A stretch of 64,000 nucleotides of DNA. It comes from Eubacterium sp. (GTDB lineage: Bacteria > Bacillota > Clostridia > Lachnospirales > Lachnospiraceae). A model generated the notes under the pieces. That model had not been told where the DNA came from, searched no databases, and worked only from the letters and a program-made list of their open reading frames with translations. Positions 1-64,000 of this stretch are shown in pieces. The first letter of the stretch is position 1. Each line of letters starts with the position of its first letter. Location: NCBI GenBank assembly GCA_017433825.1, contig JAFRGL010000018.1, forward strand, positions 1 to 64,000, given 5' to 3'. Made by a program: the position numbers and the translations under genes.

Positions 1-39
1 GGGGCGGAAACTGCGCTTACCATGCCAGGTTTCCGAGCG

Positions 40-78
40 AAAGAGGGAGAGTTGTGATCAACAGAACTCTCCCTCTTT
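40..78. repeat. Perfect 14-bp inverted repeat near left edge
   Basis: The arms at 40-53 and 65-78 are exact reverse complements (AAAGAGGGAGAGTT) around an 11-base loop. Neither strand has a clear T-run after the stem, so it is at best a weak terminator. The rest of 1-191 holds only two short dyads, at 147-158 and 159-171, just beyond the stop of the URO-D gene. No gene is visible in this stretch. Confidence 0.6.
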
Positions 79-191
79 GAGCGGTACCCGAAATCGGGCT
101 TCGAATATTCGGTATATTTCTTTCTGCGAAGCGACCTACGGACGGTTCAGCCGGCTGATTCTGCCGCAGAACAGATGATTAAATATTATTT

Positions 192-1448
192 TTATCTCTT
201 CCCGTACGTCCGCACGGTGTCTACCATGGCTTCCACATTCTCCGGTTTCGCGTAGTCCATGCCGTAGCAGGTTTCGAAGATGAAGCCGCCGCCGGGCGCG
301 CAGATGTCGATGAGGCGCTTGCATTCATCCACCACCTGTTCCTTCGTGCCGTAGTCCAGAAGGTAAACCGGGAAACCGCCGGATATGCAGGCCGTATCCC
401 CGAGCACCTTTTTGGCTTCCGCCATGTCCACGTCCTCGAAATGATAAATCACCTTGCCCCTGGGCACTTCCTTCAGGCATTCCAGACGGCTGTCGTATTT
501 GCCCTCCGTGTAAATGTACGGAATCATGCCGTTGTCGATGATGGCGTAGATGATACGCTGCAGGTAATCCCAGTAGAAGGTCCTGTAATGTACGTCGCTC
601 ATGAAGCCGTCCATGCCTTTGTGCAGCGCCATGAAGACACAGCGTCCCGGAATCATCTGCCCCTGCATTTTGATGAAGGCCAGCTGCTTGTCCATTTCCT
701 CGTCTATATACGCCTGCACCTCTTCCGTATGCACGTAAAGGTCGGACAGGCCGTCAATCGTTCCCCTTAAGAAATCGCTGTATCCGTCAAAAGGAACCGC
801 CGCCATGCCCTTCATCGGTGTCGGGAAGCCCCTCTCCTCGATTTCCGCGTTCACCTGGGCCAGTCTCTGCCTGTTTTCCGCGTTCAGCGCCTGGATCTTC
901 TCCAGCTTCGCCTGCATCTCCTTAAATTCCGGATTGGTCAGGAACGGCGCAATCATGCCCGCGCCGTTGAAAAGCCCGAAATCCTTCACAGGGAAATTCC
1001 GGAAAGGCTCAAAAATCGAACTGGTTCTGGGCAGGCCTTTGTTTAAAATCCAGGCAGCCCTGTCGGAGAAATACTCCTCATACTCGTCGTCCTCCAGCAC
1101 CGGGAATTCGATGAACTGGTGAATGGAATTGTCGTCAATGACATTGCCCGGCATGCCGGCCCAGCGGATGGTTTTGGTACCTGACAGTTCCATGGAAGGG
1201 CCCTGCCCCGCATCCACGTAATCCTGGCCGAAGAGATAGTCCGGCTGGTATTTGTCCACGAATTTAAACAGGCTGTCCTTCATTTTCTCCAGGGTGGTAT
1301 CGTAGAGAATCTCCGCCATGGTGTAGCCTGCCTGCAGATAGGGGTAGCACTGCACCACAGGCGCAAGAGGCACCGTATCAGGCTCGGTAAGCGAAAGTGC
1401 GTCCGTTACCCTCTTCCATCTTATGTCGTACATTTCCTTGTTTGTCAT
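192..1448 (-). CDS. Uroporphyrinogen decarboxylase (URO-D) family protein
   Basis: The 418-residue protein resembles the URO-D-like proteins of anaerobes that act as methyltransferases on corrinoid or thiol carriers (MtaA/CmuA type) more than true heme-pathway HemE, which is about 350 residues. Visible marks are an N-terminal segment TEPDTVPLAPVVQCYPYLQ, a YLFGQDYVDAGQGPSMELSG segment and a C-terminal GGGFIFETCYGMDYAKPENV, similar to the glycine-rich end of the TIM barrel in this superfamily. The start has a strong AGGAGG six bases upstream. It is the last gene of a minus-strand run. No corrinoid protein or other heme genes lie nearby, so the substrate is unknown; a methyl-transfer role is inference from the family. 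Confidence 0.8.
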   Translation of the reverse strand: MTNKEMYDIRWKRVTDALSLTEPDTVPLAPVVQCYPYLQAGYTMAEILYDTTLEKMKDSLFKFVDKYQPDYLFGQDYVDAGQGPSMELSGTKTIRWAGMPGNVIDDNSIHQFIEFPVLEDDEYEEYFSDRAAWILNKGLPRTSSIFEPFRNFPVKDFGLFNGAGMIAPFLTNPEFKEMQAKLEKIQALNAENRQRLAQVNAEIEERGFPTPMKGMAAVPFDGYSDFLRGTIDGLSDLYVHTEEVQAYIDEEMDKQLAFIKMQGQMIPGRCVFMALHKGMDGFMSDVHYRTFYWDYLQRIIYAIIDNGMIPYIYTEGKYDSRLECLKEVPRGKVIYHFEDVDMAEAKKVLGDTACISGGFPVYLLDYGTKEQVVDECKRLIDICAPGGGFIFETCYGMDYAKPENVEAMVDTVRTYGKR

Positions 1449-1475
1449 GGTTTTCCTCCTGTAATAAAATTTCCC

Positions 1476-1501
1476 GCTATGTACTTGTTTTGCTATGTAC
1501 T
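1476..1501. repeat. Short direct repeat upstream of URO-D gene
   Basis: GCTATGTACT occurs at 1476-1485 and again at 1492-1501, 16 bases apart. It lies between the HTH regulator gene and the URO-D gene and could be a regulator site or chance. Confidence 0.35.
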
Positions 1502-1523
1502 GTCTGTTTTAAGGCCGGCCGGT

Positions 1524-2036
1524 TTACCTTCCGGCTTTTATGGAATCGTAAAGCTCCCTGTCGATGTTGCCGTCGGCCATCATCTTCTCCGTCCAGATCT
1601 GGAGGGTTTCCACCGCCACGGAAATCTTCTCCAGTTCGTCCTGGATCTGGATGAAATCCTTCACCTCGTCCCCGCCGATCTGGCCGTCCGCCGTGATTTC
1701 GATGAGCCTTTCCTGCTTTCTGCTCATGGAATTCAAGGACGCCAGCATTTCCAGCACAATCTGGGACAGTTCCTTGGTCTTGATTTCCGGCACGTATTTC
1801 TGGCCGATGGGGCATTCATTCGCGCAGTAGTAATTGCAGAGGTGGGGGGCTTTGTATTTTTCCGCCATGATGACCACCTCATCCGGGTGGGCGGAGGACC
1901 GTTCGTTTTCAATCTTCTCAATCCGCTCCGGCGGGATGACCTCCAGAAGCTCCCCGGCCTTTTCCCGGGTCAGCCCCAGGCCTTCCCGGCATCTCTGGTA
2001 AATGTTTTTATTCTCCTTTACGGATGCTCTTCCCAT
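1524..2036 (-). CDS. Small helix-turn-helix (XRE-like) protein with Cys cluster
   Basis: The 170-residue protein starts at the ATG at 2036, preceded by AGAAGGAG; an upstream in-frame extension would run into the glycosidase gene. Residues 11-60 (IYQRCREGLGLTREKAGELL onward) read as an XRE-type helix-turn-helix. Next comes a Cys-rich stretch with Cys67, Cys71 and Cys75, which could bind a metal, then a helical C-terminal half rich in charged residues that could dimerise. It sits 16 bases after the glycosidase gene and 75 bases before the URO-D gene. It is probably a regulator of this locus; its target and ligand cannot be read from sequence. Confidence 0.75.
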   Translation of the reverse strand: MGRASVKENKNIYQRCREGLGLTREKAGELLEVIPPERIEKIENERSSAHPDEVVIMAEKYKAPHLCNYYCANECPIGQKYVPEIKTKELSQIVLEMLASLNSMSRKQERLIEITADGQIGGDEVKDFIQIQDELEKISVAVETLQIWTEKMMADGNIDRELYDSIKAGR

Positions 2037-2052
2037 ACGTTTCTCCTTCTGT

Positions 2053-3810
2053 TCATTTTCCGTATCTGTCCGCGAAGAACAGGTAACCGGAGGACGCCCA
2101 GGCAGACCAGAACAGCTGCTTCTCGCCAAAGGCAACAAGGCCGCGCTCGCCGCTGCCGTCCAGGGCATTGATGATGTGGAACATGCCGTTATCCCTTAAA
2201 GTTCTGGCATACCGAAGGCCCATTTCCTTTGCCAGATCTTCCCTGCCGCAGGCCTCCAGGGCCAGACACAGGATGAGCTGGGCGGGAATAATGACGCTGC
2301 CGGCGGTGAAGCCGTGGTGGAAATAGGGGCTGTTTACGCTCTCCGAGGAGAATCCGAAGGGTGTGGCAAAGCCGTTACCGCCGAAAATGAAGTCCACAGT
2401 TTTGTCGATAATGTCCTGCGGCAGGCGTTTGCCCAGGATGAGCGCGCAGAACAGCGGCAGGCTTAAGGAATCTGCCTTCGCGCCGGTTGTGGGATTGACC
2501 GCAACCCAGCGTTCCCCGTTCCAGAACATGTCGATGATCTTCTTCGTCAGCTCATCTGCCCGTGCGGAAAGGGCGGCGCACTCCTCTTCCGGAACACCGA
2601 TGGTCCTGCCGAGGGCTGCCAGGGCATCCATCATGATGACGGTGTAGGCGTTCATGTCGGGAGAAGCCAGCGGGAAGCCCACGTAGAAGTAGGCCGCATC
2701 CTCCCAGCCGGTTTCCAGCGGGCTCTGGTTTTCCCAGATGCCGTCGCCGTCCAAGTCACGGAAGGTATAGAAGAAGTCCAGCCACTTCTTCATCCGGTCG
2801 TAGACGAATTTCTTGTCTTCCACGGGGATGCTGCTTAAGTCGCGGTTTTCCATCAGCCACTTTAAGGCCACGCCCTGGAAGGGAGGCTTCATGCTGCCGC
2901 CCATGCCGGATTTGTGGGAAACGGCGTCGGCGATACGGCCGTTCTCATCCTGGATATCGAAGCCGGACATCAGCACATCCCAGGCCAGACGGATATCCTT
3001 GCTCAGCCAGATGGCCTGCATGGCCTGCTGCCAGCCGAAGCAGCTTTCGAAAACGAAACGCATCATTTTCACCATGTTATGCTGGTATACAAAGACGCCG
3101 TCCTTGCCCACCATCAGGCTCCAGGTGGTGAAAAGCGCCTGTTTGCGCATGGGCTCGAATTCCGCCGGAAGGCTGGGATACAGGGAATCGCAGAACGCGT
3201 CAAACTCCTTCTGCAGCGTGTCCACGGCCTCTTCGTAGCCGGGATAGCCTGCCAGGTCCGCCTTGTTCATATCCAGCAGATGCTCTTCTATTCCTAAGAA
3301 AAGCTCACCCTTTTCATCCGGGACAGCCATGAAGCTGCCCATGGGAAGCGGCGTTACCGTACCGGTAAAGGGCAGGAAACGGGCCATGCCTTCACCGAAA
3401 TTAAACTTCCACTGTCCGCCGCCCAGGTCCACGGAGGTGCCGAAGAAGGTGGCTGTGGTGGAAAGCTTTAAAGCCAGTCCGTCCGTTCCCTTTGCATAGA
3501 CAAGGGAGGTGCCGGCAATGCAGAAACGGATGCTGCCGGCGTCCGAACGCAGGATGACTTCGGATTCGGTTGTATCAATCACGGTGGGAAGCTTCTGTCC
3601 GTGTTTGAACAGCTCCAGCTTTATCTGCCGGCAGGTATTGGGACGCATCAGGTCCACCATGCCGGAACCGCCGCTTTTGCAGGTGGCCAGATACAGGGTG
3701 TTTTTGCCGAACTGGGAACCGCCTTCATTGGCATTGGCAAAACACAGGTAACTGTTTCTTCTTCCCATCGGGGTATCCAGAAGATCAATAAAACAGTTTG
3801 GTTTCAACAT
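2053..3810 (-). CDS. Six-hairpin (alpha/alpha)6-barrel glycosidase-like protein
   Basis: The 585-residue protein has no signal peptide and is probably cytosolic. Residues 352-371 contain DLDGDGIWENQSPLETGWED, the acidic and tryptophan-rich signature of MGH1-like/GH63-type six-hairpin glycosidases, followed by a MNAYTVIMMDALAALGR helix. The N-terminal 200 residues look beta-rich, as in the supersandwich domain of such enzymes. The start has AAGGAG at good spacing. It lies 68 bases downstream of the YgjP-like gene and seems to be in the same transcript. Substrate is unknown; a processing alpha-glucosidase or mannosylglycerate-type hydrolase is the nearest guess. Family-level assignment is moderately sure, enzyme specificity is not. 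Confidence 0.7.
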   Translation of the reverse strand: MLKPNCFIDLLDTPMGRRNSYLCFANANEGGSQFGKNTLYLATCKSGGSGMVDLMRPNTCRQIKLELFKHGQKLPTVIDTTESEVILRSDAGSIRFCIAGTSLVYAKGTDGLALKLSTTATFFGTSVDLGGGQWKFNFGEGMARFLPFTGTVTPLPMGSFMAVPDEKGELFLGIEEHLLDMNKADLAGYPGYEEAVDTLQKEFDAFCDSLYPSLPAEFEPMRKQALFTTWSLMVGKDGVFVYQHNMVKMMRFVFESCFGWQQAMQAIWLSKDIRLAWDVLMSGFDIQDENGRIADAVSHKSGMGGSMKPPFQGVALKWLMENRDLSSIPVEDKKFVYDRMKKWLDFFYTFRDLDGDGIWENQSPLETGWEDAAYFYVGFPLASPDMNAYTVIMMDALAALGRTIGVPEEECAALSARADELTKKIIDMFWNGERWVAVNPTTGAKADSLSLPLFCALILGKRLPQDIIDKTVDFIFGGNGFATPFGFSSESVNSPYFHHGFTAGSVIIPAQLILCLALEACGREDLAKEMGLRYARTLRDNGMFHIINALDGSGERGLVAFGEKQLFWSAWASSGYLFFADRYGK

Positions 3811-3878
3811 GTTGTTTCTCCTTTCTCCAGAATGCTCATGTCTTTTTGCAGGATTTGTATTTTTTTATTTGTACATTT

Positions 3879-4430
3879 TCAGGCCGGAAGGCGGTCCAGG
3901 ATTGCGCCGCCGTTCTTTTTCAGCCAGGTATTCCATTTGTCATATTCGGGATAAGCCCGCCTTACCTCCGCGTAAAATCTGGCGGAATGGTTCATTTCCT
4001 TCCTGTGGCACAGCTCGTGCACCACGATGGCGTCCACCGCTTCATCGGGGGCCAGCATCAGCAGGCAGTTGAAGTTTAAATTCCCTTTGGACGTGCAGCT
4101 TCCCCAGCGGGTTTTCTGGTGCCGGATGGTAATCTTGCCGTAGGTCACGCCTATCTTCACCGCGTAATATTTCACCCTCTCCGGAATGACCTTTTTCGCC
4201 TTGTCGGTCAAATCCTTCAGCTCTTTGTCCGTCAGCTTCCCGGCAGCCGGGGCGTTTGTTTTCCGCGAAGCCTGCTTTTTCATCTGGTCTTCTATCCAGC
4301 CTATGTGCTGCTGCACGAAGAGCCGTATCTGGAAATCGGTGACGAACACGGGGGCCCGGACGGTCAGTTCCCCGTTTTTCACCTCCAGGCCGATGGACCT
4401 GCGATTGCTCCTGATGATTTTATATGTCAT
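3879..4430 (-). CDS. YgjP-type (DUF45/M48-like) metallopeptidase family protein
   Basis: The 183-residue protein carries the zinc motif HELCHRKEMNHSARFY (HExxH-like, with a third His following), typical of the YgjP/WLM-like family. Upstream are the conserved TRWGSCTSKGNLNFNC segment and an N-terminal beta-strand region (YKIIRSNRRSIGLEVKNGEL). Length is slightly short for the family (about 210-240). The start ATG overlaps the stop of the SRAP gene by four bases, implying translational coupling. The true substrate of this family is not established. Confidence 0.85.
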   Translation of the reverse strand: MTYKIIRSNRRSIGLEVKNGELTVRAPVFVTDFQIRLFVQQHIGWIEDQMKKQASRKTNAPAAGKLTDKELKDLTDKAKKVIPERVKYYAVKIGVTYGKITIRHQKTRWGSCTSKGNLNFNCLLMLAPDEAVDAIVVHELCHRKEMNHSARFYAEVRRAYPEYDKWNTWLKKNGGAILDRLPA

Positions 4431-5026
4431 GGCTGTCCTTCCTGGTCAAACGAAAATGTCAGCTGCTCATAATCCCTTTTTGCAAAGAGCGTTTCCGCCT
4501 TTTTATCCAGCATCTCCGGATAATCCTTCCCGAAAATCCAGGGCCGGATTTCCTCCTCGGTGAAAATAAGCGGCATCCGGTCATGGACCGGTGAGACGCT
4601 TTCGTCCGCCTCCTTCGTAATAATAATGAAGCTTTCCCTGCCGCCGGACAGGTTGTAGAAGCCGGCCAGGTATAAAGGCCTGCCGCTTTCCGCGGAGAAA
4701 TCCACCTTCTCCTTCGCCTTTGTCCACTCATAGAAGCCCGCCGCCGGCATGACGCACCGTCTTCTTGCCATGCTGTCCGCAAAGGTTTTCTTCGTCCTGC
4801 AGGTTTCCGCCCGGGCATTGATAAGGAAGCCGCCCTTTACGGAATTCTCAAAACCCCAGCGCATGAGGTCCGCGGCCAGCATACCGTTTTTATCGTACAG
4901 CACCGGCGCTTCCTGGGAGGGATAGACGTCCTTTTCCGGAAATACGGCCACGCCTTCCGAATAATCGTCCGCGATGCGGAAAATGTTGCCTTTTGCTTTT
5001 TCATTGAAATAATATCTTCCGCACAC
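4427..5026 (-). CDS. SRAP/HMCES family abasic-site crosslinking protein (YedK-like)
   Basis: The protein (199 residues) begins M-C-G-R-Y; Cys2 is the residue that forms a thiazolidine crosslink with abasic sites in single-stranded DNA after Met removal. Other family marks are NARAETCRTKKTF, the RRCVMPAAGFYEW segment holding the conserved Glu, and HDRMPLIF with the conserved His. The start codon is GTG, with GGAAAGGAAG upstream. It is the first gene of a run with the YgjP-like gene. Role: shielding of abasic sites during replication. Confidence 0.93.
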   Translation of the reverse strand: MCGRYYFNEKAKGNIFRIADDYSEGVAVFPEKDVYPSQEAPVLYDKNGMLAADLMRWGFENSVKGGFLINARAETCRTKKTFADSMARRRCVMPAAGFYEWTKAKEKVDFSAESGRPLYLAGFYNLSGGRESFIIITKEADESVSPVHDRMPLIFTEEEIRPWIFGKDYPEMLDKKAETLFAKRDYEQLTFSFDQEGQP

Positions 5027-5079
5027 GTTCAGCTTCCTTTCCCGGACTGCCCGGTGTTAACGCTTTAACTGATGCCTTT

Positions 5080-5108
5080 ATTTTAAAGCAACAGGGGGGA
5101 TAATTCAA
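5080..5108 (-). promoter_or_regulatory. Promoter for SRAP-YgjP operon
   Basis: On the minus strand TTGAAT (5103-5108) and TAAAAT (5080-5085) are 17 bases apart, upstream of the GTG start at 5026. No competing start or terminator intervenes. Confidence 0.6.
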
Positions 5109-5142
5109 CCGGGAAGCCCTTTTACCGCCTGTACGAAACGCA

Positions 5143-5176
5143 CAAAAAAAAGACGGCCGCATTCAGCCGTCTTTTG
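5143..5176 (-). terminator. Rho-independent terminator of thrH
   Basis: On the minus strand AAGACGGC and GCCGTCTT pair across a short loop and the hairpin is followed by a run of eight T. It begins about 40 bases after the thrH stop codon. Confidence 0.85.
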
Positions 5177-5215
5177 TAAACAATCCTTTTGAATCTTATG
5201 CCGGAAACCGTCCTG

Positions 5216-5821
5216 TCAGTCCTTTAAGGCCCGGGAAATGGCGGCCAGGAGCTCGTCGTAGGTCTCATAAGCCGGGATATCCGGATAATCCTTCTTAATC
5301 TGATCGGTGGTCCGGAAGAGGAAGCCCGCTTTGCTTGCCTGAATCATGCCCAGGTCATTGAAGCTGTCGCCGGAGGCGATGGTTTCAAAGCCCGCGGACT
5401 GCAGCGCCTTCACCGTGGTCAGCTTGGAGGGCGTGCAGCGCATCCGGTAATCCGTCACTTTTCCATTTTCGTCCGTCACCAGCTCATTGCAGAACAGGGT
5501 GGGCCAGCCCAGCTTCTTCATCAGGGGCTTCGCAAACTGGGAAAACGTATCGCTGATGATCACCACCTGGGTCATTTCCCTTAAAGCGTCCAGGAATTCC
5601 TTCGCACCGGGCATGGGGTCCACGGTTTCGATCGCTTTCTGGATTTCGGGAAGGCCGAGGCCCCTCTCCTCCAGCAGCGCAATCCGGAATTTCATCAGTT
5701 TGTCATAATCCGGTTCATCCCGGGTTGTAATTCGGAATTCGGGGATATTCACCGCCTCCGCAAAGGCAATCCACATTTCGGGGACAAGGACCCCTTCCAG
5801 ATCAAGACATACGATTTTCAT
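5216..5821 (-). CDS. thrH: ThrH-type phosphoserine phosphatase/homoserine phosphotransferase
   Basis: A HAD-family protein of 201 residues, the usual ThrH length. The N-terminus MKIVCLDLEGVLVPEMW carries the ThrH form of HAD motif I (Asp7, Glu9). VVIISDTFSQF supplies motif II, KLTTVKALQ the conserved Lys, and SGDSFNDLGMI motif III. ThrH of Pseudomonas dephosphorylates phosphoserine and can transfer phosphate to homoserine. The gene has its own promoter and terminator, so it is a single unit. Main activity in this organism (serine synthesis or threonine precursor) cannot be told from sequence. Confidence 0.9.
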   Translation of the reverse strand: MKIVCLDLEGVLVPEMWIAFAEAVNIPEFRITTRDEPDYDKLMKFRIALLEERGLGLPEIQKAIETVDPMPGAKEFLDALREMTQVVIISDTFSQFAKPLMKKLGWPTLFCNELVTDENGKVTDYRMRCTPSKLTTVKALQSAGFETIASGDSFNDLGMIQASKAGFLFRTTDQIKKDYPDIPAYETYDELLAAISRALKD

Positions 5822-5883
5822 CTAAAGTGTACCTCTTAGCTGTATATTTCCGGGCATGGCCCGGTTTGCTTTCATAGTGCAGT

Positions 5884-5912
5884 ATTTTATCACAGTAAAT
5901 CCGCACTGTAAA
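5884..5912 (-). promoter_or_regulatory. Promoter for thrH
   Basis: TTTACA (5907-5912) and TAAAAT (5884-5889) on the minus strand with 17-base spacing, immediately after the radical SAM gene's stop. The leader contains a small CCGGGCCATGCCCGG hairpin. Confidence 0.55.
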
Positions 5913-5913
5913 G

Positions 5914-6807
5914 TCAGAATATAATCCCGCCTTCGCCGGAAACCCGCACCGGGCGCTCGTCAAGCCTGTCTGACAAAGCGGCCCTCACCTTCTCCACCTC
6001 TGCCAGCAGTCTCTCCTTATCGCGGTTTAAAAAGCCGTGCATGCGCACCACGTTGGCCGGATGCAGCCCGAAATAATAGCAGCCGGGCAGGTCCAGCAGG
6101 GAGAGGAACAGCTTCTCCTCGTCCAGATACTCCCCGAAGGTGCATTCCTTAAACCGTCCGCTCTTCATTTCGTCGTACAGGGGACACCCCTCGTCCGCGT
6201 GAATCGTGCCGGTGAAAATAAGGTAAGGCTTTGTCTCGTTTAAAAGCGCTGCCGTCGCCCTTGCGTTTTCCTCCGACTTCCCGGGGCCCGCAGAACCGAA
6301 AATGATATTCGCGTCGAAGTCGATGCCTGCCGCCTTAAGCCTTCCAAGCTCCGTGTAAGCCTGTTCGGCCGTGTAGCCCTTGTTCAGGAAAGAAAGCGTC
6401 TCGTCAAGGCCGCTTTCCACGCCGATATTCAGCTCATTGATCCCTAAGTCCCGCAGCCTTTTCAGGTCGTCGTCGGATTTGTTGCGGATATTTTTCACGG
6501 AAGCGTACATGGTGATGGTTTCCACCTTCGGAAGATAGGCATGCACCATTTCCGCAATCTGCGCCAGGCGGGCCGCTTCCAGGCAGAAGGCGTCCCCGTT
6601 TTCCAGAAATACCCTGGTAATGTCCGGTACAAACTCCTGTGCTTCCTTCAGGTCTTCTTCAATCTGTGACAGTTCTTCCGGCTCAAATTCCAGGTCCCGG
6701 TACATGGTGCAGAAGGTGCATTTGTTGTGGGAACAGCCCACCGTTACCTGCAGAAGCAGGGACCGGGCCTCGAAAGGCGGCCGGAAAATCATTCCTGTAT
6801 ATTTCAT
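5914..6807 (-). CDS. Radical SAM protein with CX4CX2C cluster motif
   Basis: I chose the ATG at 6807 (297 residues, MKYTGMIFRPP); the longer frame begins with TTG inside a GC hairpin. The motif GCSHNKCTFC (Cys25, Cys30, Cys33) has CX4CX2C spacing instead of the canonical CX3CX2C. The order of ELNIGVESGLDETLSFLNKG, DANIIFGSAGPGKSEENA and the C-terminal end resembles the uncharacterised Elp3/HemN-like radical SAM proteins common in Clostridia. The gene follows the Fe-S aldo/keto reductase by 60 bases. Substrate unknown. Confidence 0.8.
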   Translation of the reverse strand: MKYTGMIFRPPFEARSLLLQVTVGCSHNKCTFCTMYRDLEFEPEELSQIEEDLKEAQEFVPDITRVFLENGDAFCLEAARLAQIAEMVHAYLPKVETITMYASVKNIRNKSDDDLKRLRDLGINELNIGVESGLDETLSFLNKGYTAEQAYTELGRLKAAGIDFDANIIFGSAGPGKSEENARATAALLNETKPYLIFTGTIHADEGCPLYDEMKSGRFKECTFGEYLDEEKLFLSLLDLPGCYYFGLHPANVVRMHGFLNRDKERLLAEVEKVRAALSDRLDERPVRVSGEGGIIF

Positions 6808-6867
6808 GGCTCTCACACAGGCGGCGGGCAAAAGCCCGCCGTCTTATCCTTTTTCTTCTTTTCTGAA

Positions 6868-7992
6868 TCAAATCTGGCCGAACAGCTTCGCCGCAGCTTC
6901 CAGTTCTTCACGGATATTGATGTGCTGCGGACAGACCTTCTCACAGGCGCCGCACTTGATGCAGTTCTTCGCCTGCTGCCGTCCGTGGCCGCCCACCAGC
7001 CAGTTCTCCTGGAAGCCCGCGTATTTCAGGTCGCCGTACAGGGTATACATGTTTTTCGCAGTGAATGTGCCGGAAACGCCGATTTCCTTCGGGCAGACCT
7101 TTGCGCAGTAATTGCAGGTGGTGCAGGGAATCAGCGGAATGCTGGCCAGCGCTTCCCTGGCTTCCCCGATGGTCTTCTTCTCCTCTTCCGTAAGGCCTGT
7201 GAAGCCCTTCATATAGGAGAGGTTGTCGTCCATCTGTTCGATATTGCTCATGCCGGAAAGAACGACCATGATGCCTTCCAGATCCGCGGCAAAACGGATG
7301 CCCCAGCTCGCCACGGATTTATCCGGTTCGGCTGTCTTCAGGATTTCCGCCACCTTCTCCGGCGGATTGGCCAGAAGGCCGCCCTTTACGGGCTCCATGA
7401 CGATGACCGGCTTGTTGTGCTTCCTGGCCATCTCGTAAACGGCCCTGGACTGCACCGCCGGGTTCTCCCAGTCGGCGTAATTGAGCTGCATCTGTACAAA
7501 TTCGGCGTCCGGATGGGCGGTCAGCACCGCATCCAGTTCCTCCGGTGTGGAATGGAAAGAGAAGCCGTAATGCTTAATCTTTCCTTCTTCCTTCATTCTT
7601 TTTACGAAATCCCACATATGGAAATCATCAAAGAAATGAGTTCTGTGCTCACCGATGTTGTGCAGCAGGAAGAAATCGACGTAATCCACGCCCAGCCGGG
7701 AGAGGGAAACCTCCAGCTGTCCCTGGGCCTCTTCTTCATTTTTCGCGCCGGCCCATACAGCCGCCTTGGTGGCAATAAAGTAGCTGTCCCTGGGATACCG
7801 CTCCACCAGCGCCTGGCGGGCAGCTTCTTCCGAACCGCCGTAAGCCCAGGCGGTATCAAAATAATTGAATCCGGCATCCATGAACTTATCGACCATGACC
7901 TTCATCTGTTCGACATCGATTTCCTGGTTTTCCAGTCTGGGAAGCCTCATCAGGCCGAATCCCAGTTTCCCGATTTCCTTCTCAAAAAACAT
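6868..7992 (-). CDS. Aldo/keto reductase with C-terminal 2[4Fe-4S] ferredoxin domain
   Basis: The 374-residue protein has an N-terminal TIM-barrel aldo/keto reductase with the tetrad Asp46, Tyr51, Lys76 and His111 (NYFDTAWAYGG, ATKAAV, LLHNIGE). The C-terminus has two four-Cys clusters, Cys290/293/296/300 and Cys344/347/350/354. This fusion is widespread in anaerobes and is thought to couple substrate oxidation or reduction to ferredoxin-type carriers. It has a good AAAGGAGAAG site. The upstream lipoprotein gene is separated by a strong hairpin. Substrate unknown. Confidence 0.9.
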   Translation of the reverse strand: MFFEKEIGKLGFGLMRLPRLENQEIDVEQMKVMVDKFMDAGFNYFDTAWAYGGSEEAARQALVERYPRDSYFIATKAAVWAGAKNEEEAQGQLEVSLSRLGVDYVDFFLLHNIGEHRTHFFDDFHMWDFVKRMKEEGKIKHYGFSFHSTPEELDAVLTAHPDAEFVQMQLNYADWENPAVQSRAVYEMARKHNKPVIVMEPVKGGLLANPPEKVAEILKTAEPDKSVASWGIRFAADLEGIMVVLSGMSNIEQMDDNLSYMKGFTGLTEEEKKTIGEAREALASIPLIPCTTCNYCAKVCPKEIGVSGTFTAKNMYTLYGDLKYAGFQENWLVGGHGRQQAKNCIKCGACEKVCPQHINIREELEAAAKLFGQI

Positions 7993-8017
7993 CCTTCTTC
8001 TCCTTTCCTTAAGAAGT

Positions 8018-8050
8018 ACGGCGCCGCATGAAAAACAGCTGCGGCGCCGT
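8018..8050 (-). terminator. Strong hairpin between lipoprotein and aldo/keto reductase genes
   Basis: An exact 11-bp inverted repeat, ACGGCGCCGCA/TGCGGCGCCGT, with a 12-base loop. On the minus strand it is followed by ACTTCTT, a poor T-run, so it may be a weak terminator or an mRNA stabiliser. Confidence 0.5.
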
Positions 8051-8089
8051 GCCTGTTGCCATATATGCAGTTTACAAAAAGCTTAATCC

Positions 8090-8644
8090 TTAATCAAACA
8101 CCAGAAGGCTGGCATACTCCTTGAACTGGGGAAGATAAGTGCCTTCCTCGCCGTCAAAGCAGGCAAAGGTGATAACCCAGAAGGACTGGGTTCCCTGCTT
8201 GACTGTGGAATAATAGAAGAAATTCCTGCCTTCGGCTTCACGCTGGTAGGTAATGCTTAAATTGCCCTTCTCATCCAGCTCAAAGCTGTCTTCCACACCG
8301 TTGGCATACTCAACCATTTCCGCATAGTCTTCCAGGGTGTAGTCGTCGATATTCGCGTTGTATCCTGCGAAGGTTTCGGCGTCTTCCTTTAAGGCGGACA
8401 TCATGAAGTTGTCATTGTAGTAATAGGCCACAAAGCCTTCCATATCATCCACATCTCCCTTGGGGAGCTGCGCGGTGAAACCGTCAAAGGTGTAGGTGGT
8501 CAGCTTGCTTCCGGATCCGCCGGAGCTGCTGCCGCCGCCGGAACCGCTGCCGCCGGAGTTTCCGCCGCATGCCGTAAGGCTGACTGCCAGTACGCCGATA
8601 AGAATTGCCGGGATCAGTTTCTTCATTACTTTTTTCAAATCCAT
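8090..8644 (-). CDS. Small secreted lipoprotein of unknown function
   Basis: The 184-residue protein has a lysine-rich N-terminus, a hydrophobic stretch and lipobox LTAC with lipidation Cys at residue 26. A Gly/Ser linker follows (about residues 27-46). The C-terminal part (residues 47-184, TYTFDGFTAQLPKG onward) looks like a mixed alpha/beta globular domain. AGGAGG precedes the ATG. It is divergent from the MetV-RnfC2 operon. I do not recognise the domain. Confidence 0.8.
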   Translation of the reverse strand: MDLKKVMKKLIPAILIGVLAVSLTACGGNSGGSGSGGGSSSGGSGSKLTTYTFDGFTAQLPKGDVDDMEGFVAYYYNDNFMMSALKEDAETFAGYNANIDDYTLEDYAEMVEYANGVEDSFELDEKGNLSITYQREAEGRNFFYYSTVKQGTQSFWVITFACFDGEEGTYLPQFKEYASLLVFD

Positions 8645-8821
8645 ATCCTCCGATTGTCTTAATCAGACCTGCTTTCTCTCCGCCGGTCTGTACTTTTATT
8701 GTTTCAAGATTATCATTCATTCCGGAAAAAAGCAACCTAAACAGCGCGCCGCTTATTCTTTTGTTTCAAATTTTTACACATTTCTTTCCCTTTTTTCTAC
8801 AGCGGTAACGCTATTTACGGA

Positions 8822-8850
8822 TAGAAATACGGAAAAAAATATGATATACT
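8822..8850 (+). promoter_or_regulatory. Extended -10 promoter for metV-rnfC2 operon
   Basis: TGATATACT (8842-8850) is an extended -10 element; TAGAAA (8822-8827) lies 17 bases upstream of the hexamer as a fair -35. Predicted RNA start is near 8857, giving a leader of about 134 nt. Confidence 0.5.
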
Positions 8851-8902
8851 GGCTTCAACATCAATCAAAAACTGTGACAGGGCAGCCGGAGGAGCCTTGA
8901 AC

Positions 8903-8938
8903 GATTCCCGGAAAGTGCAGAGACGGGAATGGTTTTTG
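8903..8938 (+). terminator. Terminator-like hairpin in metV-rnfC2 leader (possible attenuator)
   Basis: ATTCCCG (8904-8910) pairs with CGGGAAT (8924-8930) and is followed by GGTTTTTGT. No plus-strand gene lies upstream, so a terminator here would act inside the leader of the operon starting at 8991. No known riboswitch core was recognised in 8857-8990. Confidence 0.45.
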
Positions 8939-8990
8939 TCTGTTCTGACCTTGCTTCTGCCAGGCAATTCATTGAGGAAGGTAAAAAAAT

Positions 8991-10955
8991 TTGGAGAACT
9001 ATACCAAGTACAAACTGAAGGGGACTGACGAACTTGTTCCGCTGCTGTCCGATCTGGACAACATTTTCGTCATAGCCTGCAACAAGTGTTTCAAGGAATT
9101 TGAAACCGTCGACGAGCCGGACTGCGATGAGTTCGTGAAGATCGCCGTAGAGCAGGGTAAGAAGGTTACCGGTGCTTTGAAGGTTGATTTTCTCTGCAAC
9201 AAGACGCAGACCCTCAAAAAGCTGCAGGATGCCATCCCCGAAGGAACGGAGAACGTCTTTGTTATCTCCTGCGGTCTGGGCATCCAGACTATCGCCGATG
9301 CCGTACAGCTTCCCGTTTTCGCGGCCAGCAATTCCCTGAACTACCAGGGTCATCACGGCATGGCACTGACGAAGAAGGCCTGCGACGCCTGCGCTCAGTG
9401 CTACCTGAACATCACCGGCGGCATCTGCCCCATCGTGGACTGCTCCAAGAGCCTGATTAACGGCCAGTGCGGCGGCGCGAAGAACGGCAAATGCGAAGTT
9501 GACCCGGACAAAGACTGCGCATGGGAGAAAATCCAGAAGCGCCTTGAGGCCCAGGGCCGTATCGACGAGCTGAAGAAACAGCCCGTTCAGATCCGCGATT
9601 ATTCCAAGGTTAACTTCAAAGTTGTAAAAGAATATGTGGATTCCGTAAGGGAAGCCCGCCTGGACGGTTACTACGGCGGCGTTCATCCCTCAGAGAAGAA
9701 GGAACTGGCCGAGCACATCCCGCTGGTCCGCTTCCCGGAGCCCGAAACTGTTGTTATTCCCCTGTCCCAGCACGCCGGCGCCCCCGCCAACTGCCTTGTT
9801 AAAGAGGGCGACACCGTGAAGGTCGGCCAGAAGATCGGCGAAAGCGCCGGCTTCATCAGCGCCAACGTTCACGCCAGCGTAAGCGGTACCGTTGTTGCGG
9901 TAGAGCCCAGGCTGCATCCCACCCAGGGCCGGGACGTACTGTCCGTTGTCATCAAGTCCGACGGCCAGAATACTCTGCACGAATCCGTAAAGCCGAACAA
10001 GCCTCTGGAAGAGCTGACCCCCGACGAGATCGTTTCCCTCGTAAACGAGAGCGGTATCGTAGGCATGGGCGGCGCCGGCTTCCCCACCTACGTGAAGCTG
10101 AAACCCGGCAAGCCCATTGACGTGGTTCTCTTAAACGGCTGTGAGTGCGAACCTTTGCTGACCGCCGACCACAGAGTGCTGCTGGAGTACGCCGACGACG
10201 TTATCTACGGCCTGAAGGCTACCATGAAGGCAGTCAACGCCCCCAAGGGCATCATCGTCATCGAGGACAACAAGCCCGATGCCGTCGCCCTTATGGAAGC
10301 CAAGGTGGAAGGCATGGACGACATCGAGGTTGCCTGTGTCCGCACCAAATACCCGCAGGGCGCCGAGAAGATGCTCATCAAGCGCGTCATCGGCAAGAGC
10401 GTTCCCTCCGGCGGACTTCCCGCTGATGTGGGCGCCGTTGTCTGCAACGTCAGCACCGTTAAAGCCATCTCCGACGCCATCAAGACCGGCATGCCGCTTA
10501 TCGAGCGTGTCGTAACGGTTACCGGCGAGAAGGTTGCCAGACCCGGCAACTTCATCGTGAAGATCGGCACCAATGCCAAAGAACTCATCGACTACTGCGG
10601 CGGCATCACCGGCAAGTACGCAGAAGTCAAGATGGGCGGCCCGATGATGGGCTTCGTGCTTCCGGATCTGAACGTACCGATCCTGAAGGGAAGCAACGGC
10701 CTTATCTGCGTGGAATCCGACATTTCCAAGGAAGTTTCCTGTATCAAGTGCGGACGCTGCGTAGACGTATGCCCGATGGAACTGACCCCGCTGTATTTCT
10801 CCAAGTATGCTGATGAAGAGAACTGGCTGGGCATGAAGGAGCGCAATGTCATGGACTGCATCGAATGCCGCAGCTGTGAGTATATCTGCTCCTCCAAGAT
10901 TCCGCTTGTATCCAAGATCAAAGCCGGCAAAAACGCGATAAGGGGGATGAAGTAA
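8991..10955 (+). CDS. MetV-RnfC2 fusion protein (methylene-THF reductase electron-input subunit)
   Basis: The 654-residue protein joins two parts. Residues 1-205 are a MetV domain (MTHFR C-terminal, Cys-rich) with a CDACAQCYLNITGGICP motif and the further Cys at 151, 160 and 168. Residues 240-652 are RnfC/NuoF-like: a biotinyl-like segment, the FMN/NADH-binding GIVGMGGAGFPTYVKL near 355-370, a SLBB-like part, and two [4Fe-4S] sites (CIKCGRCVDVCP at 582, CIECRSCEYIC at 621). In Acetobacterium woodii MetF, MetV and RnfC2 are separate subunits, RnfC2 carrying NADH oxidation. The start is TTG with GAGGAAGG upstream. It is followed after one base by a free-standing MetV and then MetF. Fusion is seen; the electron path is inference. 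Confidence 0.85.
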   Translation: MENYTKYKLKGTDELVPLLSDLDNIFVIACNKCFKEFETVDEPDCDEFVKIAVEQGKKVTGALKVDFLCNKTQTLKKLQDAIPEGTENVFVISCGLGIQTIADAVQLPVFAASNSLNYQGHHGMALTKKACDACAQCYLNITGGICPIVDCSKSLINGQCGGAKNGKCEVDPDKDCAWEKIQKRLEAQGRIDELKKQPVQIRDYSKVNFKVVKEYVDSVREARLDGYYGGVHPSEKKELAEHIPLVRFPEPETVVIPLSQHAGAPANCLVKEGDTVKVGQKIGESAGFISANVHASVSGTVVAVEPRLHPTQGRDVLSVVIKSDGQNTLHESVKPNKPLEELTPDEIVSLVNESGIVGMGGAGFPTYVKLKPGKPIDVVLLNGCECEPLLTADHRVLLEYADDVIYGLKATMKAVNAPKGIIVIEDNKPDAVALMEAKVEGMDDIEVACVRTKYPQGAEKMLIKRVIGKSVPSGGLPADVGAVVCNVSTVKAISDAIKTGMPLIERVVTVTGEKVARPGNFIVKIGTNAKELIDYCGGITGKYAEVKMGGPMMGFVLPDLNVPILKGSNGLICVESDISKEVSCIKCGRCVDVCPMELTPLYFSKYADEENWLGMKERNVMDCIECRSCEYICSSKIPLVSKIKAGKNAIRGMK

Positions 10956-10956
10956 G

Positions 10957-11583
10957 ATGTTAATTACGCAGTTAAAAGCAAAAGAAACCATTGAGTCCCT
11001 GATTTGCGGCAAAGCCTTTGTCATCAACTGCCACGGCTGCAAGGAAGTTGCCTTCCCCGAGAAGGAAGCCTGCGAGCTTCAGAAAGAGCTGATGGACGCC
11101 GGAAAGCTTACCGGCATCCTGACCACAGACTATATCTGCAACGTGGAAAACCTGGAGCTGCGCGCCGGCCGTTATGCCGAAGAGATCGAAGCGGCGGATA
11201 CCATCCTCGTCTTCTCCTGCGGCGTCGGCGTCCAGACCGTGTCTGAATATTTCCCGGCGAAGAAAGTCTGCGCAGCCTGCGACACCTATCCCCTTCCGGG
11301 ATACCAGGGTGTTACCCCGCTGGAGTACGACTGCGATCAGTGCGGCGAGTGCTATCTGAACATCACCGGCGGCATCTGCCCGATTACCGCCTGCTCCAAG
11401 AGCCTGGTGAACGGCCAGTGCGGCGGCGCCAAGGACGGCAAATGCGAAGTCAACCACGACATGGAATGCGGCTGGGAGCGGATTCAGCGCCGTCTGGCCC
11501 AGGTCGGCCGTCTTGATGTTTTAAAGAAATGCCCGGTTCAGGTCCGCAACTATGCGACCTACAAGGACCTCAAACAGGATTAA
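10957..11583 (+). CDS. metV: MetV, methylene-THF reductase iron-sulfur/zinc subunit
   Basis: The 208-residue protein is a full-length stand-alone MetV. It aligns over its whole length with the N-terminal domain of the preceding fusion, sharing CYLNITGGICP, ACSKSLVNGQCGGAKDGKCE and an early HGCKEVAF Cys site. MetV links MetF to its electron donor in acetogens. The ATG is one base after the stop of the fusion gene, with AAGGGGGATG upstream, so expression is coupled. Having two MetV copies in one operon is unusual. Confidence 0.88.
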   Translation: MLITQLKAKETIESLICGKAFVINCHGCKEVAFPEKEACELQKELMDAGKLTGILTTDYICNVENLELRAGRYAEEIEAADTILVFSCGVGVQTVSEYFPAKKVCAACDTYPLPGYQGVTPLEYDCDQCGECYLNITGGICPITACSKSLVNGQCGGAKDGKCEVNHDMECGWERIQRRLAQVGRLDVLKKCPVQVRNYATYKDLKQD

Positions 11584-11618
11584 TTCAAAATCTTAAATTG
11601 TTAGGAGTTAGATAAAAA

Positions 11619-12500
11619 ATGAGAATCAGCGAGTTATTTGATCGTGGTGAATTTGTCATTACCGCAGAAGTGGGACCGCCCAAGGGCACAAATATCGACA
11701 AGGTTATCGAAGAAGCGAAGGAATACTTAAGCGACATCCATGCCGTTAACGTAACCGACAACCAGTCCTCCGTTATGCGTATGAGCTCCCTGCCCGTCTG
11801 TATCGCTCTGAAGCAGGCCGGCTTAAACCCCATCGTGCAGATGACCTGCCGTGACAGGAACCGTATGGCCATCGAAGGCGACCTCCTGGGCGCTGCCAGA
11901 TTCGGCATCGACAACGTCCTGGCCCTGACCGGCGACCATACCACCTTAGGCGACCATCCGACCGCAAAACCGGTCTTCGACCTGGATTCCGTATCCCTGC
12001 TGCACACCATCTGCACACTGGAAAACGGCAAGGACCTGGGCGGCAATGACCTGGTAGGCGAGCCCCCGAAATTTGCCAAGGGCGCAGTTGTATCTCCCTG
12101 CAGCGATTCCGTAGACGCTCAGCTTGCGAAGATGGAACGCAAGATCATGGCCGGTGCCGAGTTCTTCCAGACCCAGGCTGTCTATGATTCCGAGAAATTC
12201 ATCTCCTTCATGGAGAAGGCGAAACAGTTCGGCAAACCCATTCAGCTGGGTATCGTTATCCCGAAGAATGCCGGCATGTGCCGTTACATGAATGCCAACG
12301 TAGCCGGTATTTCCATTCCTAAGCATATTATCGATGAACTGGCCGCCGACAAGGAAAAGGCCAAAGCGGGCATCACAGGCGTTGAAATCGCCGCCCGTAT
12401 TATCCGTGAGTGCAAGGACTATGTCCAGGGTGTTCACATCATGGCCATGGGCTGGGAATCCAAGGTTCCGGGCCTTCTGGAGCTGGCAGGCCTCAAATAA
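11619..12500 (+). CDS. metF: Methylenetetrahydrofolate reductase
   Basis: A 293-residue TIM-barrel reductase that converts 5,10-methylene-THF to 5-methyl-THF. Visible marks are FVITAEVGPPKGTN, VQMTCRDRNRMAIEGDLLGA, NVLALTGDHTTLGDHP and the FFQTQAVYD segment that helps bind FAD and folate. It lacks the C-terminal SAM-binding domain of eukaryotic MTHFR. AGGAG lies upstream of the ATG. With the two upstream genes it would form an acetogen-type enzyme that makes the methyl group for methionine, or for the Wood-Ljungdahl pathway if the organism has it; no CODH/ACS genes are in the window. Confidence 0.95.
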   Translation: MRISELFDRGEFVITAEVGPPKGTNIDKVIEEAKEYLSDIHAVNVTDNQSSVMRMSSLPVCIALKQAGLNPIVQMTCRDRNRMAIEGDLLGAARFGIDNVLALTGDHTTLGDHPTAKPVFDLDSVSLLHTICTLENGKDLGGNDLVGEPPKFAKGAVVSPCSDSVDAQLAKMERKIMAGAEFFQTQAVYDSEKFISFMEKAKQFGKPIQLGIVIPKNAGMCRYMNANVAGISIPKHIIDELAADKEKAKAGITGVEIAARIIRECKDYVQGVHIMAMGWESKVPGLLELAGLK

Positions 12501-12530
12501 TAACAACCCCTTTTTCAGGGGAACCGAAAA

Positions 12531-12563
12531 GGCCGGCGCACTTATCAGGTGCGCCGGTCTTTT
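12531..12563. terminator. Bidirectional terminator between metF and MATE pseudogene
   Basis: CCGGCGCAC pairs with GTGCGCCGG; the plus strand continues TCTTTT and the minus strand CCTTTT. The MATE stop codon at 12545 is inside the hairpin. Confidence 0.85.
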
Positions 12564-13604
12564 AATTTGTCTTTTTTAAAAGCTGTCAGATAAACAATTA
12601 CCCTGACAATCCAGTCTGCGTACATGGCGTACCAGATCCATAAGACATCCTGATGGAAGCCTTTGACGAACAGGTAGGCCAGGGCTATTCTGCAGGCTGC
12701 CATGGTGATAAGGGAAACCGCCATGGTAAAGACCGCCCTTCCCGTTGCCCGGAAATAATAGGGAAACAGGAAGCCGGCGGGCCACAGGATCATGGCAAGC
12801 GAATGGGAAAGTATCAGATTCTGCGCGTAATACGACGATAACTCCGACAGCTGGTAGCAGCCGACCCAGAACCCCCGGAATGCAATCATTGCCGCACAGA
12901 TAAAAATCAGGAAAACATAATTCAGCAGAATCAGCTTTTTGGCATAGCCCCTTGCCTGTTCCGGTTTCCCCGCACCGACGCACTGGCTGACCACTGTGGT
13001 CATGGCCGCGCCGCAGGCATTTCCCGGAAGATACAGGTACGTTGCCAGGTTTCCGGCAACGGCGAAGCCTGCAATGGAAGGCGTTCCCAGGGTGGACACC
13101 AGACTCTGAAGCAGGATTTTGCCCACATTGAACAGGCTGCTTTCCACACTGTTCGGAATACCGATGGACAGCATCCGGCGGATTATGGCGCCGTCAGGCC
13201 TGAACTGACGCAGGCTTCTGATGCGCACCGGGCCTGAGGAACGCTGCAGCAGCATGAGCACGGTAACCGCGGCTGCCGCTCTGGCAATCAGGGTCGGCAG
13301 GGCCACGCCCACAACACCCATATGCAGACCGAAAATGCAGACGGCATTTCCGGCAATATTCAGGGCGTTCATTCCCAGGGATACAAACATGGGGACCCGC
13401 GTATTTCCGGATGAACGGAACGCTGCGCTCCCGGACTGGTAAAGCGCCGGATACGGCGGTTTCACCCACCGCGGCAACCATGAGCACATCTATCATTCCC
13501 ACCAGAACGGTTAAAAGCTGCTCGACAAGCAGCGGCCATAAAAGCGAAAACAGCTGCCGCCTGCTGAACATGGGCTTTTCTGCTGTATTTGCATCCATAT
13601 CCAT
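12545..13604 (-). pseudogene. MATE family efflux protein, broken by internal deletion and frameshift
   Basis: The start at 13604 (AGGCGG upstream) encodes a normal MATE N-terminus with the first membrane helix (FSLLWPLLVEQLLTVLVGMI) ending at VAAVGETAVSG. At about 13445-13460 reading shifts to another frame, which continues with ALYQSGSAAFRSSGNTRVP, typical of the region near helices 4-5, and then runs on through the remaining helices to the stop. Total coding length is about 353 residues against about 450 in the family, so roughly 100 residues are missing and the frame is lost. It follows the ABC transporter genes by nine bases and would be under the same cobalamin riboswitch. Confidence 0.82.
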
Positions 13605-13613
13605 GTACCGCCT

Positions 13614-14567
13614 TTATTCCAGTGACAGACAGGCCGCCAAATGTCCTCCTTTTACTTCTTTCAGGAGCGGACAGGAAACAGCACATTCCGGCAGGGCCGA
13701 AGGGCACCTCGGCGCAAACGGACAGCCCAGAATCTGCTGGTTTTCGCCGGAAACGCTCATGTCCTCCAGCGGAATCACCTTCCGGTTCCGGTCATTCACG
13801 GAAAATACCGACTGCAGAAGCCTTCTGGTGTAGGGATGAACGGCATTTTCCAGATCGCAGCTGTTCATCTCCTCCACAACCAGGCCGGCGTACATTACTA
13901 CGATACGGTCTGCAATTGACCGTACCACCGCCAGGTCATGGCCGATGAATACATAAGTCAGGCTGAATTCCTTCTTCAGCCGGTTTAAAAGCTCCAGCAC
14001 CTGTCTTTGTACGGAGACGTCCAGCGCGCTGGTCGCTTCGTCCAGCAGCAGGACCTTCGGCCGGATGGAAACTGCCCGGGCGATGACCACTCTCTGCAGC
14101 TGGCCGCCGGACAGCTGGTGCGGCAGCCGGTCCGCCAGCTCCTCCGGAAGCTCCACCATCCGGAGCAGGTTTTTCACCTCCTTGGCGGCCGCAGTGCGGC
14201 TCATGATGCCATGGTACACCAAGCCGTCGCTTAAAAAAGTTCCGATGCTTGCCCGCGGGCTGAATACGGAATAGGGGTCCTGATAGACCATCTGAATATC
14301 CCGGTACACCGCCTTTAAGGCTTTCCCTTTTTTGCCCGCGATATTCTCCCCGTCCAGAATGATCTCCCCGCCGGTGGGCTCAATGATCTTCGTTATCATC
14401 CTGGCAATCGTGCTTTTGCCGCAGCCGCTTTCCCCGACAATGCCGACGCATTCCCCGGGAAATACGGAAAGGGATGCATCCTTAACCGCCTGCACTTCTC
14501 TCCCGTCATCGGAAAAAAAGGTTTTGCTGACATGATTCAGTTTCAGAATCGGTTCGTTTCTGTCCAT
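13614..14567 (-). CDS. Peptide/nickel-type ABC transporter ATP-binding protein (DppF/NikE-like)
   Basis: A 317-residue ATPase with Walker A GESGCGKST, signature LSGGQLQRV, Walker B VLLLDEATSALD and switch His in FIGHDLAVV. The C-terminal extension has CPFAPRCPSALPECAVSCP, the Cys-rich oligopeptide/dipeptide C-terminal domain that often holds an Fe-S cluster. It follows the partner ATPase by 12 bases. It would power uptake by the permeases encoded upstream, in the cytoplasm at the inner face of the membrane. Confidence 0.93.
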   Translation of the reverse strand: MDRNEPILKLNHVSKTFFSDDGREVQAVKDASLSVFPGECVGIVGESGCGKSTIARMITKIIEPTGGEIILDGENIAGKKGKALKAVYRDIQMVYQDPYSVFSPRASIGTFLSDGLVYHGIMSRTAAAKEVKNLLRMVELPEELADRLPHQLSGGQLQRVVIARAVSIRPKVLLLDEATSALDVSVQRQVLELLNRLKKEFSLTYVFIGHDLAVVRSIADRIVVMYAGLVVEEMNSCDLENAVHPYTRRLLQSVFSVNDRNRKVIPLEDMSVSGENQQILGCPFAPRCPSALPECAVSCPLLKEVKGGHLAACLSLE

Positions 14568-14579
14568 TTCTTTCCCCCG

Positions 14580-15374
14580 TTATGCCAGCCTTTCGTCATC
14601 CAGCTCGATTATCGCATCCAGAAGGGCTTTTGTATAAGGATCCTGCGGATTGCTGATGAGTTCCTCCGCAGGAGCGGTTTCCACGACACGCCCGTCCTTC
14701 ATCACCACAATCCGGTCTGACATGTAAGAAGCTACTCCCATATTGTGGGTTACGATGATAATCGTCGTTCCGTATTTGTTCCTGAGTTCCATCAGCTGCC
14801 GCACAATCTGCGCCTGAATAGTCACATCCAGGGCACTGGTGGGCTCATCCGCCAGCAGAAGCTCAGGCTGAAGCGCCATGGCCATGGCAATGCCGACTCT
14901 CTGGCGCATGCCGCCGGAAAGCTCAAACGGGTAAGAATGCAGTACCCTCTCGGCATCGGTCAGGTGCATCCTGTGCAGCAGTTCCACTGCCATTTCATCC
15001 ATCTTTTCCGGCGGTAAATCCCGGTGCACCTTCAGATACTGCCGGAACTGTCTGCCGATACGGCTGATGGGGTTCATGTAACGGCCCGTATCCTGGAAGA
15101 TGATGGCCAGCTTCTCCCCGCGCATCGCCCTCTGCTCTTTCTCCGGTATGGCGGAAATCTCCTTTCCGAACACCTTCAGGGAGCCCCTGTTTCCCGCGCT
15201 TTTCGGAAGGAGCCCCAGAATGCCGTGAAGCAGCGTGGATTTCCCGCTGCCGCTTTCTCCCACAATGCTTACAATCTCCCCTTTTTCCACTGAAAAGGAG
15301 ACATTGTCCACCGCGCTTTTTATGCCGTCATATGATATGGAATAATTTTCGATTTCCAGTATAGCCATGGTCAT
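14580..15374 (-). CDS. Peptide/nickel-type ABC transporter ATP-binding protein (DppD/NikD-like)
   Basis: A 264-residue ATPase with Walker A GESGSGKST, signature LSGGMRQRV, Walker B LLLADEPTSALD and IVTHNMGVA. It is shorter than DppD of E. coli and lacks the C-terminal Cys domain, as in NikD. The second ATG, at 15368, has better spacing to AGG than the first at 15374. It follows the binding-protein gene after a 72-base gap holding a hairpin. Confidence 0.92.
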   Translation of the reverse strand: MTMAILEIENYSISYDGIKSAVDNVSFSVEKGEIVSIVGESGSGKSTLLHGILGLLPKSAGNRGSLKVFGKEISAIPEKEQRAMRGEKLAIIFQDTGRYMNPISRIGRQFRQYLKVHRDLPPEKMDEMAVELLHRMHLTDAERVLHSYPFELSGGMRQRVGIAMAMALQPELLLADEPTSALDVTIQAQIVRQLMELRNKYGTTIIIVTHNMGVASYMSDRIVVMKDGRVVETAPAEELISNPQDPYTKALLDAIIELDDERLA

Positions 15375-15383
15375 TTACCTGCC

Positions 15384-15402
15384 GCCCCGCAAAATGCGGG
15401 GC
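15384..15402 (-). promoter_or_regulatory. Intercistronic hairpin after binding-protein gene
   Basis: GCCCCGC/GCGGGGC with a five-base loop and no T-run on the minus strand. Such hairpins often protect the 3' end of the abundant binding-protein part of the mRNA. Confidence 0.55.
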
Positions 15403-15446
15403 AGCTGTTGTTTTGTAGTTTAACTGTCTGCCGTTTGTTGAATTAA

Positions 15447-17069
15447 TCAGTCAATCGTAAGTTCCCAGTCAATGAAATAGTAGTCAATGGGATAGGGTTT
15501 CACATTGGATACGTTCTTCCTGGCCATTACGAAGTTGTTCTGGCCGAACATCATAACATTAATGCTGTCTGCCAGAATCAGCTTTTCGGCTTCAATCGCC
15601 AGGGCCTGACGGTCTTCAAAGGTGAACGCCTGGGTCATCTTGTTGCAGATTTCGTCCATTTCGGCGCTGGAATAATTGCTCAGGTTGTTCATGGCGCCGG
15701 TTTTGTACATGCTGTCCAGCAGCCACTGCGGGTCGCCGGTGGAAAGGGACTGCCAGTTGCGGATCATGATATCGTAATCGCCGCTGTGTTCCGCGTCCGC
15801 CGTGGTGTCCACCTTCTTCACATCCAGCTTGATGCCTGCGGTCTTCGCCATATCCATTACCGCATCCATGGCCGCTGAGATGCTGTCGTCGTCATGGATA
15901 AGCCTGAGTTCCAGATTCTTGCCGTCCTTGTCCACATAGCCGTCGCCGTCGGTATCTTCGTACCCGGCATCCTTCAGGCACTTCGCGGTCATCTCGGGAT
16001 CGTAGTGCTGCACATCCAGCTCGTCATAGCCGTAAGGCGCGGATGACGGGAAGGGAGCGCCGGCCATGGTATAGGTAGCGCCCATGATATTGGTCAGGGC
16101 ATCATATCTCAGGCAGCATTCGATGGCTTTACGGATGTTGTAGTCAGCCAGAAGGGGATTCTCCTGATTGAATATCATCACGCGGATCCGGGTGCCGGCG
16201 GTTTCGAAAACATCGCAGTCAGGATCCGCCTGCAGAACGGCCACGTCCGTGCTGTTGATACGCTGTCCGATATCAATCTGTCCGGCCTGCAGGGCCTGGC
16301 TTCTGGTATGGTCGTCGGAGATGGTCTTCAAGGTGATGGTATCCACGCCGGGCTTGCCCTGCCAGTATCCCGGATAAGCAGCCAGCTCGATGTATTCCAT
16401 CGCCTTGTAATCGGTAACCATGTAGGGGCCGGTGCCGATGGGGCAGGTCTCCGGATCGGTGCCGGATTCCACGTCGATTACGGAATAAACCGGCTCGGAA
16501 AGGTTGGCCAGGAAAGCGCCGAAGGGCTCTGAGGTAACGATGGTCAGGTTCTGGCCGTCTGCCTCGATGTGATCAATCTTACAGGCCGTAATCGCACGCT
16601 CCTGAATGCCCATGGTCCGCTCGAAGCAGGCCTTTACCGCAGCCGCATCCACGGGCTTGCCGTTCTGGAAGGTTACGCCGTCACGGATGTGCATGACCCA
16701 GGTAACCTGGTCGTCCTGCAGCTCCCAGCTGTCCGCCAGCAGGGGGACAAGCTCCAGATTTTCGTCTACCATAACCAGCGTCTCTGTAATGCCGGCACGG
16801 CAGCTGGTCCAGCCGTCATACTCTACGGCCGGGTCAATGGTTGCCGCTGACCAGTAGATGGCCGCGTTCAGATGCTTTCCGCCGGCCTGGTCCGGAACCG
16901 CCGCCTCTGATGTACCGGAAGCCTCCGATACGGCTGAAGTCTCCGCCTGGGCGGAAGACTGTGCTGCGGGCTCGGATTTTTCTGATGAGCCGCCGCCCGA
17001 AGAACAGGCGGGAAGCACCAGGGCCATGGCCAGCGCTGCGGCAAGAATCTTCAGATGTTTCTTTGCCAT
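15447..17069 (-). CDS. SBP_bac_5 family substrate-binding lipoprotein
   Basis: The 540-residue protein has a signal peptide with lipobox LPAC (Cys22), then a long Ser/Glu/Ala-rich linker (about residues 23-65). The mature part begins KHLNAAIYWSAATIDPAVEYDGW, as in the family 5 (DppA/OppA/NikA) proteins, and contains HIRDGVTFQNGKPVDAAAVK, the family signature. It binds a ligand outside the membrane and hands it to the two permeases. Cobalamin-riboswitch control upstream suggests a cobalt- or corrinoid-related ligand (for example a metal-metallophore complex) rather than peptides; that is inference. Confidence 0.9.
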   Translation of the reverse strand: MAKKHLKILAAALAMALVLPACSSGGGSSEKSEPAAQSSAQAETSAVSEASGTSEAAVPDQAGGKHLNAAIYWSAATIDPAVEYDGWTSCRAGITETLVMVDENLELVPLLADSWELQDDQVTWVMHIRDGVTFQNGKPVDAAAVKACFERTMGIQERAITACKIDHIEADGQNLTIVTSEPFGAFLANLSEPVYSVIDVESGTDPETCPIGTGPYMVTDYKAMEYIELAAYPGYWQGKPGVDTITLKTISDDHTRSQALQAGQIDIGQRINSTDVAVLQADPDCDVFETAGTRIRVMIFNQENPLLADYNIRKAIECCLRYDALTNIMGATYTMAGAPFPSSAPYGYDELDVQHYDPEMTAKCLKDAGYEDTDGDGYVDKDGKNLELRLIHDDDSISAAMDAVMDMAKTAGIKLDVKKVDTTADAEHSGDYDIMIRNWQSLSTGDPQWLLDSMYKTGAMNNLSNYSSAEMDEICNKMTQAFTFEDRQALAIEAEKLILADSINVMMFGQNNFVMARKNVSNVKPYPIDYYFIDWELTID

Positions 17070-17092
17070 TTTTAGTTTCCTCCTTAAATGTT

Positions 17093-17974
17093 TTATGCTT
17101 TATTAAGCCACTCCCGCATTCTGCGGAAATGATGCTTTTTCCTGACAAACCGGGGATCCAGCACGTCTCTTAAGGAATCCCCCAGAAGGTTGAATACGAC
17201 AACATTCATGACAATGGTCAGACCCGGATAAAGGATGAGCCTGGGATTTGCCTGGATAAATATTCTGCCTTCGCTGAGCATGTAGCCCCACTCCGGCGTG
17301 GGCGGCTGGGCAGAAAGGCCCAGAAGCGACAGTCCGCTTAAAGTCAGAAGCTTTCCGCCGATATCCTGGGTAATATTTACCAGCAGATAAGGAAAGGCAT
17401 TGGGCAGAATCAGCTTGAAAATGATCTGCAGCTCGCTCATGCCCCCGAGCCGGCCTTCCTCCACATAAGGATTCTCCTTCAGGCTTAAGACCAGCGCCCG
17501 GGTAACCCGGCAGTATTCGGTCCAGCTGACCACCGACATGGCCAGAATGGTATTTCTCATGTTTGTTCCCAGTACGCTGACCAGCGCGATGACGAAAACC
17601 GTCTGGGGAACCGCCATGAAGATGTCCGTTATCCTGGCAATCAGCGTATCTACTTTTCCGCCCGCATATCCGGCGATTATGCCGAGAGTTATACCGATGA
17701 CCGCGGAAATGGCGATAACGATGAACACAATCAGAAGAGACATCCTGCCGCCGTAGATCAGTCTGGAAAGAAAGCACCGGCCGATCTGGTCGGTTCCCAG
17801 AGGATACTTGTCGCTGTGGTCTATAAGCAGATTGTCGTAATCCGTCTTGATGGGATCGTTCGGCGCAATATACGGTGCGAAAACCGGAATCAGGATGAGG
17901 ATTACAGCCAGGATAAGAAACAGGATGAACTGCGGATCCCGCAGGGCTTTTTTCAGATAATATCTGCCGCTCAT
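17093..17974 (-). CDS. ABC transporter permease (DppC/NikC-like)
   Basis: The start is the ATG at 17974 with AAGGAGG nine bases upstream; the open frame extends further but that part lies inside the upstream gene. The 293-residue protein has an N-terminal cytosolic part, about six membrane segments (ILFLILAVILILIPVFAPYI is the first) and the permease EAA-like loop EGRLGGMSELQIIFKLILPN. The first four bases overlap the stop of the DppB-like gene, so they are translationally coupled. Confidence 0.92.
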   Translation of the reverse strand: MSGRYYLKKALRDPQFILFLILAVILILIPVFAPYIAPNDPIKTDYDNLLIDHSDKYPLGTDQIGRCFLSRLIYGGRMSLLIVFIVIAISAVIGITLGIIAGYAGGKVDTLIARITDIFMAVPQTVFVIALVSVLGTNMRNTILAMSVVSWTEYCRVTRALVLSLKENPYVEEGRLGGMSELQIIFKLILPNAFPYLLVNITQDIGGKLLTLSGLSLLGLSAQPPTPEWGYMLSEGRIFIQANPRLILYPGLTIVMNVVVFNLLGDSLRDVLDPRFVRKKHHFRRMREWLNKA

Positions 17975-18912
17975 CTCTTTCCTCCTTCCAGCCGGACTCT
18001 GGGATCCAGCACATGGTAAAGCAAATCGACGCCCAGATTCACCAGTACATAGATCATTGCCATCCAGAGGATATAACCCTGAATGACCGGGAAATCCTTT
18101 ACGGAAATGGCGTCTATGGCCATCTTTCCCACGCCCTGCCATTCAAAGATGGTTTCGACAACGGTGGCGCCGCCCATCAGATTGCCGATGGACATACCGA
18201 ACATGGTGACGACCGAAAGAAGGGAATTCGGCAGGATCTGCCGCAGGATGATCTGTCTTTTGGGAAGGCCTCTTGCCAGGCCGCCGGTCAGGTAATCCTT
18301 GTTCATCTCCTCCAGCATTGAACCCCGGACACGGCGGACATACAGGGAAACCATCCAGAAGGCCAGGGTCAGCGAAGGCAGTATGAGGCTTCTGAAATTC
18401 CCGCTGCCCATAACGGGAAGCAGTTTAAGCTTCACCCCGAAGAGATACATCAGAAGGAAGCCCACCCAGAAGCTGGGCATGGATACCCCGAAGAAGGATA
18501 TCAGGCGCAGCAGATAATCGATGAACTTGTTCTGGTATACCGCGCAGAGTATCCCCAGCGGTACGGCTATTAAGACGGTCAGAAGGATAGTCGCGCCGGC
18601 CAGCATGAGCGTATTCGGTATCCTTTCCGTCAGTGCCTGCCATACGGAGGTGCCGTATTTATAGGATTCGCCCAGATCGCCGTGTAATACCCGGCCCAGC
18701 CAGCGGCCGTACTGGACGATGAAGGGATCATTCAGGCCCATCTCTTCCTTGGTCCGCTCAACCATTTCCTTATCCGGCGTGGCACCCATCCTGGCGTATT
18801 TTAAGGTTACCGGGTCGGATGGCGAAAGATAGGTCAGGGCAAACACGAAAAAGGAAAGCACCAGCATGATCGGAATCAGAAAAAGAAGCCTTCTTATCAG
18901 ATATTTTTTCAT
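17971..18912 (-). CDS. ABC transporter permease (DppB/NikB-like)
   Basis: The ATG at 18912 (MKKYLIRRLLF) has AAGGAGCGTGAC upstream; a longer open frame to 19014 lies inside the riboswitch and is not coding. The 313-residue protein starts with the typical RRLLFLIPIMLVLSFFVFAL helix, then a large outside loop with DPVTLKYARMGATPDKEMVE, and an EAA loop TGGLARGLPKRQIILRQILPN. It is the first gene of the importer operon and directly follows the riboswitch terminator. Confidence 0.93.
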   Translation of the reverse strand: MKKYLIRRLLFLIPIMLVLSFFVFALTYLSPSDPVTLKYARMGATPDKEMVERTKEEMGLNDPFIVQYGRWLGRVLHGDLGESYKYGTSVWQALTERIPNTLMLAGATILLTVLIAVPLGILCAVYQNKFIDYLLRLISFFGVSMPSFWVGFLLMYLFGVKLKLLPVMGSGNFRSLILPSLTLAFWMVSLYVRRVRGSMLEEMNKDYLTGGLARGLPKRQIILRQILPNSLLSVVTMFGMSIGNLMGGATVVETIFEWQGVGKMAIDAISVKDFPVIQGYILWMAMIYVLVNLGVDLLYHVLDPRVRLEGGKR

Positions 18913-18925
18913 TTTGTCACGCTCC

Positions 18926-18971
18926 TTAAAAACAGAAAGGCCGCAGTACAGAAGAGATCTGTACCACGGCC
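18926..18971 (-). terminator. Riboswitch-controlled terminator before DppB-like gene
   Basis: On the minus strand GGCCGTGGTACAGA pairs with TCTGTACTGCGGCC (one bulge or mismatch region), followed by TTTCTGTTTTT and directly by the RBS AAGGAG. This is the likely expression platform of the cobalamin riboswitch. Confidence 0.85.
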
Positions 18972-19024
18972 GTATTTTCGTGATCAAAAAGAGCTTCACC
19001 TCATAAACACGCAAGGTGAAACAG

Positions 19025-19200
19025 GGTTCCTCTGCAGCAGGTCTTCTGACTTGCGCCAGCCGTCCTTTACAGGACGAACGTTGTTTAATGCCTTCTCAGA
19101 TCACTCCAATGACCGGCTTTCACCGAAAAACAACTTACTGACGTATACAGCGGCGGTACCGTCCGTGATTCGCACACGGTTCCTCTATTCTCCCATCCGC
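19025..19200 (-). promoter_or_regulatory. Cobalamin (adenosylcobalamin) riboswitch
   Basis: Read on the minus strand, the leader has the conserved order of the AdoCbl aptamer: GGAACCGTG...GAATCACGG stem, GGTACCGCCGCTGT (around 19147-19160), a B12-box-like GCCGGTCATTGG...AGAAGGC, and the 3' element AAGTCAGAAGACCTGC (19037-19052). A terminator follows at 18926-18971. High cobalamin should therefore stop transcription of the ABC importer operon. Confidence 0.92.
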
Positions 19201-19254
19201 GACCGGACGTCACGGCGGGCACTGCAGATTTATATTTATTTAATTGATATTTTG

Positions 19255-19283
19255 ATTGTAATCCCCCTGTTATTCTATGTCAA
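19255..19283 (-). promoter_or_regulatory. Promoter for riboswitch-ABC importer operon
   Basis: TTGACA (19278-19283) and TACAAT (19255-19260) with 17-base spacing on the minus strand. RNA start would be near 19248, about 50 bases before the aptamer. The interval 18913-19367 holds only this promoter, the riboswitch, its terminator and the terminator at 19321. Confidence 0.8.
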
Positions 19284-19320
19284 CACAAATGTACCCCTCA
19301 GGCACCGCCGGATGCAATTG

Positions 19321-19363
19321 AAAAAGGCAGGAAGCCTTTTCTTTTCAGCAAGCTTCCCGCCTT
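19321..19363 (-). terminator. Terminator of HAD phosphatase gene
   Basis: On the minus strand AAGGCGGGAAGC pairs with GCTTCCTGCCTT (one mismatch) across an A/G-rich loop and is followed by a T-run. It starts five bases after the stop codon. Confidence 0.8.
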
Positions 19364-19367
19364 AAAT

Positions 19368-20231
19368 TTATATTCTGTTTTTCAGCACTTCTTCGATAAC
19401 GGCAGCCGCGCCGTCTTCGCTGTTGGGCGGGGCAATGATGTCCGCAATCCTTTTTGCGCCGTCGGTGCCGTTTTCCATGGCCACGGCAATGCCTGCGGCA
19501 TGCAAAAGGCCGATGTCGTTTTCGTTGTCGCCGACGGCCAGAATCTGGTCCTTTCTGATGCCCAGCTCATCCGCCAGGGCGGCAAGCGCCAGGCCTTTCT
19601 CCGCCTGCGGGCTGCCCGCTTCCACGTCCCGGGCGGCGGTAAGCACCGTGTGCACCGGGAAGTTTTCCCGGATATAAGCATCGAGCTCATCCCGCTCAGC
19701 CTGATCTGCGGCGATAAACCAGATGTTTTCCACGCCGTAACGGGATTCCCGTATCAGCCGGGCAAGGTCTTCCGTGCTCCTGCGGCTCTGCAGGACGTAG
19801 GGCATCAGGGGCGTGCCCTGAAAGAAGCCCAGCAGTTTTTCATGAAAGGAGGGTTCACAGTAACCCACGCCGTCAATGAAAACGTCGTGAACCAGGTTCT
19901 TTTTCATCGGGATTTCCGCAATGCTGACAGCGGTTTCGGCATCAATGCAGGCGGAACGCAGCACCCGCCCGGTGTACATATCCTTTGTCACCGCGCCGTT
20001 GGATGTGATATAGTACCGGACATCACGAATGGCAGTCAGTTCCTTCGGAATTCCGGCAAGTGGCCTGCCCGTATCCGGCACCACCAGGATACCGGAGCGC
20101 GCCGCGGAAACGATGGCGGCTTCCATCCGGGGCGTCAGCCTTTTGTCGTCCGTCAGCACCGTGCCGTCAAGGTCCAGGGCGATGAGCCGGATATCCGATT
20201 CCCTTAGCCTTTGGAGGTTCTCATCCGTCAT
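19368..20231 (-). CDS. Cof-type HAD phosphatase
   Basis: The ATG at 20231 overlaps the stop of the STAS-kinase gene by four bases, so I prefer it over the longer frame. The 287-residue protein has motif I RLIALDLDGTVLTDD, motif II in YYITSNGA, and motif IV LAVGDNENDIGLLHAAG, with a cap of the C2 (Cof) type. The family dephosphorylates sugar phosphates and cofactor precursors. Coupling to the kinase-like partner suggests opposed phosphorylation and dephosphorylation of one metabolite, but no substrate can be named. Confidence 0.88.
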   Translation of the reverse strand: MTDENLQRLRESDIRLIALDLDGTVLTDDKRLTPRMEAAIVSAARSGILVVPDTGRPLAGIPKELTAIRDVRYYITSNGAVTKDMYTGRVLRSACIDAETAVSIAEIPMKKNLVHDVFIDGVGYCEPSFHEKLLGFFQGTPLMPYVLQSRRSTEDLARLIRESRYGVENIWFIAADQAERDELDAYIRENFPVHTVLTAARDVEAGSPQAEKGLALAALADELGIRKDQILAVGDNENDIGLLHAAGIAVAMENGTDGAKRIADIIAPPNSEDGAAAVIEEVLKNRI

Positions 20232-21424
20232 GTAAGGCTGTCCGTCCTCTCCAGAAGCTCCAGAAGCTCCGACGTCCACCAGTCAATGGCCTTTCTGCCC
20301 TCTTCCGTCTCGCCCTGCTTCCTGCGGATGGCCCTGCGGATAAGCCTCGAATAGCCCACAATACGGGCCTTGTCTTCCGTCTTCCGGATGACTTCTTCGT
20401 CTTCTGTTCCCAGATAAGCGGCCAGCACCTTGTGCCAGAAGGCCGCCGCGGTTTCGAAGTCAAAGCCCTGGAATCTCAGTACATTTTCATGGTCAAGCTC
20501 GGAAAAGCCCTGGTAGGCATTGAACATGAAAGCCAGGTCAAAGACCGGGCTGCCCACAGCCAGGGTATCCATATCGATGAGCAGCACCTCGCCGTTCATC
20601 AGCTCCAGGTTCTTCGTATGGTAATCGCCGTGGAGCATATGATTGTCCGCCGGCACCGCCTTAACCAGGGACAGCAGCTTTTCGCCGGCCTCCTTCGGCA
20701 GATAGTCCTGCAGGAATTCCGCCCAGCCCGTAACTGTATCCCTCATATCCGTCAGTTTTCCTTCCGGGACTTCCGTTTCATGGATTTTCTTCAGCATGTC
20801 CGTGTATTCTTTCACGCACCAGTCTATTTTTTCCGGTTCTTCCTCAATAATCTTCGAGAAGGATTTCGCGTCCAGAAGTTCGAAAACCGAGCCGTAGGAA
20901 TCCCCAACCTTCACCACGTCATAGGAAATAGCCGTGGGAATGCCCAGGATGAGAGCCAGCTTCGCGTTTTCCCGTTCCTTGCTGATTTCCTCCAGAACGT
21001 CCTCGTCGTTGTCGTTGTATACCTTGACCACGTTGTCCTGGTCAATACGGTAAATGGTGCCCTTGGCGCCGACACCGATAACCTCGCAGCCCTCTATGGA
21101 AACCTTCTTCCAGGCCTTTTCCACCGTCAGGATCTGGGTAAAGCCCGTCATATCCAGAATCTCGTAAATCTCCGGTGATACCTGGACGACCTTCGTATTA
21201 TCCTGCAGCTTCTTCAGATGCAGCAGCACACGAAGTCCCGCACTGGAGATATAGGCCAGTTTTTCCATGTCCAGTACCACAGGCGATCCTGCGTGTTCCT
21301 GCGCGGCAGCCAGGATTTCCTCCTCTGCCGCCGCCGCGTTTGTGGAATCAATACGGCCGAAAAGCCTGATGGTAAGCGTTCCTTTTTCAAATACAGATTC
21401 AATGAGTTTATTGTTGTCCGGCAT
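20228..21424 (-). CDS. STAS domain fused to APH/choline-kinase-like phosphotransferase
   Basis: From the ATG at 21424 (AGGAACG upstream) the protein is 398 residues. Residues 1-100 are a STAS domain of the anti-sigma-antagonist type (VVLDMEKLAYISSAGLRVLL, with the phosphorylatable Ser near 60-61). Residues 113-390 are a kinase-like fold: GVGAKGTIYRI loop, VVKVY Lys strand, catalytic HGDYHTKN (His265, Asp267, Asn272) and LLIDMD (Asp284). This matches the TIGR02172-type STAS-phosphotransferase family known from Clostridia and Fibrobacter. Small-molecule or protein substrate unknown. Confidence 0.85.
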   Translation of the reverse strand: MPDNNKLIESVFEKGTLTIRLFGRIDSTNAAAAEEEILAAAQEHAGSPVVLDMEKLAYISSAGLRVLLHLKKLQDNTKVVQVSPEIYEILDMTGFTQILTVEKAWKKVSIEGCEVIGVGAKGTIYRIDQDNVVKVYNDNDEDVLEEISKERENAKLALILGIPTAISYDVVKVGDSYGSVFELLDAKSFSKIIEEEPEKIDWCVKEYTDMLKKIHETEVPEGKLTDMRDTVTGWAEFLQDYLPKEAGEKLLSLVKAVPADNHMLHGDYHTKNLELMNGEVLLIDMDTLAVGSPVFDLAFMFNAYQGFSELDHENVLRFQGFDFETAAAFWHKVLAAYLGTEDEEVIRKTEDKARIVGYSRLIRRAIRRKQGETEEGRKAIDWWTSELLELLERTDSLT

Positions 21425-21469
21425 CGTTCCTCGCACCTTTCCGCTGTTTATTTTAAAATGATCCTGTTT

Positions 21470-21478
21470 ATTATACCA
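21470..21478 (-). promoter_or_regulatory. Extended -10 for STAS-kinase gene
   Basis: TGGTATAAT on the minus strand, 46 bases upstream of the ATG. The -35 is poor, as often with extended -10 promoters. Confidence 0.55.
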
Positions 21479-21500
21479 TAAAAGAGCCCTTCGGGAATAT

Positions 21501-21531
21501 GCAAAATAGCGGCTTTTACACTGTATTTTGC
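21501..21531. repeat. Inverted repeat between divergent promoters
   Basis: GCAAAATA (21501-21508) and TATTTTGC (21524-21531) form a perfect 8-bp dyad with a 15-base centre, between the STAS-kinase and PFOR promoters. It could be an operator or a loop; nothing more can be said. Confidence 0.4.
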
Positions 21532-21569
21532 GGTTTGCCGCAGAGCTTGGGCAAAGGCGCTGCGCTTTG

Positions 21570-21598
21570 TTGACAACCCTGCGGGTAAATGCTACGCT
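21570..21598 (+). promoter_or_regulatory. Promoter for PFOR
   Basis: TTGACA (21570-21575) and TACGCT (21593-21598) at 17-base spacing, 51 bases before the ATG. Confidence 0.6.
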
Positions 21599-21649
21599 GT
21601 GAACGGAATTATTCATTTTTGCATAAAAACGCACGGGAGGAATTCTTTC

Positions 21650-24600
21650 ATGTCAGAACGAACTGTAATGGTCTGCGACGGAAATGAAGCTGCTGCGTAC
21701 TGCGCCTACGCCTTCTCGGAGGTTGCGGCCATTTACCCGATTACCCCCTCTTCCCCCATGGCCGAGAAGACGGACGAGTGGTCCGCCGCCGGCAGGAAGA
21801 ACCTTTATACCCAGCCGGTCAACCTGGTGGAAATGCAGTCGGAGGCCGGCGCCATCGGCGCAATGCACGGCGCCCTGGAATCCGGGTCCCTGGCCGTCAC
21901 CTTTACCTCTTCCCAGGGACTGATGCTGATGATACCGGTCATGCACCGCATCAGCGGCACCAGGCAGCCGGCGGTCATCCATGTGGCCTCCCGGACCGTG
22001 GGCACCCACGCCATGTCCATCTTCGGCGATCATTCCGACGTCATGAACTGCCGCCAGACCGGCTTTGCCATGCTTTCCACCGGAAGCGTGCAGGAGGTCA
22101 TGGATCTGGCCGGCGTGGCGCATCTGGCCGCCATCCGTTCCCGGATCCCCTTCCTGCATTTCTTCGACGGCTTCCGCACCTCCCATGAAGTCCAGAAAAT
22201 CCGCGCCATATCCTACGATGACTTCAGCGGTATGCTGGACTGGGCCGCTGTCAGAAGCTTCCGGGAAAGCGCTTTGAACCCCTATCATCCGTCCCTGCGA
22301 AACACGGTGCAGAACCCGGATGTGTATTTCCAGTTCCGGGAAGCGAACAACCGCTTCTATGACGAACTGCCGGATACGGTGGAGGAATACATGGGGAAAA
22401 TCAACGCCGTCACCGGCGAAGACTACCATCTGTTCAATTACTACGGCGCGCCGGACGCGGAAAAGGTAATCGTGGCCATGGGCTCGGTTTCCGGTACCGC
22501 CAGGGAAGTGGTGGCCGCGGAAAACGCCGCAAGGGGCAAAACCGGCTTCCTGCAGGTGCACCTGTTCAATCCCTTCTCCGCGAAATATTTCCTGGCCGCG
22601 CTGCCTGAAACCGTGAAGAAAATCGCGGTGCTTGACCGCTGCAAGGAAATGGGCGCCGCCGGCGAGCCTTTATACCTTGCCGTGCTTTCCGCCTTTGCCA
22701 ACAATAAAAACGCGCCTTATATTGTGGGCGGCCGCTACGGCCTGTCCTCCAAGGACGTGACCCCGGCCCAGATAAAGGCCGTGTTTGACCATCTGGACAG
22801 CGAAAACTGCTTCACCGGCTTTGCCGTGGGCATCGAAGACGACGTTACCTTCCGTTCGCTGCCGGTGAATTTTTCTTATACCATCCGCCATCCCGGTATG
22901 GTAAGCTGCAAATTCTGGGGTCTGGGCAGCGACGGCACCGTAGGCGCCAATAAAAACTCCATCAAAATCATCGGTGAAAACACCGGTCTATATACCCAGG
23001 CGTATTTCGAATACGATACGAAGAAATCCTTCGGCATCACCAGGAGCCACCTGCGGTTCGGCAGCGAGCCGATCCTGGGCTCTTACCTGGTCTCCGACGC
23101 GGATTTCATCGCCTGCCACAACCAGTCCTTCCCGGAGAAATACGACATTGTCTCCGAGCTGAAGGAAGGCGGCACCTTCCTTCTGAACTGCAGCTGGAAG
23201 GACGAGGAAATCGAAGAAAACCTGCCGCCGGCCATGCGCCGAATGCTGGCGGAGAAAAATGCCCGCTTCTATGTGATTGACGCGAATGCCGTATCCGGCC
23301 GTCTGGGCCTGGGCGACCACGCCAGCATGGTGCTGCAGGCGGCCTTCTTCGCGCTGGCGGACATCATTCCCATGGAAGAGGCCGTCTCCTACATGAAGGC
23401 TGCCGCCGAGAAATCCTTCGGCAAAAAAGGCGATACCGTGGTGCAGATGAACCTGAAGGCCATCGACGCCGGCGTCTCCGGCTTCCGCCGCTTTATGATT
23501 CCCGACAGCTGGAAAACCGCGCAGGAACCTGCGGAAACGGCCGCCGGTGCCGCCGATGAGCCGGATTTCATCAGAAATATCCTGCGGCCCTTAAACGCCT
23601 TAAAGGGCGACCTGCTGCCCGTATCCGCCTTTGCCGGATACGAGGACGGCACCATGCCTTTAGGTACCACCGCCTATGAGAAAAGAGGCATCGCCACCCG
23701 GCTTCCCGTCTGGGACAGCACCGCCTGTGTCCAGTGCGGCCGCTGCTCCTTCGTCTGCCCCCATGCAGTCATCCGGCCTTACCTTCTGGATGAAAACGAA
23801 AAGAAAAAAGCCCCCGCGGACTTTATAAGCGTACCGGCGAACGGCCTGAAGGATGACAGGCAGCTTTATTTCTCCCTGCAGATCAGCACCATGGACTGCA
23901 CCGGCTGCGGCAGCTGCGTCAGTGTCTGCCCGCTCTCAGGCAAAGCATTGAAAATGGAGCCCGTAACGGAGAAGCTGTCCGTCACCCCGGCCTGGCGGTA
24001 CGGCCTGAAGCTTTCCGACAAGGGGGATGTCTTCCCCGCAAATACGGTAAAGGGCAGCCAGTTCAGACAGCCCTTATGCGAATTCTCCGGCGCCTGTGCA
24101 GGCTGCGGGGAAACGCCTTACGCAAAGCTTCTGACCCAGCTTTTCGGCGACCGTATGTACTGGGCAAACGCCACCGGCTGCTCCCAGGCCTGGGGCGCCG
24201 CCATGCCCTCCATCCCTTATACGGTAAGCAAGGAAGGCAGGGGGCCGGCCTGGAGCAATTCCCTGTTTGAGAACAACGCGGAATTCTGTCTGGGCATGTA
24301 TCTGTCCGTCAAGCAGCAGAGGTACAAAACCCGGGCCTTCGTCGAAGAGCTTTCCTCTCTTCTGGCTTCAGGCGGCACCAATACGAAAGATCCCGCCGCG
24401 GCGGAAGCGCTGCAGAAGGCGGTCGCCGGCTGGCTTTATACGTTTTCCGACGTAAATGCCTCCATGCCCGCCTCCAAAGAACTGGAAAGGACGCTGCGGG
24501 CCACGGAGCTTACCGGTGAACGGGCTGCAGAGCTGAAAATGCTGATCTTAAGGCATCCGGAACACATGGCGAAACAGCCGGTGTGGATGTTCGGCGGCGA

Positions 24601-25213
24601 CGGCTGGGCCTACGATATCGGCTTCGGCGGCCTGGACCACGTCATTTCCATGGGGGAAGACATCAACGTGTTCATCGTGGACACGGAGGTGTATTCCAAC
24701 ACCGGCGGCCAGAGCAGCAAAGCTACGCCTTTAGGCGCAGTGGCCCAGTTTGCTTCCTCCGGCAAGAAAACCGGCAAGAAGGACCTGGGCAAGATGATGA
24801 TGACCTACGGAAACTGCTATGTGGCCAGTGTGGCCATGGGCGCCGATATGAACCAGCTTTTAAAGGCCATCACAGAGGCGGAAGCCTATCCCGGCCCCTC
24901 CGTTATCATTGCCTATGCGCCGTGCATCAACCACGGGATTAAAGCCGGCATGGACAGCGCGCAGGCGGAAATGAAACGGGCAGTGCAGGCCGGCTACTGG
25001 CCGTTATACCGTTACAACCCGGCAAATAAAGATCATCCCTTCACACTGGATTCGAAGGCGCCGAATCTTCCCTACCTCGACTTCCTAGACGGCGAGGTCC
25101 GCTACTCTTCCCTGTACCGCACCTTCCCGAAAAACGCAGAAAAGCTTTTCCGGCAGGCGGAAAAGGAAGCGAAAGAACGCTACGAATACTACAAAAAGCT
25201 TTCCGAAGAATAA
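21650..25213 (+). CDS. nifJ: Pyruvate:ferredoxin (flavodoxin) oxidoreductase
   Basis: The 1187-residue single-chain PFOR oxidises pyruvate with CoA to acetyl-CoA, CO2 and reduced ferredoxin, the central reaction of anaerobic pyruvate use. I start at the ATG at 21650 (GGGAGG upstream; MSERTVMVCDGNEAAAYCAY). Domains run in the usual order: pyrimidine-binding domain I with YPITPSSPMAEKTDEW, domain II, the CoA-binding part, a 2[4Fe-4S] domain (CVQCGRCSFVCP near 693, CTGCGSCVSVCP near 749), and the TPP domain with a third cluster site (CAGCGETPYAKL), GGDGWAYDIGFGG near 983 and NTGGQSSKATP. Full family length. Confidence 0.97.
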   Translation: MSERTVMVCDGNEAAAYCAYAFSEVAAIYPITPSSPMAEKTDEWSAAGRKNLYTQPVNLVEMQSEAGAIGAMHGALESGSLAVTFTSSQGLMLMIPVMHRISGTRQPAVIHVASRTVGTHAMSIFGDHSDVMNCRQTGFAMLSTGSVQEVMDLAGVAHLAAIRSRIPFLHFFDGFRTSHEVQKIRAISYDDFSGMLDWAAVRSFRESALNPYHPSLRNTVQNPDVYFQFREANNRFYDELPDTVEEYMGKINAVTGEDYHLFNYYGAPDAEKVIVAMGSVSGTAREVVAAENAARGKTGFLQVHLFNPFSAKYFLAALPETVKKIAVLDRCKEMGAAGEPLYLAVLSAFANNKNAPYIVGGRYGLSSKDVTPAQIKAVFDHLDSENCFTGFAVGIEDDVTFRSLPVNFSYTIRHPGMVSCKFWGLGSDGTVGANKNSIKIIGENTGLYTQAYFEYDTKKSFGITRSHLRFGSEPILGSYLVSDADFIACHNQSFPEKYDIVSELKEGGTFLLNCSWKDEEIEENLPPAMRRMLAEKNARFYVIDANAVSGRLGLGDHASMVLQAAFFALADIIPMEEAVSYMKAAAEKSFGKKGDTVVQMNLKAIDAGVSGFRRFMIPDSWKTAQEPAETAAGAADEPDFIRNILRPLNALKGDLLPVSAFAGYEDGTMPLGTTAYEKRGIATRLPVWDSTACVQCGRCSFVCPHAVIRPYLLDENEKKKAPADFISVPANGLKDDRQLYFSLQISTMDCTGCGSCVSVCPLSGKALKMEPVTEKLSVTPAWRYGLKLSDKGDVFPANTVKGSQFRQPLCEFSGACAGCGETPYAKLLTQLFGDRMYWANATGCSQAWGAAMPSIPYTVSKEGRGPAWSNSLFENNAEFCLGMYLSVKQQRYKTRAFVEELSSLLASGGTNTKDPAAAEALQKAVAGWLYTFSDVNASMPASKELERTLRATELTGERAAELKMLILRHPEHMAKQPVWMFGGDGWAYDIGFGGLDHVISMGEDINVFIVDTEVYSNTGGQSSKATPLGAVAQFASSGKKTGKKDLGKMMMTYGNCYVASVAMGADMNQLLKAITEAEAYPGPSVIIAYAPCINHGIKAGMDSAQAEMKRAVQAGYWPLYRYNPANKDHPFTLDSKAPNLPYLDFLDGEVRYSSLYRTFPKNAEKLFRQAEKEAKERYEYYKKLSEE

Positions 25214-25214
25214 T

Positions 25215-25241
25215 AAAAGGGCCGAAAGGCCCTTTTGTTAT
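25215..25241. terminator. Bidirectional terminator after PFOR
   Basis: AAAAGGGCC-GAAA-GGCCCTTTT with T-rich flanks on both sides; it serves PFOR and the convergent 5'-nucleotidase gene. Confidence 0.88.
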
Positions 25242-25264
25242 TCCTTATAAAGTGTTTGCCTGTA

Positions 25265-27061
25265 TCAGCCGCCTGTGATGACAATCCTGCCCTGGCCATA
25301 AGGATCCGCATACTCTTCCGGAACGGTTCCTCCCAGCTCGGCAAGATAATCGGCAATGACATGCGTATCTGCTTTCACACAGTTCAGAATGACCTTATCC
25401 CCGTTAAAGAACGTAATGCCGTCCCCCTCATCCAGAATATTATATTCCGTACTGGCGACTGTGTAGGTTTTTTCCGGATCCAGCGGTTCATTCCCCACCA
25501 TGACATTTTTCACGCGGCGTTCTCCTTCGATGCCTGTGCACATGTTGCTGCCGTCCGCCTGGCATCCGCTGGGTATGGAAACGTCAACCTCATAAGACAG
25601 GCCGGACACCTGCATGAAAGCGCCGATTTCCGAAGGAAGGGCCCTGGCACCCCATTCCAGGGTATCCAGTATCTGCTGCCCGGTAGCTTCTATTACAACA
25701 AGGTAGTTGCCGAAGGGCATGATATCCACCGCTTCACCGTAGGTAATATCGCCCTTCGCGATATCTTTCCGAATGCCGCCGCCGCCCATAATGCAGATGT
25801 CAGCCTCACCCTGGCTTCTGAAGGCATCCGTAATGAAATCGCCCAGATTGGTTTCCGCCCGGCGTACCATCCGGACAGGATTGCCGGAAGCATCCTTTTC
25901 CTCAGGATCGTTGATGGTCAGGACGAAATCCGTATAGCCCACAACCTGGTTCAGCACTTCATTCATCCTGCCTTCCATTTCCGCAGCCTTTTCGGTTATT
26001 TCATTGGAAATTCCGAAAAGCTTTGCCGCGCTTTCCTTGTTCGGCCAGCTCCAGATTCCGGTATTGTAAATACCCTTCTCCGGGGAAATGAAACTGTAGC
26101 CGATGCACTCCAGCTTCGTGCCCACTGCGGACCGGACGACATTTTCGCCGTCCTTGTTTTTCATAACCACCTGGTCGGTGTCATGGCTGTGGCCGTCCAG
26201 GAAAACATCAATGCCGTTTGTATGGGAAATAACATCATCGTAGGTCCATGGTGAGAACGCGGCAGCGTTGCCCAGATGGCCCATGACATAGACGTAATCC
26301 GCGCCTTCCGCCCGCGCCTCGTTCACGGCTTTCTGTACAGCTTCATACACCGCGTCACCGGTTTCATCCTGCAGGAAGCCGTAGATGAACTGCCCGTTTT
26401 CATCCTGAAAGTATTTCGGCGTGGAAGAAGTAATGGTTTTCGGCGTCGTCACTCCCACAAACGCAATCTTCATTCCGGCCGCTTCCATGATGATATAAGG
26501 CGCAAATACCAGTTCGCCTTCCCGGTTGAAATTACAGCTGATATAGGGGAAATCTGCCATCTCCGCCAGATGCAGGAACTGCTCCATACCAAAGTCATAC
26601 TCATGATTGCCCGGGATTGCCACGTCGAATCCGGCCTCATTCATCAGTTCAATCACCGCTTCGCCCCTGGTCAGGGAGCCGATGGCTCCGCCCTGCACCG
26701 CGTCGCCGTCATCCACCAGGATTGTGGTATAGCCTTCGTTTTCCAGTCTCTGTCTTACCTGTACCAGGCCCGCCAGGGTAAAACCGTCCTCCACACCGCA
26801 GTGGATGTCGCTGGTGAAAAGGATGACCACCTCGCCGTTTTTCTCTGCGGTTCCGGCAGGTTCTTCCGGCACCTCCGCAGGAACACTGCTTTCTGAGGCT
26901 TCTTCCCTGGTGCTGACCGATGATACTTCCGCCTCCTGCACGCTGCTGCTTTTTTCAGCGGTGTCATTATCATTTTCCGGGCTGCAGGCCGCGGCCGCAA
27001 ACAGCATAACTGCCGCAAGCCCCGCTGCCGTTATTTTTTTCAGTACATTGCTGCTTCTCAT
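25265..27061 (-). CDS. 5'-nucleotidase/UDP-sugar hydrolase family lipoprotein
   Basis: The 598-residue protein has a signal peptide with lipobox AAAC (Cys26) and a Ser/Glu-rich linker. The catalytic metallophosphatase domain has ILFTSDIHCGVEDG (metal Asp and His), VDDGDAVQGG, IPGNHEYDFG and GHSHD; the C-terminal substrate domain has RRAETNLGDFITDAFR and GGGGIRKDI. Enzymes of this type hydrolyse extracellular nucleotides so that nucleosides can be taken up. It lies 11 bases after the MBL-fold gene on the same strand, likely one operon. Confidence 0.92.
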   Translation of the reverse strand: MRSSNVLKKITAAGLAAVMLFAAAACSPENDNDTAEKSSSVQEAEVSSVSTREEASESSVPAEVPEEPAGTAEKNGEVVILFTSDIHCGVEDGFTLAGLVQVRQRLENEGYTTILVDDGDAVQGGAIGSLTRGEAVIELMNEAGFDVAIPGNHEYDFGMEQFLHLAEMADFPYISCNFNREGELVFAPYIIMEAAGMKIAFVGVTTPKTITSSTPKYFQDENGQFIYGFLQDETGDAVYEAVQKAVNEARAEGADYVYVMGHLGNAAAFSPWTYDDVISHTNGIDVFLDGHSHDTDQVVMKNKDGENVVRSAVGTKLECIGYSFISPEKGIYNTGIWSWPNKESAAKLFGISNEITEKAAEMEGRMNEVLNQVVGYTDFVLTINDPEEKDASGNPVRMVRRAETNLGDFITDAFRSQGEADICIMGGGGIRKDIAKGDITYGEAVDIMPFGNYLVVIEATGQQILDTLEWGARALPSEIGAFMQVSGLSYEVDVSIPSGCQADGSNMCTGIEGERRVKNVMVGNEPLDPEKTYTVASTEYNILDEGDGITFFNGDKVILNCVKADTHVIADYLAELGGTVPEEYADPYGQGRIVITGG

Positions 27062-27072
27062 TTCAAAAACCT

Positions 27073-27891
27073 TTATTTCACTTTTTCTTCCGAATACAGC
27101 ACGTTTCCGGGCTTGCCGTCAAGACGCATCTCATCCTCGCCTATGGCATTCGCGGAATACATCCATTCGCCGATAACATGCACCCACAGGTGGGCGTCCT
27201 CGTGCGCCAGGACCCGGTCGCAGCTTTCCAGCACATTGTCGATAAGCTCCATGGTAAACTCGTATTTGCCGTGATTGCCCAGGATAGTATCGTACTGCGC
27301 ATGACGGTCCTTCATTGCCTTCAGATAATCCCGGTATTCGCTCACCGTGGAGGAATACTGGTCAAACAGCAGCACGTTGTCGTCGCAGGCATCCCCGATG
27401 ATAAATGTCCGGTCCTCGGGAATCAGCGGGCAGACCATACCGGGGGTATGTCCCGGAAATGACAGAAGTTCCACCGTCACGCCGCCTAAATCCAGCACCG
27501 TATTCTCCGGCAGGTCCTCGAACACTTCTTCGGGAACCTGGTAGAAATCCTCCGGAACCAGGGACATTTTCAGGTGGTCCGAGAAAAATTCCGCCCGGAA
27601 TTCCTTGCTTTTGTGCTTCTCAAAGATGGGCATGTCGCCCTTCTTCATGTACACCTTCTCAAACCGGCCGGCACCGCCCAGATGGTCCATATGGCCGTGG
27701 CTTACCACCACCGTCAACGGAAGGTCCGTAACGCTTTCCACAAACTCTTTTAAGTTTCCTGCGCCTGTGCAGGTATCCAGAAGACAGGCTTTTTCTTCTC
27801 CCGTCACCAGATAGCAGGCCACCTCCAGAGCATCAATGATACGGTAAATATGCTCTGATATTTTCTCCGCGGTGAAATGATTCAAATCCAT
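27073..27891 (-). CDS. MBL-fold metallo-hydrolase
   Basis: The 272-residue protein has the metallo-beta-lactamase motif SHGHMDHLGG, LSFPGHTPGM (third His) and IIGDACDD (bridging Asp). No signal peptide, so cytosolic. AGGAGG precedes the ATG. It is the first gene of a pair with the 5'-nucleotidase. The family includes thioesterases, glyoxalase II-like and phosphodiesterase enzymes; substrate here unknown. Confidence 0.88.
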   Translation of the reverse strand: MDLNHFTAEKISEHIYRIIDALEVACYLVTGEEKACLLDTCTGAGNLKEFVESVTDLPLTVVVSHGHMDHLGGAGRFEKVYMKKGDMPIFEKHKSKEFRAEFFSDHLKMSLVPEDFYQVPEEVFEDLPENTVLDLGGVTVELLSFPGHTPGMVCPLIPEDRTFIIGDACDDNVLLFDQYSSTVSEYRDYLKAMKDRHAQYDTILGNHGKYEFTMELIDNVLESCDRVLAHEDAHLWVHVIGEWMYSANAIGEDEMRLDGKPGNVLYSEEKVK

Positions 27892-27925
27892 AAATATATC
27901 TCCTCCTGATGTTGTTTTCTGTTAC

Positions 27926-27954
27926 ATTGTATCTGTTATACGGCGGAATTTCAA
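27926..27954 (-). promoter_or_regulatory. Promoter for MBL-fold/5'-nucleotidase operon
   Basis: TTGAAA (27949-27954) and TACAAT (27926-27931) on the minus strand at 17-base spacing. Confidence 0.75.
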
Positions 27955-27987
27955 TATTTTCCCTTGCGCTTTTCCGTCCGTGCATGA

Positions 27988-28015
27988 TTGACAGGCTTTC
28001 ATTTTGCAGTACAAT
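27988..28015 (+). promoter_or_regulatory. Promoter for aldo/keto reductase gene
   Basis: TTGACA (27988-27993) and TACAAT (28010-28015) at 16-base spacing; the ATG is at 28053. Confidence 0.75.
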
Positions 28016-28052
28016 GATGGTAAGAGAACATCAGGAAAGGAAGAATATACAA

Positions 28053-29072
28053 ATGGAATACACCAAGCTGAAAGGAACCGGTCTGGAAGTGTCCCGCTTC
28101 TGCCTGGGAACCATGACCTTCGGGGAGCAGACGAGCGAAGAGGAAGCCGTAAAAATGGTGGACTATGCACTTGACGCCGGCGTGAATTTCTTTGATACGG
28201 CTGATGTCTATACCAAAGGCGCCAGCGAAAAAATCCTGGGCAAAGCCCTGGAAGGAAAACGGGAAGACGCCGTCATCGCCACCAAGGTGACCAATCCCCA
28301 CGGACCGAAGCCCAACCAGTCCGGCCAGGGCAGGAAACACATCCTTACCAGCCTGGAAGAGAGCCTCCGGGCTTTGCGCACCGACTATATCGACGTTTAT
28401 TACCTGCATCATCCGGAGGAGGATGTGCCGGCGGAGGAAATCATCGAAACCATGACCACGCTGGTCCGCAGCGGCAAAATCCGCTACTGGGGCTTAAGCA
28501 ACTATGCCACCTGGCAGTGCTGCTCCTTCATCCACAAAGCCAGGGAAATGCATGCAGTCCCGCCTGTGGTTACCGAGAGCGTCTATAACCTGCTGACCCG
28601 GGGCATTGACGACGAAATGGTGCCCTTCCTGAAGGAATACCGCATGGGCCTTACCTGCTTTAACCCCATCGCGGCCGGGCTTCTGACCGGCAAGCATACG
28701 AGGAACAAACTGGCGGACAATTCCAGACTGAAGGACAACTACGGCTACAACCTGCGCTACATCAATGACGCGAATATGGACGCCGTGGAAGCGCTGACGG
28801 GCATTGCCGCGGAAAACGGCATGAGCCTTCTGGAATTCTCCCTGCAGTGGCTTTTAAACCGCCCGGTGGTGGACAGCATCATCGTGGGCGCCAGCAAATT
28901 CGACCATGTGGTGCAGAACATCTCCCTGGCCTCGGAGAAGACGACGTTAAGCGATGCCGCCATGGACGCCTGCGACAAGGTCTGGGACAGCCTGCGCGGT
29001 CATTTCTTCAGCTACCACGCCAACGCGAAGCCGCCGGCAATGCCCCCGGCCGATAAGGAAAAGGAAGGCTGA
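28053..29072 (+). CDS. Aldo/keto reductase (YajO/Kv-beta-like)
   Basis: From the ATG at 28053 (AGGAAAGGAAG upstream) the protein is 339 residues; the longer open frame includes the promoter. The catalytic tetrad is visible in NFFDTADVYTKGASE (Asp, Tyr), VIATKV (Lys) and YYLHHPEED (His). NADPH-binding marks include WGLSNYATWQ and SIIVGASKFDHV at the end. No Fe-S extension, unlike the reductase at 6868. Single-gene unit with its own promoter and terminator; substrate unknown. Confidence 0.92.
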   Translation: MEYTKLKGTGLEVSRFCLGTMTFGEQTSEEEAVKMVDYALDAGVNFFDTADVYTKGASEKILGKALEGKREDAVIATKVTNPHGPKPNQSGQGRKHILTSLEESLRALRTDYIDVYYLHHPEEDVPAEEIIETMTTLVRSGKIRYWGLSNYATWQCCSFIHKAREMHAVPPVVTESVYNLLTRGIDDEMVPFLKEYRMGLTCFNPIAAGLLTGKHTRNKLADNSRLKDNYGYNLRYINDANMDAVEALTGIAAENGMSLLEFSLQWLLNRPVVDSIIVGASKFDHVVQNISLASEKTTLSDAAMDACDKVWDSLRGHFFSYHANAKPPAMPPADKEKEG

Positions 29073-29090
29073 CCATAAACGGAACAGTAC

Positions 29091-29136
29091 AAAAAAGAAT
29101 TCCGGGACTGAACAATTCAGCCCGGAATTCTTTTTG
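29091..29136. terminator. Bidirectional terminator between convergent genes
   Basis: AAAGAATTCCGGG and CCCGGAATTCTTT pair around an inner CTGA/TCAG loop; T-runs flank both sides. It serves the aldo/keto reductase and the kinase gene cluster. Confidence 0.92.
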
Positions 29137-29154
29137 CGGCAAAGACACGCCTTT

Positions 29155-31467
29155 TCATTTTATCAGTTTTTCCAGCGTTTCAAACAGGGACTCCGGCTCG
29201 ACAGGCTTGCTCAGATGCGCATTCAGCCCGGCCTGCAGGGAACGCTGCACGTCTTCGTCGAAGGCATTGGCCGTAAGTGCGATGATCGGAATGGTTTTTG
29301 CGTCGGCGCGGTCTGACGCCCGGATAGCCCTTGTCGCTTCCAGACCGTCCATTTCCGGCATGCGCATGTCCATCAGGATCGCGTCATAATATCCCGGCTC
29401 ATGGTTTTCAAACAGTTCTACTGCCACCCTCCCGTTTTCGGCAAGGTCCGCCTCCATTTCACGCATGGAAAGCACCATCATCATGATCTCGGCGTTCACT
29501 GCGACGTCTTCCGCCAGAAGGACCCTGCGGCCTTTCAGATCCGCAGTTTTCTTTTCCAGCGTTTCATGCTTGCGCCGGAAGGCTTCCCTGAATTCATCCA
29601 TTACGCTTCCTGCAAAGAGCGGCTTCGGCACAAAGGTGTCCACGCCGGCGCTTTTTGCCTCGTCTACGATCTCGTCCCAGTTGAACGACGTGAGTATGAT
29701 AATCGGCGTATCATTGCCGACGATTTCCCGGATATGCCGCGTTGTCTCGATGCCGTCCATCTCCGGCATCTTCCAGTCTACCAGGATCAGGTTGTAATCC
29801 TCTCTGCGGCCGTGCCGGATACGGACATGATCCACGCCTTCCCAGCCGGATTCCGCCGTATCACAGCTTACACCCACCTGGCCGAGAATGATCTGCGCAT
29901 GTTCCAGGGCAATCCGGTCGTCATCGATTACCAGCACCCTGATATCCCGCGGAAGCGGATCTCCTTCTTCGGTCTGAAGGCTTTTTCTGTCCGATTCACC
30001 CAAAGTGACGGTCACCGTAAATACAGTGCCTTTTCCTTTTTCCGATTCGACGTCGATTGTACCGTTCATCAGCTCCACGATGCTCTTGGTAATCGGCATG
30101 CCCAGACCGGTCGAACCGTAACGGCCGGTGGAGGAAGAATCCTCCTGGCTGAAGGCTTCAAACAGATGCGGAAGGAATTCCTTGCTCATGCCGATTCCGG
30201 TGTCGCTGAAGATAAAACGGAGCGTAGCCTGGCCCTCATAGCGCGGGCCCTCCTCGATTACAAAACTGACCGTTCCGCCTTCCGGCGTGAATTTGACCGC
30301 GTTGCCGAGGATATTGATCATCACCTGCTTGAGCTTCATGTCATCGCCGATGTAGTAATCGTCCACCTGCCCGGTGATCTGGCAGTCATAGGCAAGGCCC
30401 TTTTCCCTGCACTGATCGCTGATGATCGTGTTGACCTGCTCCAGCGCCTTCGCAAAGGAAAACTCCTCTTTTCTGATGGTCATGCGGCCGGACTCGATGC
30501 GGCTCATGTCCAGGATGTCATTGATGATTCCCAGCAGGTGTTCGGCGGAATCGCCGATCTTGCCCAGGTATTCCTTTACCTTGTCACTGGCCGAAGGGTC
30601 GTTCATGGCAATATTGTTCAGGCCGATGATGGCATTCATGGGCGTGCGGATTTCATGGCTCATGTTGGACAGGAAGGCCGTCTTGGCATTATTCGCCTTC
30701 TCCGCCGCAGCGAGGGCATCGGCCAGCGTCTCCCGGCTCTCACTGAGCTCCTGACTCTGTTGCATTTCACGCTGCAGGGATTTTTCCAGCTTTTGGCGGT
30801 ATTCCTCCTTTTCGTCCTCCATGACAAAGCTGTGCAGAAGGCTCGTGCCGGTCAGGTAACCGAGGGCATAAAGAGGCAGCAGCGGATAAAAAACCTGGGT
30901 TGCAATCAGCACCGCCATGACGACACCGAAAAGGCCGATGGCCAAATGGCGGTGCCTGACCGTGCCGTCCGACTTTGCGGCAGCATAAAAAACGTTCACC
31001 GCAGTGAGCAGGAACAGAAGGACCTGGATCACCAGCGTCACATAACGGGCACCGAGCGCGTAGTATTCGCCGCTTTCGTCGATCTTAAACAGAACGGGAT
31101 AGAAAACGTTGACGGCGGCAACGGTAAGTTCAAAGACACAGAAAGCACGCCCGGCGAGAGACAGCATCCGGGCAAAGCTGTCTTTGCGGTTGAGATAAGA
31201 GGCGACGTACCTGGTCCAGAGCATGACAGCGGCGGCCATGGACAGGAAGTGGATTTCCGTGTCAATGAACAGCAGCACCTTAAGCTGATGGGAATACAGG
31301 AAGCCCCAGGAGATGTCGGTAATGTAATAGACCAGTATCCCGAACAGGAAGAAACGGTAGTTCCGGTCCGTTTCCGAAAGGTTCCGGCTGTCTGCCGGCC
31401 AAAGCACGTCTCTGTTAATAATAAGCAGGATAGCTGCCGCTATTATTCCGATGATCGAATAGGTCAT
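29155..31467 (-). CDS. Hybrid histidine kinase: membrane sensor-HisKA-HATPase-REC-REC
   Basis: The 770-residue protein has about seven N-terminal membrane segments (residues 1-215), a coiled coil (217-262), HisKA with His271 in SNMSHEIRTPMNA, HATPase (N-box near 387-395, SDTGIGMS at 421, STGLGMPIT at 452), and two receiver domains with phospho-acceptors Asp564 (LVDWKMPEMDG) and Asp700 (LMDMRMPEMDG). There is no output domain, so a separate Hpt protein or direct cross-talk is needed. It is the last gene of a five-gene set and follows the binding lipoprotein by 43 bases. Its last receiver is nearly the same as that of the kinase at 35384. Confidence 0.93.
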   Translation of the reverse strand: MTYSIIGIIAAAILLIINRDVLWPADSRNLSETDRNYRFFLFGILVYYITDISWGFLYSHQLKVLLFIDTEIHFLSMAAAVMLWTRYVASYLNRKDSFARMLSLAGRAFCVFELTVAAVNVFYPVLFKIDESGEYYALGARYVTLVIQVLLFLLTAVNVFYAAAKSDGTVRHRHLAIGLFGVVMAVLIATQVFYPLLPLYALGYLTGTSLLHSFVMEDEKEEYRQKLEKSLQREMQQSQELSESRETLADALAAAEKANNAKTAFLSNMSHEIRTPMNAIIGLNNIAMNDPSASDKVKEYLGKIGDSAEHLLGIINDILDMSRIESGRMTIRKEEFSFAKALEQVNTIISDQCREKGLAYDCQITGQVDDYYIGDDMKLKQVMINILGNAVKFTPEGGTVSFVIEEGPRYEGQATLRFIFSDTGIGMSKEFLPHLFEAFSQEDSSSTGRYGSTGLGMPITKSIVELMNGTIDVESEKGKGTVFTVTVTLGESDRKSLQTEEGDPLPRDIRVLVIDDDRIALEHAQIILGQVGVSCDTAESGWEGVDHVRIRHGRREDYNLILVDWKMPEMDGIETTRHIREIVGNDTPIIILTSFNWDEIVDEAKSAGVDTFVPKPLFAGSVMDEFREAFRRKHETLEKKTADLKGRRVLLAEDVAVNAEIMMMVLSMREMEADLAENGRVAVELFENHEPGYYDAILMDMRMPEMDGLEATRAIRASDRADAKTIPIIALTANAFDEDVQRSLQAGLNAHLSKPVEPESLFETLEKLIK

Positions 31468-31510
31468 ATGCGGTCTCTCCCGATAAGGTAAATCAGATAA
31501 GCTGAATCAG

Positions 31511-32809
31511 TTACTTCGGGTCTTCCAGGCTCCCGTACATTGTAATGATTTCATCCACAGTTGCTTCCCCTTTTCCGACCTGGAACGCAGCAATCCGGAC
31601 CTGGACAGTAAGGGAATCCTTAATGCCGAGCACCTCCGGGGTTATGGTACGTTCCGCAGGCATCTGCCCGAAGGGAGCGTAAACCGAATCCAGAGACATA
31701 TCCTTTGTAGGCGTTACCAGACGCTTCACGGAAGCCATTGCGTTCAGTTCAGTAGTTGTTATAAGGAACCGCATGAATTCGTTTGTCATATCCAGATTAT
31801 CGCAGTCCCTGTTGACGGAGAAGCCAAGGGAAAGGCTGTCAATAAAATATCCGCCGTCCTCTGTCATGGGAATAGGCGCGAAACAGTAATCAAACGGGGC
31901 ATTGGTGAAAGCTTCAGACTGGCTCTCCCGTTTCTTCGTACCCGATACGGTATCCCCGGTGCATATCATCATCGGCACATCGCCCTCAAAGAACCGCAGG
32001 ATTACCTGTGAATAGTTGTCCTCAATCTTATCGCACTCCGCAAGGTCGATACAGCCCTTCTCAATCAGCTGCTCCACTGCTTCCAGCGCCGGACGCATAT
32101 ATTCCCCGGCAGCGGGGTTTAATTCATTGGCAAGCGCAAGCGCTTCGGGGTTTTCCGCAAGCGTGGCGGTAAACAAAGGATAGGCGATCGTGTTCATGAA
32201 ACAGCTGGAGGATTTGAGGCTGTAGCCCATCATGGGGCTGGCATAGCCCTTGCCGCGGAACGCTTCGCATACTTCCAGAAGTTCTGTCCATGTGGCAGGG
32301 ATGCTTAAGCCTTCCTTTTTAAACAAATCGTTGTTGACCAGCATGCCGTAGGTTCTGGAGAAAACCGGCACCACCGGCACACGGCCCTCCGCGTCATGGC
32401 TGATAAGCCCCGGCCGGATGCAGTCCAGGTCCAGTGCCAGGGCAGGATCCGAAAGGTCCTCCATATGGACAGTTACCGAATCGTATTTTTCATTCCCGAG
32501 CATCCAGGCATAGGAGAAGAAAATGTTGGGTTTGTTGCTGCCTTCCAGCGCCGCGCCTAGTGTGCTGTTGTAATCATCCAGCTTCACATAGCTGAACTCC
32601 ACATTCGGGTAGATTTCGTTGAATCTTTCAAATTCGGCCTCCAGTGCCTCGAAATTGTCATAGCTTCCGGCTACGGTAATGCTGCAGCCGGTATTTGTGT
32701 CGAGGGCCGGGCTGAATCCGGCAGAGGTTTCTTCCTGCGGTTTGCTGCCGCAGGCCGCCAGCGATACAGCCGTGCATACAGCTAAAATGATGCAGATCAG
32801 CTTTTTCAT
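31511..32809 (-). CDS. Family 1 extracellular solute-binding lipoprotein without a transporter
   Basis: The 432-residue protein has a signal peptide with lipobox LAAC (Cys20) and a mature part of the ABC sugar-binding type ([50 protein letters not shown]). No ABC permease or ATPase is near. Its start overlaps the stop of the hybrid kinase upstream by four bases and another kinase follows, so it probably acts as a periplasmic-side co-sensor that reports ligand to one of the kinases. That role is inferred from context. Confidence 0.85.
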
Positions 32810-35355
32810 ATTTCCTTTTCCTCCTTGATTCTTCGAATCTCTTTAATGACAAGTCTGATATCTACAGGTTTTGCGATATGTCCGTTCATGCCGGCGTTCA
32901 GGCATTCCGTGACGTTTTCCGAAAACGCGTCCGCCGTCATGGCGATAATCGGGATGGAAGACGCCCGCGGGTCATCCAGCGAGCGGATAGTCCTTGTGGC
33001 ATCCAGCCCGTTCATGACCGGCATCTGGATATCCATGAAGACAAGGGCGTATTTCCCCTGTTCCGCCTCCTTTATCTTATCGACGCATATCTGACCGTAC
33101 TCCGCGCGCTCCGTCATGATGCCGAACATTCCCAGCATGGCGGAAATGATCTCCCAGTTGATGTCGTTATCCTCCGCGACGAGGATGCTCATTCCCGCAA
33201 GATCGGAATAGTCATCCTCCGGCTCCGCGGATTTTGCTTCCGTTCCCAGAAGCTCGTTGATTTTATCATACAGCTTTGAACGGAAGAGGGGCTTGCTGAT
33301 AAAGCCGTTTGCGCCGGCTTCCTTTGCCGTATCCTCGATGTCGGACCAGTCGTAGGCCGAAATCAGCAGGATCGGGATGCTCTCGCCGACCTCTGACCGG
33401 ATGCGCCTTACGGTTTCCACGCCGTCCATGCCGGGCATCTTCCAGTCCAGGATCACGACGCCGTACTGGCTGCCGGACTCCTGGCGGTGCCTGATCATTC
33501 CCAGCGCCGTAAGGCCGTCTTCGGCCGTTTCCGCGTTGACGCCCAGGGACTCCAGCGTATCCGCGGCAGTCTCCAGCAGAAGCCTGTCGTCGTCCACGAT
33601 AAGTACGTCGATATGCTCCAGCCTCATGTCATCGGCCTGCCTGTCCGCGGCCGGGATATCCAGAACGATGGTAAAGGTGGTGCCTTTTCCCTGCTCGCTG
33701 CGGCAGTCGATGGTGCCGTTCATCAGATCCACCATCTGCTTCGTTATCGCAAGGCCCAGGCCGGTGCCCTGGATGGTGTTGACGCGGCTGTCCGTCTGCC
33801 GGGAGAAGGGCTCGTACATCTTCTCCATGAATTCGGGACTCATGCCGATGCCCGTATCGGCAACAACGTAGATCAGCCTGACGCAGCCGGGTAAACTGCT
33901 TTCCGTTTCCCGTAAATCCACGCTGACGCTTCCGCCCGGTTCCGTATACTTGACCGCGTTGGAAAGGATGTTGATGTAAATCTGATTCAGGCGCAGCTGG
34001 TCGGCGTACAGATATTCCTTCTCCATACGGTTGATCCGGAAACTGAAGTCGATATTTTTCTCCTTGATCATCGGCTGGGAGATATTGACCAGGTTCTCGA
34101 CCGTGTCGACGATGGAGAAGGTCAGGGGACTCAGGTTCAGCTTGCCGCTCTCCACCTTGGAGATGTCCAGGATGTCATTGATCAAAGTCAGAAGGTGATT
34201 GCTGGCAAGGCTGATTTTCCGGAGGTTGTCTTTAACCGATTCCGTGTCGCCTATGTTTTTCTCCGCAATGGTCGTAAGGCCCATAATGGCGTTCATCGGC
34301 GTCCGGATGTCATGCGACATGGTGGAGAGGAAATCGGTTTTCGCCTTGCTGGCCGCTTCCGCTTCCTGTGCAAGAAGCCGGTATCTCTTGTTGAACGCCC
34401 GCATATGCAGCACGTCAATGATAAAAAGCGCGAGCAGCCCCAGCGTAACGACGCCGGTCAGCAGCCAGTCCTGCGTATCCCGCTGCAGGTTGTCGGACGG
34501 AACGAAACCTAAAAGCACCCATCCGCCCGTGGCAGTGATAGGGGTATGCGCCAGCACGCAGTCGCGTCCGCGGGAATCGGTCATGGTAAATGATCCCGTT
34601 CCCGTCATGAGCCCGTTTTTCAGCTCGTCCATCTGCGAAGGCTCCATGCTGTTGTAGGATTTATAGAATTCAAGGAAATTATTGTTTTTGAATGAACGGC
34701 CCTTGATGATGTAGTCGCCCCCGGCGTCGATCATGGTAAATTCCGCGTTCTTGAATTCCTCCTGCGGGAAAACCCATTTGCCCTCGAGATCGGAAAGCGG
34801 AATGACCCTGACCAGCAGCGCGTCCCTCTCCCGGGCTTCCTCTTCATCCCAGAGCGTGATTTTATTGCAGAAGGCAAGAGACTGTTCGCCGTTCATCGGG
34901 TTGGTATAGGCGCGGGTGATATTGACTGCGGTACCGACCGGGGCAATCCACTCCATATCGCCGAACAGATTGATTTTTTCATAGGAAACCGAAAAGTCGC
35001 CGGGCCGGCTGACATTCTGCCGTGTGGAAATGCCTTTTAAGGTATCCGTGTAAATCAGATGCGAGGAGGCGTTCCTGATCTCGTGGGAATCCCGGATAAA
35101 CTGCGCAGCTTCCTCCATGGTCATCTTTTTGCTGTTGATATAGAACGCCCGAATATCACAGGTGTTCTGTTCTCCCTGCAGATAGTTTTCCGTTACATGC
35201 TCCATCGCAACAGTCGTGCTTACAAGACTCTCCACCTGATGCCGGTAGACAGCCTTGTTTGCATAGCCGGAATACAGTACGACAAACACCAGTATTCCTG
35301 CCATAATCACGATGTTGACAAAAGCGATCCGCGCTTTCTTCATATCGAAAACCAT
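32806..35355 (-). CDS. Hybrid histidine kinase: extracellular sensor-HisKA-HATPase-REC-REC
   Basis: The 849-residue protein has a membrane helix (10-28), an extracellular region of about 265 residues resembling a double-Cache domain (with [20 protein letters not shown]), a second helix (297-316), HisKA with His348 ([14 protein letters not shown]), HATPase ([17 protein letters not shown]), and receivers with Asp637 ([10 protein letters not shown]) and Asp775 ([10 protein letters not shown]). A second ATG 12 bases in (35343) is also possible. Its stop overlaps the start of the binding lipoprotein gene, which fits a shared sensing unit. No output domain is present. Confidence 0.92.
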
Positions 35356-35383
35356 CCTTTTTCTCTTCCCGGTCCGGGAAAGT

Positions 35384-38300
35384 TTATCTGACTATCAGTT
35401 TCTCCAGCGTTTCAAACAGTGTCTGCGGCTCCACCGGCTTCGAAAGATGCGCGTTTAAACCCGCCTGCATGCTGCGCTGCACATCCTCGTCAAAAGCATT
35501 GGCCGTCAGCGCGATAATCGGAACAGCCGCGGCATCCTTTCTGTCAAGGGAACGGATTGCGCGGGTTGCCTCCAGCCCGTCCATTTCGGGCATGCGCATA
35601 TCCATCAGGACCGCATCGTAATATCCTTCTTCGGACGCGGCAAATTTTTCCACGGCGATTCTGCCGTTTTCGGCCAGATCGGTCTCCATTTCCCTCATGG
35701 AAAGCACCATGACCATGATTTCCGCGTTGACCGGCATATCTTCAGCCAGGAGAACCCGCCGGCCCTTCAGGCCCGCATCTGTGCCGGCCGCAGTTTCCTT
35801 CCCGGTTTCTTCGCCGGAAACTTCCTTCTCCGGTTCTTCCGTTCCGGCAGGCGGTCCGTCATTTTGGACAGCATCCCCGCTTTTCCGGCCGGATTCCTCC
35901 AGGGTAACCGTCACCGTAAAGGTGGTTCCCACACCCTTTCACTTTCCACTTCAATATGCCCGTTCATCATTTCCACGATGCTTTTGGTAATGGGCATGCC
36001 CAGTCCGGTACTGCCGTATTTGTTGGTGGAGGAGGCGTCCTCCTGGGTGAAGGCTTCGAAAATATGCGGCAGGTATTCTTTGCTGATGCCGATACCGGTA
36101 TCAGAGACGGTAATCTTCAGCGTGGCTTTCCTGTCATAGCGCGGACCTTCTTCAATACAGCAGGAAACCTTTCCGCCTTTCGGCGTAAATTTAACGGCAT
36201 TTCCCAGAATATTGATAATAACCTGCTTAAGCTTCATTTCATCGCCGATATAATAATCGTCGATTTTCCCGACGGTACGGTATTCGTAGGTAAGGCCCTT
36301 GTCCCGGCACTGGCCGGCCACAATGGTATTTACCTGGTCCATTCCCCGGGCAAAGGAAAATTCCTCATGCTTTACGGTCATTTTCCCGGATTCAATCCGT
36401 GTCATATCCAGAATATCGTTGATAATCCCGAGAAGATGCTGGGCTGCAGCGCCTGTCTTCTTCAGGTATTCCGTGATTCTGTCCGGAATGTCCGGTTCGT
36501 TCAGGGCAATGTTGTTCAGGCCGATGATGGCGTTCATGGGCGTCCGGATTTCATGGCTCATGTTGGAGAGGAAGGCCGTCTTGGCCCTGTTGGCCTGCTC
36601 CGCGGCGTTTAACGCCTCCTTAAGCGCCCGGTTCCGGTCCATTGTCTCCCTCATCTCGGCATCGATTACCGTAAAGCCCACGCCCACGGCATGGACGATA
36701 TGATCGTCCCGGTCCTTGGGATGGCGAACGCCTGCCATTCGGAGCATTTCGTAGTATTCCGCGCCGTTCCTCCTGGCAAGATACCGGAAGGCAATAATGT
36801 CCTCCGCGGACAGGGCTTTTCTGATGTTTTCCGGTTCAATGAAGGCAAGGAATTCCTTTTCATATTCCTTATCCACGTACAGGCTGCAGTACTCCTGAAA
36901 ACGGGCGTGGAAGGGGAAATGTACCCCCTCCGGCGTCTGGTGACTGTCGCCGGGATCCGCACGGTAGCAGACCGCGTCGTCCGTATCCAGATCCACATGG
37001 TAGACGCTCCGGTAGTCTGAAGCCATCGCCGTGATCATGGCGTCCTGTTCTTTTCTTCTCTTCTCCTGTTCCAGAAGCTTTTCCTGCAGCGCCAGCCGTT
37101 CCTCCAGCTCCTGCTGTTTCGCCCTGCTTTCCGCTTCGGCCGTCTTGATCCGGGTCATTTCCGTCACGTCCACGCACATGCCCAGAAGGCACAGCCGTCC
37201 CGACGGGTCCGTAAACTTTGTTTTAGTGGTCTGCAGGTTCCGGAATGCGGTTCCCGCGGCATCGGGCACGTCTTCGACATAAACATAAGCCTCATCCATG
37301 CCCAGTGCCTTCTGGTCATCCTTTGCGAAATGCGCGGCAGTCTCCGGATCGAAAAGCGCGAAATCGTCCAGACCGGTCACTTCCTCCGGGGATTTTTTAC
37401 CGGCATACTCCGCAAAAGCCTGGTTGCAGGCCAGGTAAATGCCTGTTTCCGCGTCCTTGGAAAAGCTCATCGCAGGCATATTGGTCAGAAGGGAGGTAAC
37501 GAAACCCATCAGATTTACAATCTTCGCAGCGGATTCCACCTCCTCCAGCAGTCTTTTATTCTCTTCTTCGGTTTTTTTCGCGTCCTGAAGGGCCTTCTGC
37601 AGGGCCCTACCCTCCCGGACTTCCAGATCCGCGTCCTTAAAGCCCATGGTGACGCCGGTACGGCCGCCGGGCATGTTTACCTTGCCGAAATCAATCCTGT
37701 AATGCCTCGGCCCGTCTTTCAGATTCCGCATGAAATTCACGGAAAAAGCATTCCTGCTTTCGAACTGCTTCAGGATATACGGCAGGGAAATCTGCTCCTG
37801 CATCCTCTCCCGGTCCTCTTCAGCCACCATGGTCTGCACGTATTCCGTTTTGGTATCCGAATATTTCGCGTGGCTTAAGGCGTTTCTGATGGCTTCTGCA
37901 TGGATGCCGTCACTGTCCGTATGGAAGAGGGAGCAGTATTCCGTTTCCACGTCATTGATAAGCCATACCGTATTATAAGCCCCGGTCAGGGTCCGGATGA
38001 CCGCGTCGCGTATTTCCAGGTCTGTCTCCCGCCTGGCGCGTTTTGCAGTAATATCCGAGATAAAAACGCAGTAGATGCCGCCGTAAGCTTCCGTATCCGT
38101 AAAATGGCCGTTGTCGTCCACCCACCGGATTTCACCGTCCCTGCGCACAATCCGGTACTCCACATAGTCCATGTTGTTCCCGCGGGTGCTTATCTGTTTT
38201 TCAATGGAGGCGGTGACCGTCTCGTAATCCTCCGGATACACCATCCCCCTGAAGGTAAAGCCCGTCAGCGCCTTAAACTCTTCCAGAGTTCCGCAGCCGA

Positions 38301-38445
38301 AAATCCCGCAGCAGGCACGGTTGGCATAGAGAAGCGTCCCGGATTCGTCGGCCTTGTAAATGAAAAAGCCGCCCGGCATATATTCTTCTATTTCTTCCAC
38401 GAAGTAAATGGACTCTTCGCTGAACGCAGACCGTTTTCCCAACAT
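35384..38445 (-). pseudogene. Cytosolic PAS hybrid histidine kinase, one-base frameshift
   Basis: From the ATG at 38445 (AAGGAG upstream) about 840 residues read without break: PAS domain (residues 15-135), a PAS-like middle, a second PAS near 315-430, a coiled coil, a third sensor segment (475-600), HisKA with His631 and HATPase (SDTGIGIS, STGLGMPIT). At 35931-35946 the frame is lost after IEVESER; adding one base restores KGVGTTFTVTVTLEESG and runs on through a Glu/Pro-rich linker to a receiver (LMDMRMPEMDG) ending at 35384. There is no membrane segment. The rest of the sequence is intact, so it may be a recent mutation or a sequencing error in an A-run. A GTG could restart the receiver part, but no good RBS is seen. 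Confidence 0.85.
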
Positions 38446-38503
38446 TGTCTTCTCCTTGCTTACGAACAAACAGTCAGGGAATCTTTCATTAATGGACTGT
38501 ACC

Positions 38504-40720
38504 TTAAAACACGACGCAGCCGCTTTTCTCTTTTTTCGCCTTCTGCAGGGCGGTATCCGCGTCTTCAAACACGTCGCCCTCCGGATTTTCCCTGTCGGAA
38601 AAAGCGATGCCGACGCTTAAATGAAGGGCGGGCCGGCCCTCCGGCGCGTTTTTCAGCGTATTGTTAATCAGTTCCAGCTTATCCAGAATCTGCCTTTTCA
38701 TGGCGCTGGTCATTCTGGAAACAATAACGACGAATTCATCCTCCTGCAGGCGGCAGACATAATCGGAGGAGCGGAAGCTGCTGCGAAGCACCTCCGCGAC
38801 TCTCTTAACCGCCTCATCCGCAGCGGCCTTCCCATGCAGGCTGCGGAAGGTCCGGTAATCATCCGCAGAAGCAAGGATGACGGCAATGTGGTCATGGTCC
38901 GCATCATGGAACAGGACATCAAAGGCGCTGTGGTTGTAAAGCCCGGTCAGGGAATCGTGCATGGCATCATACGTATATCTGTCCTTCGGTCCGCTCCTGG
39001 CCGGTTTCCCGGTTTTCTCCGTCGCATTCTTTGTGATGTCCAGATTGCGGACATATTCGTTGAATTCCTCCACGGGCAGCGGTTTTGAGAAATAATATCC
39101 CTGTACGATATCACAGCCCATAGCCTTCAGGGTAAACACCTGCTCTGCCGTTTCCACACCCTCCGCGACGGTGGGAAGGCCCAGGGACTGGGCCAGGCCG
39201 ATAACCGCTTCCAGAAGCCTCGTATCTTTCCTGTCCTTAAATGCCGTGCGGATTAGCTGCATATCCAGCTTCAGCGCGTCGATGGGCAGTGTGGAAATCA
39301 TGTTCAGGGAAGAATATCCGGTGCCGAAATCGTCCATTTCAACGAAAAATCCCCTGTCACGCAGGGCGCTCACCACGCCGATTATCTGTTCGGAATCCTC
39401 CGTATAGGCAGATTCCGTTATCTCCAGCAGCAGTTCGCCGCCCATAAGGTTCTCATTCTCCGCGATACCCTCCAGGGTGTCCAGAAGCTTCGGATCATAC
39501 AGGTCAATCCGGGAAACATTGACGGATACCGGAATAACCCGGCCCAGCGTTTCCTTCCACCGCCGGATCTGCGCGGCGGCTTCCTGCCAGACATAACAGT
39601 CAAGCTCACGGATCAGCCCGTTATCCTCAAAAAGGGGAATAAAGACACCGGGACTTATCATGCCCAGCTTCGGATGCTGCCATCTGACCAGCGCCTCCGT
39701 GCTGTTTAAAATCGGCTCTGCGGGACGTATGTCAAATTTGGGCTGGTAATGTATCTTAAACTGTTTTTCCCGGATGGCTGTATGGAAATCATCCAGCAGC
39801 TGCTCGGCAAAGAGTTCCTTTTCGCGCATGGAATCATCGTACATGCCCACTGCATGGGAGAAGCTGTTCCTGACGGTATCCGCCGCCTGTTTGGCCCGGT
39901 CAAACCGGCGTTCCATATCAACGCTGCGGTCCACTTCGGCATACACGCCCATACGGACGCGGACATGATAGTCCCCCTCCATATCTATGCAGGCCTTTTC
40001 CAGGATCTCGTCATAATCACTGCGGTGCGGACAGTAAATGAGGAAGGTATCGGCCTCCCGTCTGCAGACAATGCCGTCTGTACCGCTCATGCTTTCCCTG
40101 AGCTTGTCGGCAATCCCTTTGAGCACCCTGTTGCCGAATTCCCTTCCGTAGCGCTCATTGATCATGTGGAAATGATTGATGTTCAGCAGAATCGCGTCCG
40201 TCGGCACATCCGCATGATAGGTGTCAAACTGGGCAGCATAACGGTAGAAATAATCCGGGTTGTAAAGCCCGGTCAGCTGATCCCTTTCCGTCCATCTGAT
40301 AATATCCCTGTCCTCAAACAGTTCGATTGTCCGTAAGATCCTGGCCAGCACCACAGCCTGCTTCGGATACGGCTTCGGTATAAAGTCCGTCGCGCCCAGG
40401 TTCAGGCATTCGACCTCCGCCTCCTGGTCAGCCGTCATCACGATGACCGGTATCAGGGCCGTGCGGATATCCGACTTGATCCCGCGCAGGATATCCGTGC
40501 CTTTCATATCAGGCAGGTTTAAATCCAGCAGCACAAGGCTCAGCGTTTCGTACTGCTCCTCCAGAATCGTCTGCGCCTTGCCGCCTGTTTCCGCAAATAC
40601 GACGTCGTAGGTATCCTGAAGCAAAAAGTTCAGCATTTCCCGGTTTATCGCTTCGTCCTCGACAACCAGAATCCGCCTTTTTCCTCCGTAAGAATGAAAT
40701 TTCAGATTGTTTTCGGGCAT
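38504..40720 (-). CDS. REC-degenerate GGDEF-EAL-degenerate GGDEF signalling protein
   Basis: The 738-residue protein begins with a receiver (residues 14-135, phospho-acceptor Asp66 in LLDLNLPD). A GGDEF fold follows (140-295) whose signature is RREADTF, so it cannot make c-di-GMP. The EAL domain (305-560) keeps EALVRW (Glu342), the NVS and EITES segments, DDFGTGYSS, AEGVET and QGYYFSKPL, so a c-di-GMP phosphodiesterase is plausible. A second GGDEF fold (583-735) has LQEDEF in place of GGDEF. AGGAGG precedes the ATG. It heads the kinase cluster and may be the output for phosphoryl flow from the neighbouring hybrid kinases. Confidence 0.9.
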   Translation of the reverse strand: MPENNLKFHSYGGKRRILVVEDEAINREMLNFLLQDTYDVVFAETGGKAQTILEEQYETLSLVLLDLNLPDMKGTDILRGIKSDIRTALIPVIVMTADQEAEVECLNLGATDFIPKPYPKQAVVLARILRTIELFEDRDIIRWTERDQLTGLYNPDYFYRYAAQFDTYHADVPTDAILLNINHFHMINERYGREFGNRVLKGIADKLRESMSGTDGIVCRREADTFLIYCPHRSDYDEILEKACIDMEGDYHVRVRMGVYAEVDRSVDMERRFDRAKQAADTVRNSFSHAVGMYDDSMREKELFAEQLLDDFHTAIREKQFKIHYQPKFDIRPAEPILNSTEALVRWQHPKLGMISPGVFIPLFEDNGLIRELDCYVWQEAAAQIRRWKETLGRVIPVSVNVSRIDLYDPKLLDTLEGIAENENLMGGELLLEITESAYTEDSEQIIGVVSALRDRGFFVEMDDFGTGYSSLNMISTLPIDALKLDMQLIRTAFKDRKDTRLLEAVIGLAQSLGLPTVAEGVETAEQVFTLKAMGCDIVQGYYFSKPLPVEEFNEYVRNLDITKNATEKTGKPARSGPKDRYTYDAMHDSLTGLYNHSAFDVLFHDADHDHIAVILASADDYRTFRSLHGKAAADEAVKRVAEVLRSSFRSSDYVCRLQEDEFVVIVSRMTSAMKRQILDKLELINNTLKNAPEGRPALHLSVGIAFSDRENPEGDVFEDADTALQKAKKEKSGCVVF

Positions 40721-40768
40721 ATTACCCTCCTGTTGCAGATTGTTCCGTTTGTGTTTAAAGAATAGAGG

Positions 40769-40782
40769 TTACCTTAGGGTAA
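40769..40782. promoter_or_regulatory. Palindrome at predicted start site of kinase cluster
   Basis: TTACCTTAGGGTAA (near-perfect dyad) covers the predicted RNA start of the minus-strand promoter at 40783-40811. Position fits a repressor operator. Confidence 0.4.
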
Positions 40783-40811
40783 ATTGTACCATCTCCTGTC
40801 AGGAATGTCCA
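40783..40811 (-). promoter_or_regulatory. Promoter for REC-EAL/kinase cluster
   Basis: TGGACA (40806-40811) and TACAAT (40783-40788) on the minus strand with 17-base spacing, in the 122-base gap after the second TIR gene. Only a weak hairpin with a CTTTTT tail separates the two. Confidence 0.65.
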
Positions 40812-40842
40812 CGGAAAAAGCCTCTGCGGCAGCGGTTCCCGG

Positions 40843-42837
40843 CTATTCATCCAGATGATATCTTCTCCGCTCCGCGGGAATCAGTTCGCGGCCGTTTAAG
40901 AGTTCTTCCGCCAGGGCAATCTGCTCTTCCAGGGTTTCGGGAACTTCGATTTCCTCCGCCCGGTATTCGTAATAATATTTATCCGCGCTTTTGTCTGTAT
41001 AAACGCTGCTGTAAAGCAGCATAACGGAAGCGCTTTTGTTCCCGTAGACCGGATCCTCCGGACCGCACAGGCTGAACTCGGTTTCCCGTAAATCGTGAAT
41101 GATATCCACTGTATGCCCGTCCGCAAGATCGATAACATAGATATCATTTCCGCGCCAGAGGGGCAGCCAGCCTTCCGAAGACTGCGTCAGGAAACGGACG
41201 CCCGAAGACTGTCCGAAATCGTCCATCTCGAACAGGAAGCTTCCGTCTTCTTCGTCATACACAAACTGCTCTCCCACGATGATGCGCCGTGAACCGTCCG
41301 GCAGGATTGCCAGATAGGTGCCGTTCCAGTAGGTGGAGCCGTTGGGCGCCGTCGCAAACAGCTTCGTATTCTCATCCTCAATGATATACTTTAGACGGAA
41401 TGGTCTGCTTTCGAAGACCGCGATACCGTCCCGGTTCAGGGCGTGCACCCGGTCGGAGAAACCGGGTCTTTCCATGAAAAATGTCACCTCAAAGGGAAGT
41501 TCCTCCGTCAGGGACGTTTCCCCGTCATAGACGGGAATCTGCCTGACGTTTTCCTCCTTTAAGGCCGGCTTGTCCGCGCCTGCCGACTCCGTGACAGAAA
41601 ACCTTAATAATACTTTATCGCTTTTCTCCAGCAGGAGCGAACCGTCCGGGAGAATCTTCACCGCGGATATACCTGTCACAAGGCTGCCGTCAGTCATCCG
41701 CAGGTAAAAGCCTTCTTCCGCGCCTGACGCGGAACCAATCCAGAGGATTTCATCCGCATCGTCCCAGGTTTCTCCCCAGCGGACAGTTCCCTGATAGACG
41801 CCGTAACCGTATTTCACTGAATAATCTTTCAAAGACACATGCGCGTCGTCCGGTCGGTATGGTTTATCCCCGCTTCCGGAGGGCGGGAGGATTTCCATCG
41901 AAGCAGGAAGCGTACCCGGCCTTTCGTCATCTTCGGATTCGCTCAGCAATGTGTACCCCCCATAGGAAAGCGAGTCCATCTGCCGGGTCCGTTCGTACGC
42001 CTGTTTGGTTGTCACGGGGGTAAAGCCCGCGCTGCATCTGATGGACAGGGCTTTTTCAAACACTTCCGTGAGTTCTTCTATCTGCCGCATTTCCGGCAGG
42101 TATTCCAGGCAAAGCAGCATCGCCAGCTCCGTATTTCCCGCGTCCAGCAGTCCGTCCGCCGTCACGGCAACGGTGCGGGCCAGGGCCTCCTGCGCCGCGT
42201 CTTTCTGCTCCTGCGCTTCGGCAAGCGCTTCTTCCGCTTCAGCATACTGCTGCTGCAGCTTTTCATTCTGCTGCCGGATAATCTGCATCCTGGAAATGGT
42301 AAAGATGAGGAAAACCGCCGCCGCCCCCATCACCGCGCAGCCCGCCGCCAGACGGATTCTCGCCTTCTGCCGGCGGTCCCGGTTCATCAGGTCGTCAAAC
42401 CGCACGCCCAGCATCGGTGCCAGAAGACGGAGTTTTTCCGTTTTCAAAAGGCCGTATGCTTTCCAGGCGCTCTCCGCCGTGATATTTGCCGCCAGCGGCT
42501 CATGTTCCTTTACCGTGCCGTCGGGCAGCTTTTCGAAACGGATATTTTCCGGAAAGCTTGTCACAGGCGTTCCTTCCGCCAGCACGGTGAGAATCCGGTT
42601 TCTTTTCCCGGCAGACAAGTATTCCTCTATAACGCTGCAGACTGCGCCGTCACCGGGCGTATCCGGCGTGCAGATGACAATCAGCCAGCTTTCCGGTATT
42701 TCACGCACCGTATGGATGCCTGTCTTTTCAATGATGTCTTTATGAATACGGTATCCTTCCAGCTCTTTTTCCAGTCTTTCAGCCAGCTCAGCGGAAGACG
42801 GCGGGGCAATTACCTGAAATCCTTTCTTTTCAGTCAT
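40843..42837 (-). CDS. Degenerate TIR-membrane-propeller-like protein (partner)
   Basis: The 664-residue protein is a diverged relative of the upstream TIR protein. Residues 7-110 align to its TIR second half (WLIVICTPD, RNRILTVLAEGTPVTSFPE), but the first strand and BB-loop are replaced and the WCxxE segment reads VCSVIEE with the catalytic-type Glu changed to Val. A membrane helix is at 161-180, a long coiled coil at 185-222, then the LLDAGNTELAMLLCLEYL linker that precedes beta-propellers in such proteins. The remaining 400 residues look beta-rich and may be a propeller. The start is two bases after the previous stop, with GGAGGGTGA inside the upstream gene. Confidence 0.75.
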   Translation of the reverse strand: MTEKKGFQVIAPPSSAELAERLEKELEGYRIHKDIIEKTGIHTVREIPESWLIVICTPDTPGDGAVCSVIEEYLSAGKRNRILTVLAEGTPVTSFPENIRFEKLPDGTVKEHEPLAANITAESAWKAYGLLKTEKLRLLAPMLGVRFDDLMNRDRRQKARIRLAAGCAVMGAAAVFLIFTISRMQIIRQQNEKLQQQYAEAEEALAEAQEQKDAAQEALARTVAVTADGLLDAGNTELAMLLCLEYLPEMRQIEELTEVFEKALSIRCSAGFTPVTTKQAYERTRQMDSLSYGGYTLLSESEDDERPGTLPASMEILPPSGSGDKPYRPDDAHVSLKDYSVKYGYGVYQGTVRWGETWDDADEILWIGSASGAEEGFYLRMTDGSLVTGISAVKILPDGSLLLEKSDKVLLRFSVTESAGADKPALKEENVRQIPVYDGETSLTEELPFEVTFFMERPGFSDRVHALNRDGIAVFESRPFRLKYIIEDENTKLFATAPNGSTYWNGTYLAILPDGSRRIIVGEQFVYDEEDGSFLFEMDDFGQSSGVRFLTQSSEGWLPLWRGNDIYVIDLADGHTVDIIHDLRETEFSLCGPEDPVYGNKSASVMLLYSSVYTDKSADKYYYEYRAEEIEVPETLEEQIALAEELLNGRELIPAERRRYHLDE

Positions 42838-42839
42838 CT

Positions 42840-45800
42840 TCAGTCACCCTCCCCGATTCCGTATTCCTGCCTCAGTTCCTCCAGATAAGCCGGAGACTGC
42901 TGCGAAAGCTTTGTATTTGCTTTCTGCACCAGGGTATCCGGATCGGAAGCCCGGATAATTCTCGGCGTTGTATAATAGCCGTAAATACAGAGGCTTTCAC
43001 CGTCCGGCGCGACGGCGGCGCCTACGGCAATACGGCTGTATTTGAAATCCAGAAGCGTGATGCCGTCGGAAATCCGTATAATCCTCAGATCGTCCATCTC
43101 CAGGCGGACGTTGTTGAGCGCGGCGTCATACCCGCCGAAAACCACATGCTGGGAAGCGTTCGCCTCATCCCTTAACTCCATCAAAGGGTCTTTGGCCTGC
43201 ATGGTTGTCAGCATCCTGCCCCTTTCGGTGTCTGTATAGACCGCCGGCCCGAAACTGCCGCCCGCCTCCAGCGTTTTGCAGTATTCGGTTTCTTCTTCCG
43301 CTACGGTCCAGCGTACTGCCATTTCCCCGGTATAAGAAAAGACGAAATCGCAGTATTCCTCCAGGTCCCAGGAATCCAGGAACCTGCCGTCCGGCAGCGA
43401 GTAGACTTCTATATGTGTTCCCTGCCCGTTTTCCGTTTCCGGGTGGCTGGTCAGGGAAAATTTCTGCTGTTCTTCGCAGACCTGCACATACCTGGTCGGG
43501 CTTTTGTAGGGTTCTTCCAGCAGGATGGTATCCTCCAGGACGCTGCCGTCTTTTGCCGCGAGGCGGATATACCGTATCCCGGCTTTGTCCGCGTCCTTGT
43601 CCCAGTATCTGTTTACGCTTAAGATCTGGCTGCCGTCCGCCGACCAGCAGGCTTTTTCCATATCGGTTTTTACCCAGTATTCTTCCCCTGTTTCCGGATT
43701 GAACGCGACGATGTCGCTCCCGTATTCCGCGGGAGAAAAAGCGATTTCGTTTTTCCCGTCCGGATTCTCTTTAGGCATCAGGCGGTCCCTGGCGCAGTCT
43801 TTCCACGATACGCTCCAGAGGGTTTCACCGGTTTCCGCGTCAATTTTCTCCAGGCCGTCCATGTAGCTGGTCGCCCGCCAGACAGCATTTCCGTCCCGGG
43901 AAAGGCAGCAGAAATCATGCGCGTTGCCCTGCAGCGTCCATCTGCTGTCATTGTTCCAGATAAACCTGCCGGTTTTTACATCCCATTTGGAGACCTGGCC
44001 GCCGTACTGCTGCAGGTAGATGTATTTACTGTCGGGGGAATAAAAGGCATACGCGGTTTCATACACAACCCCCTGCTCGTAAAGAGGAAAATAGTCCGTG
44101 GCTTCCATCGAGCTGTCCGCTTCGATTTCATACAAATCCACGCGGTTCTCATACAGAAGGCAGAAGGAATTGCCCAGATGCCGCCACAGCTGCTGCTCAT
44201 ATCCCTCCCAGAAAACGTCTATGGGCATTTCCTCCGGGAATATTTCCTTCACCAGCCTTCCGTCCAGGCTGACAATCCTGATGCCGCCGTCAGCGCAGAG
44301 CAGCAGGAACAGTTCCTTCTGGCTGCAGTACTGCAGGGAAAGCACCGGCGCAGGAGAAGGAAACCTGTATTCTTTTTCCAGCGTAACCGCATTGATTAAA
44401 TAAGCGTCCCCCGAAGCATCCACAGCACAGAAGCAGGTGCTGCTGTCCGGATAATAAACCTTCGTCCATTCGCCCGGCAGAACTGCTTTTTTCCTCCCGA
44501 AGTCTGTATCAAAGAGATAAATCGTCCCTTTGTCGTTAACCACCGCGATACGGGAGTAGTTGTCGGAAAGTCCGGCGGAAACAGGCAGGCCTTCCATCTC
44601 CAGTCCGAGCGCTTCCGTCTCCCCGATATAGAAAAACGCGGTCTGCTGCTGCCCGGAAAGAGGATTTTCGTTCCAGGCCAGCATATAAGAGCTTTCTCCG
44701 CATTCCAGCACGTGATCGGCGTAAATATACTCTCCGTTCAGCGTAATCCGGTTCTCTTCCAGGGTTTTCTTATACCCGTTGTTGGTGGTTAAGGGTTTAT
44801 CCGGCCCGTAAAAGACGGTCTGTGAACCCCGGCCTCCTATGTATCCCATACTGTAGCCGGCTTCGGCGGCATTTTTCTTCGCCGCAGACTCCACCGGTAC
44901 GATTTCCCCTGTTTCGTAAGTCAGATAGTATTCAAAAGGCCCGTCTTCGTCATCCAGAAGCAGTACGCCGGCTGAACTGTCCGTATTTTCACTTGACAGA
45001 TAACCGGTAATGGTAAAGTCCGTTTCATAGCTTTTGGAATATGTCCAGCTGTCTTTGGGCGCTGCCGGCATGCTCACGGCGGCCCTTAAGGCACTGATAG
45101 CTTCTTCCGAAACAGGCGCGTCCCCGTGCAGGTCTTCCGGAAGCGCCTCCAGGGCAAGAAGAACTGCCGCAATATCCTCCTGACTGTCTATGGCCGTCCA
45201 GGCCCTTTCCGACAGGAACCGGGCATTGGTAAGTATCGCGCGGTTTCTCTCTTCCACCGCCGCGTCTCTTGCTTCCCGGGTCCTTGCGGTAGCAGCGGCA
45301 ATTTCCCGGTTGTTGCCGGCAATCCGGTTTGCCGTGACCGAAGCATAGCCGGCAAATCCCAGTACGCCGGCAAGCACGGCCGCAAAAACGCCGCCGCGGA
45401 CCATAAGCCGGTTTCTCCGTTCGGAGGCAGCATATTCTTTCGCATCCTCTCCCGCTGCACGTCCGAGAATTGCCGCAGCGCATTCGTCGAGTGCGGCAGC
45501 CCGTTTCCTCCCCGAAGTATCCCTGAGGTCGGCTATGACGGGCAGATCCCGGATGGATTCCGGTATGGACTTCTCCGGCGTTCCGCTTACCAGTACGGGC
45601 AGGATCCTGTCCTTCCTGCCCAGCTTTAAATACACTTCCACCTCTTTCAGGCACCACAGGGAACCCATGTAGTCCTCGGAGCACAGGCAGATAAGGAATC
45701 CGCTTTCCTTCAGCGCATTCTCAATATCCGTACCCAGGTCCGAGCTGGTCGGCAGCTCGTCTTTATCCCGGAAAACACGCCGTTTCCGGTCAAGCGCCGA

Positions 45801-45905
45801 CGCCTTCGGCAGATGCCAGTTCTCCAGCTTTCTCCGAAGCTGGAGGGATATCTGCTGTTCCCCCGGATTATGTCTGTAGCTGATAAAAGCAAAATATCTT
45901 TCCAT
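42840..45905 (-). CDS. TIR domain-membrane helix-PQQ/WD-like beta-propeller protein
   Basis: The 1021-residue protein opens with a TIR domain (residues 1-150): RYFAFISYRHNPGEQQ, FRDKDELPTSSDLG (BB loop), FLICLCSEDYMGSLWCLKEV with the conserved WCxxE (Glu88), ILPVLVSGTPEKSIP. A membrane helix is at 170-190, then a helical stretch and the DSQEDIAAVLLALEALPEDL linker found before propellers in bacterial TIR and STAND proteins. Residues 290-1000 hold beta-propeller repeats with WDVKTGRFIW, IDAETGETLW and FNPETGEEYW docking motifs. TIR domains of bacteria often hydrolyse NAD; here membrane-tethered. Role could be sensing or defence. Confidence 0.85.
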   Translation of the reverse strand: MERYFAFISYRHNPGEQQISLQLRRKLENWHLPKASALDRKRRVFRDKDELPTSSDLGTDIENALKESGFLICLCSEDYMGSLWCLKEVEVYLKLGRKDRILPVLVSGTPEKSIPESIRDLPVIADLRDTSGRKRAAALDECAAAILGRAAGEDAKEYAASERRNRLMVRGGVFAAVLAGVLGFAGYASVTANRIAGNNREIAAATARTREARDAAVEERNRAILTNARFLSERAWTAIDSQEDIAAVLLALEALPEDLHGDAPVSEEAISALRAAVSMPAAPKDSWTYSKSYETDFTITGYLSSENTDSSAGVLLLDDEDGPFEYYLTYETGEIVPVESAAKKNAAEAGYSMGYIGGRGSQTVFYGPDKPLTTNNGYKKTLEENRITLNGEYIYADHVLECGESSYMLAWNENPLSGQQQTAFFYIGETEALGLEMEGLPVSAGLSDNYSRIAVVNDKGTIYLFDTDFGRKKAVLPGEWTKVYYPDSSTCFCAVDASGDAYLINAVTLEKEYRFPSPAPVLSLQYCSQKELFLLLCADGGIRIVSLDGRLVKEIFPEEMPIDVFWEGYEQQLWRHLGNSFCLLYENRVDLYEIEADSSMEATDYFPLYEQGVVYETAYAFYSPDSKYIYLQQYGGQVSKWDVKTGRFIWNNDSRWTLQGNAHDFCCLSRDGNAVWRATSYMDGLEKIDAETGETLWSVSWKDCARDRLMPKENPDGKNEIAFSPAEYGSDIVAFNPETGEEYWVKTDMEKACWSADGSQILSVNRYWDKDADKAGIRYIRLAAKDGSVLEDTILLEEPYKSPTRYVQVCEEQQKFSLTSHPETENGQGTHIEVYSLPDGRFLDSWDLEEYCDFVFSYTGEMAVRWTVAEEETEYCKTLEAGGSFGPAVYTDTERGRMLTTMQAKDPLMELRDEANASQHVVFGGYDAALNNVRLEMDDLRIIRISDGITLLDFKYSRIAVGAAVAPDGESLCIYGYYTTPRIIRASDPDTLVQKANTKLSQQSPAYLEELRQEYGIGEGD

Positions 45906-45938
45906 GAGAGACTGTCCTGAAATTTCTGTTTCGTGCTG

Positions 45939-45969
45939 CAGACAGGCCGGGCGGAATCCCGGCTGTCTG
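45939..45969 (-). other. Hairpin between alkyltransferase and TIR genes
   Basis: CAGACAG-CCGGG pairs with CCCGG-CTGTCTG around a six-base loop, with one bulged C. No T-run follows, so read-through into the TIR genes is likely. No separate TIR promoter was seen in 45906-45983. Confidence 0.5.
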
Positions 45970-45983
45970 TATCTGCCGTTTTA

Positions 45984-46484
45984 TTATCTGATGATTCCTT
46001 CGAGTTTCAGCAGTGCTTCCTTGCGGGAAAGCCCCCCTGCGTAGCCGGTCAGTTTACCGTCTGCACCGACGACACGGTGGCAGGGTATCAGAAGCGTGAA
46101 CCGGTTGCGGCCCACTGCCTGCCCCACAGCCCGGGCGGAAACACGCTTCCCCGTTTCTTCCTCCAGCTGTTTCGCTATCCGGCCGTAGGTTGCCGTCTCC
46201 CCGTAAGGTATTTCCGCAAGGATATGCCAGACCGCTTTCCGGAAATCCGTGCCGGCAATTTCCATTTCCGGAAGGAAATCCGGGTTTCCCCCCGAAAAAT
46301 ACTTATCCAGCCAGCGTACGGTTTCAGCAAAAACGGGCAGGATTTTTTCACCGGGATTTCCCGCATTTTCCGGGAAATCCGGCGCGTATTTCTGGTCCGC
46401 AAACCACAGGCCGGTAAGCCTGTTTTTCTCAGCGGTCATGAGCATTTCCCCCAGCGGGGACTGATAATAATATACTGCCTGCAT
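45984..46484 (-). CDS. ogt: Methylated-DNA-protein-cysteine methyltransferase
   Basis: The 166-residue protein repairs O6-alkylguanine by moving the alkyl group to its own Cys. The active-site motif LIPCHRVVGADG is intact, as are the helix-turn-helix IPYGETATYGRIA and the Arg finger region AVGQAVGRNRF. The ATG at 46484 has GGGG six bases upstream, better than the TTG two codons earlier. Lies upstream of the TIR pair on the same strand. Confidence 0.95.
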   Translation of the reverse strand: MQAVYYYQSPLGEMLMTAEKNRLTGLWFADQKYAPDFPENAGNPGEKILPVFAETVRWLDKYFSGGNPDFLPEMEIAGTDFRKAVWHILAEIPYGETATYGRIAKQLEEETGKRVSARAVGQAVGRNRFTLLIPCHRVVGADGKLTGYAGGLSRKEALLKLEGIIR

Positions 46485-46514
46485 TTTCAACCCCGGATTG
46501 TTTTTTACAGATGA

Positions 46515-46543
46515 ATTTTAACATACAAATACGATAAATGAAA
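46515..46543 (-). promoter_or_regulatory. Promoter for ogt (and possibly TIR genes)
   Basis: TTTCAT (46538-46543), 17-base spacer, TGTTAAAAT extended -10 (hexamer 46515-46520) on the minus strand. Confidence 0.5.
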
Positions 46544-46600
46544 AGAGTCCCGCAGGCCGTTTCTGCCTTTAGATGCGCGTTTTGCAGGAAAAGCGTTTCC

Positions 46601-46629
46601 TTGAAATGCAAAGCCGGGCAATGTATAAT
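46601..46629 (+). promoter_or_regulatory. Promoter for PAS-CPBP gene
   Basis: TTGAAA (46601-46606) and TATAAT (46624-46629), 17 bases apart, 41 bases before the ATG. Confidence 0.8.
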
Positions 46630-46670
46630 ACATTATCAGTATTTTTTCATTTTTTACCCGGAGATGCCGT

Positions 46671-47711
46671 ATGGATAATTACCTTCAGGAATCCTATCCC
46701 CAGAGAGTCCTTCACGATATGAGCGCCGCGGTCCTGGTGCTTGACCGAAAGGGCCGTATTATGTACCTTAACCGGCCTGCTGCCGATATGCTCGAACTGG
46801 ACGATACCTGCCCGCCGGGCACGCAGCGTTTCCAGCTCACATCGGACAACACGGAAAACGACGAGTTCTACGAGTATATCTTCGCAGCCCTGTATCAGAA
46901 GCAGGAGACCCATGTCGGCCAGGTTAAGTACCGCTCTCCCTCGGGAAAGCTGTACCATGTCCGCATATCCAGTTCCTACCTTTCCACGCAGGACATCGAA
47001 AATTCGGAGATCGTGCTGACGATTTCCGACGAAACACAGGAATTCATGCTTCAGCAGAAGGTTCATGATTCCGCCACGACATTTACCACCTTCCTCTTCG
47101 GTTTCTCGATCTGGATGATCCTCTACGCCTTGTGGGAGTTCCTGGGGCGGCCGATTGCCTCGGATTTCCTGACCCACGGAATCGAAGTGCTGTCGGTAAT
47201 TATGCTGATATTCATTCTGCACCGCACCAGCCTTACCTGGCGCGACCTGGGGTGTCTTCCGGAAAATCCGAAGAAAACGGTAAAAACCGGCGTAATTGTG
47301 GCGCTGGCCGCCGTCGGGCTGCTTTTTGCCGCCAAGGCTGTCGCGCGGATGATTGATCCCGGCTGTTTTGAGCCGTCTGCGCCGTTTTTCGACATCAGCC
47401 GCTTCGGCATCCGGCAGGTGCTGTATATCCTTACCGCCGGCATCCAGGAATTCCTGGCGCGCAGCGTCATGCAGGGCAACCTGCGGCGGATTCTGGTCAG
47501 CAGGCACCGCGGCGTGATGGCAATCATCCTTTCTTCCCTGGTTTTTGCCGCACTGCATATTCACTTCGGTTTCGTATTCATGATCGGCGCGGCAATTCTG
47601 GCCGGTCTGGAAGGCATTCTTTACGAAAAACAGCAGAATATCGTGGGCGTCTGGATTGTTCACTGGGCCTTCGGCATCTGCGCCACCCTGCTGTGCCTGA
47701 TCGATCACTGA
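46671..47711 (+). CDS. PAS domain fused to CPBP (CAAX/Abi) intramembrane protease-like domain
   Basis: The 346-residue protein has a cytosolic PAS-like domain (residues 10-125: VLVLDRKGRIMYLNRPAADM, HVRISSSYL, EIVLTISDET). The rest has about six membrane helices (137-345) with CPBP motifs: GIQEFLAR at 257-264 (motif 1, EExxxR with Gln in place of the first Glu), FAALHIHFG (His296) and WIVHWAFG (His331). CPBP proteins include prenyl-protein proteases and bacteriocin self-immunity proteins. PAS fusion suggests ligand control. GGAG lies before the ATG. Followed after 40 bases by the LRR-ADP-ribosyltransferase gene. Confidence 0.82.
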   Translation: MDNYLQESYPQRVLHDMSAAVLVLDRKGRIMYLNRPAADMLELDDTCPPGTQRFQLTSDNTENDEFYEYIFAALYQKQETHVGQVKYRSPSGKLYHVRISSSYLSTQDIENSEIVLTISDETQEFMLQQKVHDSATTFTTFLFGFSIWMILYALWEFLGRPIASDFLTHGIEVLSVIMLIFILHRTSLTWRDLGCLPENPKKTVKTGVIVALAAVGLLFAAKAVARMIDPGCFEPSAPFFDISRFGIRQVLYILTAGIQEFLARSVMQGNLRRILVSRHRGVMAIILSSLVFAALHIHFGFVFMIGAAILAGLEGILYEKQQNIVGVWIVHWAFGICATLLCLIDH

Positions 47712-47721
47712 TACAAAAAAA

Positions 47722-47740
47722 CCGCCGGAAGGCGGATTTT
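47722..47740 (+). terminator. Hairpin with short T-run between PAS-CPBP and LRR-ART genes
   Basis: CCGCC-GGAA-GGCGG followed by ATTTT, then the RBS CGGAGG of the next gene. It may reduce but not stop read-through. Confidence 0.5.
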
Positions 47741-47751
47741 CGGAGGCGTTT

Positions 47752-49830
47752 ATGAAAAAGACTTACAGATGTCTGGCTGTATTCCTCTGCATTGCCGCAG
47801 TGATTCTTTCTTCCTGCGGGACAGGCGGCAGTACGCCTGGCGGAAACGCAGGCTCAGAGGCCGTGTCGGAGAAAAGCGAAGCCCCGGCCGCTGCGGCCGT
47901 GGATTTTGAATATACTGCGGATGCGGACGGCCGCCTTACGCTGACTGCCTATACGGGAACGGAAGCAGACCCGGTCATCCCGGCCGAAATAGACGGACAG
48001 CCGGTGGTATCGATAGGAAACGGCTGTTTTACAGGGCTTCTGTGCATCCGTAAAATCCATATCCCGGAGGGAATCGAAAGCATCGGCGACTATGCCTTTG
48101 AATGCTGCAGCGCGCTGGAGAAGGTTTATTTTCCCGAATCGCTTAAAAGCATCGGTACCGGTGCGTTTTCCGGCTGCAGCCACCTTACGCTGGCAGACAT
48201 GCAGGACGGCATCACTTCAATCGGCACCGGCGCTTTTCTGTACTGCACCTCCCTCGTAAACCTGGAGCTCCCCGCTGATCTGGAAGCTCTCGGCAGTTTC
48301 GCCTTTGCCGGCTGCGAAAGCATTGCCAGGGTGAATTTCAGGGGAGACGCGCTTACCGCGATCCCGGACCGGCTTTTCTGCGGATGCGCGGGCATGATGT
48401 ACTGTAATCTGCCGGAAAAGCTTGCTTCAGTGGGCAAAAGAGCCTTTGCGGGCTGTGAAGAGCTTAGGAAGCTCTGGTTTTTCGAGCCCCTCGAAAAGGT
48501 ATCCGAATATGCCTTTGAGGAATGTGTCTCCCTGAAGAATCTGAATTTTCCGGTGGAATACATGGAAAAAGGCACGTTTACCCGCTGCCAGGCTTTGTCT
48601 TATTTCAGCTGTGACGAAAGTACTGTCCGTATCGGGGAAATGGCCTTTTCAGGTTCAGGCATTAAGGATGTCTCCGTTGCCGCAGGCACCAGGGACATCG
48701 CCGAAGGCGCTTTTGGAAATTCGTTTGTGAAAAGCGTCAGCGTTCCCGAAGAAAATGAGTATTATGAGGTGAAGAACGGCTCGCTTTACGCCGACGGCGG
48801 GAAAACGCTTCTGGCATATTTCCCCGAAGATCCCTACGCGGAGGAGGAGCAGACAGAGTTTACCGTACCGGACGGGGTGGAGGTTATCGCCGCCTATGCG
48901 TTTTCCAACAGCCCGCTGGAAGTAATCCGGCTTCCGCAATCATTAAAGGAAATCCATGCTTACGCGTTTTCAAACACCCGCATCACCGGACTGGATATCC
49001 CGGAAAACACAGTCCTCGACCCGGACGCCTTAAAGCAGACCGCCCTTGACGAAGAATCCTCTGACCCCGGGCAGGCAGCCTCGGAAGAAATGCCCAGGCC
49101 AGACTTCATCGGTTCCGCCGCGCCGGATAAGAGTCTTTTCCACGAAGAGGATTACAGGGATTATCTTGAGATTTCCAACGATGAATTCGAAGCGTGGAGC
49201 GAGAAATATCTGGACTATAACAGGCAGTACGGCATCATTGACCGGGAATACATGCCTTATATCATGATGTACAAGGGAGAAACCATCACCCACTATGTGG
49301 CCATGACCGCCGTGCAGAATCACGATCCGGACATGTGGGACCGGGCAGCCGGCAAATTCGGGGATGATTTCGAAGAAATGTACCTTATGATGAACCACGG
49401 CCTCTTTACGGAGCTTCGCCGCGGGAAAATGTGCGACAGCCTGGTCCTTTACAGCGGCCTGTACGATTCCCAGGTCTGCGCCGCGGCGGGAACGGAAACC
49501 CTTCCGACAACGGAACAGCTTGTCCGCGCCATCGGCAGCACCTTTACCGACCCTGTTATGATAAGCACCACGACGGACAAGGAAGTCGCAGCCGGTTTCG
49601 GGGATACGCTTTTCATCATTTATGCGTCAAAAGAAGCAATGGAATCGCTGGGTGCTGTCGCAATAGACAGCCTGATAGGCACAATGGAAAAAGAGATTCT
49701 GATGTGCGCCTATGCGCAGTACAGAATCCTGGATGTGGGAACGATGGAAATAACCCCTTCCGACGGAAGCAGCCCTCTGTACCGGAATTATATCAAGGTT
49801 GAGCTTCTTGGTCCGGGGAGGACGGAATAA
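47752..49830 (+). CDS. Leucine-rich-repeat lipoprotein with C-terminal ADP-ribosyltransferase-like domain
   Basis: The 692-residue protein has a signal peptide and lipobox LSSC (Cys22). Residues 75-420 are BspA-type (LRR_5) repeats, with units such as IPEGIESIGDYAFECCSAL. After a Glu/Pro-rich linker (430-460), residues 470-692 resemble an R-S-E class ADP-ribosyltransferase: LVLYSG at 564-569 (beta-1, Ser568 where Arg is usual), MISTTT at 603-607 (STS motif) and EKE at 646-648 (ExE motif). A surface-exposed enzyme acting on host or competing cells is possible. The lost Arg may mean weak or no activity. CGGAGG precedes the ATG. Confidence 0.8.
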   Translation: MKKTYRCLAVFLCIAAVILSSCGTGGSTPGGNAGSEAVSEKSEAPAAAAVDFEYTADADGRLTLTAYTGTEADPVIPAEIDGQPVVSIGNGCFTGLLCIRKIHIPEGIESIGDYAFECCSALEKVYFPESLKSIGTGAFSGCSHLTLADMQDGITSIGTGAFLYCTSLVNLELPADLEALGSFAFAGCESIARVNFRGDALTAIPDRLFCGCAGMMYCNLPEKLASVGKRAFAGCEELRKLWFFEPLEKVSEYAFEECVSLKNLNFPVEYMEKGTFTRCQALSYFSCDESTVRIGEMAFSGSGIKDVSVAAGTRDIAEGAFGNSFVKSVSVPEENEYYEVKNGSLYADGGKTLLAYFPEDPYAEEEQTEFTVPDGVEVIAAYAFSNSPLEVIRLPQSLKEIHAYAFSNTRITGLDIPENTVLDPDALKQTALDEESSDPGQAASEEMPRPDFIGSAAPDKSLFHEEDYRDYLEISNDEFEAWSEKYLDYNRQYGIIDREYMPYIMMYKGETITHYVAMTAVQNHDPDMWDRAAGKFGDDFEEMYLMMNHGLFTELRRGKMCDSLVLYSGLYDSQVCAAAGTETLPTTEQLVRAIGSTFTDPVMISTTTDKEVAAGFGDTLFIIYASKEAMESLGAVAIDSLIGTMEKEILMCAYAQYRILDVGTMEITPSDGSSPLYRNYIKVELLGPGRTE

Positions 49831-49883
49831 CGGGAAGTCCTTCCCATACCCTGCAAAAGCAGACATGGCTGAAGAACAGAAAG

Positions 49884-49912
49884 CAACGGCCGCCCTGTCC
49901 GGGCGGCCGTTA
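49884..49912. terminator. Hairpin between convergent LRR-ART and lysS genes
   Basis: AACGGCCGCCC pairs with GGGCGGCCGTT. T-runs are short (GCTTTCTG on the minus strand), but position between convergent genes fits a bidirectional terminator. Confidence 0.7.
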
Positions 49913-49930
49913 ATTGATGATGCAGGCCGG

Positions 49931-51943
49931 TTAATACAGCTTAGCGCCTGCCGGGATATGGGGATCCACCATCAGGAGATGGAGCTTTTCATCTTCGCCG
50001 TCCTTGTGAACGGCGGAAATAAGCATGCCGCAGGAATCGATGCCCATCATCTTTCTGGGAGGCAGGTTCGTGATGGCGATGCAGGTCTTGCCGATGAGCT
50101 GCTCAGGCTCATAATAAGCGTGAATTCCGCTTAAAATGGTGCGGTCCGTGCCGCTGCCGTCGTCCAGGGTAAACTGCAGCAGCTTCTTGCTCTTCGGAAC
50201 TGCGGCACAGTCCTTGACCTTCACGGCGCGGAAGTCGGATTTGGAGAAGGTCTCGAAATCGACAAAATCCGTAAACAGAGGCTCGATGACCACGTTGGAG
50301 AAGTCGATCACCTCATCCGGTTCCTTCGGAACCACCTTCCCCAGAGGGGAAGGCTCTTCATCCGGTTCCTTCGGAACCACCTTCCCCAGAGGGGAAGGCT
50401 CTTCATCCGTTTCCTCCGGAGCCACCTTTCCCTCAACGGGAAGGCTTTCGCTGCCGGTCTTTAAGGATTTCATGGTCGGGAAGGCCAGAACGTCGCGGAT
50501 GGCTGCAGAATCGGTAAAGAGCATGATAAGCCTGTCGATGCCGTAGCCGATACCGCCGGTGGGCGGCATGCCGATTTCCAGTGCATTCAGGAAATCCTCA
50601 TCCGTATGCTGGGCTTCCTCGTCGCCTGCGGCGGCGTTCAGATCCTGCTGGTGGAAACGCTCCCTCTGATCAATCGGGTCATTCAGCTCAGAATAGGCGT
50701 TGCACATTTCCCAGCCGTTCATGAACAGCTCAAAACGCTCCACGTAGCCCGGCTTCCTGGGATTTTTCTTTGTAAGCGGCGAAATCTCAATCGGATGGTC
50801 CATCACAAAGGTGGGCTGGATCAGATGCTCTTCCACGTATTCCTCGAAAAACAGGTTCAGGATATCGCCCTTTTTATGTCTTTCTTCAAATTCGATGCCG
50901 CGCTCCTTCGCCAGGGCCTTCGCCTCTTCCGTCGTCTCAATGGCGTCGAAATCCACACCCGCGTATTCTTTTACCGCGTCCACCATGGAAATACGCCTGA
51001 AAGGCTGTCCCAAATCCATGGCAATGCCGTTGTAGACGATGACGTCGCTTCCCAGCACCTCCCGGGCAATATGGCGGAACATGTCCTCGGTCAAATCCAT
51101 CATGCCGTTGTAATCGGTATAGGCCTGGTACAGCTCCATCAGGGTAAATTCCGGGTTGTGCCTGGTATCCAGGCCTTCGTTGCGGAATACCCGGCCGATT
51201 TCATAGACCTTTTCCATGCCGCCCACGATGAGCCGCTTCAGATACAGCTCCAGGGAAATCCGCAGCTTGAAGTCTTCGTCCAGCGCATTGAAATGCGTCT
51301 CGAAGGGCCGTGCGGCTGCGCCGCCGGCGTTGGAAACCAGCATGGGGGTCTCCACTTCCAGAAAGCCCCTTCCGTCCAGGTAACGGCGGATACAGCTGAT
51401 GATGCGGGATCTCTTGATGAAGGTATCCTTTACCTCCGCGTTCATGATGAGGTCCACATACCGCTGACGGTATCTTAAATCCGTATTTGTCAGGCCATGG
51501 AATTTCTCCGGCAGTACCTGCAGGCTCTTGGACAGCAGGGTCAGCTCTTCCGCGTGCAGGGAAATCTCTCCGGTCTTGGTGGTAAACACCTTGCCCTTGA
51601 TGCCGATGATATCGCCCACATCCAGCTTCTTAAAGCCTTTGTAAGACCCCTCACCGATGGAATCCCTGGCCACATAGCACTGAATCTGCCCCTGCAGGTC
51701 CTGTACATGACAGAAAGAAGCCTTGCCCATCACCCGTTTGCTCATCATACGGCCGGCAATGCTTACCTCGCTGCCCTCCAGGGCTTCGTAATTGTCCTTG
51801 ATTTCCTGACTGTGGTGCGTAACATCGTAGGATGTTATGGCAAAAGGATCCTGTCCTGCCGCCACCAGCTCCGCCAGCTTCTCACGGCGTACAGCCAGCA
51901 GGTGGTTCAGATCCTGTTCCTGATCCTGGTTCTGATTTCCCAT
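49931..51943 (-). CDS. lysS: Lysyl-tRNA synthetase (class II) with C-terminal tRNA-binding domain
   Basis: The 670-residue protein charges tRNA-Lys. It has the N-terminal OB fold ([19 protein letters not shown]), class II motif 2 ([19 protein letters not shown]) and motif 3 ([13 protein letters not shown]). Usual length is about 500; here a repeat-rich linker (about 500-555) leads to an EMAP-II/MetG-beta-type domain ([28 protein letters not shown]) that adds nonspecific tRNA binding. The extension is known in some Clostridia. It follows greA by 18 bases. Confidence 0.96.
50311..50447. repeat. 45-bp tandem repeat inside lysS linker
   Basis: Three units of 45 bp: the first two are almost the same, the third is diverged. 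Each encodes about 15 residues ([15 protein letters not shown]). They lengthen the linker between catalytic core and tRNA-binding domain in frame. Confidence 0.9.
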
Positions 51944-51961
51944 GGTAAATATCCTCGTCTC

Positions 51962-52450
51962 TTAGTTGTCTGAATTTCTCTCGATGGCTAAAATATTGTA
52001 TTCAACGATGCCTGAGGGGGATTCCACGTGAATGTGGTCACCGGCCTTTTTGCCGAGAAGGGCCTTTCCCAGGGGGGATTCATTGGAAATAAAGCCTTTC
52101 AGGCTGTTCGCCTCGGTGGAGCCCACAATGCTGTAGGTTACTTCTTCGTCATATTCCAAATCTTTTAAGGTTACGCGGCTGCCGATGCTGACTGCGTCTG
52201 TACCGGCTTCGTCCTCGTCAACCACTTCGGCATTTTTGAGAATTTTCTCGATTTCTTCAATCCTTGCCTCAATGTCTCTCTGTTCATCCTTCGCTGCATC
52301 GTATTCGGCATTTTCGGAAAGGTCACCCTGTTCTCTGGCTTCCTTGATCTTCTGGGCAATCATTTTGCGCTGATTGACCTTCAGATCCTGCAGTTCGTCC
52401 TCCAGTTTCTTCAGGCCTGCATAAGTCAGAATGTTCTTTTTTTCTTCCAT
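51962..52450 (-). CDS. greA: Transcription elongation factor GreA
   Basis: The 162-residue protein has the N-terminal antiparallel coiled coil with the acidic tip DLSENAEYDAAKDEQ and the C-terminal FKBP-like domain ending GVEYNILAI-like (SGIVEYNILAIERN). It inserts into the RNA polymerase secondary channel and stimulates cleavage of backtracked RNA. AAAGGAC lies upstream. First gene of the greA-lysS unit. Confidence 0.97.
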   Translation of the reverse strand: MEEKKNILTYAGLKKLEDELQDLKVNQRKMIAQKIKEAREQGDLSENAEYDAAKDEQRDIEARIEEIEKILKNAEVVDEDEAGTDAVSIGSRVTLKDLEYDEEVTYSIVGSTEANSLKGFISNESPLGKALLGKKAGDHIHVESPSGIVEYNILAIERNSDN

Positions 52451-52462
52451 TTTCGTGTCCTT

Positions 52463-52506
52463 TCTACAAAAACAGCCTTTTTTCCAAGCCGGAAAAAAAA
52501 CTGTTT
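52463..52506 (-). terminator. Terminator-like hairpin in greA leader
   Basis: On the minus strand AAACAG..TTTTTTCC pairs with GGAAAAAA..CTGTTT around a GGCTT loop, followed by TTTTTGTAG. It lies about 50-90 bases after the predicted start and 13 bases before the RBS. Confidence 0.5.
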
Positions 52507-52560
52507 AAGTCTCTGCAAGAAGCGTTTTTTTACCTCTTATCCGTATTCAGATTGAACGAT

Positions 52561-52589
52561 ATTATAATCAAATGACAGACAATTGTCAA
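52561..52589 (-). promoter_or_regulatory. Strong promoter for greA-lysS, overlapping dusB stop
   Basis: TTGACA (52584-52589) and TATAAT (52561-52566) on the minus strand, 17-base spacer: both hexamers are consensus. The -35 contains the TGA stop codon of dusB (52586-52588). Confidence 0.9.
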
Positions 52590-53566
52590 CTTATATTATT
52601 TCCGATGATGTTATCCCTCACCAGCTGCTCCAGCGCCGCAAAGGTTTCCACCTGCGAAGCTTCGCGCCGGAACCGGGCCGCAAAGGGAAGGCCCGCGGAG
52701 TACCAGGCCGCATGGGTGCGCATCTGGCGCATGGCCAGGTATTCGCCCTTGTCTTCGCAAAGCTTCCGGGCGTGGGTAAGAATCATCTCCCCGATCTCGC
52801 CTGCGGAGGGCCGTGCAAGGCTTTCGCCGGTTTCCAGGAAATGTGCAATTTCCCGGAAAATCCAGGGATTGCCCATGGCCGCCCTGCCCACCAGGATGCC
52901 GTCGCAGCCGGTTTCGTCCAGCATTCTTTTCGCGGAAGGCCCGTCGGTTACGTCGCCGTTTCCGAAAACCGGGATGGAAACCGTCTCTTTCACCCGGCGG
53001 ATCACCGTCCAGTCGGCTTTTCCGGCATAAAACTGCTCCCGGGTGCGGGCGTGCACCGTAATTGCAGACGCGCCGGCCTGCTCGAGGATTTCCGCCATTT
53101 CGCAGGCATTGATGTGGCCTCTGTCGAAGCCGGAACGGATTTTCACGGTCACGGGCTTTTTCACCGCACCTGCCAGTGCGGCGATGATTTCCCCGGCCAG
53201 GGCAGGATTCTTCATCAGGGCGCTTCCCTCGCCGTTTTTCACCACCTTCGGCACCGGACAGCCCATGTTGAAATCGAAAAAGTCAAAGGGCAGGCCTTCT
53301 ATCCGCCTTCCGGCTTCCGCCACCACTTCCGGACTGCTGCCGAAAAGCTGGATGGCCACCGGTCTTTCTTCCTCGAAGGTTTTCAGAAGCTCGGCCGTAT
53401 TCCGGTTGCCGTAATTTATGGCCTGGGCGCTGACCATTTCCGAAACGGCCAGACCCGCCCCCATTTCACGGCAGATCCGCCGGAATGTCCGGTCGGATAC
53501 CCCGGCCAGAGGCGCAAGGCCCACCGGGAAGGCGATATCAACATCCCCGATTCGGACTTTATTCAT
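52586..53566 (-). CDS. dusB: tRNA-dihydrouridine synthase (DusB type)
   Basis: From the ATG at 53566 the protein is 326 residues. It reduces uridine to dihydrouridine in tRNA with FMN. Marks are the FMN barrel start LAPLAGVSDRTFRRICREMG, DFNMGCPVPKVVKNGEGSAL with the catalytic Cys, VTVKIRSGFD, HARTREQFYAGKADW, GNGDVTDG and VGRAAMGNPWIF. It overlaps the end of the small acidic protein gene by eight bases. Last gene of a six-gene operon. Confidence 0.95.
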   Translation of the reverse strand: MNKVRIGDVDIAFPVGLAPLAGVSDRTFRRICREMGAGLAVSEMVSAQAINYGNRNTAELLKTFEEERPVAIQLFGSSPEVVAEAGRRIEGLPFDFFDFNMGCPVPKVVKNGEGSALMKNPALAGEIIAALAGAVKKPVTVKIRSGFDRGHINACEMAEILEQAGASAITVHARTREQFYAGKADWTVIRRVKETVSIPVFGNGDVTDGPSAKRMLDETGCDGILVGRAAMGNPWIFREIAHFLETGESLARPSAGEIGEMILTHARKLCEDKGEYLAMRQMRTHAAWYSAGLPFAARFRREASQVETFAALEQLVRDNIIGNNIS

Positions 53567-53972
53567 CTTCGGAATCTTCCTCATCTTCATTGAAATAGTC
53601 GTCTGCGGAAAGGAAGGCTTCCATATTGTCCAGATCCTGGCCCAGGGCTTTGATGATATCATCCATGTCCGTCAGCATGAACACCCGGTAGAACACCTCC
53701 AGCTGCTCGAAAAGCTCTTTCTTCTCCTCCCGCAGCTGCTTAATCCGCAGGTCGGACCCGATATCGTCGTACATGGCGTCCGCTTCCCGGGCCGCTGTTT
53801 TCAGGATAAGCGTGCCGTCGTCATTGAATTCCACGGTGAAGACGCCGCCGATTTCCTCGGTGTACATGACACACATAATCTGCAGTTCCTCCTGGATTTC
53901 CGCAGGCAGGGCCTCAAAATCCGGATTGAAATAATATTTCTTCTCGTATGAATTTGCTCCGCAAAGAACCAT
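53559..53972 (-). CDS. Small acidic conserved protein (DUF6145-like)
   Basis: The 137-residue protein starts MVLCGANSYEKKYYFNPDF and ends in an acidic tail (NEDEEDSEDE). The middle has a predicted helix-rich charged part (RIKQLREEKKELFEQLEVFY). No membrane helix or signal. It resembles proteins conserved in Lachnospiraceae next to dus and birA genes; function unknown. AAAGGAG precedes the ATG. Confidence 0.75.
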   Translation of the reverse strand: MVLCGANSYEKKYYFNPDFEALPAEIQEELQIMCVMYTEEIGGVFTVEFNDDGTLILKTAAREADAMYDDIGSDLRIKQLREEKKELFEQLEVFYRVFMLTDMDDIIKALGQDLDNMEAFLSADDYFNEDEEDSEDE

Positions 53973-53983
53973 TTCCTTCTCCT

Positions 53984-54775
53984 TTACACGTAGCCGTAAA
54001 TGCCGCGCACCGACACTTCCCCGGCAAATACTTTTTCCGTTTCCCCGTTTTCCTTCTTAATTAAAAGCGCGCCGTCCTCATCAATGCCCAGACAGAGGGC
54101 CGTCACACTCCCCTTCGGGGAAATAACCGATACCTGCCGCCCGATGTTCACCAGCCGGCTTTCGTACATCGGTTTGAGTGACGCAAAGCTGCCTTCTTTT
54201 TCCAGAATCCGCTCATAGGCCGCAAACCGTTTCAGTACTTCAGCCAGCATGTCTTCCCGGGATATTTCCCTGCCCGCAGCTTCGCTTAAATAAACTGCCT
54301 TGTCCGCCAGTTCTTCGGGCGGGAGGCCGAAGCCGGTATTGATGCCGCAGCCGATAACGGCGTAATCCATCCTGCTTCCGGCCTCCACAAGGATGCCGCA
54401 GACCTTCCGGCTGTCGATGAGCACGTCGTTCGGCCATTTGATGAGGGATTTCAGGCCGCTTAAAGCCTCGCAGCTTTCCGATACCGCAAGGCCCATGACC
54501 GGGGCCAGGAGGCTGAACTTTTCCGGGGAAAGTTTTGGCCGGACCAGTACCGTAAATGTCAGGCAGTCCTCTGCCCGGCTGTTCCAGGTATTTCCCCTCC
54601 TGCCCTTTCCTGCCGTCTGGTTTTCGGTCAGGAAGACAAAGCCTCCCGCCGCACCTTCCTCAGCGGCTTTTTTCGCGTCATTGTTGGTGGAATCCGTTGT
54701 TTCCTTATAGACAAGGACTAAGCCGGCTGTTTCTTCCTCCAGCCGGCTTTGAATCCTTTCGGGATCGTATCTCAT
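53984..54775 (-). CDS. birA: Biotin-[acetyl-CoA-carboxylase] ligase
   Basis: The 263-residue protein attaches biotin to carboxylase carrier domains. Marks: TTDSTNNDAKK, the biotinyl-AMP loop GKGRRGNTWNS, IKWPNDVLIDSRKVCGILVE and the C-terminal SH3-like domain. There is no N-terminal helix-turn-helix, so it is a ligase without repressor function. It starts three bases after the argF stop and has only a weak RBS, hence probably coupled. Confidence 0.94.
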   Translation of the reverse strand: MRYDPERIQSRLEEETAGLVLVYKETTDSTNNDAKKAAEEGAAGGFVFLTENQTAGKGRRGNTWNSRAEDCLTFTVLVRPKLSPEKFSLLAPVMGLAVSESCEALSGLKSLIKWPNDVLIDSRKVCGILVEAGSRMDYAVIGCGINTGFGLPPEELADKAVYLSEAAGREISREDMLAEVLKRFAAYERILEKEGSFASLKPMYESRLVNIGRQVSVISPKGSVTALCLGIDEDGALLIKKENGETEKVFAGEVSVRGIYGYV

Positions 54776-54778
54776 TTC

Positions 54779-55771
54779 TTATAATGCCCCTAACGTAGCC
54801 GCCATAACGGCCTTGATGGTATGCATCCGGTTCTCCGCTTCGGCGAAAACCACGGATTTGGAGGATTTGAAGACGCCGTCGGTCACCTCCATGTCCCTGA
54901 TGCCGAACCGCCGGCCCATCTCGCTGCCGATCTTCGTTTTCAGGTCGTGGAAGGCGGGCAGGCAGTGCATGAAGATGGCATCTTCCTTTGTCTGGTTCAT
55001 CACATCCAGGGTTACCTTGTAGGGTGTCAGATCGCGGATGCGCTCTTCCCAGATTTCATCCGGCTCGCCCATGGATACCCACACGTCCGTGTAAATGATG
55101 TCCGCGCCGGAAACAGCTGCCGTCACCTGTTCGGTGAGCACGATGGAGCCGCCGGATTTGTCGCAGTATTCTTCACACTGCGCCACCAGGGCAGCATTCG
55201 GGAAATACGCCTTCGGTGCGCAGGCCACGAAATTCAGGCCCAGCTTCGAGCAGACCACCATCAGGGAATTGCCGGTATTGTACCGGGCGTCGCCCATGTA
55301 GACCAGCTTCAGGCCTTCCAGACGGCCGAAATGCTCTTTGATGGTGAGGATGTCCGCCAGCATCTGGGTGGGATGGTATTCATTGGTGAGGCCGTTCCAT
55401 ACTGGCACGTTGGAATTCTCTGCCAGTTCTTCCACGATTTCCTGGCCGTAGCCCCGGTATTCAATGCCGTCGAACATGGAGGACAGCACCCTCGCGGTAT
55501 CGGCAATGCTTTCTTTCTTGCCGATCTGGGAGGCTTCCGGATCCAGATAGGTGGTGCCCATGCCCAGGTCGTGGGCCGCCACTTCGAAGGCGCACCGGGT
55601 CCTGGTGCTGGTTTTCTCGAAGATAAGGGCCACGTTTTTGCCCCTTAGGGTATCCACGGGGATGCCTTTTTTCTTCTTCTGTTTCAGCTCCGCCGCCAGA
55701 TCAACCAGATATAAAATTTCTTCTTTTGTGTAATCCTTCAGAGTCAGGAAATCGCGTCCTTTTAAATTCAT
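54779..55771 (-). CDS. argF: Ornithine carbamoyltransferase
   Basis: The ATG at 55771 has AAGGAG eight bases upstream; 330 residues. It makes citrulline from ornithine and carbamoyl phosphate (or the reverse in arginine catabolism). Marks are [15 protein letters not shown] (carbamoyl phosphate), the HPTQ segment, [14 protein letters not shown] and [10 protein letters not shown] (HCLP). No arginine-deiminase genes are near, so I cannot tell biosynthetic from catabolic use. Confidence 0.95.
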
Positions 55772-55781
55772 TATTATCTCC

Positions 55782-57308
55782 TTACAGCTCGTATAGCCAT
55801 GCATCCGTGGGCCTTAACGGGTCGATGACGGTGGCGGCGTCCACAAGGTCGCTGATACGGTCATTTCCGCCGTATACAGCCTCCCAGATACGGTAGCCGT
55901 CCAGGTCACGGCGGCCCATCCTCAGATACAGATCGCCCATCTGGACGAAATACTGGGAAGAGTCCACGTTGCAGTAAATGTCATAGCCCTGGCTCTTCAG
56001 GTACTGGAACTTCTCCGCCTCGGAATAAACTTCATTCCAGGACGCCAGATCCTGGCCGTGGGCGAAAATGATGATGTCCGTGCCGCCAATCAGGGGATCG
56101 ACGAACTCCTTGAATTTCTGGGTATCGGTCCGCAGCCATTCCATGTCCGCGTCACCGATACGGATATGCCCCCAGGTGTGGCTCGCAAAGGTCCAGCCGT
56201 CCGCCTTGATGCAGTCCGCCACCTGTTTGGCCGCAGCGCATTCCGCTTCCCAGTTGTAGTTGGGATTGGCATCCAGCCATGCCTGCTGGTCCGCGGTCAG
56301 TTCCACGCGGTCACGGTAGCAGTAGTCGGTACGGTAACCCAGGATGCCGTTGTAGCCGGTAAGGGCAACCGTGCCCTTCGCGCCTCTGTAGGAGAAGTCC
56401 GGATGCGCATCCAGGAACTGGTCAAACAGGGGGATGCAGTCGTAGGCGCCCACATGTCCGTTGCCTTCCGCGTCCACGTATTCACAGGTAGGCCTTCCGT
56501 CGTCGCCGACGATAAGCCTGGTGGCGCAGCCCCTGCCGTCATAGCTGTGGTAATAGCAGGTATCGTCCAGGGACATGACGAAGGGCGTCTTGCCCTGGGG
56601 CAGCCAGATGGTTCTGGGCGTCATGTGCACCACGCCGTCCGCATCCGTGGTCATGTTCACCATGTCATAAAGGCTTACGATAACGTAGCCTCTGTCATAC
56701 ATCTGCTGCATGATGGCATTGAACTCGTCCACGGTGGTCATCCACTGACAGAAGCCCGCGGTGGCATTGTTCCAGGACTGGCTGTCCGTAACGGAAAAGC
56801 CCCTTGCCGGGTCCACTACCAGGGAGTGGAAGAAAATATGCGTCACTTCTGTCGGTGAAAAGCCCACCAAAGCGCTCTTCTGCGTCTCCAGGTCCGCCAT
56901 CATGGCGATAATCTCGGAATCCGAATCCGCGCCGTCTATGGCAGCCAGCGTCTCAATCGCGCCGTCGTAATCATACTGGGTGGCCTTTAAACGGGCCGCC
57001 GCAATCTGCTCGTCACGGCCTGAAACCGGGGTCGGCTCGATGGTTACTTCGACTTCGCCGGACTGCTGCGCGGAAGACGTCTGCGTCTGTTCCGGCGGTA
57101 TGTTGTCCCGGCCGGCCACCGAGCTCTCCGAAGTCACCACGGGCGGATTGTTATCTGCCTCTCTTTTCTTCTTGTCTCTGACAATCAAAACAATGGCGGC
57201 TACCAACACCACCAGCAGGGCAATCAGTATGCCCAGTTTGATGCGGATTTCCCGCTGGCGTTTCCGCCTTCTGATCTCTTTTTTTGATAATTTCCTCTGT
57301 TCCGGCAT
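55782..57308 (-). CDS. Membrane-anchored polysaccharide deacetylase-like protein
   Basis: From the ATG at 57308 (GAGAGG upstream) the protein is 508 residues: a basic cytosolic N-terminus, one membrane helix (about 25-46), a Ser/Thr/Pro linker, a helical repeat-like stretch (about 95-150) and a C-terminal NodB-type domain. Metal-site candidates are [16 protein letters not shown] and [12 protein letters not shown] (His pair). NodB family enzymes remove acetyl groups from peptidoglycan or other glycans. The catalytic pattern is altered, so activity is uncertain. Confidence 0.75.
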
Positions 57309-57313
57309 GTCAG

Positions 57314-58102
57314 TTAACCTCTCTTTATAAACTCCCCTTCGCATCTCTGCTCATGGGCCTTATACAATAACAGTGCAGCCGCCACGGCGGCATTTAAGGA
57401 TTCCAGCTGTCCCTCCATGGGAATGGTGACAAGCGCGCTTGCGGCACCGGCAAGGGCATCGCTTAAGCCCCGGCCTTCATTGCCTATGCAAATGGCGCAG
57501 CCTGTACGGTAATCCTCCCGTGTATAGGAGACCTTCCCTTTCAGATGGGCGGCCAGCACGCGGATGCCCGCTTTCTTAAGCTCTTCCGCCGTTTCCGTCA
57601 AATCATCCGAAATGACGAAGGGAACGCGGAAGACCGAGCCCATGGTGGACCGGATGCATTTGGGCGAATAAATATCCGCGCATTTTCCGCTTAAGATAAT
57701 CCCCGAGGCTCCCGCGCCTTCCGCCGTGCGGAAGATGGTGCCCAGGTTTCCGGGATCCTGCAGATCCTCCAGGATGACCAGCAAAGGATTGCCGGAAAGC
57801 ATCTTTTGGAAGTCCGCCTCCGGTTTTCTTACCACCGCCAGGATACCCTGGGGCGTTTTCGTATCGCACAGCTTCTCAAAGACACTGTCGCTTACCGTTT
57901 CGTAATCCCGGCCTGCCAGGAAAGCCTGGTTTTCCTTTTCAAAGCTTTCGGAAACATAGACTTCCTTTAAAAGATTTTCCGGTATTTCCGAAAAAATCCT
58001 TACGCCTTCGGCGGTGAAAAGCCCGGTTTCTTCCCTTTCACGGCTTTTCCTCACCAGGGCCGACACCTGCTTTATTCTGCTGTTTGACGCGCTTGTAATC
58101 AT
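57314..58102 (-). CDS. SpoU/TrmH family RNA 2'-O-methyltransferase
   Basis: The 262-residue protein has the SPOUT knot motifs: LEDLQDPGNLGTIFRTAEGA (motif 1), GNEGRGLSD (motif 2) and IPMEGQLESLNAAVAAALLL (motif 3), with an N-terminal substrate-binding domain (SNSRIKQVSALVRKSREREE). It methylates ribose in rRNA or tRNA using SAM; the exact site is unknown. First gene of the operon down to dusB. Confidence 0.92.
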   Translation of the reverse strand: MITSASNSRIKQVSALVRKSREREETGLFTAEGVRIFSEIPENLLKEVYVSESFEKENQAFLAGRDYETVSDSVFEKLCDTKTPQGILAVVRKPEADFQKMLSGNPLLVILEDLQDPGNLGTIFRTAEGAGASGIILSGKCADIYSPKCIRSTMGSVFRVPFVISDDLTETAEELKKAGIRVLAAHLKGKVSYTREDYRTGCAICIGNEGRGLSDALAGAASALVTIPMEGQLESLNAAVAAALLLYKAHEQRCEGEFIKRG

Positions 58103-58151
58103 CCGGCATCTCCCGTCCGCCTTTTGATGTCTGTCGTAAATGTATCTGTAT

Positions 58152-58180
58152 ATTTTACTCTTTATTTCGCGTTTTGTGAA
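58152..58180 (-). promoter_or_regulatory. Promoter for trmH-argF-birA-dusB operon
   Basis: TTCACA (58175-58180) and TAAAAT (58152-58157) on the minus strand, 17-base spacing, in the gap after dnaE. Confidence 0.6.
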
Positions 58181-58222
58181 TACCTGTCTTTATGTCCGGC
58201 CTTCCTTATTTCAAAAAGCCTT

Positions 58223-61200
58223 TCATCTCCTTCTGAAAGCCGCGGACAAATCCGGGGCCTTCTCCAGGATTTTCACGTTTTCCGCGCCGGCGATACCGGA
58301 TATTCCTCCGTTTACCGCATCGGCGGCCGCCGTATTCAGGTTCTTCGGCAGGCGCTTCATGGCCTTTTCAGCCTTCAGGTACAGCACCACGCCGTCGTCC
58401 CCCGGGTATTTCTTTAAGGTATCGTAGACAGCCGCCACCTTCGACTCGTAATCCTTCCGGCTGGCGAACTGGATCCACAGTTCCTTCTTTGATTCTTCAA
58501 AACCCGCGCAGGACTCGAAGATGAGCTTGGCGTCCTTGTCTTCCTCCACGGACACCCGGCCGGAGATGAAAATCTTCCGGTCCGGCTCCAGAAGCGCGGA
58601 ATATTTCTCGTAATCCTTCGGAAATACCACCACTTCCACCGTTCCCAGCTGGTCCTCCAGCGTCAGGAATGCCATGGCCTTGTTCTGCCGGGTGTATTTC
58701 ACCGTTTTGCCGGTAATCATGCCGCCGATGACTTCGCGGGCATTGTCCCGCACCCGCGTTCCGCCTTCTTCCTCGTCCAGGACGAAATCCGCGGACCGGG
58801 CCGTTACGGTACGGTTCAGCAGGTCCTCGTACTCCTCCAGCGGATGCCCGCTGACGTAAATCCCCAGCACTTCCTTTTCGTAGGCCAGCTTCTGTTCCTG
58901 GTCGAAATCCACGATATCAGGCAGGCTCACTTCCACTGCGGCCCGGTCTTCATCGCTCATCAGGTCGAAGAGGCTCATCTGGCCGGTCATGGAGCTTTTC
59001 TTCTCCGAAGCCACCTGGTCCATGATGCGGCTGTAGACCATGATCAGCTGCCTGCGGCTGCCGAAACAGTCGAAGGCGCCCGCCTTGATGAAGTTTTCCA
59101 GCGTGCGCTTGTTGACCTCCCGGGTGGAAAGCCTGCGGCAGAAATCCTTCAGGGTTTTGTATTCCCCGCCTTTCTTCCGCTCTGCCACTATCATGTCCAT
59201 CACCGGGCCGCCGATGCCCTTGACCGCCGTAAGGCCGTAGCGGATGCAGCCGTCCTCCACGGAGAAGCCGCCTTCGCTTTTGTTGATGTCCGGGGGCAGG
59301 ATTTTGATGCCGGCCTGGCGGCAGTAAAGGATGTAGCCTGCCACCTTGCCCGGATTGTCGATAACCGAGGTCATGAGCGCGGCCATGAATTCCACCGGAT
59401 AATAATATTTCAGCCAGGCTGTCTGGTAGGATACGATGGCGTAGGCCGCGGCGTGGGATTTATTGAAGGCATATTTGGCGAAATCCATCATGCTGTCGTA
59501 AATCTTATTTGCCACTTCCTCGGAAATGCCGTTGGCGATGCAGCCCGCCACGCCTTCCTCCGGATTGCCGTAGATGAAATTCTGCCGTTCCTTTTCCATG
59601 ACGGAGGTTTTCTTCTTCGACATGGCCCGGCGCACCAGGTCGCTGCGGCCCAGGGTATAACCCGCCAGATCCCGCACAATCTGCATAACCTGCTCCTGGT
59701 AGACGATACAGCCGTAGGTGGCCGAAAGGATGGGCTCCAGCTGCGGGCAGTCGTAGGTGATGTTCTCCACGTGGTTTTTGCCTTCGATATACCGGGGAAT
59801 GAAGTCCATCGGGCCCGGCCGGTAAAGCGCGATGCCGGCGATGATATCCTCCAGGTTTTTCGGCTTCAGCTCCTTCATGAAGCTCTTCATGCCGGCGGAT
59901 TCCAGCTGGAACACGCCCTCGCATTTGCCTGCGCCTATCATGTTGTAAACCGCCTCGTCGGCGAAGTCTATTTTCATCAGGTCAATGGATTTGCCCGAGG
60001 ATTTCTCCGCCATCAGCCGGGCGTTCTGCAGCACGGTGAGGGTGCGCAACCCCAGGAAGTCCATTTTCAGAAGCCCCAGCTCTTCCAGGGTCGTCATGGT
60101 AAACTGGGTGGTTATCGCGCCGTCCGCCGCCCGGGACAAAGGCACGTAGTCTTCCACCGGCCGGCCGGAAATCACCACGCCCGCGGCGTGGATGGAGGTA
60201 TGCCTGGGCAGGCCCTCCAGCCTTCTGGCAAGGGCGATAAGCCGCGCCACCGACGCGTCGGAATCAATGAGCTTTTTCAGCTCCGGATTCTTCTCAATGG
60301 CGGCGTCGATGGTAATGTTCAGTTCGTTCGGAATCATCTTCGCGATGACGTCCACGGAGGCGTAGGTCATGTTCAGCACCCGGCCCACGTCCCGGATAAC
60401 GCCCTTGGCCAGAAGCGTACCGAAGGTCACAATCTGCACCACGCAGTCCTTGCCGTATTTGCGGACCACGTAGTCGATAACCTCCTGCCGTCTTTCGAAG
60501 CAGAAATCCACGTCGATATCCGGCATGGACACCCGCTCCGGGTTCAGGAAACGCTCGAACAGCAGGTTGTATTTCAAAGGATCCAGCTGGGTGATGTCCA
60601 GCGTGTAGCTGACCAGGCTTCCGGCGGCGCTGCCCCGGCCCGGGCCCACCATGATGCCGTTTTCACGGGCGAAATGAATGAAATCCCACACAATCAGGAA
60701 ATAATCCACGTAGCCCATGTTTTTAATGGTGGAAAGCTCGTATTCCAGCCTTTCGGTCAGCTCCGGCGTAACGTCCTCGTATTTGGCAGAAAGGCCTTCA
60801 TAGCACAGCTTCCGCAGATATTCCTCGCTGGTCACGCCTTCGGGAAGGGCGAATTTCGGCAGCTTGGTGACGCCGAATTCGATTTCCACGTTGCAGCGGG
60901 CCGCGATTTTTTCCGTATTTTCAATGGCGGAAGGCGCATAGGGAAACAGAGACGCCATTTCCTCCGGGGATTTCACATAATACTGTCCCCCGGTATAACG
61001 CATCCGGTCCTCGTCCTCCACCTTCTTGCCGGTCTGGATGCACAGCAGGAGGTCGTGGGGCTCTTCGTCTTCCCTGTAGGTGTAATGAATGTCATTTGTG
61101 GCCGCTAGCGGCAGGCCGGTCTCCTCCGACAGGCGCAGAAGCTGGGCATTTACCTTTTTCTGCTCAGGAATGCCGTGATCCTGCAGCTCCAGGTAGAAAT

Positions 61201-61708
61201 TCCCGGGGCCGAAGATGCCGGACAGCCTTAAGGCTGCCGTTTTTGCCGCCTGGTAGTCGTCCCGCAGGATGCACCGGGGAATCTCCCCCGCCAGGCATGC
61301 CGAAAGGGCAATCAGCCCCTCGTGGTATTCGGAAAGCAGCTCCAGGTCCACCCTGGGCCGGTAATAGTAGCCTTCCGTAAAGCCGCGGCTGACCAGCTTG
61401 ACCAGGTTGGCGTAGCCGGTATTGTTCTCCGCCAGCAGCACCATATGGTAATACCGGTCGTCGGAGGCACCGGCTTCCCTGTCGAACCGGGAGCCGGGGG
61501 CCACGTAGACTTCACAGCCGATGATGGGCTTGATGCCCGCTTCCTTCGCCGCTTTGTAGAAATCGATCACACCGTACATGACGCCGTGGTCGGTGATGGC
61601 GGCGCTGTCCATGCCCAGGGCCTTCACCTGGGCAACATATTCTTTTATCTTATTTGAGCTGTCCAGGAGGCTGTACTCTGTATGTACATGCAGGTGGGTA
61701 AACGGCAT
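58223..61708 (-). CDS. dnaE: DNA polymerase III alpha subunit
   Basis: The 1161-residue replicative polymerase has an N-terminal PHP domain (FTHLHVHTEYSLLDSS, ITDHGVMYG), palm with catalytic Asp in MPDIDVDFCFERR near residue 395, the GPGRGSAAGSLVSY fingers region, a helix-hairpin-helix segment and a C-terminal OB fold (FLTLEDQLGTVEVVVF). Length matches DnaE1 (about 1160). The start is two bases after the cvfB stop, so they are in one operon. Confidence 0.97.
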   Translation of the reverse strand: MPFTHLHVHTEYSLLDSSNKIKEYVAQVKALGMDSAAITDHGVMYGVIDFYKAAKEAGIKPIIGCEVYVAPGSRFDREAGASDDRYYHMVLLAENNTGYANLVKLVSRGFTEGYYYRPRVDLELLSEYHEGLIALSACLAGEIPRCILRDDYQAAKTAALRLSGIFGPGNFYLELQDHGIPEQKKVNAQLLRLSEETGLPLAATNDIHYTYREDEEPHDLLLCIQTGKKVEDEDRMRYTGGQYYVKSPEEMASLFPYAPSAIENTEKIAARCNVEIEFGVTKLPKFALPEGVTSEEYLRKLCYEGLSAKYEDVTPELTERLEYELSTIKNMGYVDYFLIVWDFIHFARENGIMVGPGRGSAAGSLVSYTLDITQLDPLKYNLLFERFLNPERVSMPDIDVDFCFERRQEVIDYVVRKYGKDCVVQIVTFGTLLAKGVIRDVGRVLNMTYASVDVIAKMIPNELNITIDAAIEKNPELKKLIDSDASVARLIALARRLEGLPRHTSIHAAGVVISGRPVEDYVPLSRAADGAITTQFTMTTLEELGLLKMDFLGLRTLTVLQNARLMAEKSSGKSIDLMKIDFADEAVYNMIGAGKCEGVFQLESAGMKSFMKELKPKNLEDIIAGIALYRPGPMDFIPRYIEGKNHVENITYDCPQLEPILSATYGCIVYQEQVMQIVRDLAGYTLGRSDLVRRAMSKKKTSVMEKERQNFIYGNPEEGVAGCIANGISEEVANKIYDSMMDFAKYAFNKSHAAAYAIVSYQTAWLKYYYPVEFMAALMTSVIDNPGKVAGYILYCRQAGIKILPPDINKSEGGFSVEDGCIRYGLTAVKGIGGPVMDMIVAERKKGGEYKTLKDFCRRLSTREVNKRTLENFIKAGAFDCFGSRRQLIMVYSRIMDQVASEKKSSMTGQMSLFDLMSDEDRAAVEVSLPDIVDFDQEQKLAYEKEVLGIYVSGHPLEEYEDLLNRTVTARSADFVLDEEEGGTRVRDNAREVIGGMITGKTVKYTRQNKAMAFLTLEDQLGTVEVVVFPKDYEKYSALLEPDRKIFISGRVSVEEDKDAKLIFESCAGFEESKKELWIQFASRKDYESKVAAVYDTLKKYPGDDGVVLYLKAEKAMKRLPKNLNTAAADAVNGGISGIAGAENVKILEKAPDLSAAFRRR

Positions 61709-61710
61709 GG

Positions 61711-62835
61711 TTACATTCCTTCTTTTTCGTAGAATTCCTCCAGGGTAATCTTCTCTTCGGGTTTCGGATATCTCTTCCTGGGGGTGGTTATCAGTTTTTT
61801 GCCGGGTTTCAGGATATCTTCCGGATTCCGGGGCTTTTTAGGCCTTGGTTTCCTTTCTGCCGGTTTTTCCCGGGATTTCTCCGGTTTTCCGGCCTTTGCG
61901 TCCGGTTTTCCTGCGGATTTTCCGGTCTTTTCTGCCGGTTTTCCGGTTATTTCCTTCTTCCCGGATTTATTTCTCTTAATCGGTTTTCTTTTCTCTTTAT
62001 CTTCACGAAGGCGGATTCTGCCGTCTTCGATGTTTACCAGGTTGTTTTTCAGAAGCTGTCCGACAGCCCTTTTGAAGGCCGCCTTGGAAAGCCCGGTCTG
62101 CTCGTTGATAAGCTCCGGCGCGGCATGATCGTCGAAGGGGAGCTCCCCGCCGGAATCCTGCAGCAGTTCGAGAATCTTCTGGGCATCGTCGGCCATCTGC
62201 AGGTAGGCTTTCTTCTTCGTGCTGATCTCGATGCGCCCGTCTTCGCGGACCGCCGTCACCCGGCCGGTGACCGTCTCTCCCACTTCGAAATGCCCCTGGG
62301 CGTCCTTCTTCGGAATCAGGCCGCTGTACTTGCCTTCAATGGCGGTAAAAAGGCCGTACTTCGGATGGTCCTCGTAAATAATACCGGTTACGGTATCGCC
62401 GATGACGTAGGGGGAATTTATCTTCAGGTAGCTGTATAATTTCATAGTGGCCGCAAGCCGGCCGGATTTGTCCAGATACAATGCCGCCAGCACAGTTTCT
62501 CCCTCCTGCACCTTCCTGGTCTGCTCCTTGAAGGGCAGGAAGAGATCTTTTTCCAGGCCCCAGTCCAGGAACGCGCCGATTGATCCCACCTGGCGCACCT
62601 TCATCAATGCGGTTTCCCCGAGGGTCAGAAGCGGCGTGCGGGTGGTGGCGATGGGCCGGTCTTCGGAATCCCGGTAGAGAAATACGGTGAGGATATCCCC
62701 TTCTTTTGTTCCCTGCGGCACCTGCTTTACGGGCAGGAGCACTTTGTCATCAGAACCTGAGCTTTCCGCCAGATATACGCCGAATTCTGTCTTTTTTACT
62801 ACTGTCAGCGCCTGCTGTCTTCCGATTTCAAGCAT
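61711..62835 (-). CDS. cvfB: CvfB/YitL-like S1 RNA-binding protein
   Basis: The 374-residue protein has S1-type OB folds (GRQQALTVVKKTEFGVYLAE; SYLKINSPYVIGDTVTGIIY) and a winged-helix part (INEQTGLSKAAFKRAVGQLL), the CvfB plan. It has an unusually long basic tail (about 280-350) rich in Lys, Pro and Gly. CvfB regulates virulence genes post-transcriptionally in Staphylococcus; here only RNA binding can be claimed. It overlaps the thioesterase gene by eight bases. Confidence 0.88.
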   Translation of the reverse strand: MLEIGRQQALTVVKKTEFGVYLAESSGSDDKVLLPVKQVPQGTKEGDILTVFLYRDSEDRPIATTRTPLLTLGETALMKVRQVGSIGAFLDWGLEKDLFLPFKEQTRKVQEGETVLAALYLDKSGRLAATMKLYSYLKINSPYVIGDTVTGIIYEDHPKYGLFTAIEGKYSGLIPKKDAQGHFEVGETVTGRVTAVREDGRIEISTKKKAYLQMADDAQKILELLQDSGGELPFDDHAAPELINEQTGLSKAAFKRAVGQLLKNNLVNIEDGRIRLREDKEKRKPIKRNKSGKKEITGKPAEKTGKSAGKPDAKAGKPEKSREKPAERKPRPKKPRNPEDILKPGKKLITTPRKRYPKPEEKITLEEFYEKEGM

Positions 62836-63544
62836 CCTCCAACCACTCTCCTGTAAAATATTCTTCTCCGTCTTCGCTCTTCAGCGCGACGGCACATCCG
62901 TTTTCGCACCGGTAAACCACCGGAATAAACACGTCTCCAAGAAATGCCTGCTTCTTGTACTGCACCCGGAAGGTATTGCAGGTAAAATCATCAGGCAGAT
63001 AACGCTCCGCCAGGGCAATAAACTGGGCATTGTTCACATGATGGTTGGTGTCCAGCATCTGGATCGTAACCTTCACGGCCGGCTGCTCTTCGCCGGTTTC
63101 CGGCAAAGCAATCTTCCTGCCCTTCAGCTTTGCCTGCAGGGGCCTTTTGTCCAGGCCGTAGCCCTCCGCCATCCATTCGGGCACGTCCGAAGGCGCGTTC
63201 TTCTCCGTGTTCAGAAGCATGTACCGGGCGTCCGCTTCAGCCAGCAGTTCACCCTTGTCATCCGTCATGGAAAACCTTCTGTAGCCTAGGGAAAGCCCGA
63301 ATTTGTATGCCCAGGTGTTCACCTGCACCTTGTCCCCCAGCACTGGCATGCGGTAAATCCTGACCTGCCAGCCCGCCAGGACCCAAGTCAGATGCTTTTC
63401 CAGAAGCATCATCATGGGAAGGCCGTTGTCCTCGCCGTGGAAGGTAGCCGTATCCTGGAAATAATCTATCAGGGCCTGTGTGGTCAGCGTCCCTGTCATA
63501 TCCGTTTCACTGTAACGGATTCGTGAATCCATGGTGTAAATCAT
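62828..63544 (-). CDS. Acyl-ACP thioesterase
   Basis: From the ATG at 63544 the protein is about 238 residues. It is a double hotdog of the FatA/FatB type, with the first hotdog at RYSETDMTGTLTTQALIDYF and the catalytic segment DTNHHVNNAQFIALAERYLP (Asn and His). It releases fatty acids from ACP. RBS is weak; the ATG at 63532 is a possible alternative. First gene of the cvfB-dnaE unit. Confidence 0.88.
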   Translation of the reverse strand: MIYTMDSRIRYSETDMTGTLTTQALIDYFQDTATFHGEDNGLPMMMLLEKHLTWVLAGWQVRIYRMPVLGDKVQVNTWAYKFGLSLGYRRFSMTDDKGELLAEADARYMLLNTEKNAPSDVPEWMAEGYGLDKRPLQAKLKGRKIALPETGEEQPAVKVTIQMLDTNHHVNNAQFIALAERYLPDDFTCNTFRVQYKKQAFLGDVFIPVVYRCENGCAVALKSEDGEEYFTGEWLEDA

Positions 63545-63615
63545 CTGCTGCCTGCTTTCTGTATACTGCCGGGTACTGCCCGGCAATATGTGTTATGGTT
63601 ATAAACTGACAGTAT

Positions 63616-63644
63616 ATTATACCATCAGAAGAAAGAAAAGACAA
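63616..63644 (-). promoter_or_regulatory. Promoter for thioesterase-cvfB-dnaE operon
   Basis: TTGTCT (63639-63644) and TATAAT (63616-63621) on the minus strand with 17-base spacing. Confidence 0.8.
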
Positions 63645-63650
63645 ATGAAA

Positions 63651-63684
63651 AGAACCGTAGCTGCTGCCGGGCAGTTACGGTTCT
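63651..63684 (-). terminator. Terminator of the right-edge gene
   Basis: AGAACCGTA pairs with TACGGTTCT around a GCTGC/GCAG inner part; on the minus strand TTTTCATTTG follows. Confidence 0.7.
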
Positions 63685-63754
63685 CTTCAGATAAAAACGA
63701 TTTCAGGCCGTAGTCCGCATCATTCCAGCGGTCATCGTATACTTACATAGCATA

Positions 63755-64000
63755 TCAGCAATCTGCCTGCAAGCGCATCTCCTCATACAGCTTCCGGCAG
63801 TTTTCCCGGTTGTCATCCGCAAGGATGGCGGTAAGCTTTTCCCAGGTTCCGGTTTCTGCCGCCAGCGCGGTAAGCATGGGCGAAAAGCGCCTGCCTTCCT
63901 GCTCCAGTATATCCGACAGCAGCTCTGCCGTATCCTTTTTCCGGTTTTCCATCAGGTATACAGCCAGGGCCGCCACGTCCGTCATCTGCCGGTACGGTGA
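63755..64000 (-). CDS. Partial uncharacterised protein, cut by window edge
   Basis: The open frame continues to the right edge without a stop, so the N-terminus is missing; at least 82 codons are present. The visible C-terminus is helical and charged (MENRKKDTAELLSDILEQEG, DDNRENCRKLYEEMRLQADC) with no membrane helix. A terminator follows at 63651-63684. I do not recognise the family. Confidence 0.6.
   Translation of the reverse strand, partial: SPYRQMTDVAALAVYLMENRKKDTAELLSDILEQEGRRFSPMLTALAAETGTWEKLTAILADDNRENCRKLYEEMRLQADC

Follow-up and report, generated by a model that had tools for sequence, protein, structure and literature searches.

A pair of adjacent genes for predicted membrane TIR-propeller proteins, one with an intact and one with a cut-down TIR domain

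Two adjacent genes and the parts of their products

The window analysed here, a stretch of 64,000 nucleotides from a Eubacterium sp. (Lachnospiraceae), carries two minus-strand open reading frames that are two bases apart, as a sequence-only reading of the same DNA had noted. No terminator-like site was found at their junction by a simple scan, and the two proteins are homologous (BLASTP E 7e-13). Their parts are listed below, with names of strands, loops and helices taken from the general TIR layout.

42840..45905, minus strand: intact-TIR subunit, 1021 aa (TIR, membrane helix, helical linker, propeller-type C-domain)
45516..45905, minus strand: intact subunit, TIR domain, about aa 1-130 (Pfam TIR_2 47.7 bits, cut-off 28)
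45699..45782, minus strand: intact subunit, strand B / BB loop / helix B segment, aa 42-69, 28 residues
45642..45644, minus strand: intact subunit, codon of E88, the WCxxE Glu (aligned to the plant TIR L6)
45351..45407, minus strand: intact subunit, membrane helix, aa 167-185 (hydropathy 1.94; K+R 4 before, 2 after)
42843..45068, minus strand: intact subunit, C-terminal propeller-type domain, aa 280-1021, predicted to be extracytoplasmic
40843..42837, minus strand: cut-down TIR subunit (partner), 664 aa
42388..42837, minus strand: partner, cut-down TIR-derived domain, about aa 1-150 (profile-profile comparison)
42688..42705, minus strand: partner, six residues REIPES where TIRs hold 28
42481..42582, minus strand: partner, retained segment before and in strand E (LAEGTP...EHEPLAANI), 30 residues counted
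42295..42351, minus strand: partner, membrane helix, aa 163-181 (hydropathy 2.33; K+R 6 before, 3 after)
42163..42285, minus strand: partner, coiled-coil-like helix, about aa 185-225 (read by eye from the sequence)
40846..42087, minus strand: partner, C-terminal domain, aa 251-664, propeller-type in part (WD40 chain profile matches)

The TIR core of the intact subunit contains the BB loop, FRDKDELPTSSDL, and the Glu of a WCLKE motif (E88) within a TIR_2 match of 47.7 bits, bearing out what had been said of the first protein. Its profile matches the L6, Cat1 and AT1G72930 chains, and all nine intact-type members examined match TIR_2 in Pfam. By motif, the catalytic-type Glu and the BB loop are present in 14/14 intact subunits; WxxxE and RDx[DE]E likewise occur in 14/14 intact-type proteins, the window's included. 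The C-terminal domain scores 34.6 bits with PQQ_2 (cut-off 27.6), a model also found in eight of nine relatives, and its profile matches PQQ and WD40 chains (best 2.2e-10). Among models of known defence proteins, ThsB_TIR gave 21.7 bits on the intact subunit against a cut-off of 21.2, well under the TIR_2 score of this protein, the NCBIfam type III Thoeris model gave 16.4 against a cut-off of 220, and PADLOC returned two weak partial matches to the TIR region (E 0.0017 and 0.023). Neither window protein has a Pfam match to NB-ARC or LRR domains.

The partner gave nothing above cut-off in Pfam or NCBIfam and no match to a PADLOC model, and 0/9 members of its family match any Pfam model. In profile-profile comparisons, its N-terminal part matches both a profile of the single-gene TIRs described below (E 8e-49, with 40 of the 69 single rows) and the paired intact TIR (2.5e-14), indicating that the partner is TIR-derived. 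The sequence-only reading held that this protein lacks the N-terminal part of the TIR. We reject this description, since the partner aligns from strand A/helix A onward and the loss is internal: a block of about 22 residues is missing, corresponding to strand B, the BB loop and the start of helix B (6 residues vs. 28). The Val reported in place of the catalytic Glu is present in the window's partner, but is not a general rule; in alignments read by eye, 11 of the 14 partners have lost the Glu and the other three (L059, L061 and L067) have a Glu at this position. Loss of the Glu is therefore rejected as the defining mark of the partner. At the sequence level, its general marks are the missing BB segment (14/14) and the lack of the WxxxE pattern, found in 0/14 partners.

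A beta-rich C-terminus had been noted in both proteins, and both C-terminal domains match propeller chains by profile. In the partner, the WD40 matches (Tako8 4.1e-10, PkwA 1.4e-9) cover about 80 of 415 positions and single stretches are weak. The membrane helix and the helical or coiled-coil-like stretch ascribed to each protein were seen again, the former by hydropathy (one each) and the latter by eye. Across 11 intact and 11 partner proteins, a helix lies at about residue 165-185, with 3-7 K+R in the 15 residues before it and 1-3 in the 15 residues after it; the counts are equal (3 and 3) in the intact subunits of L062 and L063. Complete C-domains are strongly acidic (net charge -27 to -67). 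Judged from charge, the TIR is likely to be cytosolic and the propeller outside.

Occurrence and linkage of the pair

Two further pairs are found in the window's genome, on contigs C8 and C14. To look beyond it, we searched for two peptide patterns in a collection of genomes from 84,980 species. Reading of the 21 loci recovered showed a cut-down partner at nine and a TIR bearing the usual motifs at 12. An intact TIR gene adjoins eight of the nine cut-down loci, while the ninth, L060, stops at a contig end; since L060 and L182 share sequence, the partner in this genome (G723) appears to be split over two contigs. The nine loci are spread over eight metagenome-assembled genomes, named after goat or sheep stomach samples or belonging to the RUG series, which we take to be rumen genomes.

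Both subunit profiles were then run on these eight genomes and the window's own, yielding 14 intact-type genes (293.8-338.2 bits) and nine other matches (80-172 bits), at least two of which (the third gene of L057, and L022) group with the single type in the tree described below. All 14 intact-type genes in the nine genomes adjoin a cut-down partner on the same strand, so that the adjacency seen in the window recurs elsewhere; outside the window's genome this count comes from a scan seeded with partner peptides, by which intact-only genomes would go undetected. The spacing ranges from -17 to +13 nt, with starts chosen by us, and is an overlap of exactly 4 nt in 7/14 pairs. The TIR gene comes first in 10 pairs and the partner in four. 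No conserved third gene was seen when the open reading frames around the loci were read by eye, uncounted. At L057 (9097-15786), the pair is directly followed on the same strand by a third, single-type TIR-propeller gene.

Relatives of the partner at E <=1e-3 occur in at least 55 of 397 genomes of the family, the window's own included, with up to three candidates scored per genome; those that were read are single-gene TIR-membrane helix-propeller proteins. With the same number of candidates scored, the best relatives outside the window's genome show 40% identity to the partner, vs. 43 and 46% for its two further partners, and the partner profile, run on 392 genomes of the order, gave 1053-1159 bits for the window's three partners and 163 for the best other match. 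The first 300 residues of the intact subunit gave 304-650 bits for the genome's own three and at best 111 for any other among the 397 family genomes (up to five candidates scored per genome). The intact clade profile was run on 391 genomes of the class and 363 of the order, two overlapping sets that both contain the window's own genome, and gave five other matches of 157-182 bits (up to eight candidates scored per genome). Their scores resemble those of single-gene TIRs, and no partner was found within the stretches fetched around them.

In three genomes of the same genus, LysRS is 80-88% identical. Six same-genus genomes were searched; none gave a partner and one gave a single-gene match. Pairs are present in hosts at LysRS identities of 0.59-0.78. 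As far as these genomes show, the distribution of the pair is patchy, by transfer or loss, four of the six pairless same-genus genomes being only 77-82% complete.

Reciprocal segment loss and joint evolution

The single-gene proteins of Clostridia have the same domain order as the pair, TIR, membrane helix and propeller, and are homologous to both subunits; a relative of this type on a Butyrivibrio plasmid is annotated as a toll/interleukin-1 receptor domain-containing protein. All three motifs (BB, EPL[AG]A and WxxxE) occur in 58/69 singles, unlike in either subunit. In four genomes (G034:C1, G605:C24, G619:C19 and G686:C6), two partner-profile matches on one strand are separated by about 3 to 3.5 kb; single-type TIR genes may thus also be arranged in tandem.

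Segment lengths were measured on one 97-row alignment. From strand B through the BB loop to helix B, the 69 singles have 27-28 residues, the 14 intact subunits 28 and the 14 partners 6. Between strand D and strand E, the singles have 26-39 residues (median 31), the intact subunits 18-19 and the partners 30. As the singles were picked by F[ILVA]SY[RK]H and a BB-type motif, their BB length holds by construction, whereas their pre-strand-E length does not. The EPL[AG]A motif is found in 58/69 singles, 0/14 intact subunits and 14/14 partners, most of the remaining 11 singles carrying variants such as EPMA, EPLS or DPLA. Profile scores agree with this division: five paired intact proteins score 289-334 bits with their own profile and 37-53 with the other; for five partners the corresponding figures are 308-375 and no more than 41, and six singles score 134-178 bits with each. 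These scores indicate that each subunit has diverged from the single type in its own direction.

The tree was built from 92 N-terminal regions; loci L001-L018, L020 and L023-L025 were omitted, intact proteins were required to have two TIR motifs, and removal of repeats reduced 101 rows to 80, of which 69 are of the single type. The 12 partners form one clade and the 11 intact subunits then known another (support 100/100 each), with subunit type changing label twice, the minimum. In each clade, the window's member groups with that of the L056 pair, with weak support for the partner (93/36) and good support for the intact subunit (99/98). An origin by simple tandem duplication of the neighbour was rejected because both subunits are nearer to the single-gene TIRs than to each other, a verdict in which the profile comparison used 40 of the 69 singles and the deep nodes of the tree are weak.

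The distances of the two subunits co-vary (Mantel r 0.86, p 0.0001, 14 pairs). This was still seen with host LysRS distance partialled out (r 0.87, p 0.0001, 13 pairs; the L057 pair comes from a genome with no LysRS match and was omitted), and also upon removal of the near copy L063 (r 0.74, p 0.0001). Host distance alone correlates less well with the subunit distances (0.29 and 0.46). Comparison of L062 with L063, a single genome pair, put dN/dS at 0.14 in the cut-down TIR, an estimate by which this domain is under purifying selection; the intact TIR gave 0.23 and either C-domain 0.35. Mean identities of intact and partner subunits are 0.56 and 0.49 in the N-domains (14 pairs) vs. 0.33 and 0.32 in the C-domains (11 pairs, with L058, L067 and L182 omitted). 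In these alignments the C-domains diverge faster, as for receptors with diversified outer parts. Globally, a membrane pair of one complete and one degenerate TIR, as the sequence-only reading had described it, is well supported by sequence and evolution.

A possible two-subunit receptor and its rivals

TIR enzymes are usually viewed as working by like-with-like assembly. Excerpts of the work on SpbK describe the BB loop of one TIR contacting the DD loop, strand E and helix E of an adjacent TIR to make a composite active site, and state that this BB-loop/DD-strand E interface is needed in all characterised TIR systems (PMC12847820). In excerpts on TIR-STING, a second TIR contributes a DD-loop residue to complete the active site, and replacing the BB loop abolishes NADase function (PMC9402430); in those on short Argonaute systems, part of the active site comes from a neighbouring TIR (PMC10474274). 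The losses in our pair appear to sit on opposite sides of this contact, one per subunit, the shortened pre-strand-E segment being assigned to the partner-facing side by the general TIR layout. Because losses appear on both sides of the composite-site contact, an obligate heterodimer is favoured.

We propose that the pair is a two-subunit membrane receptor, a closed and regulated heterodimer in which the intact TIR would complete its site only against the partner TIR; we give this proposal an even chance of being right, and the Glu kept at the catalytic position by three of the 14 partners counts against it. In both subunits the TIR would lie in the cytosol, with the propeller-type domain on the outer side of the membrane. 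The intact subunit, shortened on the side opposite the BB loop, would contribute the NADase-type Glu along with the BB loop; the partner TIR, its BB-loop side gone, would offer the side that it has kept (pre-strand-E segment, strand E and helix E). Sensing of a ligand or of an envelope event by the propellers would align the two TIRs, rather than build an open-ended filament, and thereby start NAD+ cleavage or a cyclic ADP-ribose-type signal. A bolder generalisation, which we offer tentatively and expect to fail somewhat sooner than hold, is that two genes now divide a composite TIR active site between them, making catalysis dependent on the heterodimer, and that a closed receptor pair with two diversified outer sensors has replaced open-ended polymerisation, as a convergent counterpart of plant paired TIR and heterodimeric IL-1 receptors.

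Other readings account for some of the same data. Animal adaptor TIRs signal by assembly, and the TIRs of the pair might recruit or assemble downstream proteins without cleaving NAD. Self-association is called a key feature of TIR signalling in the abstract of PMC8635717, but all 14 intact subunits retain the WxxxE and RDx[DE]E motifs, and we find a pure scaffold very doubtful. We also consider it quite unlikely that the genes encode two co-transcribed receptors for different ligands, with no TIR contact and the cut-down TIR as a membrane-proximal spacer. The faster divergence of C-domains than N-domains in both subunits would fit such an arrangement; a mere spacer is, however, harder to reconcile with a TIR that is conserved, under purifying selection in the one comparison made, and whose distances track those of the intact TIR with the host controlled.

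Tight linkage and co-inheritance would equally be expected of a toxin-antitoxin-like pair, in which the intact TIR acts as an NADase that harms its own cell and the partner serves as a resident inhibitor, blocking the active site until a signal releases it. Plant RPS4/RRS1, where one TIR suppresses the other according to excerpts of PMC5435354, lends this some plausibility. Nonetheless, both subunits have their own membrane helix and a large C-domain, beyond the needs of a simple inhibitor, and the intact subunit has also lost part of its pre-strand-E segment in 14/14 cases, making this reading possible but unlikely. The lack of TIR motifs in the partner and of Pfam matches in its family (0/9) might finally suggest a degenerate duplicate that is being lost. 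This deserves next to no credence and was rejected on conservation data: 14 partners, two of them truncated at contig ends, are spread over hosts whose LysRS identities fall as low as 0.59, all 14 show the same internal loss, dN/dS is 0.14 in the single comparison, and the partner is nearer to single-gene TIRs than to its neighbour.

The proposed heterodimer has partial parallels. In excerpts of the literature, RPS4 and RRS1 are likewise products of linked genes whose TIRs touch, one restraining the other (PMC9528088, PMC5435354); linkage and a degenerate partner TIR are what is seen here. RPS4 and RRS1 are, however, NLR proteins from head-to-head genes, whereas the pair consists of propeller membrane proteins from co-directional genes. 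SpbK, TIR-STING and short Argonaute TIR-APAZ proteins share the catalytic Glu and the BB loop with the intact subunit, and in excerpts their composite site lies between neighbouring TIRs. The TIRs that assemble in such phage-defence NADases are copies of one protein, while here the two sides appear to be split between two genes. Animal Toll-like and IL-1 receptors are also single-span proteins with a cytosolic TIR, and the IL-1R family is described as heterodimeric in excerpts of PMC7075850; their TIR is at the opposite end, and they have LRR or Ig domains where the pair has a propeller. We found no description of this TIR pair in titles and the beginnings of abstracts. If the proposal is true, the natural, reciprocal loss of assembly faces would offer a clean test of the composite-site model, and a bacterial membrane TIR receptor with a canonical and a non-canonical subunit would inform how paired receptors evolve from single ones.

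As to its role, we infer that the pair may serve defence or envelope sensing. Defence, the anti-phage role suggested by the sequence-only reading, is a fair guess from TIR biology that has so far found no support in the window's surroundings or in viral, phage and plasmid searches. Among eight window neighbours, PADLOC gave no match for six and weak matches for two that look sensor-kinase-like by eye, and there was no ThsA-type effector. With the N-terminal 240 residues of the partner as query, no relative was found in 17 pattern-matched viral stretches and no phage record was returned; plasmids gave two weak TIR-like matches, at 34.9% identity over 59% of the query and at 38.5% over 46%. One of the two carries a TIR-domain protein annotation, and the other stands in an unannotated record. 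A phage- or plasmid-borne unit was rejected on this basis. Alternatively, the pair may sense the envelope or the community.

Some further observations concern other genes in and around these genomes. G000 (2.6 Mb) has 12 TIR_2 matches, 11 of them over cut-off, on contigs C8, C12, C13, C14, C18 and C20, and two open frames on C13 have two such matches each. A three-gene cluster on C12 (L025:5579-10760) is possibly a second complete/degenerate TIR arrangement. Its middle gene encodes 396 aa with a TIR of 58.5 bits and a weak LRR match, one flanking protein (293 aa) has a weak TIR-like part (BLASTP E 3e-13 to the 396-aa neighbour; TIR_2 15.5 bits, below cut-off), and the other, a 1020-aa LRR protein, has a very weak TIR-like N-terminal part (16.5 bits, below cut-off). 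In the window, a PAS domain is fused to a CAAX-protease-type membrane domain at 46671-47711, and a 45-bp repeat is present three times (50313-50446) within the lysyl-tRNA synthetase gene. At 47752-49830 lies a BspA-type LRR lipoprotein-like protein whose last 247 residues, which have no Pfam match above cut-off, presumably recall an ADP-ribosyltransferase fold, judging by eye.
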